DNA from: an uncultured Bacteroidales bacterium
GTDB taxonomy: Bacteria; Bacteroidota; Bacteroidia; Bacteroidales; CAIWKO01
Assembly: GCA_903913285.1 (NCBI GenBank)
Contig: CAIWKO010000066.1
Span: 1 to 64,000 of the forward strand
Reading direction: 5' to 3'
Length of the DNA stretch: 64,000 nt
The first letter of the stretch is position 1; every line of letters begins with the position of its first letter. Of this stretch, positions 1 through 64,000 are shown piece after piece. A model generated the notes under the pieces. It had not been told where the DNA came from. It saw only the letters and a list, made by a program, of their open reading frames with translations, and made no database searches. Both the position numbers and the translations under genes were made by a program.

Positions 1-726
1 AGAAGTCAAAAAAATCAAAAAACCCAACTGTCGATTTAATAAAGAACATCGTTTCAAATATATCAACTCAAAGGCACTATCATACTATTGAGAAAAGAAG
101 CCAGGAATTGGGTATTCTACAATGTCCTAAAACATAACCATAATAAATTAAATTTTAAATAAAAAAGCAAATATACTCAAACTGTGAATGAAATACAAAT
201 ATAATATCAATTTTATTAATGGTAATTTGACACCAAAGTACCTGAATAAAAACAGTTGCAAAATATACTCTGTTGAAACGCATGTTATGTTATTTGATTA
301 TTAAGGCATTAGAAACATTATAATGACTCTTTAAACGTATGAAATGCATTAACGAAACTTGATTTATATCAAAAACTGGATGAGAGAACAGGGTAAATCG
401 ATGAGGCAATATAGTTATATGGCTGATTAAAATACTGAAGTATGAAATCTGAGGTTCAAGTGCACCGATTGCATTACCCAATCAAAACGATTAAGGAATT
501 TAGAATTTTTAATTACTGATTAAAATTTTTGCGAATCCAGAAATGTTTATGAGCAAAATGCAGAAAACTTTGTCTGTTCACAAATGGTTACGAGCAAATT
601 GCAAAAAATGATAAGGATATAAAAACTAAAAATGAGTATTGTAGTTACAGTTAAATGGCAATTTGTTACTTTAAAACACTTTACATTTCTATATACTCCA
701 GTTCACTTTAGTCCCTTCTAACTTCC
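1..726. other. gene-free AT-rich stretch
   Basis: No convincing gene is visible on either strand; the longest open frame (63 codons, minus strand, near 290-481) has no recognisable features. The only structure I see is a 27-bp imperfect direct repeat at 541-567 and 583-609 (23 of 27 bases identical, 42 bp apart). The stretch lies downstream of the minus-strand efflux operon, so it probably contains that operon's 3' untranslated region. Confidence 0.5.
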
Positions 727-1851
727 TCACCCCGCCACTTTCCTATACCTCCACACTGCCAGCGAAATCATGGCAATGCCGTAGCCCAGCAAAATCAGAA
801 AATCTTTATAGATGTCGGTAAAGGTGGAGCCTTTGAGCAATATCATGCGGATAAGTTTCATAAAATACATCACCGGATTGACGGTGTCGATGATCTGTGC
901 CCATTGCGGCATACTATCAACAGGCGTGAAAATTCCGCTCATCATAATAAAAACAATCATGAAAAAGAAAACCACAAACATGGCTTGCTGCTGGGTGTTG
1001 GCCGAATTGGATATGAGCAGCCCATAGCCCTGCACCACCAGCAGATATACACTGGCCACGGCAAACAATAAGCCCAGGTTGCCCACCATGGGCACATTGA
1101 AAATAAGTTTGCCTACAAACAAACCGAACGAAAGCATAAACAGGGCGATGATCCAAAACGGCAGCAGTTTGCCGATCACGAAATGTATTTTGCGGATGGG
1201 TGTTACGTTGATCTGTTCTATGGTTCCCATTTCTTTTTCGCGCACTATGTTCATCGAAGCCAGTATCATACCCATCATGGTTACCAGTATCACCAAAATG
1301 GCGGGCACCATATACACTTTGTAGTTCATATCGGGATTATACCAAAACGAGGGAATGATGTCGATTGTTTTGGCCGAAGGTATGTTTTTCGACACGCCCA
1401 CCCATTTGGCTATCAAATCGCGGTTGTAGCCTATAATGATCTGGCTGGCATAAGCGCTTCCGATGCCTGCCACGGTGCCGTTGATGGCATTGAATATCAC
1501 CTGCACCTGACCCTGGTTTTCGCGCACCAGTTTCTTTTCGAAACCCGACGGTATGCTCAGTATCATCTGTGCCTTGCCCGATTCTATTTGTTGGCGGGCC
1601 TGGTTCATATCGAAGGTGTTGCCCGTTATTTTGAAGAAAGGCGAACTGCTGAATTTGTTGGTGAGCAGTCGCGAAGTGGTGCTCAGATCCTGATCGACCA
1701 TACAAACGCTGATATTCTTAATTTCGAATGTAGCCGCATTGACCATGATGAGCAACTGAACAATAGGAACCACAAATATCATGGGTAACATGGCACGGTT
1801 GCGCCTGATCTGCAAAAACTCTTTCTGAAGTATAAATAATATGGTTCTCAT
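727..1851 (-). CDS. ABC-2 type transporter permease (second permease of efflux operon)
   Basis: Inner-membrane permease of about 374 aa, the usual length for the YbhR/YhhJ-like ABC-2 family. One N-terminal membrane helix (about residues 20-40) is followed by a long extracytoplasmic loop, then about five helices in the C-terminal half, with the family-typical segment NIVREKEMGTIEQINVTP before helix three. It would pair with the permease at 1972-3078 and the ATPases at 3627-5278 to drive export through the HlyD/TolC partners encoded upstream. It is the last gene of the operon. The gap before it carries a 7-nt repeat array. Substrate cannot be told from sequence. Confidence 0.9.
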   Translation of the reverse strand: MRTILFILQKEFLQIRRNRAMLPMIFVVPIVQLLIMVNAATFEIKNISVCMVDQDLSTTSRLLTNKFSSSPFFKITGNTFDMNQARQQIESGKAQMILSIPSGFEKKLVRENQGQVQVIFNAINGTVAGIGSAYASQIIIGYNRDLIAKWVGVSKNIPSAKTIDIIPSFWYNPDMNYKVYMVPAILVILVTMMGMILASMNIVREKEMGTIEQINVTPIRKIHFVIGKLLPFWIIALFMLSFGLFVGKLIFNVPMVGNLGLLFAVASVYLLVVQGYGLLISNSANTQQQAMFVVFFFMIVFIMMSGIFTPVDSMPQWAQIIDTVNPVMYFMKLIRMILLKGSTFTDIYKDFLILLGYGIAMISLAVWRYRKVAG

Positions 1852-1858
1852 TTTATTT

Positions 1859-1893
1859 GGTATCTGGTCTATGGTATCTGGTATCTGGTATCT
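1859..1893. repeat. degenerate 7-nt tandem repeat (GGTATCT), outer left arm
   Basis: Five consecutive heptamers of the type GGTATCT/GGTCTAT lie between the two permease genes. The reverse complement of 5312-5346 matches this block at 32 of 35 positions, so the two form a long inverted repeat about 3.4 kb apart that encloses one permease gene, the four-helix-bundle gene and both ATPase genes. Confidence 0.85.
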
Positions 1894-1971
1894 TTCAACT
1901 TTATAAACTTTTTTAACTTTTAACTAAGTACTTTAGGCACTTTAGCTCACTTCAAACTTTAGGCACTCCTT

Positions 1972-3078
1972 TTACTCCAAACGTATTTTAAATTTCCTTA
2001 CACTCATGGTGATAAAAAACACTATCATGCCGCATAGCACCAGGGTTTCTTTCCACACACCCATAAATCCCAATCCTTTTAACATAATATTTTTGATGAT
2101 GATGATGAAATAGGTGGAAGGATTTACGTGGCACAACCATTGCAACACCAGCGGCATATTTTCGACAGGATAAATAAAGCCCGAAAGGATGATGGTGGGC
2201 AGCATCAGGCCCATCATCGACATAAGCATGGCCGTTTGCTGACTGCTGGTGGAGGTTGAAATAAATATCCCCACCGACAGCGAAAGCAAGATGAACAACA
2301 TACTTTCCAATAGCAACAGCACTATGCTTCCTTGTATGGGTAAGCCGAACACGAAATTGCTCAGCAGCAGTATGGTGATAACATTCACGAACGACAACAC
2401 CGCGTAAGGCATCACCTTGCCGATGATGATCTGCAGCGGCCTCAGGGGCGACGCGAGCAGTATTTCCATGGTGCCCAGTTCTTTTTCGCGCACAATACTC
2501 ACCGAAGTGAGCAGGGCACAGATAAGCACCAGTATCAGTGTCATGGTTCCCGGCACGAACATGTAAACACCTTTCAGTTCTTCGTTGTAGAGCATACGCG
2601 ATTCAATACCGATCTGCATCGGAATAGCAGCCTGAGCGTTTTCTTTTTGCACATAATCGTTGATGATGGCCGAGGTGTAGCTCACGATAAGATTAGCCGA
2701 GTTGGCATCCGAAGCGTCGGCTATCAGATGCACTGCAGCTTTGTTGTCGCGTTGAAGTTTCACCGCAAAATCGGGTTCGAACACCACCACTTCTTTCACC
2801 GATGCGTTGCGGAAGCATGCCCCTATCTGGTCTTCGCTGGTGAGCACTTTGGTGACGACAAAATATCCCGAAGAAACCAGCTTGTCGGTAATTTTTTTGG
2901 TAACCACATCCTGCGAATGATCGAGTATGCCTATTTTGGCATCCTTGATCTCGTTGGTTACCACGTAGCCGAACAACAACATCTGAACCACCGGCATGAT
3001 GAACAAAATAGCCAACGTACGCTTGTCGCGGAAAATATGATAGAACTCTTTAATTACAAAGCCGAGAAAGTGTTTCAT
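1972..3078 (-). CDS. ABC-2 type transporter permease (first permease of efflux operon)
   Basis: ABC-2 membrane subunit of 368 aa, paralogous to the downstream permease at 727-1851. It has an N-terminal helix, a large extracytoplasmic domain, then a conserved cytoplasmic segment (SIVREKELGTMEILLASPL) and about five C-terminal helices. The arrangement of two ABC-2 permeases with paired ATPases, an HlyD adaptor and a TetR regulator resembles E. coli YbhGFSR/CecR, so export of a small toxic compound is likely. The substrate is inference only. Confidence 0.9.
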   Translation of the reverse strand: MKHFLGFVIKEFYHIFRDKRTLAILFIMPVVQMLLFGYVVTNEIKDAKIGILDHSQDVVTKKITDKLVSSGYFVVTKVLTSEDQIGACFRNASVKEVVVFEPDFAVKLQRDNKAAVHLIADASDANSANLIVSYTSAIINDYVQKENAQAAIPMQIGIESRMLYNEELKGVYMFVPGTMTLILVLICALLTSVSIVREKELGTMEILLASPLRPLQIIIGKVMPYAVLSFVNVITILLLSNFVFGLPIQGSIVLLLLESMLFILLSLSVGIFISTSTSSQQTAMLMSMMGLMLPTIILSGFIYPVENMPLVLQWLCHVNPSTYFIIIIKNIMLKGLGFMGVWKETLVLCGMIVFFITMSVRKFKIRLE

Positions 3079-3087
3079 TTTATGAGG

Positions 3088-3147
3088 GTATATGGTCTAT
3101 GGTAGCTGGTAGTTGGTACATGGTAGTTGGTATTTGGAATATGGTAG
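3088..3147. repeat. degenerate 7-nt tandem repeat (GGTAnnT), inner left arm
   Basis: Eight or nine heptamers beginning GGTA or similar (GGTATAT, GGTCTAT, GGTAGCT, GGTAGTT and so on) separate the permease start from the end of the four-helix-bundle gene. The array is complementary in type to the ACCATAT/ACCTGTT array at 3565-3634 on the far side of that gene. Confidence 0.85.
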
Positions 3148-3151
3148 CATA

Positions 3152-3511
3152 TTATTTTCTGAGATTATTTGATTTTCGCAATGCGTAAAGCATTTTTTGT
3201 ATGGAATGAATGCTTTGCATTATAGTTGTCGTTTTTTCTTCTTTTATGTATTTGATTCTTTGTGCAGCAATTAAAAGGGTTTCCAATTCGAAACTTGAAC
3301 CCAGAGAAATATCCAAAAAGTGATTGAAATCATTAACCGTGCTTCTTCCGCATCCTTCTGCAATATTTGCCGAAATGGATACTGCACACCTGTTTATCTG
3401 TGAAGTTAAACCAAATTGTTCCTTCGCCGGAAAAGTATTTGTAACGTCATAAATATTTACAATTAAATCCATCGATATTTTCCAAACTTCCAAATCTTTA
3501 AAAAAATGCAT
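3152..3511 (-). CDS. four-helix-bundle protein (S23/IVS-like, TIGR02436 type)
   Basis: A 119-aa protein of the small four-helix-bundle family first known from intervening sequences in 23S rRNA genes. Recognisable family features are the N-terminal FKDLEVWKISMDLIVNIY stretch, the FGLTSQI(N)R segment and SISANIAEGCGR. The fold is all-helical and the function of the family is not established. The gene breaks an otherwise continuous efflux operon between the ATPase and permease genes and is flanked on both sides by inverted arrays of 7-nt repeats. This suggests insertion as a unit rather than a role in efflux. Confidence 0.85.
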   Translation of the reverse strand: MHFFKDLEVWKISMDLIVNIYDVTNTFPAKEQFGLTSQINRCAVSISANIAEGCGRSTVNDFNHFLDISLGSSFELETLLIAAQRIKYIKEEKTTTIMQSIHSIQKMLYALRKSNNLRK

Positions 3512-3564
3512 GACAAATAATATTAATTTTTATGAACACCGTTAGTTACTTTATACCTAAGCCC

Positions 3565-3634
3565 TACCATATACCTGTTACCATATACCTGTTACCTGTT
3601 ACCATATACCTGTTACCTATTACCTATTACTTAT
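3565..3634. repeat. degenerate 7-nt tandem repeat (ACCATAT/ACCTGTT), inner right arm
   Basis: About ten heptamers of the types ACCATAT, ACCTGTT and ACCTATT lie upstream of the four-helix-bundle gene start. Read as reverse complement they are the same GGTATAT-like family as 3088-3147, so the two arrays form an inverted pair around the gene. Confidence 0.85.
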
Positions 3635-4367
3635 TATCTCCTCTTGCCAACTTAATAAACACATCGTTCATCGAATCTGCCCCGAAGGTTTCTTTCAGTT
3701 TCTGGGGAGTATCCAGTGCGGCGATGCGCCCGTCGACCATGATGGAAACGCGGTCGCAATATTCGGCTTCGTCCATATAGTGCGTGGTCACGAACACGGT
3801 GACGCCCTCGCTGGCCGCTTCGTATATTTGGTTCCAAAATTGTCTGCGGGTGATGGGGTCAACCCCGCCCGTGGGTTCATCCAAAAAAACGATCTTCGGG
3901 TCATGCACTATGGCGATCGAAAACGCCAGCTTTTGTCGCCAGCCCAATGGCAAGTCTTTAATCAGCTTTTTAGCCGAATCCTGCAGGCCAAGTTTATCGA
4001 GCAGCAGTTGAGTTTTGATTTTAATATCTTTGCGTGTCATACCGTAGATGCCGCCAAAAAAACGGATGTTTTCCGCAACGGTCAGGTCTTCATAGAGCGA
4101 AAACTTCTGACTCATATATCCTATGCTGTTTTTGATGGCTTCGGTTTGCGTATACACATCGAACCCGGCTATGGTTGCTTTGCCCGAAGTGGGTTTCGAA
4201 AGGCCGCACAATATCTTGATAGCAGTTGTCTTACCGGCACCGTTGGCTCCCAAAAAACCGAAGATCTCTCCTTTATAAACATCAAAGGTCAGGTCGTCGT
4301 TGGCTGTAAAACTCCCGAACTTTTTATAGAGATTGCTTACGGTAATTATTTTTTCGCGTGTACTCAT
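3627..4367 (-). CDS. ABC transporter ATP-binding protein (efflux)
   Basis: Cytoplasmic ATPase of 246 aa. Walker A is GANGAGKT (residues 40-47), Walker B is KIVFLDEP, and the H-loop is in FVTTHYMDEAEYC. The signature motif is degenerate (LPLGWRQK instead of LSGGQ), as in the C-terminal ATPase half of YbhF. I chose the ATG at 4367 because it overlaps the TGA of the upstream ATPase by 4 bp (ATGA), a typical coupled junction; the frame is open 10 codons further up. It probably works as a heterodimer with the 4364-5278 product. Confidence 0.93.
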   Translation of the reverse strand: MSTREKIITVSNLYKKFGSFTANDDLTFDVYKGEIFGFLGANGAGKTTAIKILCGLSKPTSGKATIAGFDVYTQTEAIKNSIGYMSQKFSLYEDLTVAENIRFFGGIYGMTRKDIKIKTQLLLDKLGLQDSAKKLIKDLPLGWRQKLAFSIAIVHDPKIVFLDEPTGGVDPITRRQFWNQIYEAASEGVTVFVTTHYMDEAEYCDRVSIMVDGRIAALDTPQKLKETFGADSMNDVFIKLARGDNK

Positions 4368-5278
4368 GATGCCTCGTTCATTAATGACATAAAACAATCT
4401 TCAATATTGGGTTCTATAGGGTTTATTTCCAGTTGCTGATGGCCGAGAGCGGTCAGGTACTTTTCAAGTTCTTCCTTCGAGATACGGTTTTCTTTTGCAG
4501 TATAGTGAACATATTGTCCGAACGGGAACACACTATCGCAAGCGGGATAATTGCTCAGATCGTTCAGCAATTTGTGGATGTTTGACGAACGGATGGCCAG
4601 AATGTTTTTACCGAAACTTGATGTGATGAGGTCAGGTTTATCGATCTTAAGTATGCTGCCGTTCTGTATCAGGGCCACTCGGTCGCAGAGCGAAGCTTCG
4701 TCCATATAGGGTGTTGAAACCACGATGGTGATACCCGCGTTGCGTAGCGACTTCAGCATTTCCCAAAATTCCTTGCGCGAAACGGCGTCGACGCCCGTGG
4801 TGGGTTCGTCCAAAAAAAGCACTTCGGGTTTGTGGATCAGGGCACACGATAAGGCAAGCTTTTGTTTCATCCCTCCCGACAAAGCTCCTGCACGGCGGTC
4901 CTTAAAAGGTTCGATCTGGCTGTAAATGTCCTTTATCAGATGATAGTTTTCCTGAATGGTGGTGCTGAAGATGGTGGCAAAAAATGTCAGGTTCTCTTCA
5001 ACGGTCAAATCCTGATAAAGCGAAAATCTTCCCGGCATATAGCCAACCATTTTGCGTATCTTTTTGTAGTCTTTCACCACATCCAAACCCATCACTGTGG
5101 CTTTTCCCGAATCAGGCAGCAACAAGGTCACCAAAATACGAAACAAGCTGGTTTTCCCTGCCCCGTCGGGACCTATAAATCCGAATATCTCGCCTTTATC
5201 GACACTAAATGTGATGTCTTCGAGCGCTACGATCTTTTTATAGCTTTTATGGATATTTTCAACGATTACCGTGTTCAT
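4364..5278 (-). CDS. ABC transporter ATP-binding protein (efflux)
   Basis: ATPase of 304 aa with Walker A GPDGAGKT, a canonical signature LSGGMKQK, Walker B LFLDEPTTG and an extra C-terminal domain of about 70 residues. It corresponds to the N-terminal ATPase half of YbhF-type transporters, the downstream gene being the other half, so this operon has the two halves as separate genes with a 4-bp overlap. The ATG at 5278 is preferred over an upstream in-frame GTG at 5284. Confidence 0.93.
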   Translation of the reverse strand: MNTVIVENIHKSYKKIVALEDITFSVDKGEIFGFIGPDGAGKTSLFRILVTLLLPDSGKATVMGLDVVKDYKKIRKMVGYMPGRFSLYQDLTVEENLTFFATIFSTTIQENYHLIKDIYSQIEPFKDRRAGALSGGMKQKLALSCALIHKPEVLFLDEPTTGVDAVSRKEFWEMLKSLRNAGITIVVSTPYMDEASLCDRVALIQNGSILKIDKPDLITSSFGKNILAIRSSNIHKLLNDLSNYPACDSVFPFGQYVHYTAKENRISKEELEKYLTALGHQQLEINPIEPNIEDCFMSLMNEAS

Positions 5279-5311
5279 TATCACGTTTATTAAATTATTT
5301 TAAATCCTGCC

Positions 5312-5346
5312 TGATACCAGATACTAGATACCATAGACCTGATACC
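5312..5346. repeat. degenerate 7-nt tandem repeat, outer right arm
   Basis: Heptamer array between the ATPase and HlyD genes. Its reverse complement matches 1859-1893 at 32 of 35 positions. Both copies fall in spacers between operon genes, not in coding sequence. Confidence 0.85.
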
Positions 5347-5348
5347 TT

Positions 5349-6227
5349 TTACTTGAAATTGACTTCGCCCGGCATCCCAATCTTCATGGCTCCGTCGTTC
5401 TTCACTTTTATTTTCACGGCGTAAACCAGATTCACACGTTCTTCTTTGGTTTGTATGATTTTTGGTGTGAACTCAGCCGTAGAAGAAACCCATGTAACTA
5501 TCCCTTCATATTTTCCCATTTCCTTTTCACCTTTATCAATTAAAACCTCAACCTTTTGCCCGAGTTTTACTGCTGCCAATTGCGACTCACTGACATAAGC
5601 CTTTAGGAAAATATAGCTCAGGTCGGCTATTTTATAAAGCGATTTGCCGGGTGCCACCAGTTCGTCCTGCATCATATACTTGTCCAGAACCGTTCCTTTG
5701 ATAGAATTCACAAGGTAACTCTTTTTAATGGTCTGGTTTATTTGTGCAATTTGCTTGTCAATTCCAAGTATTTCATCACCAACGCTGCTGTTCTGTGTGG
5801 CTATGGAGGCAATTTGTTTATCCACCAAATTAATGCTACCGTTTATATCATCAAGTTGTTTCTTGGTAGCAGCACCATCTTTCAAAAGTTTCTCAATGCG
5901 GGCTTTATCGATCAACAGGTTGTTCTTTTGTTGCTGCTGTACTTCAATCTGCGCTGCAATATTCGGCGATTTTGTTGAGATTGCACCGCGCTGAGCCATC
6001 AGCTGTTCTTTTTTCAATTGCAAATCGGTGGTATCAACAATTCCGATGAGTTTTCCGGAATCGATAACACTACCCTCTTCAATAGTAAACAGCAAGAGTT
6101 TTCCGCCTACTTCCGAAGATATTATTACTTCGTCGGCTTCGAAATTGCCATAAGCATCCGATTTTTTGTTTTTCCCCGAACACGATGCCAATAAAGCTAT
6201 GGCGATGATTAACAGATATTTTTTCAT
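5349..6227 (-). CDS. HlyD-family periplasmic adaptor (lipoprotein)
   Basis: Membrane fusion protein of 292 aa linking the ABC transporter to the TolC channel. A lipoprotein signal ends at LLASCSGK with Cys16 as the likely lipidated residue. An N-terminal biotinyl/lipoyl half motif (about residues 40-70) is followed by a coiled-coil hairpin (about 75-170) and a beta-barrel region. The C-terminal GMPGEVNFK is typical of the family. The length and gene position match YbhG-like adaptors. Confidence 0.9.
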   Translation of the reverse strand: MKKYLLIIAIALLASCSGKNKKSDAYGNFEADEVIISSEVGGKLLLFTIEEGSVIDSGKLIGIVDTTDLQLKKEQLMAQRGAISTKSPNIAAQIEVQQQQKNNLLIDKARIEKLLKDGAATKKQLDDINGSINLVDKQIASIATQNSSVGDEILGIDKQIAQINQTIKKSYLVNSIKGTVLDKYMMQDELVAPGKSLYKIADLSYIFLKAYVSESQLAAVKLGQKVEVLIDKGEKEMGKYEGIVTWVSSTAEFTPKIIQTKEERVNLVYAVKIKVKNDGAMKIGMPGEVNFK

Positions 6228-6276
6228 AATTTTATTTTTAATTGTTTCTTAATATAGTTTAAATTGAGCTGAATTT

Positions 6277-7545
6277 CTATAATTTCCCCATGCTGTTGAG
6301 GTAATTCAGTTTTGCCATTTGAAGCTGTATCTTGTGAAGTTCAGAATTTAGCTTAGCCTGTATTTCAGCGTCAAAATCCGTTACATATTCTGTTGCTGTA
6401 ATAATTCCGTTTTCGAGCTGAGATGCAGCCGAGCGCGAAATATTCTCACGAAGTTTAATAATCTCGGAATCTTTTTCGATCAGTTGCTCGTATTTTGTGA
6501 TGTCGCTCATATCTTTCTGTGAAGAGATTTTCAGGTTTTTGTCGAATGTTTCTTTTTGTGTATCGAGCAGGTTTTTTTGAATATCAATTATCTTTTTCTC
6601 CCTTCCGCTCTGGTAGAATCCTGAAATATTCCAGCTCAGTTTTGCTCCGAAAATGTAGAAAAAATCAAAATCGTTCGATAACATATTGAACCCTGGTCTG
6701 CCGTAACCGGTTTGACCGAAGGCATAGAAACGGGGCATTATTCGGGCTGTTGTAAGTTTTTTCGATACATCGAGTTTGTTCATCTGATAATCGAATAATT
6801 GCATCTCCGGGCGTTTGTTGTCGTAAACTAAAGCCGCAATTTCCGTTTCAGGTATCTTGAACACGGTGTTTTCCGATACGGGTTTATTCAGATACTCGGC
6901 CAACATTTTCACGGCAGTTTCTTTTGCATTGGCAATTTCGATCAATTGTTGATCGGTCTTGATCAGTTCGGCCTTCAGCACATCGGCATTACTTTGTATC
7001 TGGACCTCGTCTTTAATACTTTTCTCTATTTTCTTTATTTGTGAATTCAAATTGTCCTGAACACTTTTAATGATCTTTTCGTTCTCCTGCAATAACAGTA
7101 TATTAAAGAAAATTTGATCGATGCGGTCTTTGAGAGTTGCTAATTGAACATCCACATTAAGTTTGTCGGCTTGCAAACCGCTTATTTCAAGTTTCTTTTG
7201 TGCTGAAGTGAGGCCGCCGTCCCAAATAGTTTGGTTCAGGTCAACGGTAAGTTTATATTGGTCCTTGCTAATGCTCGGCACGCTAACCAAAGGACTGAAT
7301 TGCGGTATCTGTGTAACAGCCGACTGATACGTAGCCTGCCCGTTCAGCGAAAGCTGCGGGAAATATGAGGTATTGAGGTTCTTGATCCTCAGATCTGCAG
7401 AAGCCGAAAGCAGGTCTTTTTGTTTTATCAACGGATAGTTTTCAATTGCCAGTTGCTGACAAGCAGTTAAAGTAAGTGTATCCGTTTTTTGAGCAAATAC
7501 AGGTACGCTAAATAAGAGTATACCTGCTAAGAGTATCTTTTTCAT
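6277..7545 (-). CDS. TolC-family outer membrane efflux protein
   Basis: Outer-membrane channel of 422 aa with a Sec signal peptide (cleavage after about residue 18, VFAQ). The rest is two tandem OEP-type repeats rich in long helices, for example around residues 20-210 and 220-420. It is encoded 49 bp upstream of its adaptor and 9 bp after the TetR gene, so it forms the exit duct of the same pump. Confidence 0.9.
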   Translation of the reverse strand: MKKILLAGILLFSVPVFAQKTDTLTLTACQQLAIENYPLIKQKDLLSASADLRIKNLNTSYFPQLSLNGQATYQSAVTQIPQFSPLVSVPSISKDQYKLTVDLNQTIWDGGLTSAQKKLEISGLQADKLNVDVQLATLKDRIDQIFFNILLLQENEKIIKSVQDNLNSQIKKIEKSIKDEVQIQSNADVLKAELIKTDQQLIEIANAKETAVKMLAEYLNKPVSENTVFKIPETEIAALVYDNKRPEMQLFDYQMNKLDVSKKLTTARIMPRFYAFGQTGYGRPGFNMLSNDFDFFYIFGAKLSWNISGFYQSGREKKIIDIQKNLLDTQKETFDKNLKISSQKDMSDITKYEQLIEKDSEIIKLRENISRSAASQLENGIITATEYVTDFDAEIQAKLNSELHKIQLQMAKLNYLNSMGKL

Positions 7546-7554
7546 AGTGATGAA

Positions 7555-8166
7555 TTATTTAATTTGAAGAGCGTTAATAATAAAATCCGCGACCAGTGTT
7601 TTGCGTTCCATTATAAATTTATGATATGCATCCTTGTCGCTGTTAAACATAAAACCCTCAATGATGGGACGTCCAATAAAAGGAAAAATGCACAAACCGA
7701 TAAGATTAACGATTAAGTGAGTAAAAGAAATCGGTATAATTTTACCATCAGCCACTTCTTTTTGCACCATTTGATTTGCAGATTCAGGGTTGATACCTGT
7801 CTTTTTTATCAATGCTATGATTTTTTCGGGGGTCCTTTGTAATTCCCGTATCACAAAAACAGGCAAATACGGATTTTCAAGCAGCATATCAATATAGTGC
7901 CCAACAATGGCTCTGATTTTTTCGGCGAAAGGGATATCAGATACCATAACTTGCGAAATGTTTGGCAAAAACTGCATGAACGCCCCTTCAAAAATGGCAT
8001 CAAATAATTTATCCTTACTTCTGAAATAATAATGAAGCAGAGCTTTATTGATCCCTGCCTCATCAGCGATCTGCTGCATACGCGCTCCATCAAACCCTTT
8101 GTCGAGGAAGACTTTTTTTGCGGCTTCCAGAATAACCTTTTCTGTTGATAATTCCTGCTCAACCAT
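7555..8166 (-). CDS. TetR/AcrR-family transcriptional regulator
   Basis: Regulator of 203 aa with an N-terminal TetR HTH (about residues 8-55), including GARMQQIADEAGINKALLHY with the usual YYFRSKDKLF helix. The C-terminal part is a variable ligand-binding domain. It is the first gene of the efflux operon and probably represses it, releasing DNA when the pump substrate binds. A palindrome in the upstream region (8232-8245) is a candidate operator. Confidence 0.92.
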   Translation of the reverse strand: MVEQELSTEKVILEAAKKVFLDKGFDGARMQQIADEAGINKALLHYYFRSKDKLFDAIFEGAFMQFLPNISQVMVSDIPFAEKIRAIVGHYIDMLLENPYLPVFVIRELQRTPEKIIALIKKTGINPESANQMVQKEVADGKIIPISFTHLIVNLIGLCIFPFIGRPIIEGFMFNSDKDAYHKFIMERKTLVADFIINALQIK

Positions 8167-8231
8167 AATATTAGTTTTTTGGTTTATGCTTTTGGTTTAA
8201 TTGTTTAGTTTAACCATTTGGCAAAATTAAT

Positions 8232-8245
8232 AATAAATATTCATT
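8232..8245. promoter_or_regulatory. candidate TetR operator
   Basis: The sequence AATAAATATTCATT is an inverted repeat (AATnAATATTnATT) centred between the divergent tetR and mrdA genes. It lies just upstream of a TAATTTTG-type -7 element for tetR (8222-8229, minus strand). Autoregulation is inferred from position and symmetry only. Confidence 0.4.
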
Positions 8246-8308
8246 CAGTGTAAAATTTTTTATCTTTATTTTATAATAAAATATACCTGCATTGTTCTTC
8301 AGAATAAT

Positions 8309-8316
8309 TAATTTTG
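8309..8316 (+). promoter_or_regulatory. candidate -7 element for mrdA
   Basis: TAATTTTG matches the Bacteroidota -7 consensus TAnnTTTG and ends 17 bp before the mrdA ATG. A CTG at 8287-8289 lies 19 bp upstream in place of the consensus -33 TTG, so support is partial. Confidence 0.35.
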
Positions 8317-8333
8317 CTGACTCAACGTGAATT

Positions 8334-10160
8334 ATGCCTGCCAATAAAAGTTTTACATCAAGGCGTTATGTAATCAACACCATATTTGTGGTTATTGCTT
8401 TGGTTTTCATCATCCGGATCTTTTTTTTGCAGATCATTGAGGTTTCAAATAAATCGTCTGCTGATAATAATGTTTTCAGATACATCACTGAATTCCCGGC
8501 ACGCGGACTGGTATACGACCGTAATGGCAAACCCCTCCTCTTTAATGAGGTTACTTATGACCTAATGGTTATTCCGCATCAAATGGGAAAGAATTTTGAT
8601 ACCTTGGGCTTTTGCAAACTGATCGATACAGATATTGTTACATTCAGAAAAAAAATTAAAACTGCAACCACATATTCCAACTTTCTACCTACCATTTATG
8701 ATGAAAAAATTCCAAAGGAGCAATATGGTATGCTTCAGGAACGACTTTCAGAATATCCCGGATTTTATATACAGGCACGCACCATCCGTAACTATCCTCA
8801 ACCCTATTGTGCACAAATATTAGGTTATATAGGTGAAATTACACCCGATATGCTTGAAGATGACGAATATTATAAACCCGGCGATTATATCGGAATTAGC
8901 GGTTTAGAAAAATCATATGAGAAAGAATTGCGCGGTAAAAAAGGAGCCCGTATCATCATGGTGGATGTCCACAACCGTGATATGGGTAGCTATATGAAAG
9001 GCAAATTTGACGTGGAAGCCAAAGCAGGACAAGATCTTTATACCTATCTGGATATAGAATTACAGGAATATGCCGAAAAACTTTTAGCCAACAAGCGAGG
9101 TAGTGTTGTTGCCATCGACCCAAATACCGGAGGTATATTAGCTATTGCTTCCAGCCCTGCCTATGACCCAAATTTACTGGTTGGACGTGACAGAACAAAA
9201 AATTATTTTGAACTTTTATCCGATAAGAACTTACCGTTATTCAACAGAGCCTTGTCAGGAAGATATCCGCCAGGTTCTACTTTTAAACCTATTGTGGGCT
9301 TAATCGGTTTGCAGGAAGGTGTTTTGAATACTACTATTACTTATCCCTGCTACGGCGGTTTCCCTCTTGGCAATGGCAAGATGATCAAATGCCATTCGCA
9401 TCCTTCTCCCCTGGCGCTTTTGGGAGCGATACAAACATCGTGCAACGCCTATTTTTGCAAAGTTTTGAAAACCACTATCGAGAATAATCATTATCCGAAC
9501 ACGGAAGCTGGTTTTGATGCCTGGCGCGATTATGTATTGAGTTTCGGTTTGGGCAACCCTCTCGGTGTGGATTTGCCAAGCGAATCGGGCGGCAATATCC
9601 CTACCAGCAATTACTATAATAAATCTTTCGGAAAGGGTCATTGGAGAGCCTTATCGGTGATATCCATTGCTATCGGGCAGGGCGAAATACAATTAACACC
9701 TCTTCAACTGGCAAATGTGGCGGCTATCATAGCAAACAGGGGTTATTTCTTTACCCCCCATATTGTTAAAGCTATTGGCTCGTTGGATAACCTCAACAAA
9801 AAGTACCTGATAAAGAAATACACCAAAGTAAACCCGGAGTTTTTTAATTATATCATTCAGGGGATGTATGGTGTTGTGGAGGGCGGCACGGCTCATAACA
9901 TCAAAATGAACAATATTCAGGTCTGCGGGAAGACAGGGACAGTTCAAAATGCCGGTAAAAACCATTCTGTTTTTATTGCTTTTGCACCCAAAGACAACCC
10001 ACAAATTGCAATTGCCGCTGTCGTCGAAAACTCAGGATTCGGTGCTACATGGGCGGCTCCAATAGCCAGTTTGATGATCGAAAAATATCTGACTCACAAA
10101 GTGGAACGCTTAGATATGGAAAAAGACATCATGGATTCGAAACTAATCAACAACTACTGA
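8334..10160 (+). CDS. mrdA: penicillin-binding protein 2 (elongasome transpeptidase)
   Basis: Class B PBP of 608 aa that crosslinks peptidoglycan during cell elongation, with RodA as its glycosyltransferase partner. One N-terminal membrane helix (about residues 15-34) is followed by a pedestal domain and a transpeptidase domain. Catalytic motifs are complete: SxxK at S315-K318 (STFK), SxN at S369-C-N371 and KTGT at 533-536. Its stop overlaps the rodA start by one base (TGATG), which indicates translational coupling. mreC/mreD, often upstream of this gene in the phylum, are absent here; a divergent tetR takes that place. Confidence 0.96.
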   Translation: MPANKSFTSRRYVINTIFVVIALVFIIRIFFLQIIEVSNKSSADNNVFRYITEFPARGLVYDRNGKPLLFNEVTYDLMVIPHQMGKNFDTLGFCKLIDTDIVTFRKKIKTATTYSNFLPTIYDEKIPKEQYGMLQERLSEYPGFYIQARTIRNYPQPYCAQILGYIGEITPDMLEDDEYYKPGDYIGISGLEKSYEKELRGKKGARIIMVDVHNRDMGSYMKGKFDVEAKAGQDLYTYLDIELQEYAEKLLANKRGSVVAIDPNTGGILAIASSPAYDPNLLVGRDRTKNYFELLSDKNLPLFNRALSGRYPPGSTFKPIVGLIGLQEGVLNTTITYPCYGGFPLGNGKMIKCHSHPSPLALLGAIQTSCNAYFCKVLKTTIENNHYPNTEAGFDAWRDYVLSFGLGNPLGVDLPSESGGNIPTSNYYNKSFGKGHWRALSVISIAIGQGEIQLTPLQLANVAAIIANRGYFFTPHIVKAIGSLDNLNKKYLIKKYTKVNPEFFNYIIQGMYGVVEGGTAHNIKMNNIQVCGKTGTVQNAGKNHSVFIAFAPKDNPQIAIAAVVENSGFGATWAAPIASLMIEKYLTHKVERLDMEKDIMDSKLINNY

Positions 10161-11422
10161 TGCGCCAACCTAAAAACATATTTTCAAATCTCGACTGGCC
10201 TTTGGTCGGGATGTATGTGTTTTTTATTCTCGTAGGCTGGATCAACATCTATGCAGCAGCATATAACGAAGAACATAAAAACGTTTTCGATTTTTCGCAG
10301 GAATACGGCAAACAATTCATGTGGATCGCCATTTCTATTGTTCTGATTTTGCTGGTGCTGATACTCGATGCTAAATTCTTCTCCACCTTTGCCTACTATA
10401 TTTATATAATTGCAATTGCAGTACTGATTGTCACCTTGTTCATCGGGTCTGACGTCAATGGTTCCAGATCGTGGATCTATTTTTCAGACTCGGTTCGGTT
10501 TCAACCCCTCGAACTCGCGAAGTTTGCAACGAATCTGGTTCTGGCAAAATTTCTTGGAGATATCGGTGTGCGAATGCAGGACATCAGCACCCGTCTGAAA
10601 GCCTTTGTTTTTATTGCCATTCCGGCTGTTCTCATATTGTTTCAGAACGAAACCGGCTCGATGCTGGTATTTGCTTCCTTCATATTTGTTATGTACCGCG
10701 AAGGCTTATCTGGCAATATACTCATACTCGGTTTTGCATTGATCGTACTTTTCATTTTCACATTGTTGATCGATAAACTGATCGTAGTTGGTTTCATTAC
10801 CCTTGCAGCCATTGTATTTTTCTTTCTGATCAACCGTAGCCGCAAAAATATCCTTTTGTACTTGTTTATCTATTTTCTCACCATCGGTTTCGTGTTTAGC
10901 GTAAATGGCATTTACGAGAATGTTCTGCAGACGCATCAGAAAAAACGCATCGATGTGTTTCTCGGCAAGGTTACCGATATTAAAGATAAAGGTTACAACG
11001 TAAATCAGTCCAAGATAGCCATTGGTTCGGGAGGGCTTTTCGGGAAAGGATTTCTAAACGGCACCCAAACCAAATATAAATTCGTACCCGAACAATATTC
11101 CGATTTCATTTTCTGTACTATAGGCGAAGAATGGGGGTTCGTAGGCAGCGGCATCGTGGTGGTCATGTATGTCTTGCTCCTCTTGAGGATATTATTTGTG
11201 GCCGAGCGGCAACGATCTTCGTTCAGCCGCATTTATGGCTATGGACTTGCCTCAATCATTTTCTTTCACGTTATGATCAATATTGGGATGACTATCGGGC
11301 TGGCACCTGTTGTGGGCATTCCATTGCCGTTCGTGAGCTATGGAGGCTCGTCCATGCTGTCGTTCACGGTGTTATTGTTCGTGTTCATCAAGCAGGATGC
11401 TAACCGTATGCAGGTACTCTAA
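10160..11422 (+). CDS. rodA: rod-shape-determining protein RodA (SEDS glycosyltransferase)
   Basis: Polytopic SEDS protein of 420 aa with about ten membrane helices and the family signatures around NETGSMLVF and the C-terminal PFVSYGGSSMLSF. It polymerises lipid II for lateral wall growth with PBP2. The ATG at 10160 shares its A with the mrdA TGA; the frame is open further upstream inside mrdA, but those codons do not look like RodA. Confidence 0.96.
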   Translation: MRQPKNIFSNLDWPLVGMYVFFILVGWINIYAAAYNEEHKNVFDFSQEYGKQFMWIAISIVLILLVLILDAKFFSTFAYYIYIIAIAVLIVTLFIGSDVNGSRSWIYFSDSVRFQPLELAKFATNLVLAKFLGDIGVRMQDISTRLKAFVFIAIPAVLILFQNETGSMLVFASFIFVMYREGLSGNILILGFALIVLFIFTLLIDKLIVVGFITLAAIVFFFLINRSRKNILLYLFIYFLTIGFVFSVNGIYENVLQTHQKKRIDVFLGKVTDIKDKGYNVNQSKIAIGSGGLFGKGFLNGTQTKYKFVPEQYSDFIFCTIGEEWGFVGSGIVVVMYVLLLLRILFVAERQRSSFSRIYGYGLASIIFFHVMINIGMTIGLAPVVGIPLPFVSYGGSSMLSFTVLLFVFIKQDANRMQVL

Positions 11423-11431
11423 ACCAATCTT

Positions 11432-14104
11432 ATGAAACAGAAACGGTTCTTTTTCGCCATCATTTTTTGTTTTCTACTCTGTTCGACAAAACTATATTCC
11501 CAGATCTATAAAGATGCGAAAGCCCCTGTAGAATCTCGTGTTCAGGACTTGCTGCAACGTATGACACCCGAAGAAAAGTTCTGGCAATTGTATATGATTC
11601 CCGGTGACCTTTCGGAAGGAAAAGAAAAATACATGAACGGCATCTTTGGTCTGCAGGTGCAGCCCCCCAAAATGGAAGCCGATAAAAACGGACAGATCAT
11701 CGATTACAACAAGTCGGGAATTGCTTCGGAAACTGCCAAAAAGATCAACGAAATCCAAAAATACTTTGTGGAACAAACCCGTCTGGGCATCCCCATCATT
11801 GCCTTTGACGAAACCCTCCATGGATTGACCCGCGAAGGAGCAACGGTTTTTCCGCAGTCAATCGCGCTGGCTGCAACATGGGATACTTCCCTGATGCACA
11901 AAGTAGCTACTGCCATTGCTTTGGAAACAAAATCGCGGGGCATCCGACAAGTGTTATCGCCCGTGGTGAATCTGGCAAGCGACGTACGCTGGGGACGCAC
12001 CGAAGAAACTTATGGCGAGGACCCTTTTCTGGCTTCCGAAATGGGCGTGGCCTTTGTATCGTCTTTCGAAAAGTTGGGCGTTATCGCCACTCCCAAACAT
12101 TTCGTTGCCAATTCGGGCGATGGCGGCCGCGACAGCTATCCCGTTTATATCAGCGAACGCGGACTCGACGAAAGCTATCTGGTTCCGTTCAAAGCCTGCA
12201 TCACGCGCGGAGGTTCCCGCTCTATTATGACCTCCTACAATTCGCTCGACGGCACGCCCTGCACGGCCAACAACTGGCTGATCAATACCAAGCTGAAAAA
12301 AGAATGGGGCTTCAGGGGTTTCGTAATTTCCGATGCCTGCGCAGTGGGTGGCGCCAATGTGCTGCACAATACAGCGCATAATTATACCGATGCCACAGCC
12401 AATGCCATGAATGGCGGTCTGGATGTCATCTTCCAGACTTCCTACAAACATTATGTGCTTTTCAACAAAGCTTTTAACGATGGACTTATCCCTCAAAAGA
12501 CAATTGATAGTGCCGTGGCACGGGTGCTTAGTGCCAAGTTCGAACTCGGCCTGTTCGAACATCCTTATGTTGATCCCAATGAAGCCGCTAAATACAATGC
12601 CACCACAGAAAACCGAAAACTTGCTAAAGAAGCCGCTTTGAAATCCATAGTGCTGCTGAAGAACGAAAACAATGTGCTGCCATTCAATAAATCCATCAAA
12701 ACCATTGCCGTGGTGGGCGCCGATGCAAAGGAAGCCCGCACCGGAGGCTACAGCGGACCGGGCACTCACAACGTGAGCATTTTGGAAGGCATCACCGCCA
12801 GGGCAGGCAATACCATTTCCGTTGGTTATGCCAAAGGATGCAATCGTACCGATATCGACTATGTGCCCGTCAGTTCCAACTATTTGTCGTGCAACGTCGC
12901 CGGACAGACCATCAAGGGCCTCAACGCCGAATATTTCAACAACATCACTCTGAGCGGAACGCCTGCGCTAAAACGTACCGACCCCGACATCAATTTCCGC
13001 TGGACCTTATACGGACCCGACTCAACCATCAATTTCGACTTTTTTTCGGTACGCTGGTCGGGCAAACTCATCGCTCCCGAAAGCGGAACCTACAAGATAG
13101 GCATAGAAGGCAACGACGGTTACAGGCTCTATATCAACAATGTATTGGTTATCGACAACTGGAAAAAACAGTCCTACAGCGTGCAGGTGTGTGATTATGC
13201 TTTCACTAAAAATCAGGCCTACGACCTGCGCGTTGAGTTCTACGAATCAACCGGAAGCGCATGGTTCAAACTGCTGTGGAACTATGGTGTGCCTAATACC
13301 TGGAAGCAAGACATTGCCGACGCCGTGGCGCTGGCACGAAAAAGCGATGTGGTGGTGGTTTGTGCGGGTATAGAAGAAGGCGAAGGCAACGACCGCGCCT
13401 TTTTGAGCCTGCCCGGCCATCAGCAGGAAATGATACAGCAACTGGCAGCCACAGGAAAACCTGTGGTAGTATTGCTTTCGGGCGGAAGCGCCGTAACCAT
13501 GAGTTCGTGGTTGGATAAGGTGCAGGCTGTGGCCGATGTATGGTATCCGGGCGAAGAAGGAGGCAACGCCGTGGCTGCGGTGCTGTTTGGCGATTACAAC
13601 CCCGCGGGCCGACTGCCCATCACCTTCCCAATGGCCGAAGGGCAACTGCCTCTCACATACAACCATGCTCCCACGGGCCGCAACGACGATTATGCCGACC
13701 TCAGCGGTAAACCCCTTTTCCCTTTTGGCTTTGGGCTGAGTTACACTACTTTCGATTACACCGACATGGAAATTGCCCGGCAAAACATCGACCCTACTGA
13801 CAGCACTATAGTTACATGCAGCGTGAAAAACACGGGCACAGCCGATGGCGACGAAGTGGTGCAACTCTACATCACCGATGTGGTGGCTTCGGTGGCGCGC
13901 CCCGTGATGGCACTGAAAGCTTTTAAACGCATACACCTCAAGGCCGGCGAAGAACAAAAAGTACAGTTCAGCATCACTCCCGATATGCTTTCGCTGCTCG
14001 ACAAAGATCTGAACCCCGTGGTTGAACCCGGCGATTTCCGCCTGATGATAGGCGCTTCGTCGGAAGATATCAGGCTGAGGGGGATACTGAAGGTGGGGAA
14101 ATAA
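11432..14104 (+). CDS. secreted GH3 glycoside hydrolase with inserted PA14 domain
   Basis: Beta-glucosidase/beta-xylosidase type enzyme of 890 aa. It has a signal peptide (about residues 1-23), a GH3 N-terminal barrel (about 35-380) with the nucleophile motif VISDACAV (Asp301), a GH3 C-terminal domain split by a PA14 carbohydrate-binding domain (about 493-619), and a C-terminal fibronectin III-like domain (about 800-885). This order is known for beta-glucosidases of the BglX/BoGH3 type. The exact sugar is not predictable. It starts 9 bp after rodA, close enough for readthrough, but the functional link is unclear. Confidence 0.93.
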   Translation: MKQKRFFFAIIFCFLLCSTKLYSQIYKDAKAPVESRVQDLLQRMTPEEKFWQLYMIPGDLSEGKEKYMNGIFGLQVQPPKMEADKNGQIIDYNKSGIASETAKKINEIQKYFVEQTRLGIPIIAFDETLHGLTREGATVFPQSIALAATWDTSLMHKVATAIALETKSRGIRQVLSPVVNLASDVRWGRTEETYGEDPFLASEMGVAFVSSFEKLGVIATPKHFVANSGDGGRDSYPVYISERGLDESYLVPFKACITRGGSRSIMTSYNSLDGTPCTANNWLINTKLKKEWGFRGFVISDACAVGGANVLHNTAHNYTDATANAMNGGLDVIFQTSYKHYVLFNKAFNDGLIPQKTIDSAVARVLSAKFELGLFEHPYVDPNEAAKYNATTENRKLAKEAALKSIVLLKNENNVLPFNKSIKTIAVVGADAKEARTGGYSGPGTHNVSILEGITARAGNTISVGYAKGCNRTDIDYVPVSSNYLSCNVAGQTIKGLNAEYFNNITLSGTPALKRTDPDINFRWTLYGPDSTINFDFFSVRWSGKLIAPESGTYKIGIEGNDGYRLYINNVLVIDNWKKQSYSVQVCDYAFTKNQAYDLRVEFYESTGSAWFKLLWNYGVPNTWKQDIADAVALARKSDVVVVCAGIEEGEGNDRAFLSLPGHQQEMIQQLAATGKPVVVLLSGGSAVTMSSWLDKVQAVADVWYPGEEGGNAVAAVLFGDYNPAGRLPITFPMAEGQLPLTYNHAPTGRNDDYADLSGKPLFPFGFGLSYTTFDYTDMEIARQNIDPTDSTIVTCSVKNTGTADGDEVVQLYITDVVASVARPVMALKAFKRIHLKAGEEQKVQFSITPDMLSLLDKDLNPVVEPGDFRLMIGASSEDIRLRGILKVGK

Positions 14105-14139
14105 GGTGAAAGACTGTGAGGTAGTGAAGGCTGAGGGAT

Positions 14140-15042
14140 CTATTCGTTTATTTTCCGCATTTGGATTTCGAAGCGGGCTATTTTGCGATACAAAATGGGT
14201 ATATTGGTTATGATGTGGGTATGGAAATAAGGACTCTCGCAAGTTGCGGTCCAGTTGCCCGATTCCATGCTCAAGGCACGAACCCAACCCCGGGCAGTGC
14301 TCTTTTTTTTGATGGTGACGACATCGTTTGTTAAAGTGACTTTAATGTTTTTAAGGTTGGTTTCGGTTTCGGCATCGGTGAAATGCAAGATGATGGACGT
14401 GTGGCGTATGCCGGTTGATACGCCCACTTTGATCAGTAGGTCCCATTCGGCAGCCAGATGAGGCAACCAGGAATGAATAAGTTTGCCGATCTGTTTTTTC
14501 ACGGCATCAATCGCGTTAAGCAAACCCGGAATGAGGTCGGTTCCGGTTGCTTTTCGCATTTTGATCCTGTATGTTGGAATAACCATGATATCTTTAAATT
14601 TGCTGATAGCCAGTTCCATTTCAGCAATATCATCGGGGGTAATAGTGTTGAGTTCACCAATGTTATTTACGATAAGATCTTTAAGCCCGGTGGCCCTGCC
14701 TAAAGCATCGAGGTTTTTGGCTTTAGCAATAAACGATATTGACTTGCTGAAAGCGGTGACCAGAGGAGTATTATTATTGAACTTGGCGTTTACCAATGCA
14801 CGCATAACATATTTATACACGGTGAGAGCCATGTCTTTCTTATAGAGTTTATTCTGAAAAGTTTTTGGTTTGACCTCCTCAATTTGATTGCTTTTAGCCT
14901 CTCCGATTTGCTGCATAAGATCGTCGAATTCAGTTTTTAAAGGAGCATATAAAGGCACAGTAATCAATTCGTCATTATTTCTGATCAAAAAGTTAAGGAC
15001 TCTGCCGTTGGCCTGATCTCTAGAATTTTGTTTTCTATTCAT
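14140..15042 (-). CDS. hypothetical protein, 300 aa
   Basis: I do not recognise this family. The protein is soluble, without signal peptide or membrane helix. An N-terminal basic segment is followed by a predicted helical half (about residues 20-190) and a beta-rich C-terminal half (about 200-295) with alternating hydrophobic residues, consistent with an Ig-like or jelly-roll fold. Coding potential is supported by its length and by a composition unlike the shadow frames. Its promoter side faces the 21-nt tandem repeat region at 15200-15409. Convergent with the GH3 gene. Confidence 0.6.
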   Translation of the reverse strand: MNRKQNSRDQANGRVLNFLIRNNDELITVPLYAPLKTEFDDLMQQIGEAKSNQIEEVKPKTFQNKLYKKDMALTVYKYVMRALVNAKFNNNTPLVTAFSKSISFIAKAKNLDALGRATGLKDLIVNNIGELNTITPDDIAEMELAISKFKDIMVIPTYRIKMRKATGTDLIPGLLNAIDAVKKQIGKLIHSWLPHLAAEWDLLIKVGVSTGIRHTSIILHFTDAETETNLKNIKVTLTNDVVTIKKKSTARGWVRALSMESGNWTATCESPYFHTHIITNIPILYRKIARFEIQMRKINE

Positions 15043-15691
15043 ACTATTTTGTCTGTGATGTTGAGAAAAACTACCATTACCGGAACAAAATTCAGTATCC
15101 GATGCACAAATTTAATCAATCTTATTACATTATTTTTGGTTTTCGTTACTTTTTTTTCGGTCACGATCACTATTTTATAATTCGTTTTTAGTATCCGATG
15201 GATCATTGTTCATTCCCGATGAGTCATTATTCATTCCCGAATGTCCATTGTTAAAATCCGTACGTCCATTATCAATTCCCGGGCATCCATTGTCATAATC
15301 CGTGCATCCATTATTAATATCCGACCATCCATTAACGTTACCCGATGAATCATTATTCATTTCCGACCATCCATTGTTGATACCCGAGCGATCATTGTTG
15401 AAATCCGAACCATCACAGTTCCTAATTTAGGCGGAAGTGTTCTAAATTTTACCTGAAGTGTTCTGAAAATGATCTTCAGTGTCATTATTTTCGATAACAC
15501 CGCAAGCAAAAGTATCGGGAGCGGCATTAATAGTTGCTTCAGGAAGGATATTTGAGGGGTGATTGAAACAAAATTAATGGTGAGTGGCATAATCATATCA
15601 GTTATTGCACCAAATTTTAAATTTAGATGATCTTTTTGCAATTACTTGATAATAATTACTAATTTTATTCTCAGTTACCAATCCCAAAACA
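15043..15691. other. intergenic region dominated by 21-nt periodic repeats
   Basis: No recognisable gene. It contains the ten-unit 21-nt tandem repeat (15200-15409) and, just after it (about 15430-15495), three further degenerate 21-nt units of a different sequence built on GAAGTGTTCT. Short open frames on the minus strand (15175-15360 and 15357-15641) exist because 21 is a multiple of three; they translate as low-complexity 7-residue repeats and are probably not genes. Confidence 0.55.
15200..15409. repeat. 21-nt degenerate tandem repeat, ten units
   Basis: Ten contiguous units of exactly 21 nt share the core TCATT or CCATT near the start and a CCG two or three bases from the end; intervening bases vary. 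There are no unique spacers, so it is not a CRISPR. On the minus strand it reads as a heptapeptide repeat such as GCTDYDN and GRTDFNN. A partial eleventh unit precedes it at 15181-15199. Confidence 0.85.
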
Positions 15692-16717
15692 ATGCCCCGC
15701 CTGAAGCTTCTGTTTATTATTTTATTTTGGATACTATCCAGATCAGATGGTTTTAGCCAATGTTTAACAATAAACCTTATAAAATATCCTAGCTTAGAAA
15801 ATTTTTCATGTTGTCCAAATATACTAGGAATGATTTCTTGTGCAGATTATTGGACAAACCCATTAGAGCCTGGTAGTACATCAGATTATTTCAACACTTG
15901 TATCATTGATTCAATGGTAGATTTGACTTTTGTTTTTTATTTACAATATGCTTATTTTGGTAATGGTTTAGCTGGTATTATTTGTTGCCAGAATAGTCCG
16001 ATTTTCACCCCCCCCTATAGAGAATATATTCAAGGAACTTTAAATGCTCCTTTAATAAAAAATAAATGTTATTATTCTGAATTTTGGGTTTTACCGTTTA
16101 ATCATTCTTCGATGTCTAATAATTATTCTGCAATTGATGCAATTGGAATGTATTTTTCTGATACAATACCAACTCTAAATCCCCCTCCTCAACCAATATA
16201 TGTAACACCTCAAATTAAAAATTCAACAGGAAATATTATTTCTGATACTATAAATTGGACAAAAATTTCAGGAACTTTTATAGCATCTGGAGGCGAAAAG
16301 TATATTACGGTTGGAACTTTCGTTCATGATAATGTAATTAATAAACTTTACTATAATACTAATTCTCCAAATGTTGCATATTACTTATTCGACAACTTTT
16401 CACTTTGCCCTTGTGATGATACTATACCGCAAAAAGTACCACCACCTGTGGTTTTTATACCCAATATCTTTTCGCCTAATGGCGATGGCTCAAACGATGT
16501 GTTTTGTGTGCGCGGGCCCGAAATAGATAGCTTACATTTGCAGATATACAACCGATGGGGCAATTTGGTTTTCGAAAGCAATGATATTAACGATGGTTGG
16601 GATGGAACTTTCAAAGGAGAGAAATGCGAAGAAGGGGTTTATGTTTATTGGGCAGAAATTACCTTTAAAAATGGGGTGAAGGAGATGAAAAAGGGGGATG
16701 TTTCTTTGGTGAGATAA
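15692..16717 (+). CDS. secreted protein with T9SS type B (gliding-motility) C-terminal domain
   Basis: Protein of 341 aa with a signal peptide (about residues 1-23, ending DGFSQ), a cysteine-containing central region of no family I recognise, and a C-terminal type B sorting domain from about residue 250 (FIPNIFSPNGDGSNDVFCV, then YNRWGNLVFES and YVYWAEITF). Export by the type IX system to the cell surface is expected. The first 750 bp are markedly AT-rich while the sorting-domain part is GC-richer, suggesting domain shuffling. Confidence 0.88.
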   Translation: MPRLKLLFIILFWILSRSDGFSQCLTINLIKYPSLENFSCCPNILGMISCADYWTNPLEPGSTSDYFNTCIIDSMVDLTFVFYLQYAYFGNGLAGIICCQNSPIFTPPYREYIQGTLNAPLIKNKCYYSEFWVLPFNHSSMSNNYSAIDAIGMYFSDTIPTLNPPPQPIYVTPQIKNSTGNIISDTINWTKISGTFIASGGEKYITVGTFVHDNVINKLYYNTNSPNVAYYLFDNFSLCPCDDTIPQKVPPPVVFIPNIFSPNGDGSNDVFCVRGPEIDSLHLQIYNRWGNLVFESNDINDGWDGTFKGEKCEEGVYVYWAEITFKNGVKEMKKGDVSLVR

Positions 16718-16729
16718 TAGTGTGAAGTT

Positions 16730-16799
16730 GGAAGACGGAAGACCGAAGACGGAAGACGGAAGACGGAAGACCGAAGACGGAAGACGGAAGACGGAAGTA
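16730..16799. repeat. perfect-period 7-nt tandem array (GGAAGAC)
   Basis: Ten tandem heptamers, seven of them exactly GGAAGAC, two CGAAGAC and a final GGAAGTA. The array fills the gap between the convergent T9SS protein and yicC genes. It is the least diverged of the 7-nt arrays in the window, so it may be the youngest. Confidence 0.95.
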
Positions 16800-16828
16800 A
16801 TGCCTAAACAGCTAACAACCTCTCCTCC

Positions 16829-17701
16829 CTAAAGCACATTCAGCAACTGTTCCTTCACCTTTTCGAGTTCGTCTTTCATTTCGATCACCATTTTTTGTAT
16901 GTTGGCGTCGTTGGCTTTCGAGCCGAGGGTGTTTATTTCGCGCCCTATTTCCTGCGTGATGAAAGCGAGTTTGCGGCCGTTGGCAGCATTTTCTTTCATA
17001 ATTTCGATAAAATAGGTGCAATGTTTTTGCAGCCGCACTTTTTCTTCGGTGAAATCAATTTTCTCGATATAATAGATCAGTTCCTGTTCCAGGCGGTTCA
17101 TATCAATCTTTTCCTGTTCGATAAAAGCCGAGATATTCGACAAAATGCGCTGACGAATTTGCAACAGGCGTTCTTTTTCAAAAGCTGCTATCTTCGGAAT
17201 GTTATTTTGGATGAGGTCGATGCGTTGCAGCATATCGTGGCGCAGCACCTCGCCTTCGTTGCGGCGGCACCCATCGGCGGCATCAACGGCTTTATCGATG
17301 CAGGCGGCAATTTGGCTCCATTCTTCCTCGTTGGGTTCTTCGCTCTGGGTTTTAACAATATCGGGCATACGCAGCAGCACCGATATTATATCGTCGTCCA
17401 GAGGCGTATTGAGTTCGAGGGCAAGCTGTTTCAGGTCGGCGTAATATTTTTTTGCCAGTTCTTTGTTCACCGAAAAGCCTGTGTTCATGCCAAGTACTTC
17501 GGCCGAAACAAAAACATCTATCTTGCCGCGTTCCAGTTTTTTCGCGATCAGCGAGCGGATGTCGGCCTCTTTTTCGCGATACGTTGACGGCAGTTTTAAA
17601 CTGATATCGAGTTGCTTGCTGTTCACCGATTTTATTTCGATGCTGATCTTTTTGTCGGGCAAACTGCAAACGGCTTTGCCATAACCTGTCATTGACTTCA
17701 T
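16829..17701 (-). CDS. YicC/YloC-family endoribonuclease
   Basis: Protein of 290 aa, full length for the family. It starts with the diagnostic MKSMTGYGKA and ends with the conserved C-terminal block around QEIGREINTLGSKANDA and MVIEMKDELEKVKEQLLNV (DUF1732). Homologues are hexameric RNases linked to small-RNA decay and stationary-phase survival. A TACTTTTG element at 17722-17729 (minus strand) fits the -7 consensus. Confidence 0.93.
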   Translation of the reverse strand: MKSMTGYGKAVCSLPDKKISIEIKSVNSKQLDISLKLPSTYREKEADIRSLIAKKLERGKIDVFVSAEVLGMNTGFSVNKELAKKYYADLKQLALELNTPLDDDIISVLLRMPDIVKTQSEEPNEEEWSQIAACIDKAVDAADGCRRNEGEVLRHDMLQRIDLIQNNIPKIAAFEKERLLQIRQRILSNISAFIEQEKIDMNRLEQELIYYIEKIDFTEEKVRLQKHCTYFIEIMKENAANGRKLAFITQEIGREINTLGSKANDANIQKMVIEMKDELEKVKEQLLNVL

Positions 17702-17831
17702 ACGGGATGATTTTGTTTATACAAAAGTAATATAAGTAGCGGGCATAGTGTCGCAAATTACAATTTTTGTCATAAATTTGAGTTTTTTATAACGATCTGC
17801 TATCATTTAAAAGCAAAACCGATCTGTCTGA

Positions 17832-20800
17832 TTGAAAAAGGCTGCCACCATATTGATATTGTTTTTTGTTTTGCTTTGCGTGAAAATTCAGGCGCAGAAC
17901 TTTTCGAATTTCCGCATCAAAAACATCACCTTAAGCTCCGATACCCTGAAACTCGATTCGCTCAGCATCATTCCCAAAACCCTGTTGATAACCAAAGCCG
18001 ACGGCGCTTCGCTCGACACTTCGGCCTATCACATGGATTATGCCAACGGTTTATTGATAATTAAGAACCACGGTCTTTACGTGAACGAACTGAAAGGGAA
18101 AAGCCTGAAGATATCGTATCGTGTGTTTCCGTTCCTATTCACCGAAGAGCGCCGCCACAAGAACAGCAAACTCATCAACACCAAACAGCAAGCCGTTGAA
18201 AACCCGTTTTTATACAAATACGAGGTCACCACCGAAGATGTGTTCAAATGGGGCACCCTGAACAAAAGCGGCGACATTTCGCGCGGAGTTTCGTTTGGCA
18301 ACAATCAGGATGTGGTGGTGAATTCGAGCCTTAACCTGCAGCTTTCGGGACATCTGTCGGACGAAATTCAGGTGCTGGCCGCCATCACCGACAATAACAT
18401 CCCCATACAGCCCGAAGGCAACACACAGCAGTTGCAGGAGTTCGATAAAGTGTTTATACAGTTGTTCAACAAAAACAACAAACTCATCGTGGGCGATTTC
18501 GAGATCAACCGGCCGAACAGCTATTTTATGAATTTCAACAAAAAAGCGCAGGGAGCTTTGATCGAATCGAATATCTTCATAAAATCGAAAAAGAAAAAAG
18601 AAAACGACCTGAAAGTTCACCTCGAGGGCTGCGGTGCGGTTTCGAAAGGACGCTATGCCCGCAATGTGCTGGTTCCTGTGGAAGGCAATCAGGGCCCCTA
18701 CAAACTGACGGGTGTAAACAACGAAACCTACATCATTGTGCTGGCAGGCAGCGAACGCGTTTATATCGACGGGGCTTTGCTCACGCGCGGACAGGACAAC
18801 GATTATGTGATCGACTACAATTTGGGCGAAATATCGTTTACGCCGAAAAATGTGATCACCAAAGACAAACGTTTGGTGGTGGAGTTCGAGTATACCGACC
18901 GTTATTATTCGCGCACCATGTTTTTCGTGGGTGCCGGGGTGAGTTATAAAAAACTGGATGTGAAGTTTAATTACTTTTCGGAACAGGATCTGAAGAACCA
19001 GCCTTTGCAGCAAGACCTCACCGAGGCAGACAAAAAACTTTTGCAGGGAGTTGGCGACAGCACCCAGCTTGCCGTGATACCCAACGTGGATAGTATCGCT
19101 TTTTCGAATTCGTACGTGATGTATAAGCGCATCGATACCATTGTAAGTTCGGTTCAATACGATTCCGTTTATGTTTATTCCACCAATGCCAACAGCGCCT
19201 TTTATAGGCTTGGTTTTTCGTATATGGGCACCGGAAAAGGAAATTATGTGCTGATACAAAGTTCGGCCAACGGCAGGGTTTTCAAGTGGGTGGCTCCGGT
19301 GGGCGGAAAACCTTCGGGCGACTACGAACCCGTGATACTGCTCATCGCGCCTAAAAAAACACAGATGTATACGCTGGGCGTTGATTATGCCATCGGAAAA
19401 ACCACGAAAGTAAGCGTCGAAACCGCCCTCACCGACCTGAACCGAAACACGTTCTCGACCCAGAACAAATCGGACGATCAGGGCTATGCCGTGAAAGCTT
19501 CGGTAACCAACCTCATCCCCTTTGCCAAAAAAAGCAAAGCCGACTGGAAATTTATTGCCAACGCCACCAACGAGTGGGTAAGTCAGAATTTTAATCCCAT
19601 TGAGCAGTATCGTCCGCTCGAATTTTCGCGCGACTGGAATATGACCTCCACCCAGCGCTCAGACGAAAACATAAGCGGCTTGAAACTGGGTATACAGAAC
19701 AAAAAAAATCAGTTCCTCAACTATCAGTTCAACTATTTGATACACGGAAGCCAGTATAGCGGTTTGCAGAATCAACTCGATCTGGCCGAAGACCTGAAAA
19801 ACTTTTATATCACCTTCAACGGGTCGTATCTTCAAACCAAAACGCCCGTTTTCAACACCGAATATTATAAGCAAAAAGCAATGCTGGTTAAAAAGTTCCG
19901 GTGGTTCAACATCGGGGCCAACGAAGAGCAGGAGCACAACATGTTCAAATCGGCAACTATCGACTCGCTCATCACAAGCAGTTTCGCGTTCAACATTTAC
20001 GAAGCTTTTATTGCCAGCCCCGATTCGGCTAAAAACAAATTTAAAGTGTCGTACAAAAAACGATACGACTATTTGCCCTTTGCCGACAAACTAAAGCTTG
20101 CCACCGATGCCGACGATTTTAATTTAAACTTGGAGCTGACCAAAAACCCCAGAAATGTTTTGAAAATGAGTGCCACCTATCGTTTGCTGAAAATAAAAGA
20201 TTCGCTTCTGAGCACAACAAAACCCGACGATATGCTGATAGGCAGGGTTGAATACTATACCCATTTCGCCAAAAATGTGGTTCAGTCAACCACCTATTAT
20301 GAAGTAGGGTCGGGCATGGAAGAAAAACAGTCGTATTCTTATATTGAAGTATCAGCCGGGCAAGGCGTTTATACCTGGACCGATTATAACGGCGATGGTA
20401 TAAAACAACTCAATGAATTTGATGTAGCAGCGTTCAAAGATCAGGCAAATTACATACGCGTATTCACCCCAACCAACAATTATATTAAAACCTATTCCAA
20501 TCAATTTACAGAAGCCCTTACGATTGATCCCGGAATGGCCTGGGCCAAAAAAACCGGCTTCCGCAAATTTGTTTCGCGCTTTTCGTTGCAATCATCCTAC
20601 AGTGTGGGGCATAAAAGCACCAGCACCAATCTGTTGAAAGCATACGACCCTTTCTACTTCGATCTGACCGACACCTCCCTGATGACTTCTACCACGCAGT
20701 TCAAATCGGTATTGTTCTTCAATAAAAGCAACCCGAAGATCGGTGTCGAATTATCCTATCTGTTGAACAATTCAAAACAACTCATGATAAACGGGTTTGA

Positions 20801-21335
20801 GTCGCATTCTAACCAAAGCTACGGAACCAAGATACGCTGGAACATCACCCGGAAGTTTTATATGAACCTGCTGTTCAATAAAGGCATAAAGACTTACACT
20901 TCGGAATATTTTATTTCGAAAAACTACGATCTTGCTTTTTGGGAGATCGAACCGAAATTTATTTATCAACCCGGAACCAAATTCCGCCTCAGTTTAAGTT
21001 ATAACTTTTCCGATAAGCTCAATTCCGCCACCGACTCCAGCCAAAGAGCCATAAATCACAATATCGGTATTGAAATGAAATATAATTTCCCCGGAAAAGG
21101 AACCCTTCAGGCAAAAGTAAATTATATCAACATCAAATACGGCCACGATCAAAACACTTCGCTTGCGTATGAAATGTTAGACGGATTCAAACCCGGGCAA
21201 AACATCACCTGGAATTTCACCTTTCAACGCAACATAGCCAACAATCTCCAGCTCGATATCATCTACGACGGACGCAAGATGGGCACCAACAAAATTGTGC
21301 ATGTCGGCACCATGCAGATAAGGGCTTATTTTTAA
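17832..21335 (+). CDS. very large putative outer-membrane beta-barrel protein
   Basis: Protein of 1167 aa with a signal peptide (about residues 1-21, ending KIQAQ). The N-terminal 330 residues look like beta domains carrying a passage on fibres or surfaces of the type GLLIIKNHGLYVNELKGKSL; the remainder alternates short amphipathic strands and ends in Phe (QIRAYF), as outer-membrane barrels do. The start is TTG at 17832: a TGA lies immediately in frame before it and no ATG exists before the signal peptide. Long conserved-looking hypothetical proteins of this type occur in Bacteroidota; I cannot name the function. Confidence 0.75.
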   Translation: MKKAATILILFFVLLCVKIQAQNFSNFRIKNITLSSDTLKLDSLSIIPKTLLITKADGASLDTSAYHMDYANGLLIIKNHGLYVNELKGKSLKISYRVFPFLFTEERRHKNSKLINTKQQAVENPFLYKYEVTTEDVFKWGTLNKSGDISRGVSFGNNQDVVVNSSLNLQLSGHLSDEIQVLAAITDNNIPIQPEGNTQQLQEFDKVFIQLFNKNNKLIVGDFEINRPNSYFMNFNKKAQGALIESNIFIKSKKKKENDLKVHLEGCGAVSKGRYARNVLVPVEGNQGPYKLTGVNNETYIIVLAGSERVYIDGALLTRGQDNDYVIDYNLGEISFTPKNVITKDKRLVVEFEYTDRYYSRTMFFVGAGVSYKKLDVKFNYFSEQDLKNQPLQQDLTEADKKLLQGVGDSTQLAVIPNVDSIAFSNSYVMYKRIDTIVSSVQYDSVYVYSTNANSAFYRLGFSYMGTGKGNYVLIQSSANGRVFKWVAPVGGKPSGDYEPVILLIAPKKTQMYTLGVDYAIGKTTKVSVETALTDLNRNTFSTQNKSDDQGYAVKASVTNLIPFAKKSKADWKFIANATNEWVSQNFNPIEQYRPLEFSRDWNMTSTQRSDENISGLKLGIQNKKNQFLNYQFNYLIHGSQYSGLQNQLDLAEDLKNFYITFNGSYLQTKTPVFNTEYYKQKAMLVKKFRWFNIGANEEQEHNMFKSATIDSLITSSFAFNIYEAFIASPDSAKNKFKVSYKKRYDYLPFADKLKLATDADDFNLNLELTKNPRNVLKMSATYRLLKIKDSLLSTTKPDDMLIGRVEYYTHFAKNVVQSTTYYEVGSGMEEKQSYSYIEVSAGQGVYTWTDYNGDGIKQLNEFDVAAFKDQANYIRVFTPTNNYIKTYSNQFTEALTIDPGMAWAKKTGFRKFVSRFSLQSSYSVGHKSTSTNLLKAYDPFYFDLTDTSLMTSTTQFKSVLFFNKSNPKIGVELSYLLNNSKQLMINGFESHSNQSYGTKIRWNITRKFYMNLLFNKGIKTYTSEYFISKNYDLAFWEIEPKFIYQPGTKFRLSLSYNFSDKLNSATDSSQRAINHNIGIEMKYNFPGKGTLQAKVNYINIKYGHDQNTSLAYEMLDGFKPGQNITWNFTFQRNIANNLQLDIIYDGRKMGTNKIVHVGTMQIRAYF

Positions 21336-21347
21336 AGAAAAAGAGAT

Positions 21348-22034
21348 TTATTCGCTGATGATTTTCACCTCGGTGCGGCGGTTCTGCTGACGGCCTTCGT
21401 CCGTATCGTTGGTTTCAACCGGTTGTGTTTCGCCAAAACCCTGTGCGCTCACACGCGTAGCTGCTATGCCGTGTTGTATCAAATAATTTCTGACGGCATT
21501 GGCTCTGCCGAGCGAAAGGGTCATATTCGATTCAGGTGTCCCCACATTATCGGTATGCCCGTCAATTTCGATCACCATTTTGGGTTTCAGCTTCATAATT
21601 TCAACCAGATCATTCAGCGCTGGGCTCGACTCCGGACGCAGTATCGATTTTCCCGTTTCGAACAGCACATTTTTTAGCGTATATTCTTTTGGAGGATCGT
21701 ATTTAATATCCAGATCCAGCGTGTATCGGCCTTTTTCGGCAGGCACATCAATTGTATTATACTCCACCACATCCGAAAAGGTCTTGTATTGAATATCGTA
21801 GGTATCGCCTTTGGGGATAAGAATAGAAAATTTGCCTTCGTTGTTGGTGATCCCGCTGAATTTCAATTTATTTTTCGTCCCGTTGAACTTTATTTGCTCT
21901 CCCTGGCGGGGAACTCCATTCATACTGGTAACAAAAACATTCAGCAGGGCATCGGTTTCGGTAGGCTTTAAATCCTGAGCCGATACAATTTTCGTTGTTA
22001 ATAATATCAACAGCAGCAATTTTAATTTATGCAT
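21348..22034 (-). CDS. OmpA-family protein
   Basis: Envelope protein of 228 aa. A signal peptide (ending IVSAQ) is followed by an Ig/CarboxypepD_reg-like beta domain (about residues 25-110) and a C-terminal OmpA peptidoglycan-binding domain (about 120-228) with the motifs IEIDGHTDNVG and LSLGRANAVRNYL and a terminal NRRTEVKI. It would tether the outer membrane to peptidoglycan. I use the ATG at 22034, directly before the signal peptide; an in-frame ATG also exists at 22046. It is convergent with the large barrel gene, 12 bp apart. Confidence 0.9.
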   Translation of the reverse strand: MHKLKLLLLILLTTKIVSAQDLKPTETDALLNVFVTSMNGVPRQGEQIKFNGTKNKLKFSGITNNEGKFSILIPKGDTYDIQYKTFSDVVEYNTIDVPAEKGRYTLDLDIKYDPPKEYTLKNVLFETGKSILRPESSPALNDLVEIMKLKPKMVIEIDGHTDNVGTPESNMTLSLGRANAVRNYLIQHGIAATRVSAQGFGETQPVETNDTDEGRQQNRRTEVKIISE

Positions 22035-22110
22035 ATAGCTAAACATTTATAAAACGACGTTAAACGAGCATAAAAATACAACAAAAATCATCGTAAGTCA
22101 AATAATTTCA

Positions 22111-22143
22111 TAAAAAAAAGTGGCGAAAGTTTTCTTTCGCCAC
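22111..22143 (-). terminator. intrinsic terminator after the 22208-23116 gene
   Basis: A perfect 10-bp stem, GTGGCGAAAG with CTTTCGCCAC around a TTTT loop (22120-22143), is followed on the minus strand by eight T residues. It ends the transcript of the two coiled-coil genes before the OmpA gene. Confidence 0.85.
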
Positions 22144-22207
22144 TCAGATAAATAATTCAGCTTTAAATTACGCTTGTTATTACGAACGCATTTTTCCGAC
22201 CGTGGTG

Positions 22208-23116
22208 CTATTTTTCAAGCGTAAAAGTCGATGTACCGATCACGTTTCCGTCTGCAAACAGATCCACGGTGTAAGTTCCCGGAACAAAATCTTTTGCTTT
22301 AACCCAATAAATACACAGGTCCTGAGCTTTATTGTTATAAGTAACCTGTTCCTTAGCGGAGTATTGTAGTTTCTTTCCCTGAAAATCGAACGAATATTCT
22401 TCGCCGCTGCCTGTAGCCAAAATGGTTCCGCTGGGATCGGCAATTCTCAAATAAACTGTTTTTGAACCTGCAGGGGTAATAGCATTTTCGCCAATAGTAA
22501 AACAAACGCGTAACTTTTCGGCCTTTTTCGATTTCTTGGTCGGAATTTCTTTTCCTTTTGCCTTAACCACTATACCGTCGGTATTAATATCGTATGTGGT
22601 CAATGCCGAACCTTTATTAACGGTTTCCGTCAATTGTTGGTTATGCGTGGCAAGAGTTTTGTTTTCGGTGCTTGTCGAATCCAGCACGGTCTTTATATGA
22701 AAGTTTTCGGCTGTCAGATCTTTATTTTGTTTCTTCAGATCTTCAATTTGTTGTTCATATTCCTTCAAACGGCCTTCCATCGATTTGATCTGGTTTTTGT
22801 ATTTCGTAACCGAACCCTGAGCATTTTTAACCTTGGCCAGCAGTTTTTCAACATGTTCTTTCTCTTGGTTGAACATATCGGTCAGTTGAGCATTATCTTT
22901 CGACAACTGATCATATTGCTTTTTCAAATTTTCAAGCTTCGTAACCAACTGATCTTTTTCCGTCGATAACGAATCCCGTTCCGTTGTAACTACATTAATT
23001 TGTTGTTTAAACGAAATAACTTTCCATGTCAACAGTGCGCATGCTATAAACAAAACGATTGACAGATACATAAAATAATTAGGCTTTTTCCTAAAATCAG
23101 ATGAATTTGTTTGCAT
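22208..23116 (-). CDS. membrane-anchored coiled-coil protein with C-terminal beta domain
   Basis: Protein of 302 aa. A short cytoplasmic N-terminus and one membrane helix (about residues 14-31) lead to a long coiled coil (about 33-165, with runs like EKDQLVTKLENLKKQYDQL) and a C-terminal beta-sandwich-like domain (about 170-302). It is a paralogue of the neighbouring 23168-24070 product, sharing the pattern KTVYLRIA...GKKLQYS...GTYTVDLFADG. The family is unnamed to me; a periplasmic structural or tethering role is a guess. Confidence 0.75.
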   Translation of the reverse strand: MQTNSSDFRKKPNYFMYLSIVLFIACALLTWKVISFKQQINVVTTERDSLSTEKDQLVTKLENLKKQYDQLSKDNAQLTDMFNQEKEHVEKLLAKVKNAQGSVTKYKNQIKSMEGRLKEYEQQIEDLKKQNKDLTAENFHIKTVLDSTSTENKTLATHNQQLTETVNKGSALTTYDINTDGIVVKAKGKEIPTKKSKKAEKLRVCFTIGENAITPAGSKTVYLRIADPSGTILATGSGEEYSFDFQGKKLQYSAKEQVTYNNKAQDLCIYWVKAKDFVPGTYTVDLFADGNVIGTSTFTLEK

Positions 23117-23167
23117 AATTTTATTTTTTTTAAATTAACAATAAACCGGAATTTTATAAACTAAAAA

Positions 23168-24070
23168 CTACTTCAGCGTAAATTGTGTTTGTCCTATATC
23201 TTTCCCGTCCATAAACACAGCAATATTGTAGGTCCCTGCAACAATGCGGTCGGTCTTTTCATAATAAAGCGTCACACTTATCGAACTTCCTTTATAATAA
23301 ACATCCTGCTTCAGCGAATACATAATTTGCTTTCCTTCATAATCAAACGAGGCTCCGTCATTAATAATAGCATTATCGGGTCGGGCTATCCTCACATACA
23401 CCGTTTTCAGTCCCGCTTCCACCAATGGGTTTTTCACCATCGTGAAACTGATCTTAATTTTTTCCACCCTGTTAGCCTTTTCAACCACCTCTTCCTTCTT
23501 CCCGCCTTGTTTCAGCCTGATACCCGTGGCCACAATACCGTATGCCTGCAAAACCGCTGCATTATTAATTTGCTCTTTCAGCGCGTCCTTGTCTTTTGCC
23601 AGCGACGAGCTCTTATCCTGTTCCGTCTTAATATTTTCCTCCATGCCCTTCACCTCTGTTTTCAAATTATCATTCTCCTTCAGCAGCTTGTCAATCTGCG
23701 AAACATAATCCTGCGTAATACCCCTCAAATAATCCAGTTTCCGTTGAATCTGATTCTTCCCTGCATTGCTTTCTATCAGTTTCTGTATCTCATTCGCCTG
23801 AGCCTGTATAGTGCTGTCTTTTGCCCCCAGGTCTTTCGTCATATTGCCATATTCCTTCCGCATCTTCTCGTGTTCCGTCAGCAGCGAGTCCAGTTGTTTT
23901 TGCAGCACCTGTCTTTCTGTTATCGATTTCTCTTTCTCAACAATAAAAGTATTAACTTTGGTCCGTGCCGTAACATATAAAACTAAAAGAGCAACAATAA
24001 TCAGCGCTTCAACACCTATAATAATTTTATACGTAAGTGTCTTGGGGGCTTTTGCATCAATATCCGTCAT
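23168..24070 (-). CDS. membrane-anchored coiled-coil protein, paralogue of neighbour
   Basis: Protein of 300 aa with the same plan as 22208-23116: a membrane helix (about residues 16-34), a coiled coil (about 37-160) and a C-terminal beta domain with KTVYVRIARP, GKQIMYSLKQD and GTYNIAVFMDGKDIG. The two genes are 51 bp apart, share a terminator and probably arose by tandem duplication. The coiled-coil parts have diverged far more than the C-terminal domains, which may therefore carry the functional surface. Confidence 0.75.
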   Translation of the reverse strand: MTDIDAKAPKTLTYKIIIGVEALIIVALLVLYVTARTKVNTFIVEKEKSITERQVLQKQLDSLLTEHEKMRKEYGNMTKDLGAKDSTIQAQANEIQKLIESNAGKNQIQRKLDYLRGITQDYVSQIDKLLKENDNLKTEVKGMEENIKTEQDKSSSLAKDKDALKEQINNAAVLQAYGIVATGIRLKQGGKKEEVVEKANRVEKIKISFTMVKNPLVEAGLKTVYVRIARPDNAIINDGASFDYEGKQIMYSLKQDVYYKGSSISVTLYYEKTDRIVAGTYNIAVFMDGKDIGQTQFTLK

Positions 24071-24150
24071 AACCTAATAAATTTTAGCAAAATTACTTAT
24101 TTTTTTATATTTATTTTTAAAAAGATTAAAATACAGACTCTAAACAAAAA

Positions 24151-24840
24151 ATGTCATTACTCTACGATTTCATCGGCTTGTTCTTTCCCCGAATCTGTTA
24201 CTCCTGTAATAACACGCTGTTACAACACGAGGAAGTATTATGCACTTTTTGTCTCTATCAATTGCCAAAAACCAATTTCCATCTTGAAGAAGAGAACCCT
24301 GTTTTTAAAAGCTTCTGGGGCAGAGCCAACATTTCCCATGCCACGGCACTATATTATTTTCAAAAAGGAAGCAAAGTTCAACACTTGATTCATCAATTAA
24401 AATATAAAGGGAAACAGGAAATCGGATTTTATTTAGGGAAAACCTATGGTCAGGATCTGTTGCAATCAGATTTTTATAAAGATGTTGATATTGTGATTCC
24501 CGTTCCTTTGCATCCTCGTAAAAAAAGAAAGCGAGGTTATAATCAGAGTGAATCATTTGCTATGGGTCTTGCAAGTTCGATAAAAATTTCCTGCGACACA
24601 AAAACATTAGTAAGAACAACGGCTTCACAAACTCAAACAAAAAAATCACGATTCAAAAGATGGGAAAACGTAAAGGAAATTTTTGCAGTTAAAAACTATC
24701 AACATCTGCAAGATAAACATATTCTGCTTGTGGACGATGTAATCACCACGGGTGCAACCATTGAAGCGTGTGCCAATAAACTTTTCGAAATTCCAGGAAT
24801 AAAAATAAGTGTGGCAGCAATAGCCTGCACTGTAAAATAA
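24151..24840 (+). CDS. comF: ComF-family phosphoribosyltransferase-like protein
   Basis: Protein of 229 aa with an N-terminal zinc-ribbon of two CxxC pairs (CYSC and CTFC, residues about 16-42) and a C-terminal type I phosphoribosyltransferase fold with the PRPP-binding motif ILLVDDVITTGAT. Homologues are needed for DNA uptake in competence, though in this phylum the role is mostly inferred. Its end is 5 bp from the end of the convergent lamin-tail gene. Confidence 0.9.
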   Translation: MSLLYDFIGLFFPRICYSCNNTLLQHEEVLCTFCLYQLPKTNFHLEEENPVFKSFWGRANISHATALYYFQKGSKVQHLIHQLKYKGKQEIGFYLGKTYGQDLLQSDFYKDVDIVIPVPLHPRKKRKRGYNQSESFAMGLASSIKISCDTKTLVRTTASQTQTKKSRFKRWENVKEIFAVKNYQHLQDKHILLVDDVITTGATIEACANKLFEIPGIKISVAAIACTVK

Positions 24841-24845
24841 TAACT

Positions 24846-27455
24846 CTAAAATTTTGTTGCCAGAACAGCTGTATTTTTATAATGTTTTACCGAACCTTTT
24901 AAATCAAAGATTTCTGTATAGATTATGTAAATCCCGATATTCGCCTTACTATTACTTTCGGTAGTCCCATCCCATGAAAATGTAGTTTTATCAGAAATAG
25001 TTTGGCTTTTCACCAGATTTTTAATTAACCGCCCTTTCGAATCATAAATTACGATATTGATAACTTTTCCGGGACCGTCAGTTTTACAACTAATGTTTAA
25101 AACATCATTATATCCATCGTTATCAGGAGAAAATAGTTCCGGGTCAACAGTAATAGTTCCGTCATCAACCTCTCCCTCAAAAAACTGAGAATTTTGATAA
25201 GCAGGGGTTGCAAAACCGGCAGTTTCTGCTGCAGAATGCCAGTTTGTAACATCATTAGATGGCCGGTTAAAATCAATTCGTTCGAGTGACACGCCATCGG
25301 TTGAATTCAACAATGGAAATTGCATATCAGCAGTATAACTCATTGCATCAATGATAGTATCTGCTTTTGTGCTTAATATAACTGTACCTTCCTCATTATT
25401 GTATGCAGGAAACGATTCCATACAAATAAAATTATAGGGATTTGGTGTATTATATTGTGCTTTTACTTTATCCGGATTTGAAGTCAAAACAATATAATTT
25501 TCTGGGAAAATTAAATAATTATCAGTAGTTATAGCCCTTATATCGCTTCCTGATGCAAGATTCAAATCCATAAAATCCAATACTTTGTTCGAACGATTAT
25601 AGATTTCAACAAAATCCACCCCATTATCTTTTGGATTCGACAGCACTTCGTTTATAACCAAATCGCCTGAGTCTGGTATTTCAGGCAAGGCAAAATGAGC
25701 GATTGAATTTGCATCAATTTTATTTCCCGCACAATCAAAAATGCTATCGTTCATGGTGATAGTATATATAGTATTTGGCACAAGCGGTTGAGAAAAATAA
25801 AGAATAGCCGATTTTTTATCAGGATAACTAAACTGGACAGCATTTGGATTTCCAATTCCATTATCTACTGTAAATCTCGAAAGAGTATTAATATTATTAC
25901 TGTCGAGCGCTTCACTGAAAAATATTTTTGCCTGCATGGGTGCATATCTTGATGCCGCTATTCTGATTAATAAAGGTTTGGAAATATCAGGATTAATTCC
26001 AAAATTAGAATTTGTCTTACCGGGAGTTCCTCCGCTGGGGTCGTTCGAAGCTTTCCAATTTGCCATTTCCCCACACGGATTATTTGGGTCAATTAATTCC
26101 AACGACCACCCGCCATCCGTTTTTGTCGGGCTTTGATACCACGAATCAGTATAGCTTACAAAATGAATGATATTCCCCGATGCATTCTTCAAAACAATTG
26201 TTGCGCCAGTATTGGTGAGCGAAAATGATGAAAAACCTTTCGTAGGTCCATAAGTACTCAAGGCTGTAACGGCATTATCGTCGCATACTATTAAGAACCC
26301 TTTTCCCGAAATTGTAACATCAGGCAAAAATATATGAGTCGAATTGATTTCTATTCTCCAGTTCTTTAAGTTAATGGGGGATAGCGATTTGTTATAGAGT
26401 TCCAGATATTCATAATTCGGCAATCCTACCGGAGGATCAGGGTCCGCCATAATTTCATTAACAACAACATCATAGGCAACCGCATTATAATAGGTAAAAG
26501 GAAGAGTGTAGTTTTTCATGCTATTTCCAGCTAAGTCTTTAACATTTGCGATATCAATAGAATATGAGCTGCCATTTGTAAATAGAGTTGAAAAAGTAAG
26601 GTGAACCAATGAACCATTTGCACCATCTTTAGTCGCCGAAACTGGATTTCCAATTCCTGTAATTGAATAATTTAAAAGATTCTCTGCCGAAGACTGCTCC
26701 ACATTCTCCGAAAAGGTTATATCTAATTGAGTTGGTGAAATAACAATCACCGATTTAACAATAGGTCGAATCGTATCAACAATAATAGGTCCGGCATAAA
26801 TGTCGTCAAAATAAAAATTGGTTTTATTGCTGCTGGTGTATTTACAAAAAACTCCAAAATATAAAGAAGAACTAAAGGTATTGTCAATTCCCGTACCCTC
26901 CAAAACATAACTTGTCCCCCCGCTTCCATCCGTATATAACGTCCAGTTTCCCGCAGCATCTCGTTCCACTTTAACTCTGTAAGATGATGTAGCTCCAGTA
27001 AAACAATTATGTCCAGCAATAATTTTTTCCACCGTTTCCCCGCTTTGCCTCCACAACGAAACGCTGTCAAGCTGGTCATCACCATCATCACCAAACATCA
27101 CAAAATACCCGTTTAAACTCCCTTCCAGGTTCCATTGGTCCGAAACCAAATAAACCCTGCAATTATTAGATTTAGAAGTATTCAGCGATAACCTCACCCA
27201 AAAATCCCACTCCATAGTATTTAAACTCGTCATCACACAACCCGTCGACAAATAGGAGGTATCAGCTGTCGTTCCGTTCAACTGCAATCGTGGAGCCACA
27301 CTCCATGCAGAACTGCCATATGTTGATATTTGAAATTGTGAACTATCCCCATGCCATGCCGGATTTGCACTAAAATTCCCATCCCCGAAATTCTCCTGAA
27401 TCTGGGCAGATATATATAATGGTAAAAACAAAAAAAATAGAACTACTTTTTTCAT
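24846..27455 (-). CDS. lamin-tail-domain surface protein with T9SS-like C-terminus
   Basis: Secreted protein of 869 aa. It has a signal peptide (about residues 1-17), an N-terminal lectin-like beta domain (about 20-225), SbsA/Ig-like modules (around IVISPTQLDITFSENVEQ and again near 490-590), two lamin tail domains (about 335-450, motif VVNEIMADPDPP, and about 600-700, motif LVINEVLSNPKDN), and a C-terminal FlgD/gliding-motility-like domain starting near SPDNDGYNDVLNI. It is probably exported to the surface by the type IX system. Confidence 0.88.
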   Translation of the reverse strand: MKKVVLFFLFLPLYISAQIQENFGDGNFSANPAWHGDSSQFQISTYGSSAWSVAPRLQLNGTTADTSYLSTGCVMTSLNTMEWDFWVRLSLNTSKSNNCRVYLVSDQWNLEGSLNGYFVMFGDDGDDQLDSVSLWRQSGETVEKIIAGHNCFTGATSSYRVKVERDAAGNWTLYTDGSGGTSYVLEGTGIDNTFSSSLYFGVFCKYTSSNKTNFYFDDIYAGPIIVDTIRPIVKSVIVISPTQLDITFSENVEQSSAENLLNYSITGIGNPVSATKDGANGSLVHLTFSTLFTNGSSYSIDIANVKDLAGNSMKNYTLPFTYYNAVAYDVVVNEIMADPDPPVGLPNYEYLELYNKSLSPINLKNWRIEINSTHIFLPDVTISGKGFLIVCDDNAVTALSTYGPTKGFSSFSLTNTGATIVLKNASGNIIHFVSYTDSWYQSPTKTDGGWSLELIDPNNPCGEMANWKASNDPSGGTPGKTNSNFGINPDISKPLLIRIAASRYAPMQAKIFFSEALDSNNINTLSRFTVDNGIGNPNAVQFSYPDKKSAILYFSQPLVPNTIYTITMNDSIFDCAGNKIDANSIAHFALPEIPDSGDLVINEVLSNPKDNGVDFVEIYNRSNKVLDFMDLNLASGSDIRAITTDNYLIFPENYIVLTSNPDKVKAQYNTPNPYNFICMESFPAYNNEEGTVILSTKADTIIDAMSYTADMQFPLLNSTDGVSLERIDFNRPSNDVTNWHSAAETAGFATPAYQNSQFFEGEVDDGTITVDPELFSPDNDGYNDVLNISCKTDGPGKVINIVIYDSKGRLIKNLVKSQTISDKTTFSWDGTTESNSKANIGIYIIYTEIFDLKGSVKHYKNTAVLATKF

Positions 27456-27484
27456 TTCTCTAAAAAATGGATACTAAAGTATAA

Positions 27485-27520
27485 AAAAAAACCATCCCTT
27501 TCAAAAAAGGATGGTTTTTT
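27485..27520 (-). terminator. intrinsic terminator after the 27538-30354 gene
   Basis: Complementary arms AAACCATCC and GGATGGTTT flank a short loop, with T runs on both sides. On the minus strand it lies 18 bp past the stop of the 938-aa gene and before the start of the 869-aa gene. Confidence 0.8.
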
Positions 27521-27537
27521 CTATCAGCTAAAATATC

Positions 27538-30354
27538 TTAGCGCATTATCGTAATTGTACCATTATGATTCACCTCATCCACACAACTTCCGTGGGTGCC
27601 GTAGTTCACCATCAACACATAATAATAAACGCCTGTGGCCTCATTTCCTCCGTCCCAATAACCATCTATACCGTAGTTGTCCGATTCAAACACCTTTTTT
27701 CCCCAACGATTATAAACCTTCAGGTTACTTCCCGGAAAATCCTCAATACCTTTCACTACAAACGCATCATTCTGCCCATCTCCGTTTGGCGTTATCACAT
27801 TCGGAAAAGTTAACTCACAAAGCTTCGCCGCCACGGCACGTGTATCTGTAGCCGTAATACAACCTGTAACACTAACAGTATAGTTCGTTACCTGATCAGG
27901 TGTTGAGCATTCAACATCAAACCCTCGGCTGGTTTGTCCTCCCGGCGACCACAAATAAGTATAATTATAATGATCCAAATAACCCTGTCCGTCAGTTTCC
28001 TTAACATACATCCTCATGAAAGCAAAGCTACAAATTGTTGTATCAGGACCAATATCAATACCCGGGTTTGGCATTATTCGTATATTAATAGTGTCCGAGA
28101 AATCGCAATTATGACCCGGGTCATCTGTAACGGTCACCGAATAAACATCAGTTAACCCCACACTAATAGTTTGAGTGTTCGATCCTGTCGACCAGGCATA
28201 TTGATACCCCGGATTTTGTGCATTCAAAATAATAGGATCAGTTGAAGTAGTACATGTGTCCGGACCCAAATCAAATGGTATCGGTATCTTTGATATATGA
28301 ACCGTTCCGCTAACTTCACAGTTTAGTCCGAATTCATCCGCCACCGAAACAGTATATTGACCGGACGAATTCACATTAATGGTTTGAGTTGTATCAGATG
28401 TCGACCAAATATAATGCAATCCCGCATTTCCCGCATCCAATGTTACTGGTAAATTCGTACACAGATCAGGCCCCAAATTAACCGGTTGAGGCATTTGAAG
28501 CACCTTAACATAAATTGAATCGCTTGTAAAACAATGAAGCGTCCCCGCATCATTATCATTTGTTACAGTCACATAATAAGTACCGGTGTTAGTAACAGGA
28601 ATTGAATCTGTAGTAGCATTTGTCGACCAATTATATGAATCAAAACCAGCACCGGCGTTCAAATTATAAACTAAATTATTCCCACATAAAGTTGTATCAT
28701 GTCCCAGATCGCATATCGGTGTTTGAACAACCTGAATACTGAGTGTAGTATCATAAGAACAACCAAATATATCATAAACAGTAACGGTATATTGGTATGT
28801 TCCACCTGAATCAGGAATAACTCTGATAACGGAATCATTAACTATATGAAAAAACGAACCTGTCCAGGTAACAGTATCAATAGGCACCGAATACGACCAA
28901 CCGGTGGGCAACAATGCAGGGTTAAGATTTAATTCCCACCAGAAAATATATCCATTATCTTGCCCCCAGTTATCGCATATCTGAATATTCCATGTTCCGT
29001 TTAACGGACATCCAATTAATCCTGAAAAAGGATCATCGGGAGTGAAATAATTAGTATGTGCAATAGTATCTGCAGCAGGAATTGGCGAAGTACCGGCATC
29101 TAACACATTCAAATAGCCTTGTTGTGGATAAGTTTGAGACCATCCATACACCCAGCCTATTCCGGGTGGATTGGTAGCTGGATTGCATAAGTTCGTACCA
29201 TCAGTTTCGTTAGGGACACCTAAAAATACATTGGATCCGGCATAGTCATTTGAGTCAAGAACCAAGACATTTCCATTAGGGCAAATAAGGCTAAATCCGA
29301 GGTCTCCTGCCCATGAGTGTTCAATGTCAATTAATACTGAAAGAATATCAGAACCACTGGTTATGGTCTGTCCTGGTAAAAAATTATTAAAAGTAACGTA
29401 GGTATTATAACAACTCGGCGTACACGTGCCTCCATCAGGAATAAATGTTGTACTATCGTAGCGTTGGCTGGCCATTTGAGTTGAAACCACAGGCTGTATC
29501 ACAACTACTGAACCGGAATTATATCCTAATGTGATAAAAGAAGTATCTGATGAAGAACACATATCGGGAAGTGGATGTATAACCGCAAACGGACTTCGTG
29601 ATATTCGAACTCTTGCTCCAAGATTATTTAAGTTTATACAACCATGGGCATCGGTGATCGTTAATGTTACATCATACCCTCTAACCTGAGTATAAGTATG
29701 ACTTACGATCTGTCCTGTGGCGGTATTTCCATCGCCAAAATCCCAATGATAGGTGCAATTAGTACTATCTTGCACATATAGAATAGGGCTTTCAGGAAAT
29801 GCCAGCGGGCCACTTCCTCTGGCGGCAAATTGAATGGAGTTCCCTATACAAATGTCAATATAATTGCTATCATTTGGATGAGGGATAGTCAAAATCGGAT
29901 GTAAAGTAGCAAGAATTGTCTGGCAGGGAACTGTGCATATTATAGAACAAAACCAACCTGTAGAAACAAGAGCAGAATTTGATTTAAATTCAAAAGTGAG
30001 ATCCCCGAATGTATTGGCAATTGTAGCATCAATTGCTGGGCCGGGAAGATTATTGTTATTATATTTACCAATAATAGGTGCAGTGGTAGTACTTCCGTCA
30101 TACACAATTAAAGTGTCACCGGGCTCAACATTAAAATTATTAAAGGTCATTTTAATATGCGTGTTTGTAACACTGCTTGAGTGAAAAGTCATCACATAAT
30201 CTTCGTTATTTCCATAATTTCCACTGCCATCGCCACTGTCGTAAAAATTACCATTACAGGCTGTAACCATTCCCTGAGTACTTATTAAATAAGTTTGTGA
30301 TTTAACATAACTTGCTATCACTAAAAGTAAGGAGAAGAAAAATATTTTTTTCAT
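27538..30354 (-). CDS. multidomain T9SS surface protein (CUB, PKD, P-domain, type B sorting domain)
   Basis: Secreted protein of 938 aa. In order: signal peptide (about residues 1-19), CUB-like domain (about 28-142), PKD domain (about 185-250, motif YHWDFGDGNTATG), proprotein-convertase P-domain (about 320-480, including WNIQICDNWGQDNG), a run of short repeats each containing a CxLGPDTxxC-like motif (about 550-810), and the type B sorting domain (FPNVITPNGDGQNDAFVV to the end). No catalytic domain is evident, so adhesion or matrix binding is more likely than enzymatic activity. Confidence 0.9.
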   Translation of the reverse strand: MKKIFFFSLLLVIASYVKSQTYLISTQGMVTACNGNFYDSGDGSGNYGNNEDYVMTFHSSSVTNTHIKMTFNNFNVEPGDTLIVYDGSTTTAPIIGKYNNNNLPGPAIDATIANTFGDLTFEFKSNSALVSTGWFCSIICTVPCQTILATLHPILTIPHPNDSNYIDICIGNSIQFAARGSGPLAFPESPILYVQDSTNCTYHWDFGDGNTATGQIVSHTYTQVRGYDVTLTITDAHGCINLNNLGARVRISRSPFAVIHPLPDMCSSSDTSFITLGYNSGSVVVIQPVVSTQMASQRYDSTTFIPDGGTCTPSCYNTYVTFNNFLPGQTITSGSDILSVLIDIEHSWAGDLGFSLICPNGNVLVLDSNDYAGSNVFLGVPNETDGTNLCNPATNPPGIGWVYGWSQTYPQQGYLNVLDAGTSPIPAADTIAHTNYFTPDDPFSGLIGCPLNGTWNIQICDNWGQDNGYIFWWELNLNPALLPTGWSYSVPIDTVTWTGSFFHIVNDSVIRVIPDSGGTYQYTVTVYDIFGCSYDTTLSIQVVQTPICDLGHDTTLCGNNLVYNLNAGAGFDSYNWSTNATTDSIPVTNTGTYYVTVTNDNDAGTLHCFTSDSIYVKVLQMPQPVNLGPDLCTNLPVTLDAGNAGLHYIWSTSDTTQTINVNSSGQYTVSVADEFGLNCEVSGTVHISKIPIPFDLGPDTCTTSTDPIILNAQNPGYQYAWSTGSNTQTISVGLTDVYSVTVTDDPGHNCDFSDTINIRIMPNPGIDIGPDTTICSFAFMRMYVKETDGQGYLDHYNYTYLWSPGGQTSRGFDVECSTPDQVTNYTVSVTGCITATDTRAVAAKLCELTFPNVITPNGDGQNDAFVVKGIEDFPGSNLKVYNRWGKKVFESDNYGIDGYWDGGNEATGVYYYVLMVNYGTHGSCVDEVNHNGTITIMR

Positions 30355-30366
30355 TTTTAATGATTT

Positions 30367-30810
30367 TTATTGTTGTTTTGAGAATTTTTTATAGCCAGCA
30401 GAAATATACAATAGTGGTTTAAAAACCACCGCGATTCCGGCTTCGTTCCAAATATAAGTGATAAAGTTTTTCGAACTGACATCGAAATTGTATTTCAAAA
30501 CGTTGAAGGTTTCTCTTGAATACGTTTTTTCATTAAAATTTTGCGTTGTTTGAGAAACAGCAGATGTTACGATGTGAATATCAAGACCTGTAAGCTGTTT
30601 AGCAGCAGATTTTAAAGTCACAACATAATACGAATTATCTAAATAATAATTGTAATACGGAATTAATTCCGATTTTGACGCTTCGAGCTGCGCAATATAT
30701 TCAGAGCTAAAGACATCATACAACCGTTTATCTGCTTTGTAATTTTTTTGGGCGCATACTGCTGTGCATATAAAAAGAGTCAGAAGCCCCATTAATAATT
30801 TTTTTCTCAT
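30367..30810 (-). CDS. small exported hypothetical protein
   Basis: Protein of 147 aa with a clear signal peptide (MRKKLLMGLLTLFICTAVCA) and no family I recognise. The mature part is a small alpha/beta domain. The ATG at 30810 is chosen because it directly precedes the signal peptide and lies 16 bp after a perfect Bacteroidota promoter; the frame stays open upstream to 31086 but that part overlaps the divergent SDR gene. Confidence 0.75.
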   Translation of the reverse strand: MRKKLLMGLLTLFICTAVCAQKNYKADKRLYDVFSSEYIAQLEASKSELIPYYNYYLDNSYYVVTLKSAAKQLTGLDIHIVTSAVSQTTQNFNEKTYSRETFNVLKYNFDVSSKNFITYIWNEAGIAVVFKPLLYISAGYKKFSKQQ

Positions 30811-30825
30811 AGCAATAATTTTTTG

Positions 30826-30856
30826 CAAATATAAATAATTAGTTCTACTTAGACAA
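30826..30856 (-). promoter_or_regulatory. Bacteroidota-type promoter for 30367-30810
   Basis: On the minus strand, TTG (30856-30854), a 20-bp spacer and TATATTTG (30833-30826) match the TTG-N19/21-TAnnTTTG consensus exactly. The predicted transcript would start close to the ATG at 30810. Confidence 0.65.
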
Positions 30857-30979
30857 TCACATACAAAATTTGGTTGCTTCAAAGAAAAAATATTGGGAAT
30901 TTTGCGAAATAAGTAATGTTTTTGCGATTGATTCTTCACGAAATGATTTTGATTTGTATGTATCTTTACCAAAAAAACG

Positions 30980-31813
30980 ATGCGGGAAATTAAAAATAAA
31001 ATCTGCTTAATTACAGGCGGAACTTCAGGTATTGGAATGGAGACAGCATTAGAATTGTGCCGTTTGGGAGCCAAAGTTGCCATCACCTATCGCAACGAAC
31101 AAAAAGCTATTGAAACTCAAAATTTTTTTGAAAAGAAATGCGGAGTAAAACCCGAAATATTCTTTTGCGACCTTTCATCATTTGTTTCCATTCGAAGTTT
31201 TGTCGAAAAATTTAAAAGCGAACATGCGAAACTTGAAGTTTTGATTAACAACGCAGGTATATGGGAAACCAAGCGCGTATTAAGTGTCGATGGTATTGAA
31301 TTAAATTTTGCAACAAATCATTTGGCCCCATTTTTATTAACAAATCTTCTTTTAGATTTGATGGTAGCTAGCAGCCCTGCACGAATAATAAACGTTGCTT
31401 CCGGCTCGCATAAAACCGCTGAAATTAATTTTGATGATCCGGAAATGAAAGAAAAATTCAACGGATATAAAGCTTACGGGCAATCGAAACTAGCTAACAT
31501 ATTATTTACAAAAAGTTTGTCACATAAGTTAGCTGAAAAGGGTGTTAGTGTGTTTTGTTTGCATCCCGGTGTTGTTTCAACAAAAATTTTTAATAAAATG
31601 GGAAAACTAGCCGTTGGCATATTGAGGCCGTTGATGATATCGCCCGAAAAAGGAGCCCGAACTTCTGTTTATCTGGCAACAGCTCCTCAAATAGAATCTC
31701 TTTCCGGAAGTTATTTTTCCCGAAAAAAAGTTGTAAATTCGTCTCCCACATCCAATAGCATTGAAATAGCCGATAAATTATGGGAAATGAGTTCAAAATA
31801 TGTAAGCATCTAA
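30980..31813 (+). CDS. short-chain dehydrogenase/reductase
   Basis: Classical SDR of 277 aa, close in pattern to retinol dehydrogenase/WWOX-type enzymes. It has the cofactor motif TGGTSGIG (residues 12-19), the NNAG motif, and the catalytic Tyr-Lys pair in YGQSKLAN. The Arg/Asn after strand two suggests NADP(H) preference. The substrate is not predictable. It is followed 12 bp later by the CDGSH protein gene, so the pair may form an operon. Confidence 0.9.
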   Translation: MREIKNKICLITGGTSGIGMETALELCRLGAKVAITYRNEQKAIETQNFFEKKCGVKPEIFFCDLSSFVSIRSFVEKFKSEHAKLEVLINNAGIWETKRVLSVDGIELNFATNHLAPFLLTNLLLDLMVASSPARIINVASGSHKTAEINFDDPEMKEKFNGYKAYGQSKLANILFTKSLSHKLAEKGVSVFCLHPGVVSTKIFNKMGKLAVGILRPLMISPEKGARTSVYLATAPQIESLSGSYFSRKKVVNSSPTSNSIEIADKLWEMSSKYVSI

Positions 31814-31825
31814 AAATATAGTATA

Positions 31826-32278
31826 ATGGAAAATGATAGAAAAATTGTAAAACATTATTCAAACGGAGAAATTACTATTGTTTGGCAACCCGATCTGTGT
31901 ACACACATTGCATATTGCTTCACCGAACTGCCCGAAGTATTCGACCCCACCGAGCGCCCCTGGATCAATGCCATGGGAGCATCAACCCAAAAAATTATCG
32001 ATCAGGTCAACCGCTGCCCAACCGATGCTTTGACCTTTTTTTATAACGACGCCTCAAAAAACAATTTACCCGACGAGACTATGGAACAGAATGATTACGA
32101 CAGTGTGCGCATAGAAATAATTGAAAACGGTCCTGCGCTGATCAAAGGACATACTATTATAGTTGATAAAAACGGTGTTGAAAAAACATGCGACAAAACT
32201 ATTGTATTATGCCGTTGTGGCCACTCCAACAACAAACCTTATTGCGATGGTATGCATTCGAAGAATAAATTTGAATGA
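31826..32278 (+). CDS. fused Fer4_19 / CDGSH iron-sulfur protein
   Basis: Protein of 150 aa with two Fe-S modules: an N-terminal divergent 4Fe-4S mono-cluster domain (Cys25, Cys31 and Cys64 visible) and a C-terminal CDGSH domain with the complete 2Fe-2S ligand set, Cys129, Cys131, Cys140 and His144, in CRCGHSNNKPYCDGMH. The two-module form is widespread in bacteria; a redox or Fe-S transfer role is likely, possibly serving the adjacent SDR. Confidence 0.92.
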   Translation: MENDRKIVKHYSNGEITIVWQPDLCTHIAYCFTELPEVFDPTERPWINAMGASTQKIIDQVNRCPTDALTFFYNDASKNNLPDETMEQNDYDSVRIEIIENGPALIKGHTIIVDKNGVEKTCDKTIVLCRCGHSNNKPYCDGMHSKNKFE

Positions 32279-32536
32279 AATTTTAGTCAGAATTTAATAT
32301 TTCTTTCTCTTGTGATATAATTCTTCAATCTCAAGTTCTTTTGATTATTCGATCACCATTTCCGATTAATGGTATTGATATACTTTGGTTTTAGCCCAAA
32401 GGTTAATTTATTTCTGATTAGAAGAGTTTAAAATTATTGTGGTAAATTTTATGATTACTTGTAACTTTTTTTAATATACAGGCGTCCGATAGGGAAATAA
32501 AAAAACGATTAAATTTTTTTCTAAAACTTTTAAATT

Positions 32537-32896
32537 ATGAAAACATCACTAATTTTTAAATCGATTACTACTTTTGTGATTTTGATTTTTGCTGCAGAAA
32601 TAAGTTTTGCCAAAACTCATGATCCTGAAAAAACAAATGACCTTAAAACCATTATTACAAAAAATATTGTTTATCCAGAATTTGCAAAGGATAATAGATT
32701 GTCTGGTTTTGTGGTGGTTGCATTTGCGGTTGATAATGCCGGCAAGATCAATGTAAAAGAAATTAATGCCGATTCGGATTATTTTCAGCAATATGTTGAA
32801 GCCAAATTGAAAGATTTAGTGCTGGCAGATCCACAAAGGTATCAGAACAAAACTATTTATTATCGGTTTGATTTTCATTTGCTGAATCAAAATTAA
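32537..32896 (+). CDS. small periplasmic protein with TonB C-terminal-like fold
   Basis: Protein of 119 aa with a signal peptide (ending ISFAK) and a mature part whose pattern (ITKNIVYPEFAKDNRLSGFV, then VAFAVDNAGKINV) resembles the stand-alone energy-transducer TonB C-terminal domain common in Bacteroidota. It lacks the membrane anchor and proline linker of real TonB, so it is not an energiser itself. It is a single gene with a terminator directly after it. Confidence 0.7.
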   Translation: MKTSLIFKSITTFVILIFAAEISFAKTHDPEKTNDLKTIITKNIVYPEFAKDNRLSGFVVVAFAVDNAGKINVKEINADSDYFQQYVEAKLKDLVLADPQRYQNKTIYYRFDFHLLNQN

Positions 32897-32954
32897 TCTT
32901 CATCATTTTTTAGGCTAAATGTAGTAAATATCATGTGCTTTTTTTGGCTCTATT

Positions 32955-32986
32955 AAGCCCTGCCTTGTGTGGGGCTTTTGTTTTTT
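32955..32986 (+). terminator. intrinsic terminator after 32537-32896
   Basis: Arms AAGCCC (32955-32960) and GGGCTT (32972-32977), extended by weaker pairs, are followed by TTTTGTTTTTT. The T-run overlaps the -33 element of the next gene's promoter. Confidence 0.65.
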
Positions 32987-33014
32987 GATAAAATCCGCAG
33001 ATTAACTACTTTTG
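32985..33014 (+). promoter_or_regulatory. Bacteroidota-type promoter for 33031-33669
   Basis: TTG (32985-32987), a 19-bp spacer and TACTTTTG (33007-33014) match the consensus exactly, 16 bp before the ATG. Confidence 0.65.
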
Positions 33015-33030
33015 CCATTCAAATCATTTT

Positions 33031-33669
33031 ATGCGGAAACTAGTCTTGTTTTTTTGCTGCCTGTTCTTATTTCAATCGTGTATCGAAATAAAAGAAACCA
33101 TTACTATGCATGCCGATGGCACCGGCAACATTCAGTTACTAGTTGACATGGGCAAACTGGGCAAAGCGCTAAATCCGCAAAGTCAGAAACCCGGAATGTC
33201 GTTCGTGCAGCAGATTAAAAATATCCCCGCAGAAGCCCAAACTTTATTGAAATCATGCAAAGGGATTAGCAACCTGCAAACCCAAGCCGAAACCGAAAAA
33301 GGAATCTATGCCGTGAGTTTCGATTTTAAGAACACAAAATCGTTGAACAATGCAATTTACAGCCTTTTTAAACAAAAAAAACTTGCCGTAATGCCCGATC
33401 TGATCAAAGTATCCAAACACAAATTGAAACGCATGAACTTTGCGCCCCTGCTAAAAAAATATATGCCTAAGGATACCAGTAATATGATGAGTGAGATGTT
33501 TTATCAGTTTATTAACTTTGAGTCAACCTATAATTTTCCAACAGCCGTGAAAAAAGTGAGCAACAGCAAAGCTACAATTGAAAATGAACGCAAAACGGTT
33601 AGCCTGAACTATTCGCTCTATGATCTGCTAAACACAGATTTTAATTACGGAATAACAATAAAATACTGA
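33031..33669 (+). CDS. hypothetical lipoprotein
   Basis: Protein of 212 aa with a lipoprotein signal (LFLFQSCIEIK, lipidated Cys at residue 17). The mature N-terminus ETITMHADGTGNIQLLVDM resembles a family of Bacteroidota lipoproteins with an LppM-like beta domain, but I cannot name it firmly. It is convergent with the polyprenyl synthase gene, 13 bp between stops. Confidence 0.75.
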   Translation: MRKLVLFFCCLFLFQSCIEIKETITMHADGTGNIQLLVDMGKLGKALNPQSQKPGMSFVQQIKNIPAEAQTLLKSCKGISNLQTQAETEKGIYAVSFDFKNTKSLNNAIYSLFKQKKLAVMPDLIKVSKHKLKRMNFAPLLKKYMPKDTSNMMSEMFYQFINFESTYNFPTAVKKVSNSKATIENERKTVSLNYSLYDLLNTDFNYGITIKY

Positions 33670-33682
33670 TTAGGGAGCAAAA

Positions 33683-34657
33683 TCAGAATTCTCTGACCAT
33701 TAGTTTCTCGGCAATTTCGAACAATTGTTTTTTGTTCTTTTCGGGAAGATCAATCTTTTTGAAATGCACTAAGGCCTTTTGCCAATAAACATTCATTTGC
33801 TTTTCGGCAGCTTCCTTAACTTTCAATTGTTTGTAGATAGCAGATATTTCGCTTATTTTAGCTTCTTCATCGAAAGTCGAATTCACAAAATAATAGATAA
33901 GAGTATTGAGAGTTTTACCTTTAGCAAGCTCATGAGCTTTCAAATAGAGATAAGTTTTTTTCTTGGCAACAATATCACCCCCCTTTTTTTTACCGAACTT
34001 ATCTTCATCGCCAAATACGTCCAGAATATCATCTTTCAACTGAAAGGCTATACCAAGGTTTTCCCCGAATTTGTAAATTGCATCACGGTCTTTCGCAGAT
34101 GCATTGGCAACAATTGCCCCTGCCAGTAAAGCAGAACCAACCAAAACCGCTGTTTTCAACCTTATCATTTCGAGATATTCCGGAATGGAAACCTGTTCGA
34201 TATGCTCGAAATTCATATCCAGTTGTTGTCCCTCACAAACTTCTATTGCAACTTTTGATAACAGCTGAACCAGATCTTTAAGCTGGGTTTTATCAGAATC
34301 TAAAAGTATTTCAAATGCTTTTGCCAACATGGCATCGCCTGATAATATTCCAATGTTGGGATTCCATTTTTTATATACAGTTTCTTTACCACGGCGTAGT
34401 GGTGCCACATCCATAATATCGTCATGGACCAGAGTAAAATTGTGAAACACTTCAATTGCAAGTGCTGCAGGAATAGCTTTTTCAGCAATTTCGCCAAACA
34501 TATCGCAGGCCAGCAAAGTTAACAATGGGCGGATCCGTTTTCCGCCCATTGTCAATGCATATTCCATGGGTTCGTAAAGTTCGCGCGGTGATTTGTCGAA
34601 ATGTAGTTCCCCGATTTTTTTATTGATCAGATTTTGGAATACATCTGTTTTTTTCAT
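33683..34657 (-). CDS. polyprenyl synthetase (FPP/GGPP synthase family)
   Basis: Isoprenyl diphosphate synthase of 324 aa with both aspartate-rich Mg-binding motifs, DDIMD (79-83) and DDILD (209-213), and the GGKRIRP substrate motif (38-44). It condenses IPP onto allylic diphosphates for quinone or undecaprenyl precursors. Product length is not predictable. Its ATG shares one base with the ackA stop (TGATG), so the two are translationally coupled, though metabolically unrelated. Confidence 0.94.
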   Translation of the reverse strand: MKKTDVFQNLINKKIGELHFDKSPRELYEPMEYALTMGGKRIRPLLTLLACDMFGEIAEKAIPAALAIEVFHNFTLVHDDIMDVAPLRRGKETVYKKWNPNIGILSGDAMLAKAFEILLDSDKTQLKDLVQLLSKVAIEVCEGQQLDMNFEHIEQVSIPEYLEMIRLKTAVLVGSALLAGAIVANASAKDRDAIYKFGENLGIAFQLKDDILDVFGDEDKFGKKKGGDIVAKKKTYLYLKAHELAKGKTLNTLIYYFVNSTFDEEAKISEISAIYKQLKVKEAAEKQMNVYWQKALVHFKKIDLPEKNKKQLFEIAEKLMVREF

Positions 34658-35859
34658 CAGTTTTTAATTGTTTTCATGGCTTCTATAGCAATAACCAATT
34701 CTTCGTTAGTGGTAATTGCCATCACCTTAACCTTTGAATTCTCATTGGTTAGCATCATATCAACACCTCGTGTCTTGCTATTTAATTCATAGTTAAAATC
34801 GATACCCAAAAATTCTAGACCTTTCATGACTCCTTCTCGGGTTGTTCCTGCATTTTCTCCGATTCCACCTGTAAAAATAATCAGATCGACACCACCCATT
34901 GCTGCTGCATAAGCTCCGATGTATTTTTTCACACGGTAATTATACATATCCAAAGCTAACCGCGCACGATGGTTTCCGTTTTCTGCTTTTTGTTCAATAT
35001 CTCTCATGTCGGATGATACTCCTGACAGGCCTATCATTCCCGATTGTTTATTTATAAGATCGCTGGCTTTTTTCAGGTCCAGATTTTCTTTTTCCATCAA
35101 AAACAATAGAGCTCCAAGGTCGAGGTCGCCGCAACGGGTTCCCATGATTAATCCTTCAACCGGAGTTAAACCCATTGAAGTATCATACGATTTGCCGTCT
35201 TTAATTGCTGCAATTGAAGCTCCGTTACCCAAATGACAGGTAATGATCTTTTGAGTTTTAATATCAACGCCTAAAATATCACAAGCTTTTTGAGAAACAA
35301 ATCCATGGCTGGTTCCGTGAAAACCATAGCGGCGAACTTTATGCTTTTCGTACATTTCATAAGGAATGCCATACAGATAAACATGTTCGGGCATGGTTTG
35401 ATGGAAGGCAGTATCGAAAACACCGCATTGTTTCAACTCAGGCAATAATTTTTGAATAGCATAAATACCTTTGAGGTTTGCCGGATTGTGAAGAGGGGCC
35501 AGATCGGAACATTCTTCCATCTTATCAATAATTTCCTGAGTAATAAGCACACTTCCGCTGAATTTTTCTCCGCCATGAACTACTCTGTGACCAACCACAT
35601 CAATTTCGTATTTATCTTTAATCACACCATGTTCGGGATTTAAAAGGGCTTCAAGTATCAAGTTAATTCCTACTGTATGGTCTTTAACAGGCTGTATGGT
35701 TTTTACTTTATCTTTATCTTTTGATTGGTGTGTTAATTCGCTGTTGTCCATTCCTACACGTTCAAGTAAGCCTTTGGCAAGAACATCCGTACCATTGGCC
35801 ATGTTAATCAGTTGATATTTTATCGACGAGCTTCCGCAATTTAAAACTAAGACTTTCAT
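34657..35859 (-). CDS. ackA: acetate kinase
   Basis: Full-length AckA of 400 aa with both family signatures: the N-terminal VLVLNCGSSSIKYQL and the internal HLGNGASIAAIKDG, plus HRVVHGG and FTGGIGEN. It makes ATP from acetyl phosphate, the last step of fermentative acetate production. It follows pta by 36 bp in the usual Pta-AckA pathway pair. Confidence 0.97.
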   Translation of the reverse strand: MKVLVLNCGSSSIKYQLINMANGTDVLAKGLLERVGMDNSELTHQSKDKDKVKTIQPVKDHTVGINLILEALLNPEHGVIKDKYEIDVVGHRVVHGGEKFSGSVLITQEIIDKMEECSDLAPLHNPANLKGIYAIQKLLPELKQCGVFDTAFHQTMPEHVYLYGIPYEMYEKHKVRRYGFHGTSHGFVSQKACDILGVDIKTQKIITCHLGNGASIAAIKDGKSYDTSMGLTPVEGLIMGTRCGDLDLGALLFLMEKENLDLKKASDLINKQSGMIGLSGVSSDMRDIEQKAENGNHRARLALDMYNYRVKKYIGAYAAAMGGVDLIIFTGGIGENAGTTREGVMKGLEFLGIDFNYELNSKTRGVDMMLTNENSKVKVMAITTNEELVIAIEAMKTIKN

Positions 35860-35895
35860 TTTTATTTTTGGTTAAATTTATGAATATATTTATGA

Positions 35896-36894
35896 TTATT
35901 CACCAGCCTGGCTGGCGGTTATTGCAACTAAATTAACGATATCCATTACCGAACATCCTCTTGACAGATCGTTGATAGGAGCACCCAGACCTTGCAAAAC
36001 GGGTCCGATTGCTTCGGCATCGCCAAGTCGTTCAACTAATTTGTATCCGATATTGCCTGATTGCAGATCAGGGAAAACTAAAACATTTGCCAATCCTGCA
36101 ACAGGCGATCCTGGCGATTTTTTCTGACCAACAGATTCGATAAGAGCAGCGTCGGCTTGCATTTCTCCGTCGAAATTCATATCGGGACGCATGGCTTTTG
36201 CAAGCGCTGTTGCTTTTATTACTTTATCTGCCAATTCGTGCGACGCTGAACCTTTTGTTGAAAAAGATAACAAAGCAACTCTGGGAGTTTGAATTCCGGC
36301 GATCAACCTTGCAGTATCTCCGCTGCAAACAGCAATCTGAGCAAGTTCTTCAGCAGTAGGATTAGGTGTGATGGCCACATCGGCAAAAATAAATACACCA
36401 TTGTCGCCTAAATTTGTCTTTTTTGTAACCATTACCATGGCACCTGAAACAACAGAAATTCCTGGAGCTGTTTTCACTATTTGCAACGCAGGACGAACGG
36501 TATCAGCAGTGGTATGTTCAGCACCACTCACTTCTCCGTCGGCATCACCCATATAGATCATCATTGGTCCAAAATAGATGTCTTGTTCAATAAGTTTTAC
36601 AGCATCTTCGTAGGTGATTCCTTTACTCTTCCTGACTTCCATCAGTTTTTCGATATACATTTCTTTTTTTGGTGCATTTTTAGGATCTATCAATTCTGCT
36701 TTTGATAAATCTAACCCAAATTTGTTTTCTAATTGATGGATTTCATCAATATTCCCTAATAATATTAATTGAGCAAGATTTTGTTTTAAAATAATGTCGG
36801 CAGCTTTTAAGGTGCGTTCTGAAGTTCCTTCAGGTAATACAATTCTCTTGTTTAGACGTTTAGCTTTTTCAGATATTTTTTCAAGAAGATTCAT
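35896..36894 (-). CDS. pta: phosphate acetyltransferase
   Basis: Short-form Pta of 332 aa (no DRTGG regulatory domain), converting acetyl-CoA to acetyl phosphate for AckA. Family features include LPEGTSERTLKAADI at the start, the AEHTTADTVRPALQIV signature and a C-terminal GLGAPINDLSRGC stretch. First gene of the pta-ackA-polyprenyl synthase operon, divergent from the DUF4271 gene. Confidence 0.96.
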   Translation of the reverse strand: MNLLEKISEKAKRLNKRIVLPEGTSERTLKAADIILKQNLAQLILLGNIDEIHQLENKFGLDLSKAELIDPKNAPKKEMYIEKLMEVRKSKGITYEDAVKLIEQDIYFGPMMIYMGDADGEVSGAEHTTADTVRPALQIVKTAPGISVVSGAMVMVTKKTNLGDNGVFIFADVAITPNPTAEELAQIAVCSGDTARLIAGIQTPRVALLSFSTKGSASHELADKVIKATALAKAMRPDMNFDGEMQADAALIESVGQKKSPGSPVAGLANVLVFPDLQSGNIGYKLVERLGDAEAIGPVLQGLGAPINDLSRGCSVMDIVNLVAITASQAGE

Positions 36895-37014
36895 TTTTGG
36901 TATAGGATTAAGTGTTTTTAATGAAATAAATTTAAAACAAAAGAAAAAAAATTATTAATACAAAAACGAAATAGTTATTATTTTTTTTGATGGAGATAAT
37001 AAACTATCATTTAG

Positions 37015-37947
37015 ATGAATTTGATTAATTTTGCGGCAATTATGTATTCCGACAGTCTTACATACAATCAGGATCCCTTACCTGCCGATAAATGCAGTTT
37101 GTTTAAAAAACTGATTCAAGCTCAAGATGAGGTTCTTGTTGGCAATAAAACCTTTTTTGTTAGTGCTGGGAAAGATAAAATTATCCAGACTCCCATTATT
37201 CAAAAATCATTTACTAACGATAAAGCCTTTTGTACCTCCATTTTCGAGAATAAGAAATTATCGGGCAAAAATTTAATTGCAAAACCCATCGTTCAAAAAA
37301 GCTATGATTGGATATTCTTTACGCTTCTCTTTTGTTTATTGCTTATCGTGATCATAAATTTTACAAACCGCAAAAGAGTGACCAATTTGGTAAAAGCTTT
37401 TTTGGTTCCGCACTTTACAAATCAATTAATTCGTGAAGGAAATATTAAGAGAGAATTTTTCACATATCCAATGCTGCTCTTTTATTTCATTTCATTGGGG
37501 CTATTGATTTTTAAGATAATGGTTCGCTATTACAATATTGAACCGGGATTAATTACCGGACTGTTAATTTTTGGATCGCTAATAATTTATTCTATTATAA
37601 AGTTTCTATTTATTGGAATAATAGGATTTATTTTTAAAACTAAAAAAGAAACATTTGAATATACAACCAATACATTGATTTTTTCAGTGGTAACAGGTAT
37701 GTTTTTAGTTCCAATGGTTTTTTTAGTTTATTATTTTAATTCTTCTTTTTCCGCGATTTTTTTCTATATTACATTAATTATCACATCTCTGATTTTAATA
37801 TATAGAACCTACCGAGGTTTTTTAATTGGATTAAGTTCCGAACTTTATAATTTGTATTATTTATTTGCGTACCTTTGCACCGTTGAAATTCTACCAGTAT
37901 TGATTTCTATTAAGTTATTGACTACTTATTATTTATCAGGATTTTAA
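37015..37947 (+). CDS. DUF4271 membrane protein
   Basis: Integral membrane protein of 310 aa with a soluble N-terminus of about 95 residues and about seven membrane helices (from about residue 100). This family stands directly before hemD in many Bacteroidota, as here. Function unknown. The ATG at 37042 is an alternative start; neither has a clear ribosome-binding site. Confidence 0.85.
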   Translation: MNLINFAAIMYSDSLTYNQDPLPADKCSLFKKLIQAQDEVLVGNKTFFVSAGKDKIIQTPIIQKSFTNDKAFCTSIFENKKLSGKNLIAKPIVQKSYDWIFFTLLFCLLLIVIINFTNRKRVTNLVKAFLVPHFTNQLIREGNIKREFFTYPMLLFYFISLGLLIFKIMVRYYNIEPGLITGLLIFGSLIIYSIIKFLFIGIIGFIFKTKKETFEYTTNTLIFSVVTGMFLVPMVFLVYYFNSSFSAIFFYITLIITSLILIYRTYRGFLIGLSSELYNLYYLFAYLCTVEILPVLISIKLLTTYYLSGF

Positions 37948-37989
37948 CATTAGTGATTTATTGATTTATTTAACAAAAACCAACCTGCC

Positions 37990-38742
37990 TTGAAAGTTAA
38001 AAATGTAATAATATCGCAACCACAACCACCAAATTACGAGAAATCTCCATACTTTGATCTATCTAAAAAGCATGGTTTGAATATTGTTTTTAAAAAATTT
38101 ATTAAGATCGAACCTGTTCTAGCTCAGGAATTTCGTCGGTCTAAGATAAATATAACAGACCATACTGCAATCATCTTCACCTGCAATAATGCTGTCGATC
38201 ATTTCTTTCGTTTATGTAAAGAGATGCGTATAATGGTGCCTGAAACAACTAAATATTTTTGTGTATCAGAAAAAACGGCTTTCTATCTTCAAAAATATGT
38301 GCAATTCAGAAAAAGAAAAATCTTTCATGGCAAAGAAAATGCTGAAGAGCTGATCAATAACATGAAAAAGCATCCAACCGAAAAATTTTTGATGCCCTGC
38401 ACTGAAGACCATAAACAGGAAATCGTTAGCCTGTTTGCTGCAAATAAAATTCCGGTCCGTAAAGCTATAATTTATAAAACCATTTCCGACTCTGATGTTA
38501 AAGCAACGGTGGACCCGAAAGAATTTGATATGTTTGTTTTCTTCAGTCCATTTGGAATAAAATCACTATTCGAAAATTTTCCCGATTTCAACCAAAACGG
38601 AAAAATTATTGCTGCTTGGGGAAAAACAACTCAAAAAGCAGCAAAAGAGGCTGGGTTAAATATAAATATTTTTGGTCCAACCGACACAATTACTTCTATG
38701 CCTAATGCGATAGATGGATTTTTAGAAAAATCAAAAAAGTAA
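37990..38742 (+). CDS. hemD: uroporphyrinogen-III synthase
   Basis: HemD-fold protein of 250 aa: two alpha/beta lobes with FTCNNAVDHFF in one and FVFFSPFGIKSLF, then AAWGKTTQKAAKEAGL, in the other. It closes hydroxymethylbilane to uroporphyrinogen III in heme synthesis. The start appears to be TTG at 37990; no ATG is available before the conserved sequence begins. Sequence conservation in HemD is low, so naming leans on the DUF4271-hemD-rnpA context. Confidence 0.88.
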   Translation: MKVKNVIISQPQPPNYEKSPYFDLSKKHGLNIVFKKFIKIEPVLAQEFRRSKINITDHTAIIFTCNNAVDHFFRLCKEMRIMVPETTKYFCVSEKTAFYLQKYVQFRKRKIFHGKENAEELINNMKKHPTEKFLMPCTEDHKQEIVSLFAANKIPVRKAIIYKTISDSDVKATVDPKEFDMFVFFSPFGIKSLFENFPDFNQNGKIIAAWGKTTQKAAKEAGLNINIFGPTDTITSMPNAIDGFLEKSKK

Positions 38743-38760
38743 TTTTATAATTATTTAGGT

Positions 38761-39135
38761 ATGCTAAGTTTCTGCAAAGAAGAACGCTTATGCAGTAAAA
38801 AAGTTATTAGCCAATTGCTAAATAATGGAGCTTCTTTTTTTAGTTATCCTTTTACAGTAAAATGGATCGAAAGTGATTCTTCTCAGTGTTATCCTGTTCA
38901 AATTCTTACTGTTGTTCCCAAACGAAATTTTAAGAAAGCCGTTGATAGGAACCGGATAAAAAGATTAATAAAAGAAGCATACAGAATTAATAAAGAACTT
39001 TTATTCGATAGGTTGAACAATAAAAATAAAAAACTGGCATTAATGCTAATATATTCAGGAAAAAAAATCATTTCCTATGAAGAAATAACATTGAAAATTA
39101 ATATTATTATAGAGCAATTGACACAATCTATATGA
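38761..39135 (+). CDS. rnpA: ribonuclease P protein component
   Basis: Basic protein of 124 aa that supports the RNase P RNA in 5' tRNA maturation. The RNR signature is present as [18 protein letters not shown], and an N-terminal [11 protein letters not shown] matches the family. It overlaps yidD by 4 bp (ATGA), a conserved coupling. Confidence 0.95.
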
Positions 39136-39353
39136 AAAAAATTCTTGGATATATTTTTATCGGAATTATCAGGTTGTATCAATATGCAATCTCACCTTTA
39201 TTAATGTCTTCGTGCAGATATTCTCCCTCTTGTTCAGTTTATGGAGTCGAAGCTATAAAAAAACACGGACCATTTAAAGGTGGCTGGTTGACAATTAAAC
39301 GAGTATTATCGTGCAATCCATGGGGCGGTAGCGGTTACGATCCTGTTCCCTAA
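39132..39353 (+). CDS. yidD: membrane protein insertion efficiency factor YidD
   Basis: Small protein of 73 aa with an N-terminal amphipathic helix and the family motifs [19 protein letters not shown] and [13 protein letters not shown]. It aids YidC-dependent insertion of membrane proteins. Length and position after rnpA are typical. Confidence 0.96.
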
Positions 39354-39362
39354 TTTTACAAA

Positions 39363-41048
39363 ATGATGAAAAAAATAAATGTATTTTTCCTGACCATACT
39401 ACTGGGTTTGATTTCAGTAGCAGGGTTCGCTCAAGACGCTCAACAACAAAACGATTTTGAAATTTCGAAAAATCTTGATGTTTTTGTTACGGTATATAAG
39501 CAATTAAATAGCTATTATGTCGACAATGTCAATCCGGGAAAACTGGTAAAAACTGCCATCGATGCAATGCTCGAGAGTCTTGACCCGTATACGGTTTATA
39601 TCCCCGAATCAGAAATTGAAGATTATAAATTTATGACAACCGGTCAGTATGGTGGTGTTGGAGCTACAATTTATAAAAAAGGAGATTATATCTTTATTTC
39701 CGAATCCTATCAAAATGCCCCTGCAGATAAAGCAGGATTGAAAGCAGGAGATAAAATAATGGAAATTGATGGAAAATCAGCAAAATTTAAAACTATCGAC
39801 GAGGTGAGCACTGCGCTCAAAGGACAACCCGGAACGATAGTAAAGTTATTGTTAGAGCGCGACTCGACTCAAAAACCATTCGAAAAAGAGGTAACACGCG
39901 AAGAAATAAAAATTGATAATGTTCCTTATTCCGGGCTGGTTTCAGATAATATCGGGTATATCAATCTGAGCGAGTTCAAACAAAATGCTGCCAGAGAAGT
40001 GCGCGATGCTTTCGATAATCTTAACAAAGAAAAACCATTAAAAGGTGTGATCATTGATCTACGAGGAAATGGCGGAGGTTTATTAAACGAAGCCGTTGGT
40101 ATTGTTAATATTTTTGTAGATAAAGGTCAATTGGTATGCAGCACAAAAGGAAAAATACAAGACAAAAACAATTATCACAAAACACAAGGAGCACCTGATG
40201 ATACCAAAATTCCTCTGGTCATACTTGTTGATGAAAATTCAGCTTCCGCTTCCGAAATTGTTACAGGTGCCATTCAGGACCTCGACAGGGGTGTTATCAT
40301 AGGTCAGCGGACTTTCGGAAAGGGGTTGGTTCAAAATATTCTGCCGTTGTCTTATAATTCCGAAATGAAAATAACTATTGCAAAGTATTATATACCAAGT
40401 GGACGTTGTGTGCAGGCTATCGATTATTTTAATAAGAACAGCGACGGCACTTCACCCAGAGTTCCAGATTCCTTGCTGAAAGCTTTTAAAACTAAAAACG
40501 GACGGACAGTATATGAAGGAAGCGGAATCAACCCCGATATCATTATGGATCCGCCTGATTTTAAAAATATTACTGCAGCACTGGTCACCAAAAACCTATT
40601 CTTCGACTTTTCCGTTCTTTTTTATCGTTCGCATCCTCAAATTCTTCCCGCCTCAAAATTCGAAGTTACCGATGATATCTTTAACGATTTTGTTGCATTT
40701 CTGAAAGGCAAGGATTATTCGTATGTTTCTGAAAGCGAATCAGCACTCGACGATTTTAAAAAGAATGCTGTAGCCGAAAAGTATTTTGATGCTGTTAAAG
40801 ATCAATATGGTGCTTTGAAAGAAAAGATATTATTAGCGAAAAATAACGATCTTGTTGATAATAAAGAGGAACTAAAACAAATTCTTCGGATGTATATTAT
40901 CCCCTTATACTTTTATCAGCGCGGACGTATCGAATCTTCAATAAAAGATGATTCGGAAGTTAAAAAAGCCGTGGAAATATTATCCAACACTGCCACCTAT
41001 AATTCAATTCTCGACGGTAGCGCAATTATCAAAGAAACAAAAAAATAA
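39363..41048 (+). CDS. S41-family C-terminal processing peptidase
   Basis: Periplasmic serine protease of 561 aa with a signal peptide (ending VAGFAQ), a PDZ domain (about residues 90-180) and a tail-specific protease core with the Ser in DENSASASEIV and the Lys in TFGKGLVQ, the catalytic dyad of CtpA enzymes. The C-terminal 170 residues are a helical extension seen in Bacteroidota members. It sits 9 bp after yidD and probably degrades or trims envelope proteins. Confidence 0.94.
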   Translation: MMKKINVFFLTILLGLISVAGFAQDAQQQNDFEISKNLDVFVTVYKQLNSYYVDNVNPGKLVKTAIDAMLESLDPYTVYIPESEIEDYKFMTTGQYGGVGATIYKKGDYIFISESYQNAPADKAGLKAGDKIMEIDGKSAKFKTIDEVSTALKGQPGTIVKLLLERDSTQKPFEKEVTREEIKIDNVPYSGLVSDNIGYINLSEFKQNAAREVRDAFDNLNKEKPLKGVIIDLRGNGGGLLNEAVGIVNIFVDKGQLVCSTKGKIQDKNNYHKTQGAPDDTKIPLVILVDENSASASEIVTGAIQDLDRGVIIGQRTFGKGLVQNILPLSYNSEMKITIAKYYIPSGRCVQAIDYFNKNSDGTSPRVPDSLLKAFKTKNGRTVYEGSGINPDIIMDPPDFKNITAALVTKNLFFDFSVLFYRSHPQILPASKFEVTDDIFNDFVAFLKGKDYSYVSESESALDDFKKNAVAEKYFDAVKDQYGALKEKILLAKNNDLVDNKEELKQILRMYIIPLYFYQRGRIESSIKDDSEVKKAVEILSNTATYNSILDGSAIIKETKK

Positions 41049-41117
41049 ACGTTTATTGCAACGCAACAAACACCCGATTTATTCGTTTAATTTTGTTCAA
41101 AAGTGTTTCTTGCATCT

Positions 41118-42683
41118 ATGCCCGTTCTAAAAAGCGAATACCACAAAGCGATTTATATTATAGGCCTGCTTGGCTTAGCGGTTTCTGTTACCATGTCACT
41201 TTATGTGATGAGCCTTGCGCAGTTTCTGCTGATATTGAATTGGTTGGCCGAGGGCAATTTGAAACATAAGTTTAAAAGTTTTTTTCAGAATAAGGCCGCC
41301 TTTGCTTTTCTGGGACTCTATTTGTTGCTTATATTCGGATTGCTTTATACATACAACTTTTTGTTTGCATTAGACGATCTTCGCATTAAACTTCCTCTGC
41401 TCGGACTTCCGATAATTTTGGCAACCAGCCAACCTCTGAACCGAAAAACCATTAACTATATACTGCTTTTTCATGTTGCTGGGTCTTTCTTTTCTGGCTT
41501 GGTAAGCGTTTATGTGTTTTTCACGCATTCCATCGGCGATATGCGCGAGGTTTCGGTCTTCATTTCTCACATTCGTTTTTCATTGAACATCTGCATGGAT
41601 GTATTCATCTTGTCATATTTTATTTTTGGTAATAACGGTTTCAACAGTTGGATCAAAGTTCTTTTCTTCCTGTTGATAGCTTGGTTCGTTTATTTCATGC
41701 TTTTTATGGAATCGTTCACCGGAATTATCATTTTGCTTGTCACGTCTGTTATAATTTGTACCGTCTTTATCCTTAAAAGAGCCAAACGAATCTACCGTTT
41801 CGCATTCGTATCATTCCTTTTGATAGGCTTTTTCAGCCTGTTCTTCTATTTCAGGGGATTATTAAGTGAGTTTCATAATATGAAGCCTGTGGATGCAAAA
41901 ACTCTTGTTTGGACAACTGCGCATGGTCACAGATATGTACACGATATTCATAACAAGATCACCGATAACGTCAACTTCACCTGGATGTATGTGTGCGAAG
42001 AAGAACTGAAAAGCGCATGGAGCAAACGCAGCAAAATAAGCTACGATAGCACCGACCGTTTGCATCAACCTATGAAATTTACCCTGGTGCGTTTCTTAAC
42101 TTCCAAAGGATTGCGGAAAGACATGGATGCTGTCAATTCATTGACCGATGCTGAGGTGAAATTGATTGAGAATGGTGTTGCCAACATTAACGATGCAAAA
42201 AAAGGAAGTTTCGAGAAACGTATAAAAAATACCATTTGGGAATACGAAAACTACAACATCACCCACGATCCGCGGGGACGATCCACTATTCAACGTCTCG
42301 AACTTTGGAGAATTTCGTTCATACTGATCCGTGAACACCCATGGTTTGGTGTTGGTACAGGCGATGTGGACGATGTTTTCACATATGGTTTATACAACAA
42401 CAATTCGTTAATGAGCGGGTCAGGACTGCGTTCCCACGATCAGTATTTAACCATCACGCTTGCATTCGGCATATTTGGTCTGGTCGTGTTCCTATTCTGT
42501 ATCTTATACCCTCCCATCAAGGAGAAGAAGTTCTCCAGCTTCTTGTACCTTGCTTTTTTTCTGATAGCCATGTTGTCTATGCTAACGGAAGACACCATCG
42601 AATCGCAGGCCGGAGTTACATTTTTTGCTTTTTTTAGCTGCCTCCTGCTTTTTGTCGATAAAAACAATTCTTCTGATAAATAA
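41118..42683 (+). CDS. O-antigen ligase/polymerase-family membrane protein
   Basis: Polytopic protein of about 521 aa with about 10-12 membrane helices and a Wzy_C-type signature after a large extracytoplasmic loop: REHPWFGVGTGDVDDVF followed by GSGLRSHDQYLTITLAFG. WaaL or Wzy activity on lipid-linked glycans is likely, but no other polysaccharide genes are adjacent. I prefer the ATG at 41118; a GTG at 41103 would add five residues. Confidence 0.88.
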   Translation: MPVLKSEYHKAIYIIGLLGLAVSVTMSLYVMSLAQFLLILNWLAEGNLKHKFKSFFQNKAAFAFLGLYLLLIFGLLYTYNFLFALDDLRIKLPLLGLPIILATSQPLNRKTINYILLFHVAGSFFSGLVSVYVFFTHSIGDMREVSVFISHIRFSLNICMDVFILSYFIFGNNGFNSWIKVLFFLLIAWFVYFMLFMESFTGIIILLVTSVIICTVFILKRAKRIYRFAFVSFLLIGFFSLFFYFRGLLSEFHNMKPVDAKTLVWTTAHGHRYVHDIHNKITDNVNFTWMYVCEEELKSAWSKRSKISYDSTDRLHQPMKFTLVRFLTSKGLRKDMDAVNSLTDAEVKLIENGVANINDAKKGSFEKRIKNTIWEYENYNITHDPRGRSTIQRLELWRISFILIREHPWFGVGTGDVDDVFTYGLYNNNSLMSGSGLRSHDQYLTITLAFGIFGLVVFLFCILYPPIKEKKFSSFLYLAFFLIAMLSMLTEDTIESQAGVTFFAFFSCLLLFVDKNNSSDK

Positions 42684-42721
42684 AATTGTACTTTTGTTTG
42701 AAATAATGGCAAAACTACTAA

Positions 42722-43219
42722 ATGGAAAACAAGTCTGTCACCATAAATTATTTTGAGTATAACCGTATCGAAGAGCTTGAAGAACTCCATCAGGTATTAT
42801 TGAAAAAAGCCGAACATGCTTTAACATCAGCCTATGCACCTTACTCGGGTTTTAAAGTAGGAGCGGCAGTTTTGCTCGAAAACGGCATCATCGTAACTGG
42901 AAACAATCAGGAAAATGCAGCCTATCCGTCAGGTCTCTGTGCCGAACGTGTTGCTTTGTTTGCTGCCTCTTCGCAATATCCCGGAATTCCGTTTAAAGCC
43001 ATTGCCATAACTGCCAAAGCAAAGGACTTCACTGTCAACTATCCCGTTTCACCCTGCGGTTCATGCCGGCAGGTGATGAACGAATATGAAAATCTTTTTA
43101 AAACATCCTTGAAAATAATTCTAAAAGGCGAAACCGGGAAAATTATTGTATTAGAGAATGTTGGAGGATTGCTGCCGTTTAGTTTTACTTCCGAACAATT
43201 AAATCTTTCAGAAAAATAA
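42722..43219 (+). CDS. cdd: cytidine deaminase
   Basis: Tetrameric-type Cdd of 165 aa that deaminates cytidine and deoxycytidine for pyrimidine salvage. The zinc site is complete: Cys-Ala-Glu in LCAERVALFAA and the pair PCGSC. A TACTTTTG element at 42689-42696 fits the -7 consensus, suggesting its own promoter. Confidence 0.95.
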   Translation: MENKSVTINYFEYNRIEELEELHQVLLKKAEHALTSAYAPYSGFKVGAAVLLENGIIVTGNNQENAAYPSGLCAERVALFAASSQYPGIPFKAIAITAKAKDFTVNYPVSPCGSCRQVMNEYENLFKTSLKIILKGETGKIIVLENVGGLLPFSFTSEQLNLSEK

Positions 43220-43288
43220 TTTCAACTTATTAGTTTAAAGTTTTTTACTATTTTTGCAGTTGAACCTGCATAAATTAAATCTTCTTTT

Positions 43289-44152
43289 ATGGCAAAATTA
43301 CGTTTCGGAATACTGTTGTTAAGTGTGGCTTTAATGTCGATGGTTGTTGACAAACCGGCCTATCAAATATTTGATGTAAAAGGTAAAAAAACCACCTACG
43401 ACAAAATGTTGAAAGACATCAGCGAATGTCAGGTTGTATTGTTCGGCGAATCGCACAACAATCCCATTTCGCACTGGCTGGAACTTCAGCTGACCAAAGA
43501 TCTGTTCAAAATGAAAAAACAAGATCTGGTATTAGGCGCCGAAATGTTCGAAGCCGACAATCAGGAAGCACTTAACAAATATCTGAAAGGCGAAATTATT
43601 GAAGATACCTTTCGGAAACAAACCCGACTGTGGCCCAATTATGAAACCGACTACAAACCGCTTGTAGAACTGGCCAAAAATACCAACCTGAAATTCGTGG
43701 CAACAAACATTCCGCGAAAATATGCCAGCATGGTAAACAAAGAAGGATTTGAAGCCCTAAACTCACTTAGCGCCGACCAGAAAAAATTTATCGCTCCCTT
43801 GCCGATCGAATACGACCCCGAACTTGACCAATACAAAAAAATGCTCGACATGAACATGGCAGGCCATGCTTCACCCAATTTGCCAAAAGCACAAGCCATA
43901 AAAGATGCCACCATGGCCAACTTTATTTATACCAATGTGGCCGACGGTAAATTGTTTCTGCATTTCAACGGATCGTATCATTCCGACTTTTTCGAAGGCA
44001 TTATGTGGTATTTGAAACGCAAAAATGCCGACATGCGCATATTAACCATCACCACCGTTGAACAAAGCGACATCGGAAAATTATCGCAGGATTATATTAT
44101 GGCAGCCGATTACGTCATCTGCGTGCCCGATGATATGACCAAAACCTATTAA
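43289..44152 (+). CDS. ChaN/Tiki-like exported protein
   Basis: Protein of 287 aa of the ChaN haem-binding uptake family (EreA/ChaN/TIKI fold). The signature VVLFGESHNNPISHWLELQL is near the N-terminus, followed by AEMFEADNQ, with the conserved HFNGSYHSDFFEG in the second half. A hydrophobic N-terminal segment suggests export. Proposed roles in the family are haem binding or proteolysis; neither can be shown from sequence. It ends 1 bp before the rlpA-like gene. Confidence 0.88.
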   Translation: MAKLRFGILLLSVALMSMVVDKPAYQIFDVKGKKTTYDKMLKDISECQVVLFGESHNNPISHWLELQLTKDLFKMKKQDLVLGAEMFEADNQEALNKYLKGEIIEDTFRKQTRLWPNYETDYKPLVELAKNTNLKFVATNIPRKYASMVNKEGFEALNSLSADQKKFIAPLPIEYDPELDQYKKMLDMNMAGHASPNLPKAQAIKDATMANFIYTNVADGKLFLHFNGSYHSDFFEGIMWYLKRKNADMRILTITTVEQSDIGKLSQDYIMAADYVICVPDDMTKTY

Positions 44153-44153
44153 T

Positions 44154-44885
44154 TTGACAAAAGTTTTTTTAGCGACATTTCTCACCCTCTTCCAATTGCT
44201 GTTGTTTGGTCAAAACGCCGAACAAACGGGTCTGTGCTCGTTCTATGCAGATAAATTTCAGGGGCATCATACTTCAAGCGGCGAATTGTATAACAAAAAC
44301 GATTTCACGGCGGCGCACCGCACCTTACCGTTCAACACTATGGTTGAAATAACCAACTTGCGGAACAATAAAAAAGTGGTGGTGCGTATCAACGACCGTG
44401 GCCCGCAAACCAAATCGCGCGTACTCGACATTTCCAAAGCGGCCGCCATCACACTCGACATGGTATCCTACGGTGTGCAGAAAGTCAGCTACAAAGTGGT
44501 GGAAGGCAAAACCCCAATGCCGCTCAACGACACTATTTTGAAAAAGCTTGCTCAGATCACGCCGACCAAAAACCCCGTTCAAAAAACCGTGGTCGAACCT
44601 GCCGATAAACAGATATTCGATAAAAATCTCAAAGCCTGCCAGCCGCAAGGCTACGGGGTGCAACTCGGATACTACAAAAGTCAGAAGAATTGCATTGCAG
44701 CATTGGCAACCTACGAAACAAAATACAAGTCCGAAGGATTTTTCTTCGTAGATAAAAAAACTCAAAACACGTATTATCGGCTGATATTGGGTAATTTATC
44801 CACCAAACAACAGGCCGAAGCGCTTAAACTAACCATTGCTAAAGATATTTCCGGTTGTTTCGTGGTAGCGTGGAGCAAACCATAA
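44154..44885 (+). CDS. RlpA-like protein with DPBB and SPOR domains
   Basis: Exported protein of 243 aa: signal peptide, double-psi beta-barrel RlpA domain (about residues 24-115, with NDFTAAHRTLPFNTMVE and VRINDRGP) and a C-terminal SPOR domain (about 165-243) that binds denuded septal glycan. Homologues are lytic transglycosylases at the division site. The start is a TTG at 44154, directly before the signal peptide. Confidence 0.92.
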   Translation: MTKVFLATFLTLFQLLLFGQNAEQTGLCSFYADKFQGHHTSSGELYNKNDFTAAHRTLPFNTMVEITNLRNNKKVVVRINDRGPQTKSRVLDISKAAAITLDMVSYGVQKVSYKVVEGKTPMPLNDTILKKLAQITPTKNPVQKTVVEPADKQIFDKNLKACQPQGYGVQLGYYKSQKNCIAALATYETKYKSEGFFFVDKKTQNTYYRLILGNLSTKQQAEALKLTIAKDISGCFVVAWSKP

Positions 44886-45582
44886 GAAGCGAAGGGTTTA
44901 ACGGCCTTAAGCTTTTTATACATTGACTCTGGACTACAAATCACCCTACACATGGCTTGTCGCTATTGGTTTATGGCTCATGGCTAATTTAAATCCCGCC
45001 CTTTGCCTTCCTTTTCATTGTTTCGAAGAAACCCGCCAGCTGGCGGATGCGTTGGCCAGTCCAAACGGCGGGCCGGCGCAGGCTGTGAATGAAAAAAATA
45101 TTAGAAAATCGTAAAAGACGTTTACGTTTCCGCCGATAGGCGGACTACTTTTACTGATTTTCTTATTTTTTTCAGAGCGCGTGGAAGCATCGTTTGGACA
45201 GTCTTTTTCCCTGCCTGCCGTCAACTGCCGTTTAGGCAGTCAGGCAGGTTTGGTTCGTTTCTTTTGGACTCGCAAAAGAACCGAACGAAGTGAGCTCAGC
45301 GAAGCTAAATGAACAATAATAAAACTTCCTCCCTCAATCGGCTTCTCTGCTTAAGAATGGGTTTAGACACGCTGTTAAAAGTTACTATATTAATAGGGTT
45401 TATGGAAGAAAAGAGGTTCAGCCTAGCTTCAGGCTAATGGCTCATGACCTCAAATCACCAACCTGCCCGACTGAAGTCATTCAGGCAGGTCGCTAACCGC
45501 ATTTTCCTGCAACAAATTTCACAATATTCCCAATTGCATTCAATAAATTTATAATTTAGCACGTTAATCAAAATCCAACACC
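44886..45582. other. gene-free stretch rich in palindromes
   Basis: No credible gene; short open frames here translate the palindromes. Structures visible: a perfect 14-bp palindrome CCGCCAGCTGGCGG (45033-45046); a large hairpin (45090-45174); an imperfect hairpin with CCTGCCTG and CAGGCAGG ends (45210-45248); and a related one with CCTGCC and GGCAGG ends (45462-45489). The recurring CCTGCC/GGCAGG ends suggest copies of a dispersed palindromic repeat family. Confidence 0.6.
45090..45174. repeat. long imperfect hairpin element
   Basis: Arms 45090-45117 and 45148-45174 are reverse complements apart from a few insertions and mismatches (TGAAAAAAATATTAGAAAAT opposite ATTTTCTTATTTTTTTCA). They enclose an inner GC-rich stem, TCCGCC (45129-45134) with GGCGGA (45139-45144), around GATA. 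The layout suggests a non-autonomous palindromic element. Confidence 0.75.
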
Positions 45583-46095
45583 ATGAATATAATAGAGACC
45601 ATACTTATGCGCCGTAGCATCCGCAAATTTCATAAAACCGAAATCCCGCCCGAAACCATTCAGCTTTTGCTCAAGGCAGCCATGTATGCCCCCTCGGCCC
45701 GCAACACTCAGGCCTGGAATTTCATCGTGGTCACCGATCGTCACTTGTTGGATCAGCTTGCAGTTATTCATCCCTATGCAAAAATGCTCAAATATGCACC
45801 GCTGGCCATACTGGTATGCGGCGACAAACTTATCGAAGAAAACGAGTCCTATCTGGCTGTTAACTGTTCCGCTGCAACTCAAAACCTTTTGCTGGCAGCT
45901 CATTCGCTCGGTCTGGGCAGCGTGTGGTTAGGTGTGTATCCCAAACCCGATCGCATACAACCCATCAGCGACCTGCTTAACCTGCCCTTGGATTGCATCC
46001 CCATATCGATGATAGCTCTCGGTTTCCCGGATGAACAGCGGGAACAGCCGCAACGCTTTTGTCCCGAAAAGATACACTACAACAACAAATGGTAA
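45583..46095 (+). CDS. nitroreductase-family flavoprotein
   Basis: FMN-dependent NAD(P)H oxidoreductase fold, 170 aa. The family start IETILMRRSIRKF provides the phosphate-binding Arg residues, followed by YAPSARNTQAWNFIV and a C-terminal IALGFPDEQ. The physiological substrate is unknown; short members like this one are often annotated only as nitroreductase. Confidence 0.9.
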   Translation: MNIIETILMRRSIRKFHKTEIPPETIQLLLKAAMYAPSARNTQAWNFIVVTDRHLLDQLAVIHPYAKMLKYAPLAILVCGDKLIEENESYLAVNCSAATQNLLLAAHSLGLGSVWLGVYPKPDRIQPISDLLNLPLDCIPISMIALGFPDEQREQPQRFCPEKIHYNNKW

Positions 46096-46146
46096 AGAAT
46101 AAATTAATGAATTAACCACTTAACTAATTAACCACTTAACTCCTCC

Positions 46147-48135
46147 ATGATCCGCAAAGAAACCATACAGAACATAATCGACGCCACGCGTATTGAAGAA
46201 GTGGTAGGCGATTTTGTTTCCTTGAAAAAGCGGGGAGTGAATTACATTGGCCTGTGCCCGTTCCACAACGAAAAAACACCTTCCTTCACAGTTTCGCCTG
46301 CCAAAGGGTTCTATCATTGTTTCGGATGCGGCAAGGGCGGAGGCTCGGTCGATTTCGTGATGGAACACGAACACGTCACCTATCCCGATGCTTTGCGCTA
46401 TCTGGCCGAAAAATATCATATCGAGATCGTCGACGAGATACAAACTGCCGAAGAAAAGCTGATGCAGTCCGAGTTGGAAACGCTTTACAGTGTTGTGTCG
46501 TACGCACAAAAACATTTTACCGAAAACCTGTTCAATACCGAGGCGGGCATTGCAATCGGCATGACCTATTTCACCGAACGCGGCTTCAACAAAGAGATCA
46601 TCCGCAAATTTCAGCTGGGCTTTTCGCCCGAAAAATGGGACGACCTGTCGAAAAACGCCACCGAGAACGGCTACAGCATCGAATATTTATATAAGACCGG
46701 CCTGGCCATAAAAAAGGACGACGGCGGATTCTACGACCGTTTCCGCGACCGTGTCATCTTCCCCATCCACAACCTGAGCGGACGCATCGTAGGTTTCACG
46801 GGCAGGATACTCTCGTCCGACAAAAATAAACCCAAGTACGTCAACTCGCCCGAATCGGATATCTACAGCAAAGGGAAAACCCTTTACGGGATATTTTTCG
46901 CCAAATCGGCCATCGTGGCCAACAATAACTGTTATTTGGTTGAAGGCAACACCGATGTCATTTCCCTCTACCAATCGGGCATCGAAAACGTGGTCGCTTC
47001 GTCGGGCACGGCCCTCACCACCGACCAGATAAAGCTCATCAAGAAATTCACGCAAAACATCACCATACTATACGACGGCGACGAAGCAGGCATCAAAGCT
47101 TCGCTGCGCGGCATCGACATGGTGCTCGAAGAAGGTCTGAACGTGAAGATAGTGTTGTTTCCCGAAGGTGAAGACCCCGATTCCTATGCCCGCAAACACG
47201 ATGCCCTTCAGATAAAGAAATTCGTTACCGACAACGCGGTAAACTTCATACTATTCAAAACAAAACTTTTGCTCGACGAAGTTCAGCACGATCCCATCAA
47301 AAAAGCCGAACTCATCAAAGAGATCGTCCGTACCATTTCGCTCATTCCCGAACCCATCCACCGCAGCCTCTACATAAAAGAATGCGGCGAACTGATGCAG
47401 ATTCCCGAGCAGTCGCTGTTGAACGAACTGAACAAACTCATCCGCAAAAAGTTCAAAAAAGATGTCTCTGAATCCTCCGATCAGGAAACGTTTGTGCTTC
47501 CCGATTTTCAGGAAACAGCCGCTGAACAGCAATTCATACAGAAACGCTACGACAGCCTTCCCCTCGAACAGCATTTGCTGTGGCTGATATTGATCTACGG
47601 CGAAAACGAACTCACTCTTGAGCGCCCGGTGGATGAAGACCAAAAACATACCGAAACCTTCGCCATTAAAGTGTCCGACTATATTCTGAAGATACTTCAG
47701 GACGAAGATTTCACCTTCAGCGATGCCAAACTGCAGCAGATCTTCGACGAATATCTGGTTCAGATGCAGCATACCGAAACCGACGAAAGCCAGTATTTTA
47801 TCAATCATCCCGACAAAGAAATTGCAAAACTCTATCGCGAGATTATCAATCAGATCTATTACCTGTCAAAGAACTGGCAGGATAAATATAAGATCACCAC
47901 ACCCGTTCACGAAGACAACGATCGTGAGATCCTTGTGAAAGATATTTTAAGCACCATAAATGCCATTCAACTCAACCGGGTTTCGAAAGAACTGAGCGAA
48001 ATAGAAGACCAGATCAAGGCCATGCAAAAAGAAAATGCCGAAGATCCCGAACTGATGATATTGATGGATACGTTCCTGAAAAAAAATACGCTGAAGATAA
48101 AGATCAGCGCCATGCTGGGAAGAGTGATCAATTAA
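46147..48135 (+). CDS. dnaG: DNA primase
   Basis: Replicative primase of 662 aa. It has an N-terminal CHC2 zinc finger with Cys37, His40, Cys58 and Cys61 (CPFH and CFGC), a catalytic core with a Toprim fold (VEGNTDVISLY, then ILYDGDEAG), and a C-terminal helicase-binding region of low conservation. It synthesises RNA primers at the fork. An 8-nt-period repeat of TTAACCAC/TTAACT fills the gap at 46110-46140 before the start. Confidence 0.97.
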   Translation: MIRKETIQNIIDATRIEEVVGDFVSLKKRGVNYIGLCPFHNEKTPSFTVSPAKGFYHCFGCGKGGGSVDFVMEHEHVTYPDALRYLAEKYHIEIVDEIQTAEEKLMQSELETLYSVVSYAQKHFTENLFNTEAGIAIGMTYFTERGFNKEIIRKFQLGFSPEKWDDLSKNATENGYSIEYLYKTGLAIKKDDGGFYDRFRDRVIFPIHNLSGRIVGFTGRILSSDKNKPKYVNSPESDIYSKGKTLYGIFFAKSAIVANNNCYLVEGNTDVISLYQSGIENVVASSGTALTTDQIKLIKKFTQNITILYDGDEAGIKASLRGIDMVLEEGLNVKIVLFPEGEDPDSYARKHDALQIKKFVTDNAVNFILFKTKLLLDEVQHDPIKKAELIKEIVRTISLIPEPIHRSLYIKECGELMQIPEQSLLNELNKLIRKKFKKDVSESSDQETFVLPDFQETAAEQQFIQKRYDSLPLEQHLLWLILIYGENELTLERPVDEDQKHTETFAIKVSDYILKILQDEDFTFSDAKLQQIFDEYLVQMQHTETDESQYFINHPDKEIAKLYREIINQIYYLSKNWQDKYKITTPVHEDNDREILVKDILSTINAIQLNRVSKELSEIEDQIKAMQKENAEDPELMILMDTFLKKNTLKIKISAMLGRVIN

Positions 48136-48156
48136 AATAATGATAATAAAATCAGA

Positions 48157-48777
48157 ATGAGCAATAATATAGTGATCGTCGATTATGGAATGGGCAACCT
48201 CAATTCGGTGAAACGGAAACTCAGCCGGCTGAAGCTGAATGCCGTCATTTCTTCCGATCCTGCTGAAATTTCCTCGGCCGACAAACTCATACTTCCGGGC
48301 GTAGGTCATTTCCAGAAAGCCATGGAAAACATAAGGAAATTATTGCTTTTAGAAACGTTAAATGAGGCTGTTATCGTAAAAAAGAAACCCATACTCGGGA
48401 TATGTCTCGGCATGCAGCTGATGGCAAAACACAGCGAAGAAGGAAATGTCGAAGGACTGGGCTGGTTCGATGCCGATGTAGTACGGTTTCAGGTTCAAAA
48501 TACTTTGAAATTCAAGGTGCCACATACGGGCTGGAACCAGATCATCCGCACAAAAGATAGCATGCTGATGAAAGATGTGCCTGATCTGGCCGAGTTCTAT
48601 TTTGTGCATTCATTTCACTATAAGGCAAACGATATCAACGATATTCTGAATGAAACCGATTACGAATATCGTTTCACGTCTGCTGTCGAAAAAAATAATA
48701 TCTTCGGGGTGCAGTATCATCCCGAAAAAAGCCACGATGTTGGCGAACAATTGCTGAAAAACTTCATTGAGATCTAA
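48157..48777 (+). CDS. HisH-like glutamine amidotransferase (HisH2/WbuY type)
   Basis: Class I glutaminase of 206 aa with an intact catalytic triad, Cys83 in GICLGMQ and His188/Glu190 in QYHPE. It releases ammonia for a HisF-like partner. The partner gene after it belongs to the acetamidino-modification HisF2/WbuZ group rather than to histidine synthesis, and no his genes are nearby, so this is probably the HisH2 of that module. The intervening four-helix-bundle gene separates the pair. Confidence 0.88.
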   Translation: MSNNIVIVDYGMGNLNSVKRKLSRLKLNAVISSDPAEISSADKLILPGVGHFQKAMENIRKLLLLETLNEAVIVKKKPILGICLGMQLMAKHSEEGNVEGLGWFDADVVRFQVQNTLKFKVPHTGWNQIIRTKDSMLMKDVPDLAEFYFVHSFHYKANDINDILNETDYEYRFTSAVEKNNIFGVQYHPEKSHDVGEQLLKNFIEI

Positions 48778-48814
48778 TTACTAATTACAAGTTATGAGTT
48801 ACTAGTTATTTATT
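48776..48814. repeat. degenerate 7-nt repeat array, left of four-helix-bundle gene
   Basis: About five heptamers of the TTACTAA/TTACAAG/TTATGAG type follow the hisH2 stop. The reverse complement aligns with the array at 49190-49227 over about 32 bases with roughly 80 percent identity by eye. Confidence 0.75.
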
Positions 48815-49177
48815 ATGAAAGGAAACAGCATTATAAAGGATAAGAGTTTTTTGTTTGCGATCAGCATTGTGAATATATATAAGCGACTGGTGTCAGAAAA
48901 AAAGGAATTTGTATTATCAAAACAATTAGTAAGAAGTGGAACATCGATCGGTGCAAATGTTTCTGAAGCTGTAAACGGTCAATCCGATAAAGATTTTATT
49001 GCAAAATTATGCATTGCACGGAAAGAAGCACAAGAAACGCTGTATTGGTTAAATTTGTTAGAAGCAACATTATATTTGACCAAAATAGAAGCAGAACAAT
49101 TAAAATTGGATTGCGAAGAATTATTAAAAATATTAACGGCGATAATAAAAACAGTGCAAAATAAAATTAGCAACTAA
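48815..49177 (+). CDS. four-helix-bundle protein (S23/IVS-like)
   Basis: Protein of 120 aa, second member of the small four-helix-bundle family in the window and of a different subgroup from 3152-3511. Family markers are the LVRSGTSIGANVSEAVN segment and DFIAKLCIARKEAQETLYWL. It splits the hisH2-hisF2 pair, which are contiguous in other genomes, and is flanked by inverted 7-nt repeat arrays. Its AT-richness contrasts with hisH2 and hisF2. Confidence 0.88.
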   Translation: MKGNSIIKDKSFLFAISIVNIYKRLVSEKKEFVLSKQLVRSGTSIGANVSEAVNGQSDKDFIAKLCIARKEAQETLYWLNLLEATLYLTKIEAEQLKLDCEELLKILTAIIKTVQNKISN

Positions 49178-49189
49178 TTACACCTAGCT

Positions 49190-49227
49190 GACGAGTAACT
49201 AGTAATTCGTAACTAATAACTAATAAT
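49190..49227. repeat. degenerate 7-nt repeat array, right of four-helix-bundle gene
   Basis: Heptamers GAGTAAC, TAGTAAT, TCGTAAC, TAATAAC and TAATAAT fill the gap up to the hisF2 start. They are inverted relative to 48776-48814. Confidence 0.75.
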
Positions 49228-49980
49228 ATGTTTAGACCCAGGGTTATTCCGGTTTTACTGTTAAAGAATCTTGCCTTAGTAAAATCTAAAGGCTTCAAAG
49301 ATTACAATTATATCGGCGACCCCATAAATGCCGTTCGCATCTTCAACGACCTCAAAGCCGATGAATTGGTCTTCCTCGATATCATGGCAACAAAAGAAAA
49401 ACGACTGGTATCTCTTGATTTTGTGAAAGATGTAGGCGAAGAGGCCAACATGCCCTTTGCAGTGGGTGGCGGCATCACCACCATCGAAAACATACGCAAC
49501 ATCATCAATGCCGGGGCCGAAAAAGTGATCATTAACACTCATGCTGCCGAAAACCCCGATTTCATTCTCGAGGCTTCCGAAACTTTCGGTTCTTCCACCA
49601 TCGTGGTGTGTATCGATGTTAAAAAGAAACTCTTCGGCGGACAGCAGACCTGGGTGGCTGGTGGAAGCAAGTCAACGGGCTATTCCCCGGTCGATTTTGC
49701 AAAGCTGATGCAGGAAAAAGGGGCGGGGGAGATCATCATTCAATCTATTGAACAGGACGGAATGATGAAAGGTTATGATATCGATCTGATAAAAAGCATT
49801 TCCGAAGCGGTCACCATTCCGGTAATTGCTTTGGGCGGAGCAGGGACTTTAGACCACATGAAACAGGCCTATAACGAAGCCTATGCCAACGGCATGGCCG
49901 CCGGAAGCATGTTTGTGTATATTGGCCCGCATCACGGAGTTTTAATCAATTACCCTCAAAGATCGGAATTGGTTTTCTGA
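49228..49980 (+). CDS. AglZ/HisF2-family acetamidino modification protein (WbuZ-like)
   Basis: TIM-barrel HisF homologue of 250 aa. It starts with RVIPVLLLKN and has GDPINAVRIFNDLKADELV, the form typical of HisF2/WbuZ proteins instead of the CLDVKDGRVVKG start of true HisF. With HisH2 it channels ammonia for amidination of a nucleotide-linked N-acetyl sugar in surface glycans (known for WbpG-HisH2-HisF2). The usual PseA/WbpG amidotransferase is not adjacent; an AsnB-type protein follows instead. Confidence 0.88.
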   Translation: MFRPRVIPVLLLKNLALVKSKGFKDYNYIGDPINAVRIFNDLKADELVFLDIMATKEKRLVSLDFVKDVGEEANMPFAVGGGITTIENIRNIINAGAEKVIINTHAAENPDFILEASETFGSSTIVVCIDVKKKLFGGQQTWVAGGSKSTGYSPVDFAKLMQEKGAGEIIIQSIEQDGMMKGYDIDLIKSISEAVTIPVIALGGAGTLDHMKQAYNEAYANGMAAGSMFVYIGPHHGVLINYPQRSELVF

Positions 49981-50002
49981 TAATTAACTTATTGAACAGC
50001 CT

Positions 50003-51856
50003 ATGTGCGGAATAGCCGGATTTTATTCATTGCAAAATTCTTTCAGCAACGACGACCTCATTGCCATGACCGATGTCATGGTCCATCGCGGCCCCGATGC
50101 TTCGGGCTATTTCTGCCAAGGCTTCATCGGTTTGGGTCATCGGCGGCTGAGTATCATCGATGTATCGGCCTCGGCCAATCAGCCCATGTTTTCCCACGAC
50201 AATAATTTCGTGATGGTTTTCAACGGCGAGATCTATAATTTTCAGGAAATTAAAAACGAATTGCTGCGCGAAAAACCTATGGTTTTCAAAACCACTTCCG
50301 ACACCGAGGTCATACTCGAAGCTTTTGCGCTGTGGGGACCTGAATTCGTCCAAAAGCTCAACGGCATGTTTGCCATGGCTATTTTCAACAAAACCACGGG
50401 CTCTTTGTTTTTGTTCCGCGACCGCATCGGCATCAAACCCATCTATCTATTTTCCGACGGAAATAATTTTGCTTTCGCCTCTGAACTCAAGGCGCTTATC
50501 AAAAATAAATCCATCCGCTCTTCGGTCGGTTTAAACTACACCGCCATCAACGAATTTTTGCATTTGGGCTATATCCCCGAACCTCATTCGGTCTTCGACA
50601 AGATCAGTAAGTTCCCTGCGGGTCATTATGCCGAGATAAACAAAAGCGGAATACACTTTAAATGCTATTGGAAAATTGAAGATAAGATCGCCGGAAAACA
50701 ATTCCTTGACGAACAGCAGGCCAAGGCCAAACTTAAAGAACTCTTGGTCAGCTCTGTCAACTACCGCCTGATCTGCGATGTTCCTTTCGGCACCTTTCTG
50801 AGCGGAGGTATCGATTCGAGCCTGGTAACCGCCATCGCGCAAAGCGTCACGGACAAACCCGTCAACACCTTTTCCATAGGCTTCACCGAATCAAAGTACA
50901 ACGAAAGCAAATACGCCAAAGCCATTGCCGGATATCTGGGCACCACCCATCACGAATTCACCGTTACCGAACAGGATGCCATGGAGTTGCTGCCCCAATT
51001 GACCGATGTTTACGACGAACCTTTTGCCGACTCTTCGGCCCTCCCCACCATGCTGGTTTCCAAACTGGCGCGCCAACATGTAACCATGACCTTGTCGGGC
51101 GACGGCGGCGACGAATTGTTTATGGGCTATGGTGCCTACACTTGGGCAAAACGTCTGAACAATCAGCTTTTCAAAGCCTTTCATCAACCCATCTATGCGG
51201 GCTTGTCCGTGTTGGGCAACAAATACCAACGTGCCGCACATCTGTTCGACTATCACAACTACGGCGATATCAAAAGCCATATCTTCTCTCAGGAACAAAA
51301 CATGTTCAAGCGCGGCGAGATTAGGCATTTGTTAACTCCCGATATTTTCAGCGAAATTGTTTTGGATGAGCATTTTACTGCAAATAAACTATCCCCTGCC
51401 GAGGCGCAATCTTTGTTCGATCTGAAATACTATCTGAAAGACGATCTGCTGGTGAAGGTCGACAGGGCGAGTATGGTCTGGTCACTCGAAACCCGCGTGC
51501 CCTTGCTCGACTATCGTATTGTTGAGTTTGCCATGAATCTGCCCGAATATCTGCGAAAACGTAACGACACCGCCAAATATCTCTTAAAAGAAGTGCTCTA
51601 CGACTATATCCCCAAAACCTATTTCAACCGTCCCAAATGGGGCTTCTCCATTCCTCTGCAAAAATGGCTGCTCACCGACTTAAAATACCTCATCGACGAT
51701 AACCTGTCCGACGCCATGCTGAACAAACATAAAATGCTTAATAAAGAGATGGTTGCCGATCTGAAGGACCGCTTTTTCAACAAAGGCCAACATTACCTCT
51801 ATAACAGGCTGTGGTTGTTGGTCGTATTAACTAAATTCCTTGAGAAGAATGGCTGA
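50003..51856 (+). CDS. asnB: asparagine synthase (glutamine-hydrolysing) family
   Basis: Protein of 617 aa with an N-terminal class II glutaminase (Cys2 nucleophile in MCGIAGFYS, RLSIID, GEIYN) and a C-terminal ATP-pyrophosphatase synthetase domain (FLSGGIDSSL P-loop). This longer subgroup is often found in surface-polysaccharide loci, where it amidates sugars or uronic acids rather than aspartate. The hisH2-hisF2 neighbours favour such a role, but true asparagine synthesis is possible. Its stop directly abuts the stop of the convergent nitrilase gene. Confidence 0.9.
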   Translation: MCGIAGFYSLQNSFSNDDLIAMTDVMVHRGPDASGYFCQGFIGLGHRRLSIIDVSASANQPMFSHDNNFVMVFNGEIYNFQEIKNELLREKPMVFKTTSDTEVILEAFALWGPEFVQKLNGMFAMAIFNKTTGSLFLFRDRIGIKPIYLFSDGNNFAFASELKALIKNKSIRSSVGLNYTAINEFLHLGYIPEPHSVFDKISKFPAGHYAEINKSGIHFKCYWKIEDKIAGKQFLDEQQAKAKLKELLVSSVNYRLICDVPFGTFLSGGIDSSLVTAIAQSVTDKPVNTFSIGFTESKYNESKYAKAIAGYLGTTHHEFTVTEQDAMELLPQLTDVYDEPFADSSALPTMLVSKLARQHVTMTLSGDGGDELFMGYGAYTWAKRLNNQLFKAFHQPIYAGLSVLGNKYQRAAHLFDYHNYGDIKSHIFSQEQNMFKRGEIRHLLTPDIFSEIVLDEHFTANKLSPAEAQSLFDLKYYLKDDLLVKVDRASMVWSLETRVPLLDYRIVEFAMNLPEYLRKRNDTAKYLLKEVLYDYIPKTYFNRPKWGFSIPLQKWLLTDLKYLIDDNLSDAMLNKHKMLNKEMVADLKDRFFNKGQHYLYNRLWLLVVLTKFLEKNG

Positions 51857-52648
51857 TCATTTGATCTCGAAACTGTCCCAGTCCTGACCCACGTTAAACC
51901 GTTCGCGATACTGCAATAGTTCATACTTTTGCAACACCACGGTCTCAATTCTTTCCATGTTCTCAGCTATTTCGCATATCACTTCGCCTTTGGGCGAAAC
52001 CATCAGGCTGTTTCCCGAGTGGGCGTTCCCTTTTCCGTCTTCACCTATGCGGTTCACGCCTGCCGCGAACGACAGATTCTCTATGGCTCGGGCCATCAGC
52101 AGGGCGCGCCAGTGGTGCTTGCGCTTTTCGGGCCAGTTGGCCAAATAAAGCAGCAGATCGTAGGTGAAGCTATGGTTCGCGTAGGTGTTCTTTGCCCAAA
52201 CGGGGAAACGAAGGTCGTAGCATATCAGCGGGCATATCTTCCAGCCCTTCAGTTCCACTATAAGTTTCTGTTTCCCCGGCGTAAAATGCAGATGTTCGTT
52301 GCCGAACCGGAACAGATGCCGTTTATCGTAAGTGTCGTAAGTGCCGTCGGGGCGCATCCACACCAGGTGGTTGTATAAATTGCCTCCCTCCGTGCACAAA
52401 AAACTTCCCGTAATAACACAGTTCAGCGCTTTGGCCTGCTGTTGCATCCAGTTAAATGTGTTCCCTTCAGGGGCTTCGGCGCATTTATCGCCGTTCATCG
52501 TAAAACCAGTGCTGAACATTTCGGGCAATACGATAAGGTCCTGCTTGCCGGCCAAACCCGCGAACTTCTTTTCAAAACTCTTCAGGTTCTTTTCAGGCTG
52601 TTCCCAAAACAAATAGGCCTGTATCAGGGTGATCGTCAGATCTTGCAT
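51857..52648 (-). CDS. omega-amidase-like nitrilase-superfamily hydrolase (YafV-like)
   Basis: Enzyme of 263 aa with the nitrilase Glu-Lys-Cys triad at Glu43 (LPEMFSTGF), Lys109 (YDKRHLF) and Cys143 (LICYDLRFPVW). The motifs match omega-amidase, which hydrolyses alpha-ketoglutaramate or alpha-ketosuccinamate. The gene overlaps the upstream aminotransferase gene by 13 bp; glutamine-dependent transamination followed by omega-amidase is a known coupled route, for example in methionine salvage. Confidence 0.92.
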   Translation of the reverse strand: MQDLTITLIQAYLFWEQPEKNLKSFEKKFAGLAGKQDLIVLPEMFSTGFTMNGDKCAEAPEGNTFNWMQQQAKALNCVITGSFLCTEGGNLYNHLVWMRPDGTYDTYDKRHLFRFGNEHLHFTPGKQKLIVELKGWKICPLICYDLRFPVWAKNTYANHSFTYDLLLYLANWPEKRKHHWRALLMARAIENLSFAAGVNRIGEDGKGNAHSGNSLMVSPKGEVICEIAENMERIETVVLQKYELLQYRERFNVGQDWDSFEIK

Positions 52649-53793
52649 AATATTTCGGCGGCTTTTTCAAGGGTTTCTTCTTTCTTGGCAAAACAAAAAC
52701 GAAGCACCTTATTGTCTATGATCTTGTGATAAAAAACAGAAACGGGTATCGACGCTATTTTATATTCTTTCGTCAGGCGTATGGCAAAATCAACCTCGTT
52801 TTCGTCCGAAATATCGCTGTAGTCAAGCAACTGGAAATACGTTCCGTAGCTCGGCACTATCTTGAACCTCGATCGCGCGATGCGTTCGGTAAAAAAGTCC
52901 CGTTTCTTCTGATAGAATTCGTTCAGGTGTATGTAGTTCTTTTCGTCGCCCAAAAAGTCGGCTATGGCATACTGTATCGGCGTGTTACACGCGAAAACGA
53001 TAAACTGATGCGCCTTGCGAAATTCGGCCATAAGCGGTTCGGGGGCAAGGCAATATCCCATTTTCCAGCCCGTGGCATGAAACGTCTTGCCAAACGACCC
53101 TATCACCAGGCTGCGCTCGGCCAGCTTCGGATAACGGCACATGCTTTCGTGCACCTTACCGTCAAATATCAGGTGTTCATATACTTCGTCGCTCAACACG
53201 ATGATGTCGCTGCCCTTGGTAAGTTTTTCCAGCGCTTTCATATCGTTCGCATTCAGCACGCTGCCCGTGGGGTTGTGCGGCGAGTTGACGATGATCATGC
53301 GGGTTTTGTGTGTCACCAGCTTCTGAACTTCTTCCCAATCGATGTGATAGTCGGGGGCTTTCATCGTGGCATATTTCGGTATGCCTCCGTTCAGTTTCAC
53401 CGCCGGCACATACGAATCGTAAGCGGGTTCAAACACTATCACTTCGTCGCCTTCGCGCACGAAAGCCGAAATGGCCGCATACAATGCCTCGGTGGCGCCT
53501 GCGGTCACCGTAATTTCCTTGAAAGGCTCGTAAACAATAGCGTGAGCTTTCGCTATCTTTTTCGATATGGCTTCGCGCAACGCCGCAACTCCCTGCATGG
53601 GAGCATACTGGTTGTATCCTTTCTTCATATAATGCTTCACCAGGTCTATCAGTTCGGACGAGATATCAAAATCCGGGAAACCCTGCGACAGGTTGATGGC
53701 TTTGGTTTCGTTCGCCAGTTGTGACATCACCGCGAATATGCTGGTGGCCACCCCGGGAAGCTTCGAATTAATGTTGTTAAATGAATACGACAT
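52636..53793 (-). CDS. methionine/glutamine-type aminotransferase (YbdL-like)
   Basis: Class I PLP aminotransferase of 385 aa of the kynurenine aminotransferase/YbdL group. PLP residues are SDEVYEH (Asp202, Tyr205) and the Schiff-base Lys236 in SFGKTFHATGWK. YbdL prefers methionine and aromatic amino acids. The overlapping omega-amidase gene suggests that glutamine is the amino donor, its keto product being hydrolysed to make the reaction irreversible. Confidence 0.93.
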   Translation of the reverse strand: MSYSFNNINSKLPGVATSIFAVMSQLANETKAINLSQGFPDFDISSELIDLVKHYMKKGYNQYAPMQGVAALREAISKKIAKAHAIVYEPFKEITVTAGATEALYAAISAFVREGDEVIVFEPAYDSYVPAVKLNGGIPKYATMKAPDYHIDWEEVQKLVTHKTRMIIVNSPHNPTGSVLNANDMKALEKLTKGSDIIVLSDEVYEHLIFDGKVHESMCRYPKLAERSLVIGSFGKTFHATGWKMGYCLAPEPLMAEFRKAHQFIVFACNTPIQYAIADFLGDEKNYIHLNEFYQKKRDFFTERIARSRFKIVPSYGTYFQLLDYSDISDENEVDFAIRLTKEYKIASIPVSVFYHKIIDNKVLRFCFAKKEETLEKAAEILCKI

Positions 53794-53806
53794 AGGCTTT
53801 TATCGT

Positions 53807-55114
53807 TTATTTTTGAGCTGAGTTCACTAAGGCTTTTATGGGCTCCAACCCCTCCACGTTGCCTTCCTGTATGGCTTTCAACACCGCGCCGCCTCCCGTA
53901 AATATGTAATACTTCGGACTGTCAAGCGCCACGATGTATAAACCCGGCAGCAGGCGTTTCAGCTCCTGCATGGTATCGCCGCCACCGTAGAGCTTCACTG
54001 CTTCCACGTTCTTGTCTATCAGCTCGTCCAGCGCTATGGTGCCGTCGTTGAAATAGGGGGTGTAGCCCATCACCGCGTTCACGAATATCGTTTTGGCTTC
54101 CGAAAACACCTTCAGCACCTGTTCGTTATGGAAGGATGTCGGGTCCACGTCCAGCACGTAGTTCAGTTGGGTGCCTTGTTTCAGGTCGGCTATGTTGTGG
54201 GTGCGGAACTGCCCGTTCAGTTTCCCATCCATCGTATCCGATTCCACGATGTAGGGCAGCTCTATCAGCTTGCCGGGAAACGCTTTGGCAAACTCCACAA
54301 AGGTTTTGGCATGTTCTATATCTTCTTCTTCCACGCCTTTGATGCCGATGCCGTATTTGGCACACAGATAGGCGTTGTAGATCACGCCGCCCAGCACCAG
54401 AAAGTCCGAAACCTTCAGCAGCGCGTTCAGCGAATCCACCTTGGTGTCGAACTTCGATCCCGCCACCACCGAAACGAACGGACGTTCGGGAGCATAAATG
54501 CGGTCGAGGTTGGCTATTTCGCGCTGCATCAAAAAACCTGCATACGAAGGCAGGTATTTGGCCACCTTCACCGTCGATGCATGTGCCTGCCACGAACCAA
54601 AGGCGTCGTTCACGAATATGTCGGCCAAACCCGCCAGCTGATAGGCAAAGCGGTCGGCTTCATCGGTCTTGGCTTCTTCGCCTGCAAACCAGCGCGTATT
54701 GGGCAGGTAAATGCCGTCTATCACGTTCTCTTTCAGGTCGCGTATCAGGTGGTTCACCGAGGTTTCTATGCCCAGGTAGCCCTGAGTACCGTAGGCCTGA
54801 AATTCGGGTGTCTTCAGCGTGATGTGCAGCTTGTTTTCCAAATAATCCACTATGGGTTTCACCGAGGTGTCGTCCGAAATGGTGATCTCGCCCGTTTTCT
54901 TGTTCTTCGGCCGCCCGGCATGCGTCATCAGGATGATCTTGCCGCCTTTGGCGTTTATATAATACAGGGTGCCTATGGTGGCGTCTATGCGGTAGGGGTC
55001 GTGGATGATGCCTTTTTTCACCACGTTGTGGTCAACCCTCACGAGTACCACTTTGCCGTTCAGGTCGGCATCCTGCAGCAGGGGCAAATTCAAACCTTTC
55101 AATATATCAGTCAT
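53807..55114 (-). CDS. divergent phosphoglycerate kinase family protein
   Basis: PGK-fold protein of 435 aa, longer than the usual 390-400. Kept: Asp28/Asn30 (VRVDHN), His65/Arg68 (THAGRP), Arg141 (NTRWF), Lys221/Lys225 (AGSKFDTKV) and the nucleotide loop GGGD (377-380). Changed: the HRAH segment carrying a 3-phosphoglycerate-binding Arg reads SWQAH (174-178), and the WNGPMGVFE motif reads VNAVMGYTPYF (345-355). It may use another substrate or be a second PGK. The ATG at 55114 is chosen; the frame continues to 55135. It overlaps the nitroreductase gene by 8 bp. Confidence 0.85.
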   Translation of the reverse strand: MTDILKGLNLPLLQDADLNGKVVLVRVDHNVVKKGIIHDPYRIDATIGTLYYINAKGGKIILMTHAGRPKNKKTGEITISDDTSVKPIVDYLENKLHITLKTPEFQAYGTQGYLGIETSVNHLIRDLKENVIDGIYLPNTRWFAGEEAKTDEADRFAYQLAGLADIFVNDAFGSWQAHASTVKVAKYLPSYAGFLMQREIANLDRIYAPERPFVSVVAGSKFDTKVDSLNALLKVSDFLVLGGVIYNAYLCAKYGIGIKGVEEEDIEHAKTFVEFAKAFPGKLIELPYIVESDTMDGKLNGQFRTHNIADLKQGTQLNYVLDVDPTSFHNEQVLKVFSEAKTIFVNAVMGYTPYFNDGTIALDELIDKNVEAVKLYGGGDTMQELKRLLPGLYIVALDSPKYYIFTGGGAVLKAIQEGNVEGLEPIKALVNSAQK

Positions 55115-55652
55115 AAGTGTTAATTTTAAGTACATCTTCTGTAGTCTTGCGTTTCTTCTCGCGTATGGCGTCGTCCTGCGGGTAGCCCAGCGTGATGATG
55201 AGGCCTATGCGTTTCTTTTTGGGTATATTGAGCAGCGCGGCTATCTTTTTTTCATTAAACCAGCCCAGCATGCAGGTTCCCAAACCCAGTTCGGCAGCCT
55301 GCAGGCAAAAATGTTCGGCAGCTATGCCCACGTCCATCAGGTAAAAGTCTTTGTCTTTGATGCGGCCGCCTATCTGCGACACCAGCGTGGGCCGCTCCAT
55401 CACCAGCACCACCACCACGGGCGCTTCGGGAACAAATTTGTTGAACTGCACCACCGCGTTGTAGGTTTCGCGCGCCACTTTGTTCTTCAGCTCCGGGTCG
55501 GTCAGCACCACGAACTTCCACGGCTGCGAGTTGCAGGCCGAAGGCGCCAGGCGGGCAGCTTCTATACATTGGTCTATCTTTTCGGGCTCAACGGCGCGCG
55601 GCGCGTATTTGCGCACGCTCTGACGCGTCTTCACCAGTTCTAAAAAGTTCAT
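55107..55652 (-). CDS. nitroreductase-family flavoprotein
   Basis: Protein of 181 aa with the nitroreductase start FLELVKTRQSVRKYAPR, the segment RLAPSACNSQPWKFVV and a C-terminal ITLGYPQD. An FMN-binding oxidoreductase of unknown substrate. It is coupled by a 4-bp overlap to the YcxB-like gene upstream and by 8 bp to the PGK-like gene downstream, so the three form one operon. Confidence 0.9.
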   Translation of the reverse strand: MNFLELVKTRQSVRKYAPRAVEPEKIDQCIEAARLAPSACNSQPWKFVVLTDPELKNKVARETYNAVVQFNKFVPEAPVVVVLVMERPTLVSQIGGRIKDKDFYLMDVGIAAEHFCLQAAELGLGTCMLGWFNEKKIAALLNIPKKKRIGLIITLGYPQDDAIREKKRKTTEDVLKINTYD

Positions 55653-56176
55653 TTGGGTTCCTTGGTTTTGATCTTAGCTTTTATCCATTGCCTCAGCGTT
55701 TCGTATTCCTCGTCGGTAAAGTAATGTTTCGGAAACATGCTAAACCTGAATTTGTTCGGATATATCATCGTCACCAGCGGGGTGATCATGGCCGACTGAT
55801 AGAACTCCCAGTTGTTCTGGCTGTTCACGTTTTCCGACTTCACCTCTATGCGTTCGGCCGTGAAAGTGTAGTGGAAGGGTTTTTTGAAGTCGGGCATTTT
55901 GTTATACATGCGTTTGCCTATCGAGCGCAGGTTGTAGAAATACAGCAGGGCTATCAACACGCCGTAGCACAACAAGAACCATGCGGCCCAGTTGGTGTAG
56001 GTGGTGGCTCTGCTGTAGAACTGAACCGCCAGCAAAAACAAGCCGATCAGAAACGAAATGCCGCCCACTATCAGCAACATGCGGCTGCGCAGCGGGTAGG
56101 CCTTGCGATAATGCACAGAGTAGGCCAACTGCAGATCGTCGGGCGTGAATTGTATAGTTTTTTCAATGGTTTCCAT
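55649..56176 (-). CDS. YcxB-like membrane protein
   Basis: Protein of 175 aa: a short N-terminal soluble part, two membrane helices (about residues 33-53 and 62-82) and a C-terminal PH-like beta domain including YTFTAERIEVKSEN, as in YcxB-family proteins. Function unknown. The ATG at 56176 (METIEKT) is preferred over an upstream start at 56239, whose extra residues are unlike the family. Confidence 0.75.
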   Translation of the reverse strand: METIEKTIQFTPDDLQLAYSVHYRKAYPLRSRMLLIVGGISFLIGLFLLAVQFYSRATTYTNWAAWFLLCYGVLIALLYFYNLRSIGKRMYNKMPDFKKPFHYTFTAERIEVKSENVNSQNNWEFYQSAMITPLVTMIYPNKFRFSMFPKHYFTDEEYETLRQWIKAKIKTKEPK

Positions 56177-56623
56177 ATAGGGTTTTGATTGGTTGAAGGT
56201 TATGCCCCTGTTCAACACAGGGCTTAATAGCCTCAACATAAGTATACAAAATTAGGTAAAAAAGCAAAGCAATAAAAAATAATTCTTGACGAATTCAGAC
56301 AGGTATATATGCTTTTTCGAGCGAAGTCGAGAATTGTCCTTTCGAGCGGAGTCGAGAAACATCTTCGAACGTAGTCAGGACAGTTTTTCGAGCGGAGTCG
56401 AGAAACATTTCAAGCGGAGTCGGAATTGTCCTTTCAAGCGGAGTCGAGAAACATTTCGAGCGAAGCCGATTGAAAGAATTATATTTCGAAGTGCGACACA
56501 TCGATGATTCTTTCTCTTTTTTGGGCGCCTCCGCCCACCGGCGGATCGGGCTGTCCGCTCATAGTCCTCGCTACGCTGCGGGTTTTCCACTTCTGTCCCT
56601 CACGCGGAGGCAAACAGCCGTCC
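56177..56623. other. gene-free stretch with dispersed repeats at the edge of the defence island
   Basis: No credible gene. It holds the seven-copy repeat at 56314-56474 and then a GC-rich segment (56520-56620) with a short inverted repeat around CGCCCACCGGCGG. This composition differs sharply from both flanking genes and marks the boundary between housekeeping genes and the defence genes. Confidence 0.6.
56314..56474. repeat. seven degenerate copies of a TTTCGAGCGGAGTCGAGAA repeat
   Basis: Seven head-to-tail copies with period about 21-25 nt, variously TTCGAGCGGAGTCGAGAAAC, TTCAAGCGGAGTCG and TTCGAGCGAAGTCGAG. The unit is partly self-complementary (TTCGAGCG and TCGAGAA ends), so each copy can form a small hairpin. 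There are no unique spacers of CRISPR type. Confidence 0.85.
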
Positions 56624-57319
56624 TCATGCCAATAATCTTTCCAGTTTCATCTTCCACTTTTCCCAATCAGGCATTTCTTTTTCCTGTAAGTCAATAAACT
56701 TGTGGGTATGGTCGTGATGGATCAGATGACATAACTCATGGATCATCACATATTCAATGCAGGCTTTTGGAGCTTTGATCAACTCTGGATTCAAAATGAT
56801 TTTTCCTTTGGGTGTGCAACTGCCCCAACGCGTAGGCATTTCTCTTAAAACAATGGAACTGGGTTCAACTTTGTACTTCTTAAATCTCTCTATCAGAGGT
56901 TTTGCAATTATGTTGAACTTCGTTCTGGCGTTTTGCAGGTACCATTCCGAGACTAATTGTTTGGCCCTTGGTTTATTTGCTGTTTGTACTTCAATAAATT
57001 GTCCTTTGAGTTTAATAGATTCTGGCGTAACATATGATATCTTCAAACGGTATTGCCTGCCCAAATACAAATGAGTTTCACCACTAATGTATTTACGTGG
57101 TGGTGTCTTTGGATAGAATGAAAGAAAAAAACTCTGTTGCCTGATGATCCAGGGCGCTTTCTTTAGCAATTTCTCTTTTACTTTTTCCATGGACGTGTCA
57201 AGCGGAGCTCTTACCATCACCAGAAAATCAGGTGTAACCGTAATGCCTAAAGATTTTCTTTCAGAATATTCCAGAAGAAAGTCAATTCGTTTGCTTCCGA
57301 ATAGGATAAAATCTGTCAT
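56624..57319 (-). CDS. YgjP-like zinc metallopeptidase (M48/DUF45 family)
   Basis: Protein of 231 aa with the zinc motif HELCH (His194, Glu195, His198) followed by His206 in HHDHTHKF, and the family pattern MPTRWGSCTPKGKIILNPEL. YgjP-like genes often follow hsdR in type I restriction loci; the role there is not established. The ATG at 57319 overlaps the hsdR stop by 4 bp (ATGA), so it is coupled to hsdR; an in-frame TTG at 57352 is an alternative. Confidence 0.92.
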   Translation of the reverse strand: MTDFILFGSKRIDFLLEYSERKSLGITVTPDFLVMVRAPLDTSMEKVKEKLLKKAPWIIRQQSFFLSFYPKTPPRKYISGETHLYLGRQYRLKISYVTPESIKLKGQFIEVQTANKPRAKQLVSEWYLQNARTKFNIIAKPLIERFKKYKVEPSSIVLREMPTRWGSCTPKGKIILNPELIKAPKACIEYVMIHELCHLIHHDHTHKFIDLQEKEMPDWEKWKMKLERLLA

Positions 57320-60300
57320 TTCTTGTAGCGGATTTTGGCAACATTTACACAATTCTCTGCAATGCGGTCAATTTCCTCAAAACTCATTTCCAGATGATAT
57401 TTGTCCCGTACTTCATCAATCAGATAATCACCGATCTGATGCATCATTCGTTTAGGAATATCCACTTCATTCTGCCAATTCACTTTCAAAAGTTTTTGAA
57501 TAATCTCATCTATTTCTAAAGCCGTATTACTTGAAATTAATTTTCGAGTTTCAACATCTTTCAATTTGGAATTCAATTCTTCATTGGTGATTCCATAAAA
57601 TGCTTTTGCTACATCGGCATGTTGCAATGAAACTGGAATATCACTGTCGGTACGTGTCAACACATTGTTCATTATATCTTTAACGCGATTCAGGTATTCA
57701 GCTTCGCTGATTCTCCTTCTTTCGTAATCTTCGATAGTTTCGCGTAACATTTGTGAAAACTTCTTATAAAATGCAGGATCTTCATCCATCTTTTCAGTAA
57801 TGTGTTTTGCAGTGCGGCTGGCAATCTTGTCAGCCTTGGCTGCTTTTCCTACAGTGTTCTCTATTTCTTGTTGAAATTTCTCTTTATCAAAAATGTTAAC
57901 CAATTCGGTTATGGTTTCCACCCCTTCGCTTTGAATATGGGTGTCAATCAGTTTTTGAATCTGCCCTTCATATTGTTTGTAATCCACTACATCTGAGTAA
58001 CGTTGCAAAACAGCAGTCCTCAATCGAATAAAAAATGCCAGATCATCTTTATACTGTTGAATGCTTCTTTTATCTGTGTTTTTATGAAAGTCAATAGAGG
58101 AGAAAGCCAACTTCAGGATTTTAGCAAACGCTGCCAACTTATCGTAAAACAAAACCCTGATGGCTTCATCACGTAACAGCAATTGATAGGCTTCGGCATC
58201 CCTTTTGTTTGTAATGGGTTTGAAAATGTCCCACAACTCCGAATGTTTCTGTGGCAACTTTTTTATTTCTTCCTTGATGTTGGTGAGTGTTCCTAACAGA
58301 TCATCATTATCAAAATCGGTAAACGACGAATACATTTCCAAAGCTTCGTCCAACTGCTCTATCACCCCGTAATAGTCAATAATGTAACCGTAATCCTTAT
58401 CCGGATAAACACGGTTCACTCTGGCAATGGCCTGCAACAAACTATGTCCCTGCAAATTTCTCGTGAGATACAAAACGGTGTTTTTGGGTTCATCAAATCC
58501 TGTCAGCAGTTTGTCCACTACAATAATTATTTCGGGCCTGTCCGATTTTTTAAAACGGTTGATAAGGTTTTTCTGATATTTAGAGGGTGTGCCATGCTCC
58601 TCCATCATCTTTTTCCAGAATATTTTCACCTTGTTGGTCGATTCTGCATAAGCGCTGTCTTCGCCTTCCCGTTCATCGGGAGGAGAAATCAAAACTTCGG
58701 TGCTTACAATTCCTATTTCATCCAGAAAGGTTTTGTATTTAATAGCTGCATCTTTACTTTGGGTAACCAATTGCCCTTTAAATGGCGTTTTGTGTTGAAA
58801 ATTATCGCGGAAATGGTAGCTGATGTCCCAACTGATAGCATAAATTTTTTGCTCGGCAACATTCAATTGGTCTGCTCTCGAAAATTTCCTTTTCAGGTCT
58901 GCTTTCTGATAATCCGTCAACGGTTCCGATATGTTGGCAAAAAAAGTATCCAGCGGACTTTCGTTTACGATCTGTCTGGCAAATCGTCCCTCATACAAAA
59001 GCGGAACTACGGCCTTGTCCTTCACCGCCTGATCAACGGTATAGGTGTCTATCATTCCTCCGAATTTGCTTGCCGTGCTTTTATCTTTTTTAAAGAGCGG
59101 CGTGCCGGTGAATGCAATAAAACAGGCATTGGGCAATGTCTTTTGCATTTCAATGTTGAATGTACCGTGCTGCGACCTGTGTCCTTCATCTACCAACACA
59201 AAAATATCGTGGCTTTCCAAAGGCTTTGTAATTTTTTTAACAGCGGCTTCAAATTTATTGATCACCGTGGTTACCACTGCATCGCTTTTGCTTTCGAGCA
59301 GTTCGACCAGTCGTTGCCCTGTGCTGGCATTATCGGCAAACATGCCGCATTTGCGAAATGTACCTGTAATCTGCTCGTCCAGATCAATACGGTCGGTAAC
59401 CAATATGATCTTAGGGTTCAGTATTCGTTTTTCCAATGCAATGGCTTGTGCCAGCATGACCATGGTCAACGATTTTCCGCTGCCTTGTGTATGCCAAACA
59501 ACTCCACCGATTCGTTTGCCTTCCTCTATCTGCAAAATCCTCTGCATCGATTTTTTGATAACGAAGTATTGCTGATACCGGGCTATCTTTTTTTCGCCAT
59601 TGTCGAACAAAATAAAATTGTAAATTAAATCCATCAGCCGTTCTGGTCTGCACAAATTGTAGAGGTATTCATCCTGTTTGGTAGGTTCCACGATTTCGCT
59701 TTCCAGTGCGTCAAAGTGCGAACGTACGTACCGAAATCGTTCTGCAAACAATTTGTTCTTCTGTTCTATAGGTAAGGTTTTATTTTTTAGTTCGCGCAAG
59801 GTGCTTTTATAATTTTCTTCTTCCTCTTTGTTTTCAAACTTCTCATTCCAAATGGCCCAAAACTCTTCTGTCGTTCCGTTGGTGGCATATTTGGCTGTAT
59901 CCGTTGCAAGGCTCAGCAAACTTTGTGCATACACATACAAACTGCGTATGCCATCGTCCTGCTGACTGCGCAAATGCTGACTGATAGCCTGACTCAGAGG
60001 GTCTTTCATGTCGGGTCGCTTGCATTCGATGATGCAAACGGGAATGCCATTGATGAACAATACCAGATCGGGACGGTAATGCTCATGACTGGTGCTGCGC
60101 ATAACGCTATATTCTTCGGTTACATGAAATACGTTGTTGTCCTGATTCTTCCAGTCAATGTAATGCATTGGAAAACTTTTTTTGTCGCCATCTATGCTTT
60201 GTTCCAGATCGATTCCCAGTGTAAGGCGGTTGTAAACGGTTTCGCAGGCGGCTATGTAGCCTTCGTTCATGGGAAGGTCTTTCAATGCCAGAATGCCGTT

Positions 60301-60528
60301 TTCAATATTGGCTTCCGAAAACAGTCTGATGTTGCTGCTGCTTTTCTTAATACTGTTTATTTCGTTTAACTGCTTACGCAACACTTTTTCCAGTATCACA
60401 TTGCTGGTTTTGTTGCCTCTCAGTTCCAATGCTTCCTCAGGGCTGAGGTATTGATATCCCAGCTTTTGCAACAGAGCAAGGGCTGGTATTTGGCTGATAT
60501 GGTCTTCTTTAAATGAGGGTGTTTCCAT
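57316..60528 (-). CDS. hsdR: type I restriction endonuclease subunit R
   Basis: Motor-nuclease subunit of 1070 aa. It has an N-terminal HsdR nuclease domain with the PD-ExK residues Asp154, Glu168 and Lys170 (YRPDLVLF, IIECK), a superfamily 2 translocase with Walker A TQGSGKS (347-353) and DEGH (447-450), and a C-terminal helical domain. Full length, no visible damage. Its partners HsdM and HsdS are not in the window and may lie beyond 64000. The first 11 codons are duplicated at 61488-61520. Confidence 0.95.
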   Translation of the reverse strand: METPSFKEDHISQIPALALLQKLGYQYLSPEEALELRGNKTSNVILEKVLRKQLNEINSIKKSSSNIRLFSEANIENGILALKDLPMNEGYIAACETVYNRLTLGIDLEQSIDGDKKSFPMHYIDWKNQDNNVFHVTEEYSVMRSTSHEHYRPDLVLFINGIPVCIIECKRPDMKDPLSQAISQHLRSQQDDGIRSLYVYAQSLLSLATDTAKYATNGTTEEFWAIWNEKFENKEEEENYKSTLRELKNKTLPIEQKNKLFAERFRYVRSHFDALESEIVEPTKQDEYLYNLCRPERLMDLIYNFILFDNGEKKIARYQQYFVIKKSMQRILQIEEGKRIGGVVWHTQGSGKSLTMVMLAQAIALEKRILNPKIILVTDRIDLDEQITGTFRKCGMFADNASTGQRLVELLESKSDAVVTTVINKFEAAVKKITKPLESHDIFVLVDEGHRSQHGTFNIEMQKTLPNACFIAFTGTPLFKKDKSTASKFGGMIDTYTVDQAVKDKAVVPLLYEGRFARQIVNESPLDTFFANISEPLTDYQKADLKRKFSRADQLNVAEQKIYAISWDISYHFRDNFQHKTPFKGQLVTQSKDAAIKYKTFLDEIGIVSTEVLISPPDEREGEDSAYAESTNKVKIFWKKMMEEHGTPSKYQKNLINRFKKSDRPEIIIVVDKLLTGFDEPKNTVLYLTRNLQGHSLLQAIARVNRVYPDKDYGYIIDYYGVIEQLDEALEMYSSFTDFDNDDLLGTLTNIKEEIKKLPQKHSELWDIFKPITNKRDAEAYQLLLRDEAIRVLFYDKLAAFAKILKLAFSSIDFHKNTDKRSIQQYKDDLAFFIRLRTAVLQRYSDVVDYKQYEGQIQKLIDTHIQSEGVETITELVNIFDKEKFQQEIENTVGKAAKADKIASRTAKHITEKMDEDPAFYKKFSQMLRETIEDYERRRISEAEYLNRVKDIMNNVLTRTDSDIPVSLQHADVAKAFYGITNEELNSKLKDVETRKLISSNTALEIDEIIQKLLKVNWQNEVDIPKRMMHQIGDYLIDEVRDKYHLEMSFEEIDRIAENCVNVAKIRYKK

Positions 60529-60530
60529 AT
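60496..60530. repeat. 35-bp direct repeat, copy 1 (start of hsdR)
   Basis: Identical over 35 bp to 61488-61522. This copy contains the hsdR ATG and the first ten complete codons. The two copies bracket the DUF3800 gene and the candidate small RNA (spacing 992 bp). Confidence 0.95.
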
Positions 60531-60545
60531 TTTTTTATAAAAACT

Positions 60546-60577
60546 TGCTTTTTGAAATAATTTGTTCGTATATTTGC
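60546..60577 (+). promoter_or_regulatory. Bacteroidota-type promoter facing away from hsdR
   Basis: TTG (60546-60548), a 21-bp spacer and TATATTTG (60570-60577) match the consensus exactly on the plus strand. No plus-strand protein gene follows; the transcript would run into the terminator at 60669-60698. Confidence 0.6.
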
Positions 60578-60583
60578 ATTGTC

Positions 60584-60698
60584 ATTTCTCTCGGGAAAAA
60601 GACTTGGTTGGCCGCATTACCGTATTTGCAGCAAAGATTTTTGGACCGGGGTGTCCCCGATCGGCGAAAAGCTCAACGTAAGTTGGGCTTTTTGTTTT
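60584..60698 (+). ncRNA. candidate small RNA, about 115 nt
   Basis: Bounded by a consensus promoter and an intrinsic terminator. Internal structure includes a short stem ACCGGGG/CCCCGATC around TGT (about 60645-60661). Its 3' end is antisense to the last codons of the DUF3800 gene. I recognise no RNA family, and it might instead be a remnant of a dispersed element. The start is estimated from the -7 position. Confidence 0.4.
60669..60698 (+). terminator. intrinsic terminator of the candidate small RNA
   Basis: AAGCTCAAC (60669-60677) pairs with GTTGGGCTT (60682-60690), with one G-T pair, around a GTAA loop and is followed by TTTGTTTT. On the minus strand the same hairpin could help end DUF3800 transcription. 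Confidence 0.75.
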
Positions 60699-61431
60699 AT
60701 GGAAAAATCTTAAGTCCATATCTTTTTCCGTTTTTACTGTATATCTTTTGCTCTATTAATTCAAAGGCCGGATTTGCCCTTTTGGGTTCTATTACATATC
60801 TGGCAACAGGGTAAGCTATTAAGTCGGCCAATTGCAAACCGTTGATATTTTCTTTTTTGTTTTTAAAGCTAATTTTCATCGAATATCCTTTCAATCTTTC
60901 AGATTTTACATAAGTAGTCCCCCTTGATAAAAGACGCTGAAAATGTTCTGCCAATTTTTTATCTTCTTTTTTACCCCTTTTTTCTATTATAATTTCAAGT
61001 TCTATACCTTGCTTCTTTTTTTCATCCAGATAAAAAACGGTTCGCTCAACCATAAACGATAATGCAATTTCATAAACATCATCCGATAACCTCCCGAATC
61101 GGTTAATATAATAGTCTTTGCGTATTGCAGAAGCAATAATCGTATATTGATGGGTGCCAATCGCTGTATTCAAATTTTCATAAAACCATTTTTTCTTCTC
61201 TAAATCAAAAAACACACAAAATTCTTTCTCACATTTACGAATATCCCTGCTGTGAAATATTACTTCTTTGTTTTGCCAAAGGCTTTGTTTTATCCTGTTT
61301 AATGCTTGACGCAGTTGCTCATATTCTCCGGCTTCAATCAAAACACCGCATAGCAAAAAAACAGGAAAATCAGAATTAACACTGCTTAATCCATGATCAC
61401 CGCTCTCATCTATATACAGATAGTATTTCAT
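60697..61431 (-). CDS. DUF3800 protein
   Basis: Protein of 244 aa starting with the family hallmark YYLYIDESGDHG (acidic residues Asp8, Glu9, Asp12) and ending with the NGLQLADLIAYPVARYV block. DUF3800 has an RNase H-like fold with a conserved acidic set, suggesting nuclease activity, and is frequent in defence islands and mobile elements. It sits inside the 35-bp direct repeats, between the Pycsar genes and hsdR. Confidence 0.88.
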   Translation of the reverse strand: MKYYLYIDESGDHGLSSVNSDFPVFLLCGVLIEAGEYEQLRQALNRIKQSLWQNKEVIFHSRDIRKCEKEFCVFFDLEKKKWFYENLNTAIGTHQYTIIASAIRKDYYINRFGRLSDDVYEIALSFMVERTVFYLDEKKKQGIELEIIIEKRGKKEDKKLAEHFQRLLSRGTTYVKSERLKGYSMKISFKNKKENINGLQLADLIAYPVARYVIEPKRANPAFELIEQKIYSKNGKRYGLKIFP

Positions 61432-61436
61432 GTTTT

Positions 61437-61520
61437 TTAAAAGTTCTTTGTTTTCAAAAACTCAAACTGCTCTGCGGTTATCTTACCGATATGGTCTTCT
61501 TTAAATGAGGGTGTTTCCAT
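61437..61520 (-). pseudogene. 27-codon remnant carrying a duplicated hsdR start
   Basis: The open frame begins METPSFKEDHI, identical to the first 11 residues of HsdR, then continues with GKITAEQFEFLKTKNF and stops 5 bp before the DUF3800 start. The second part does not resemble HsdR. It is either the footprint of an insertion that duplicated the hsdR start or a leader peptide for DUF3800. The duplication itself is certain, the interpretation is not. Confidence 0.6.
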
Positions 61521-61522
61521 AT
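61488..61522. repeat. 35-bp direct repeat, copy 2
   Basis: Perfect copy of 60496-60530, in the same orientation. Flanking bases differ on both sides, so the match is sharply bounded. Confidence 0.95.
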
Positions 61523-61526
61523 ATTT

Positions 61527-61679
61527 CTAAATTGTGATGTTGAATTTATCTTTAAGCCTGCCTTTTATTGTACTGGGCTGACGTTGAAAAATATCGCTGA
61601 GTATAGAGGGCTCTATTATTTCATTTACAATTTTTTCTATCATTTTTTCTTTTTCAGAGTCATTAAATTCAATGCCCAT
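61527..61679 (-). CDS. small 50-aa protein, possible helix-turn-helix
   Basis: A short frame between the cyclase and the hsdR-start remnant: MGIEFNDSEKEKMIEKIV at the start, then LSDIFQRQPSTIKGRLKDKF near the end. The second part resembles the compact HTH seen in small proteins of the AxxFxRxxSAIxSRL type. It may regulate the locus. The start codon follows an in-frame stop, and the stop lies 7 bp before the METPSF remnant. Family unproven. Confidence 0.5.
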   Translation of the reverse strand: MGIEFNDSEKEKMIEKIVNEIIEPSILSDIFQRQPSTIKGRLKDKFNITI

Positions 61680-61777
61680 TCTGTATTTCTCATATTAGAT
61701 GCCTACTTTTTCCTTCGGAATAGGAAATTTGCGTTTCTTTTTTTCTTATTGTCACAGATTGAAAATGTTGATAAATT

Positions 61778-63037
61778 TTATCTAACATACACAGGGAAGC
61801 GTAAATTTATGTTGGGTATTGATCCTTGTTTTATTATTTTGCATAACATGTAATGGTGGCCTAAAAACTCTGCATCAACAATACATGACGTTTTATTATT
61901 ACAATCTTTAACATCCTGCTTAAGTTTATCTGCACTTTTAGCCTGTTGACCAGAGTTATTAATTTCCCATCTTACTTCCTCTTTAAATTCAGTTTTTATT
62001 CGATATTCAGAATCTCCATCCATTAATGAAAAGCGAACTTTGTATCCAATGGGAATACTATATAGGTTCTGATGATAAGAAAAGTATTGACTATTTTCAT
62101 TTTCAGCTATTTCACATTTTAATCGAATTTTTGGTACTTCAATTACTAAACTTGCATAATTGTCATTCTTGAAGAAATCAAATGATAAAAGATAATTATT
62201 CCAATCAAAATTGTATTTCTTATAGTTGTCAAATATAACATTGTCAGCAATATCGAATTTTGCAAAGGAATCGGGTAAGTCAAGTTCTGTAACAACATTT
62301 TGACCGATCATAATACCGTTTCCTACTGAAGCAGCCTGCAATTTAGCTGCTAAATCAGTATGCAAACCAGTCGTAGTTAATTCATTACAATATGAAAGAC
62401 CATAATATGACCAAATTGTTTTCTTCTCATCACCATAATCAATACCTATTCTTATCTGAGGTGCTTTTATATCACCATCGTTAAAAAATTTTGGTAAATG
62501 ATACTGCATAAAAAAAACCAATAAAGAAGCTGCATTTATAGCATTTATAACAGCATCTTTGGGGTTCATTTCTGCTCGAACAAAATATACGAAAACTCCA
62601 TCTCCCTGTAATCTTTGAATATGTCCTCCAAAGAACGAACAGACTTCAATAGCAAGGGTTAGAATTGTGTCCTTTATTTGTCTGATTTGCAACAAACTGT
62701 ACTTATTAATAAGTTTTGTTGAACCTTTAATATCAACAAACATCGAAACTGCGTAATGACTTAAATATTGATTGTGTTGAATATGTTGAAAATCAGGATG
62801 AGGACCGATTTTTGGTTCAATAAATGAGAATCTATGTGTACCAAAAAGACTTTGTAAATCATCATAGTTTACCTTTGCTACAACCTTATCTTCTTTAGAT
62901 ACTTCTATTCCTGTAGTTGAATCAGACAATGCTTTATTTAATTGCTGCTGAGAATTGCTTTCAAAACTCTTATAAAAGGTGTCATTTCCCCTTAAAATTT
63001 CATCAATTTGATTTAATTTGTTTTCAAATAATTTCAT
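61778..63037 (-). CDS. Pycsar-type class III nucleotidyl cyclase with AGS-C-like sensor domain
   Basis: Protein of 419 aa. The cyclase domain (about residues 90-270) keeps both metal-binding aspartates, Asp102 in FVDIKGSTKL and Asp146 in RLQGDGVFVYF. The VNxAAR-like helix reads TDLAAKLQAAS (227-237), so the transition-state Asn/Arg pair of adenylate cyclases is replaced by Asp and Lys. The C-terminal region (about 290-419), with EVRWEINNSGQQAK and EFLGHHYMLCKIIKQG, matches the AGS-C sensor domain. Adjacent to a PycTM effector, so it probably makes cCMP or cUMP on phage infection. Confidence 0.88.
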   Translation of the reverse strand: MKLFENKLNQIDEILRGNDTFYKSFESNSQQQLNKALSDSTTGIEVSKEDKVVAKVNYDDLQSLFGTHRFSFIEPKIGPHPDFQHIQHNQYLSHYAVSMFVDIKGSTKLINKYSLLQIRQIKDTILTLAIEVCSFFGGHIQRLQGDGVFVYFVRAEMNPKDAVINAINAASLLVFFMQYHLPKFFNDGDIKAPQIRIGIDYGDEKKTIWSYYGLSYCNELTTTGLHTDLAAKLQAASVGNGIMIGQNVVTELDLPDSFAKFDIADNVIFDNYKKYNFDWNNYLLSFDFFKNDNYASLVIEVPKIRLKCEIAENENSQYFSYHQNLYSIPIGYKVRFSLMDGDSEYRIKTEFKEEVRWEINNSGQQAKSADKLKQDVKDCNNKTSCIVDAEFLGHHYMLCKIIKQGSIPNINLRFPVYVR

Positions 63038-63038
63038 T

Positions 63039-63545
63039 TTAGTATAGTATTAGAATTGTGATTGTTAGTAATATTATTAAATCCAAAAAAAATAGTCTCA
63101 TAGCCCATCCTATAAACTGAAACTTCCTTTTTAGCCCTTTTGATAATACATGTATTTGAAATTTAATGTCCTTTTCTAAATCTTCTATTTTTTGACCTTT
63201 TAGTTCCTTGTAGTATTCATCAGGTGTTTCAAATTCTGCAATAGAATTAAAGAACATTAAAGAATGATATTTTTTTGTAGATGAATTTCCACTTTTTAAA
63301 TATGGAAAAACTGCAAGTCCAACAAGGAATATAGAACTCAGGCTTATTATAAACATCGTTATTATTAGCCAAGTAATTAATTCAGGCCTTTCACAAGTTT
63401 CAATCAAGGGCTTTAAATCCGAATACTTTGATACAATGCTACCAAAGAGAAAAGTGCAAAATGCTACTATTAGTCCTCCTTTTGTATTAACACTCGATAT
63501 ATAAGTGTCTATTCTTGATAAAATTAATTTGTAATGGTCATTCAT
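63039..63545 (-). CDS. Pycsar effector protein (PycTM/DUF5706-like)
   Basis: Membrane protein of 168 aa with helices at about 23-39, 56-82 and 149-168. The stretch SLMFFNSIAEFETPDEYYKE, then an acidic helix and the KFQFIGWAMRLFFLDLI end, fit the PycTM family. In characterised systems the cyclic pyrimidine nucleotide triggers PycTM to damage the inner membrane and abort infection. One base separates its stop from the cyclase start, effector first, so the two are cotranscribed and probably cotranslated. Confidence 0.87.
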   Translation of the reverse strand: MNDHYKLILSRIDTYISSVNTKGGLIVAFCTFLFGSIVSKYSDLKPLIETCERPELITWLIITMFIISLSSIFLVGLAVFPYLKSGNSSTKKYHSLMFFNSIAEFETPDEYYKELKGQKIEDLEKDIKFQIHVLSKGLKRKFQFIGWAMRLFFLDLIILLTITILILY

Positions 63546-63578
63546 ATTGTGTATTTTATAATTAATCTTTTTTTGCCA

Positions 63579-64000
63579 TTAGTAATATCTGCACCTCCTC
63601 TTCTTTTCTTCTTTCAGCTTTATTTCTTTATAGCCGATTGCAGCATAATGGCTATCCTCATTATCTGGTGGAAATAATATTTTTTGTTTAACAGGGTTTT
63701 CATAGTAAATTAGAAAGTGTTTTGTTTTTTGTAGTCCTCCATTTCCTTAATAGTTGTTTCGGTGGGTTTAACATATTGTGGATAAACAGTACCTCCTCCA
63801 CCAGCATATTCCTGAAAATAAATCTTTTCATCCTCATCTTGAAAATAAAGTCTGAATTCATAAGTCCTATTTTGTGGTTCAAAATCTCCTTTGTAACTTC
63901 CAAAAATTATCCATTGTTCTCCATTTTTAATTAGTCTTTTTGAACTGCAAACTCTGTTAATATGAGCATTTGATGATTCATCAGATATTACATCAACAAC
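63579..64000 (-). pseudogene. unknown gene, cut by window edge and frameshifted
   Basis: From 64000 an open frame runs in codon phase to TAA at 63710-63712 with protein-like content (NGEQWIIFGSYKGDF, YEFRLYFQDEDEKIYF). From about 63730 the -1 frame continues equally well (KHFLIYYENPVKQK, AAIGYKEIKLKEEKK) to a stop at 63579-63581, 33 bp before the PycTM start. One extra A in the A6 run at 63725-63730 (minus strand) would join them. Could be a decayed gene, a sequencing error, or -1 slippage. Family not recognised. Confidence 0.6.

Follow-up and report, generated by a model that had tools for sequence, protein, structure and literature searches.

The S23 or intervening-sequence protein (IVP) has been a puzzle for decades, since it was mainly studied inside rRNA, where its gene often decays. 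Its fold family is homologous to that of Avd, the nucleic-acid-binding partner in diversity-generating retroelements. The intervening sequence (IVS) of the 23S rRNA of Coxiella burnetii encodes a protein of the PF05635 family and contains tandem GACAGAT heptamers directly before the start codon, whose number varies between strains, while the ends of the insertion form a 28-bp stem; in vitro, RNase III cuts where the first repeat begins (PMC4990558). Heptamers are also known from the TAACTGA or STRR repeats, which form short intergenic arrays in Cyanobacteria, Beggiatoaceae and some Bacteroidetes (PMC4679880). The open-access literature that we searched mentions the PF05635 protein only as the ORF of an rRNA IVS, as a relative of Avd or as an annotation, and it does not describe heptamer-armed copies in operons, which is weak evidence of absence.

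Such an armed copy is contained in the window, the whole 64-kb stretch of DNA analysed here, where it resides between two intact host genes, hisH2 and hisF2, in a region that is preceded by a primase-like gene and followed by an asparagine-synthase-like gene (Table 1). The initial annotation had described this locus as the second four-helix-bundle gene of the window, which together with inverted 7-nt arrays would split hisH2 from hisF2 at 48776-49227. Profile searches and the in-register inverted arrays bear out this description, with the insertion spanning from about 48774 to 49227. The encoded protein covers the full domain of PF05635 (23S_rRNA_IVP) with 94.6 bits (cut-off 33.8), it matches the model of the four helix bundle protein TIGR02436 with 106.6 bits (cut-off 24) and it has a solved homologue in 2rld (E 3.4e-34). 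Its gene is the sole ORF inside the insertion. A scan of the region 48100-50000 against Rfam gave no match, and neither did defence-system models for the element nor Avd models for its protein.

Table 1. Positions of the two armed elements of the window and of the genes flanking the second.
Feature	Position	Strand	Evidence
3' arm of first element, unit GGTANNN	3087..3146	-	period-7 scan
First four-helix-bundle gene of the window	3152..3511	-	profile match
5' arm of first element	3565..3639	-	period-7 scan
hisH2-like glutamine amidotransferase, upstream host gene, intact	48157..48777	+	profile match
Left arm, degenerate heptamer array	48774..48816	+	period-7 scan, motif matches
Four-helix-bundle / 23S rRNA intervening-sequence protein, 120 aa	48815..49177	+	PF05635, TIGR02436, 2rld
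Right arm, inverted array of the left arm's heptamer family	49189..49228	-	inverted alignment, period-7 scan, motif matches
hisF2-like synthase subunit, downstream host gene, intact	49228..49980	+	profile match

The locus resembles the 23S rRNA IVSs of Coxiella and Leptospira in several respects. It is a unit of about 430 nt in which, as judged from the predicted fold and the motif matches, a PF05635 gene is placed in a loop closed by complementary ends that form a stem around the ORF, and it shares with the Coxiella IVS the tandem heptamers just before the start codon and with IVSs in general the presumed horizontal acquisition. It differs in its location, which is in an mRNA between protein-coding genes instead of an rRNA gene, in arms that consist of element-specific short tandem arrays, in the many copies per genome and in an ORF that is under strong purifying selection rather than decaying. 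The homologous fold of Avd is contrasted by the missing Avd match of the protein and by the fact that neither a reverse transcriptase nor template or variable repeats were noted at the locus; the protein of the first element of the window matches phrog_3206 (E 7e-8) and scores 24 bits with NF033474, below the cut-off of 80. Short intergenic arrays are also found in REP/BIME-type and STRR heptamer repeats, but the TAACTGA repeats are direct, contain one fixed heptamer and no gene, whereas here inverted, degenerate and element-specific arrays bracket a gene. Finally, MITEs and insertion sequences are likewise mobile units with terminal inverted repeats, from which the element is distinguished by the absence of an encoded transposase and of conserved sequence at its ends; a clear target-site duplication was not apparent by eye at the Flavobacterium site described below.

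The left array starts at the hisH2 stop codon and reaches the start codon of the four-helix-bundle gene, and the right array stops at the start codon of hisF2. Both arms have the degenerate heptamer ARTTAYT as consensus unit, with four in-register units per side (left arm on the plus strand: AATTACT AATTACA AGTTATG AGTTACT AGTTATT; right arm on the minus strand: ATTATT AGTTATT AGTTACG AATTACT AGTTACT). A search with the motif ARTTAYTARTTAYTARTTA, which comprises 2.7 units, allowing up to three mismatches, located matches at 48776, 48783, 48790 and 48797 on the plus strand and, inverted, at 49189, 49196, 49203 and 49210 on the minus strand, in both cases in an exact 7-nt register. In total, the window contains 11 such matches compared to 0.70 expected and a maximum of 4 in 100 shuffles, and an inverted local alignment of both arms scores 40, compared to a maximum of 34 in 200 shuffles. 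The heptamers had initially been given as TTACTAA for this element and TAGTAAT for the first one. The units of the two elements do indeed differ, but both spellings need correction: TTACTAA represents just a single rotation and variant of the degenerate ARTTAYT unit, and the arms of the first element are of the GGTANNN type (GGTATAT, GGTAACA) and not TAGTAAT.

The spacing between hisH and hisF was compared in related genomes, as proposed. In the four pairs that were directly readable (L008, L010, L011 and L012, whose hisF are 46-62% identical), both genes abut or overlap without interruption by an array, which argues that the arm-gene-arm unit was inserted at the hisH2-hisF2 junction and that the array did not pre-exist but arrived with, or after, the gene. 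The absence of arrays from these gaps thus supports the assignment of the arms to the insertion, and no case was found where the gene is conserved at this place without repeats. The first element of the window is located between an ABC ATPase (3627-4397) and an ABC permease (1972-3078). Its protein can be aligned to that of the second element over 46 residues only, with 37% identity, consistent with their placement in different subgroups. Together with the differing arm units and an inverted layout that is common to the 135 loci described below, this supports the initial reading of the second element as having been inserted independently but with the same design. Two other gaps of the operon hosting the first element contain heptamer arrays (GGTATCT and its inverse at 5310-5346 and 1854-1893), which are mutually inverted and 3.4 kb apart, and which do not enclose any four-helix-bundle gene.

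The same architecture recurs widely. The source genome contains five PF05635 genes, four of which carry inverted arms, each with its own unit (weakly in L002). The fifth and longer gene (L005) has no arms and its orthologues occupy the same place in sister species (L041, L045, L047, likewise armless and at a fixed site), so that this clade is probably a resident host gene, a reading that we rejected for the armed subfamilies. Relatives were collected by a distant-homology scan with a single protein and contig samples, resulting in a set of 135 loci that is biased towards high-scoring family members. In this set, the left arm and the inverted right arm reach a median of 17.5 in their best ungapped match, compared to 8.5 for arms swapped between loci, and 109 of the 135 loci lie above the 95th percentile of swapped arms, though every element has its own unit, with a length of mostly 7 and then 8 nucleotides. 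Matched arms (score >12) were found for 11 of 13 PF05635 genes, but for only 4.5% of 202 control genes, which encode other proteins of 80-200 aa in these contigs. The loci belong to Bacteroidota and, as assigned by named records, to Cyanobacteriota (Euhalothece, Nostoc), Spirochaetota (Treponema) and Bacillota (Monoglobus). The protein of the hisH2-hisF2 element has its closest relatives mostly in Flavobacterium and its kin (50-65% identical), and the AATTATG/AGTTATG arms of these relatives resemble the unit found in the window. Other host sites include the cas2-cas1 pair on plasmids of Nostoc and Anabaena, which is split by genes in antisense direction to cas (L190, L191), and the hsdS-hsdR pair of Monoglobus (L193). 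The initial claim that two cases in the window argue against chance is corroborated by the motif count and by the arm-swap and other-gene controls. Although AT-rich arms pair readily, with swapped duplexes reaching a median of -29.9 kcal/mol, these 11 matches and both controls make a fortuitous occurrence of AT-rich intergenic repeats around a small gene exceedingly improbable.

The unit that moves consists of an arm, the gene and the inverted arm, and it lands between genes. Related units were detected at unrelated sites, both inside single genomes (L091/L093, L094/L098) and across genera (L043/L102), and in each case the homology stops at the arms. Among pairs at different sites, arm sequence is common to 42% of those with proteins that are at least 60% identical, but to 0-1% of those below 50%. 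Since near-identical recent paralogues with clean ends were not found in the genomes G055 or G072, where the best pairs with readable flanks are 77-85% identical, the boundaries were taken from three Flavobacterium loci (L169, L171, L174) at a site between an SDR and a SprT gene. In this trio, the unit is 97-99% identical compared to 82-87% in the flanking coding DNA, and the tract of high identity begins at the stop codon of the SDR gene and covers both arms, with both of its edges lying no more than about 15 nt from them, which is a recent horizontal movement with defined ends. The arm-to-arm tract and the non-homologous sites illustrate that, similar to insertion sequences, the element moves as a unit. 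At the same site, the unit is present in 18 of the 44 Flavobacterium genomes examined, while a nearly bare, array-free gap of 5-14 nt is found in L227, L229 and L228 and a piece of the right arm only in L209, L203, L207 and L215. On a weakly resolved tree of the flanking proteins, this distribution amounts to 12 parsimony changes on 44 tips. No target-site duplication was evident by eye at this site. The gap of L223 holds a short heptamer-like array, AACTTCTAACAAATAACATTT, between 13-14 bp direct repeats of the SprT start, AATTGAACGAAACT, which are possibly a target duplication.

Despite the repeated gain and loss per site, a median dN/dS of 0.076 across 134 pairs of four-helix-bundle genes shows that the protein is in use and under purifying selection. 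The same selection would be expected if this were an ordinary host gene for the regulation of adjacent genes, with the arms serving as terminator or translational control element, and the location is indeed kept in some operons across families (L054/L056/L073, L001/L036/L065). However, the neighbours are unrelated from site to site without any constant function and the gene is gained and lost in a patchy manner among close species and transferred horizontally with sharp edges, which renders such a regulatory role very unlikely. L054, L056 and L073 place the element in the same gene pair of different families, by eye the small and large subunit of methylmalonyl-CoA mutase, with three different but internally matched arm units. 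These orthologous units with wholly different, self-matched arms suggest that arms turn over as blocks.

Arrays also occur on their own. In 462 kb of the source genome, 26 of 28 period-7 arrays are intergenic, and periods of 5, 6 and 9-13 are almost absent. Arrays with period 7 or 8 that lack a four-helix-bundle gene are common in the genomes G000 and G106, and eight of nine elements have a solo array matching their arm in their own genome but not in the other (means 20.7 vs 9.5), which in case of the hisH2-hisF2 element is located at C36:227937-227968. Locus-specific inverted arms of longer units were also found at 14 of 24 loci (L270-L299) of GxxExxY genes (PF13366), an unrelated family (an example is found at G106 C47 128298-128676), and the SDR-SprT gap of L225 contains similar inverted heptamer arms around an unrelated ORF of 174 aa without Pfam match. 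The gene-free arrays and the other genes in matched arms imply that the link between protein and arms is not a strict one. The solo arrays may be leftovers of elements or related to them; alternatively, the arms may be a device of more general use. The same observations would be accounted for if the heptamer arrays were an independent, REP-like repeat system, with small genes captured between or inserted into existing arrays, and arms that match because each genome recycles few array families. We consider this unlikely, since the hisH-hisF sites of relatives and the SDR-SprT sites of L227, L228 and L229 are array-free, the tract transferred between three species takes in both arms and stops there, and insertion into a single array would leave direct rather than inverted flanks. 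Moreover, no arrays were detected in 220 kb of five genomes without the gene, compared to 68 in 1015 kb of carriers; this number is dominated by two genomes, and a correlation of the density of arrays with the copy number of the gene is no more than suggestive.

Several further repeats were observed. The window contains intergenic arrays of 21 bp at 15195-15464 (CATTATTCATTCCCGAACATC) and of 22-23 bp at 56315-56469 (TTTCGAGCGGAGTCGAGAA) and, at 16724-16797, a nearly perfect intergenic array of about 10 GGAAGAC heptamers, for which no partner array was found nearby. At 158-168 kb of contig C44 of G106 (L237:18276-20000 and L238:1-7990), a run of genes, by eye encoding toxin-antitoxin, nucleotidyltransferase/HEPN and GxxExxY proteins, is separated by repeated inverted AATTAGATTAATTCGAT elements and resembles an integron-like cassette array. 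Between inverted heptamer arrays at G000 C36 194231-194786 (L117), an ORF of tandem LRLRIICS-type repeats is probably a minisatellite and not a gene.

The orientation of the elements points towards a role of transcription. At 59 loci, crude ORF calls placed both neighbours in the direction of the gene in 46 cases, both against it in 4 and mixed in 9, and the 46:4 split has a binomial probability of about 4e-10 under the even split of a blind insertion, from which we infer that the armed unit depends on host transcription, either for its insertion or for its survival. As a fold prediction, the initially suggested pairing of the arms, by which the gene is looped out, is supported. For the hisH2-hisF2 element, the predicted mRNA fold contains a 22-bp helix between both arms (z = -2.83, with none of 100 shuffles being as stable), and pairing from arm to arm is predicted in 25 of 30 sampled elements, with a median z of -4.75 relative to simple 2-mer shuffles. 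Selection for this pairing in RNA was, in contrast, not supported by two tests. At one Flavobacterium site, base-by-base coevolution of arms gave no signal, as arms matched no better within than between species (p = 0.76 for identity and 0.21 for RNA duplex energy), and the excess of G-U mismatches expected of a sense RNA stem was replaced by the opposite bias (148 vs 222, p = 1.4e-4), so that processing at the RNA level is inferred by analogy.

Both failed tests suggest that the matching may instead be kept by DNA-level copying between arms. The same mobile element could thus rely on inverted arms that act and stay matched as DNA and not as RNA helix: movement would use a single-strand hairpin or a cruciform as its substrate, and the arms would be kept matched by template switching between them during replication. 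The lack of a compensatory signal in RNA terms, the mismatches, which are more compatible with wobble pairing in the template strand than in sense RNA, the slippage-type tandem periodicity and the turnover of arms as whole units rather than base by base all conform to this possibility, to which we give somewhat less than even prospects. It is opposed by the bias for a sense orientation in operons, which points to transcription, and by the processing of the rRNA relative as RNA, and the mismatch bias could equally reflect a skew in base composition.

Taken together, we favour, with moderate confidence, an interpretation of the hisH2-hisF2 unit as one copy of a minimal mobile element that has a single gene and resembles IVSs, but resides in mRNA operons instead of 23S rRNA. 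In the transcript, the arms are predicted to pair into a long helix, with the neighbouring cistrons ending and beginning at its base and the gene looped out. By analogy to Coxiella, with which it shares the protein family, the heptamers and the stem, the mRNA unit is probably also cut out by RNase III, which, as in Coxiella and Leptospira, would cleave the arm helix and thereby free the inserted message and separate the flanking cistrons, so that an insertion between cistrons would be nearly harmless. The four-helix-bundle protein, a relative of Avd, may serve the spread of its own element by recognising the arms. Since no cutting or copying enzyme is encoded, catalysis must come from elsewhere. 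The arms may stay matched despite their fast sequence change because repeats of 7-8 nt can re-pair in many registers after slippage.

More tentatively, and with a probability that we would place at about one in three, these loci could belong to a very widespread class of minimal mobile elements that has so far not been described and in which matched inverted short-period arrays, instead of conserved sequence, mark the ends. In such a class, the arrays would turn over in concert, the enclosed gene would be interchangeable, including the four-helix-bundle IVP, the nuclease-like GxxExxY protein and others, and the elements would have spread into operons of Bacteroidota as well as other phyla and would include the rRNA IVSs as a special case. 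Some of the heptamer arrays of bacterial genomes that have so far lacked an explanation could also be accounted for by the armed elements. The S23/IVP gene described here is intact and strongly constrained by purifying selection, and its mobility is demonstrated. It occurs in numerous Flavobacterium species, some of which are in culture, and one site is available in both filled and empty versions. These properties make three old questions concerning IVSs testable, namely how they move, which role the four-helix-bundle protein plays and whether excision from mRNA by RNase III makes operons safe harbours for such insertions.
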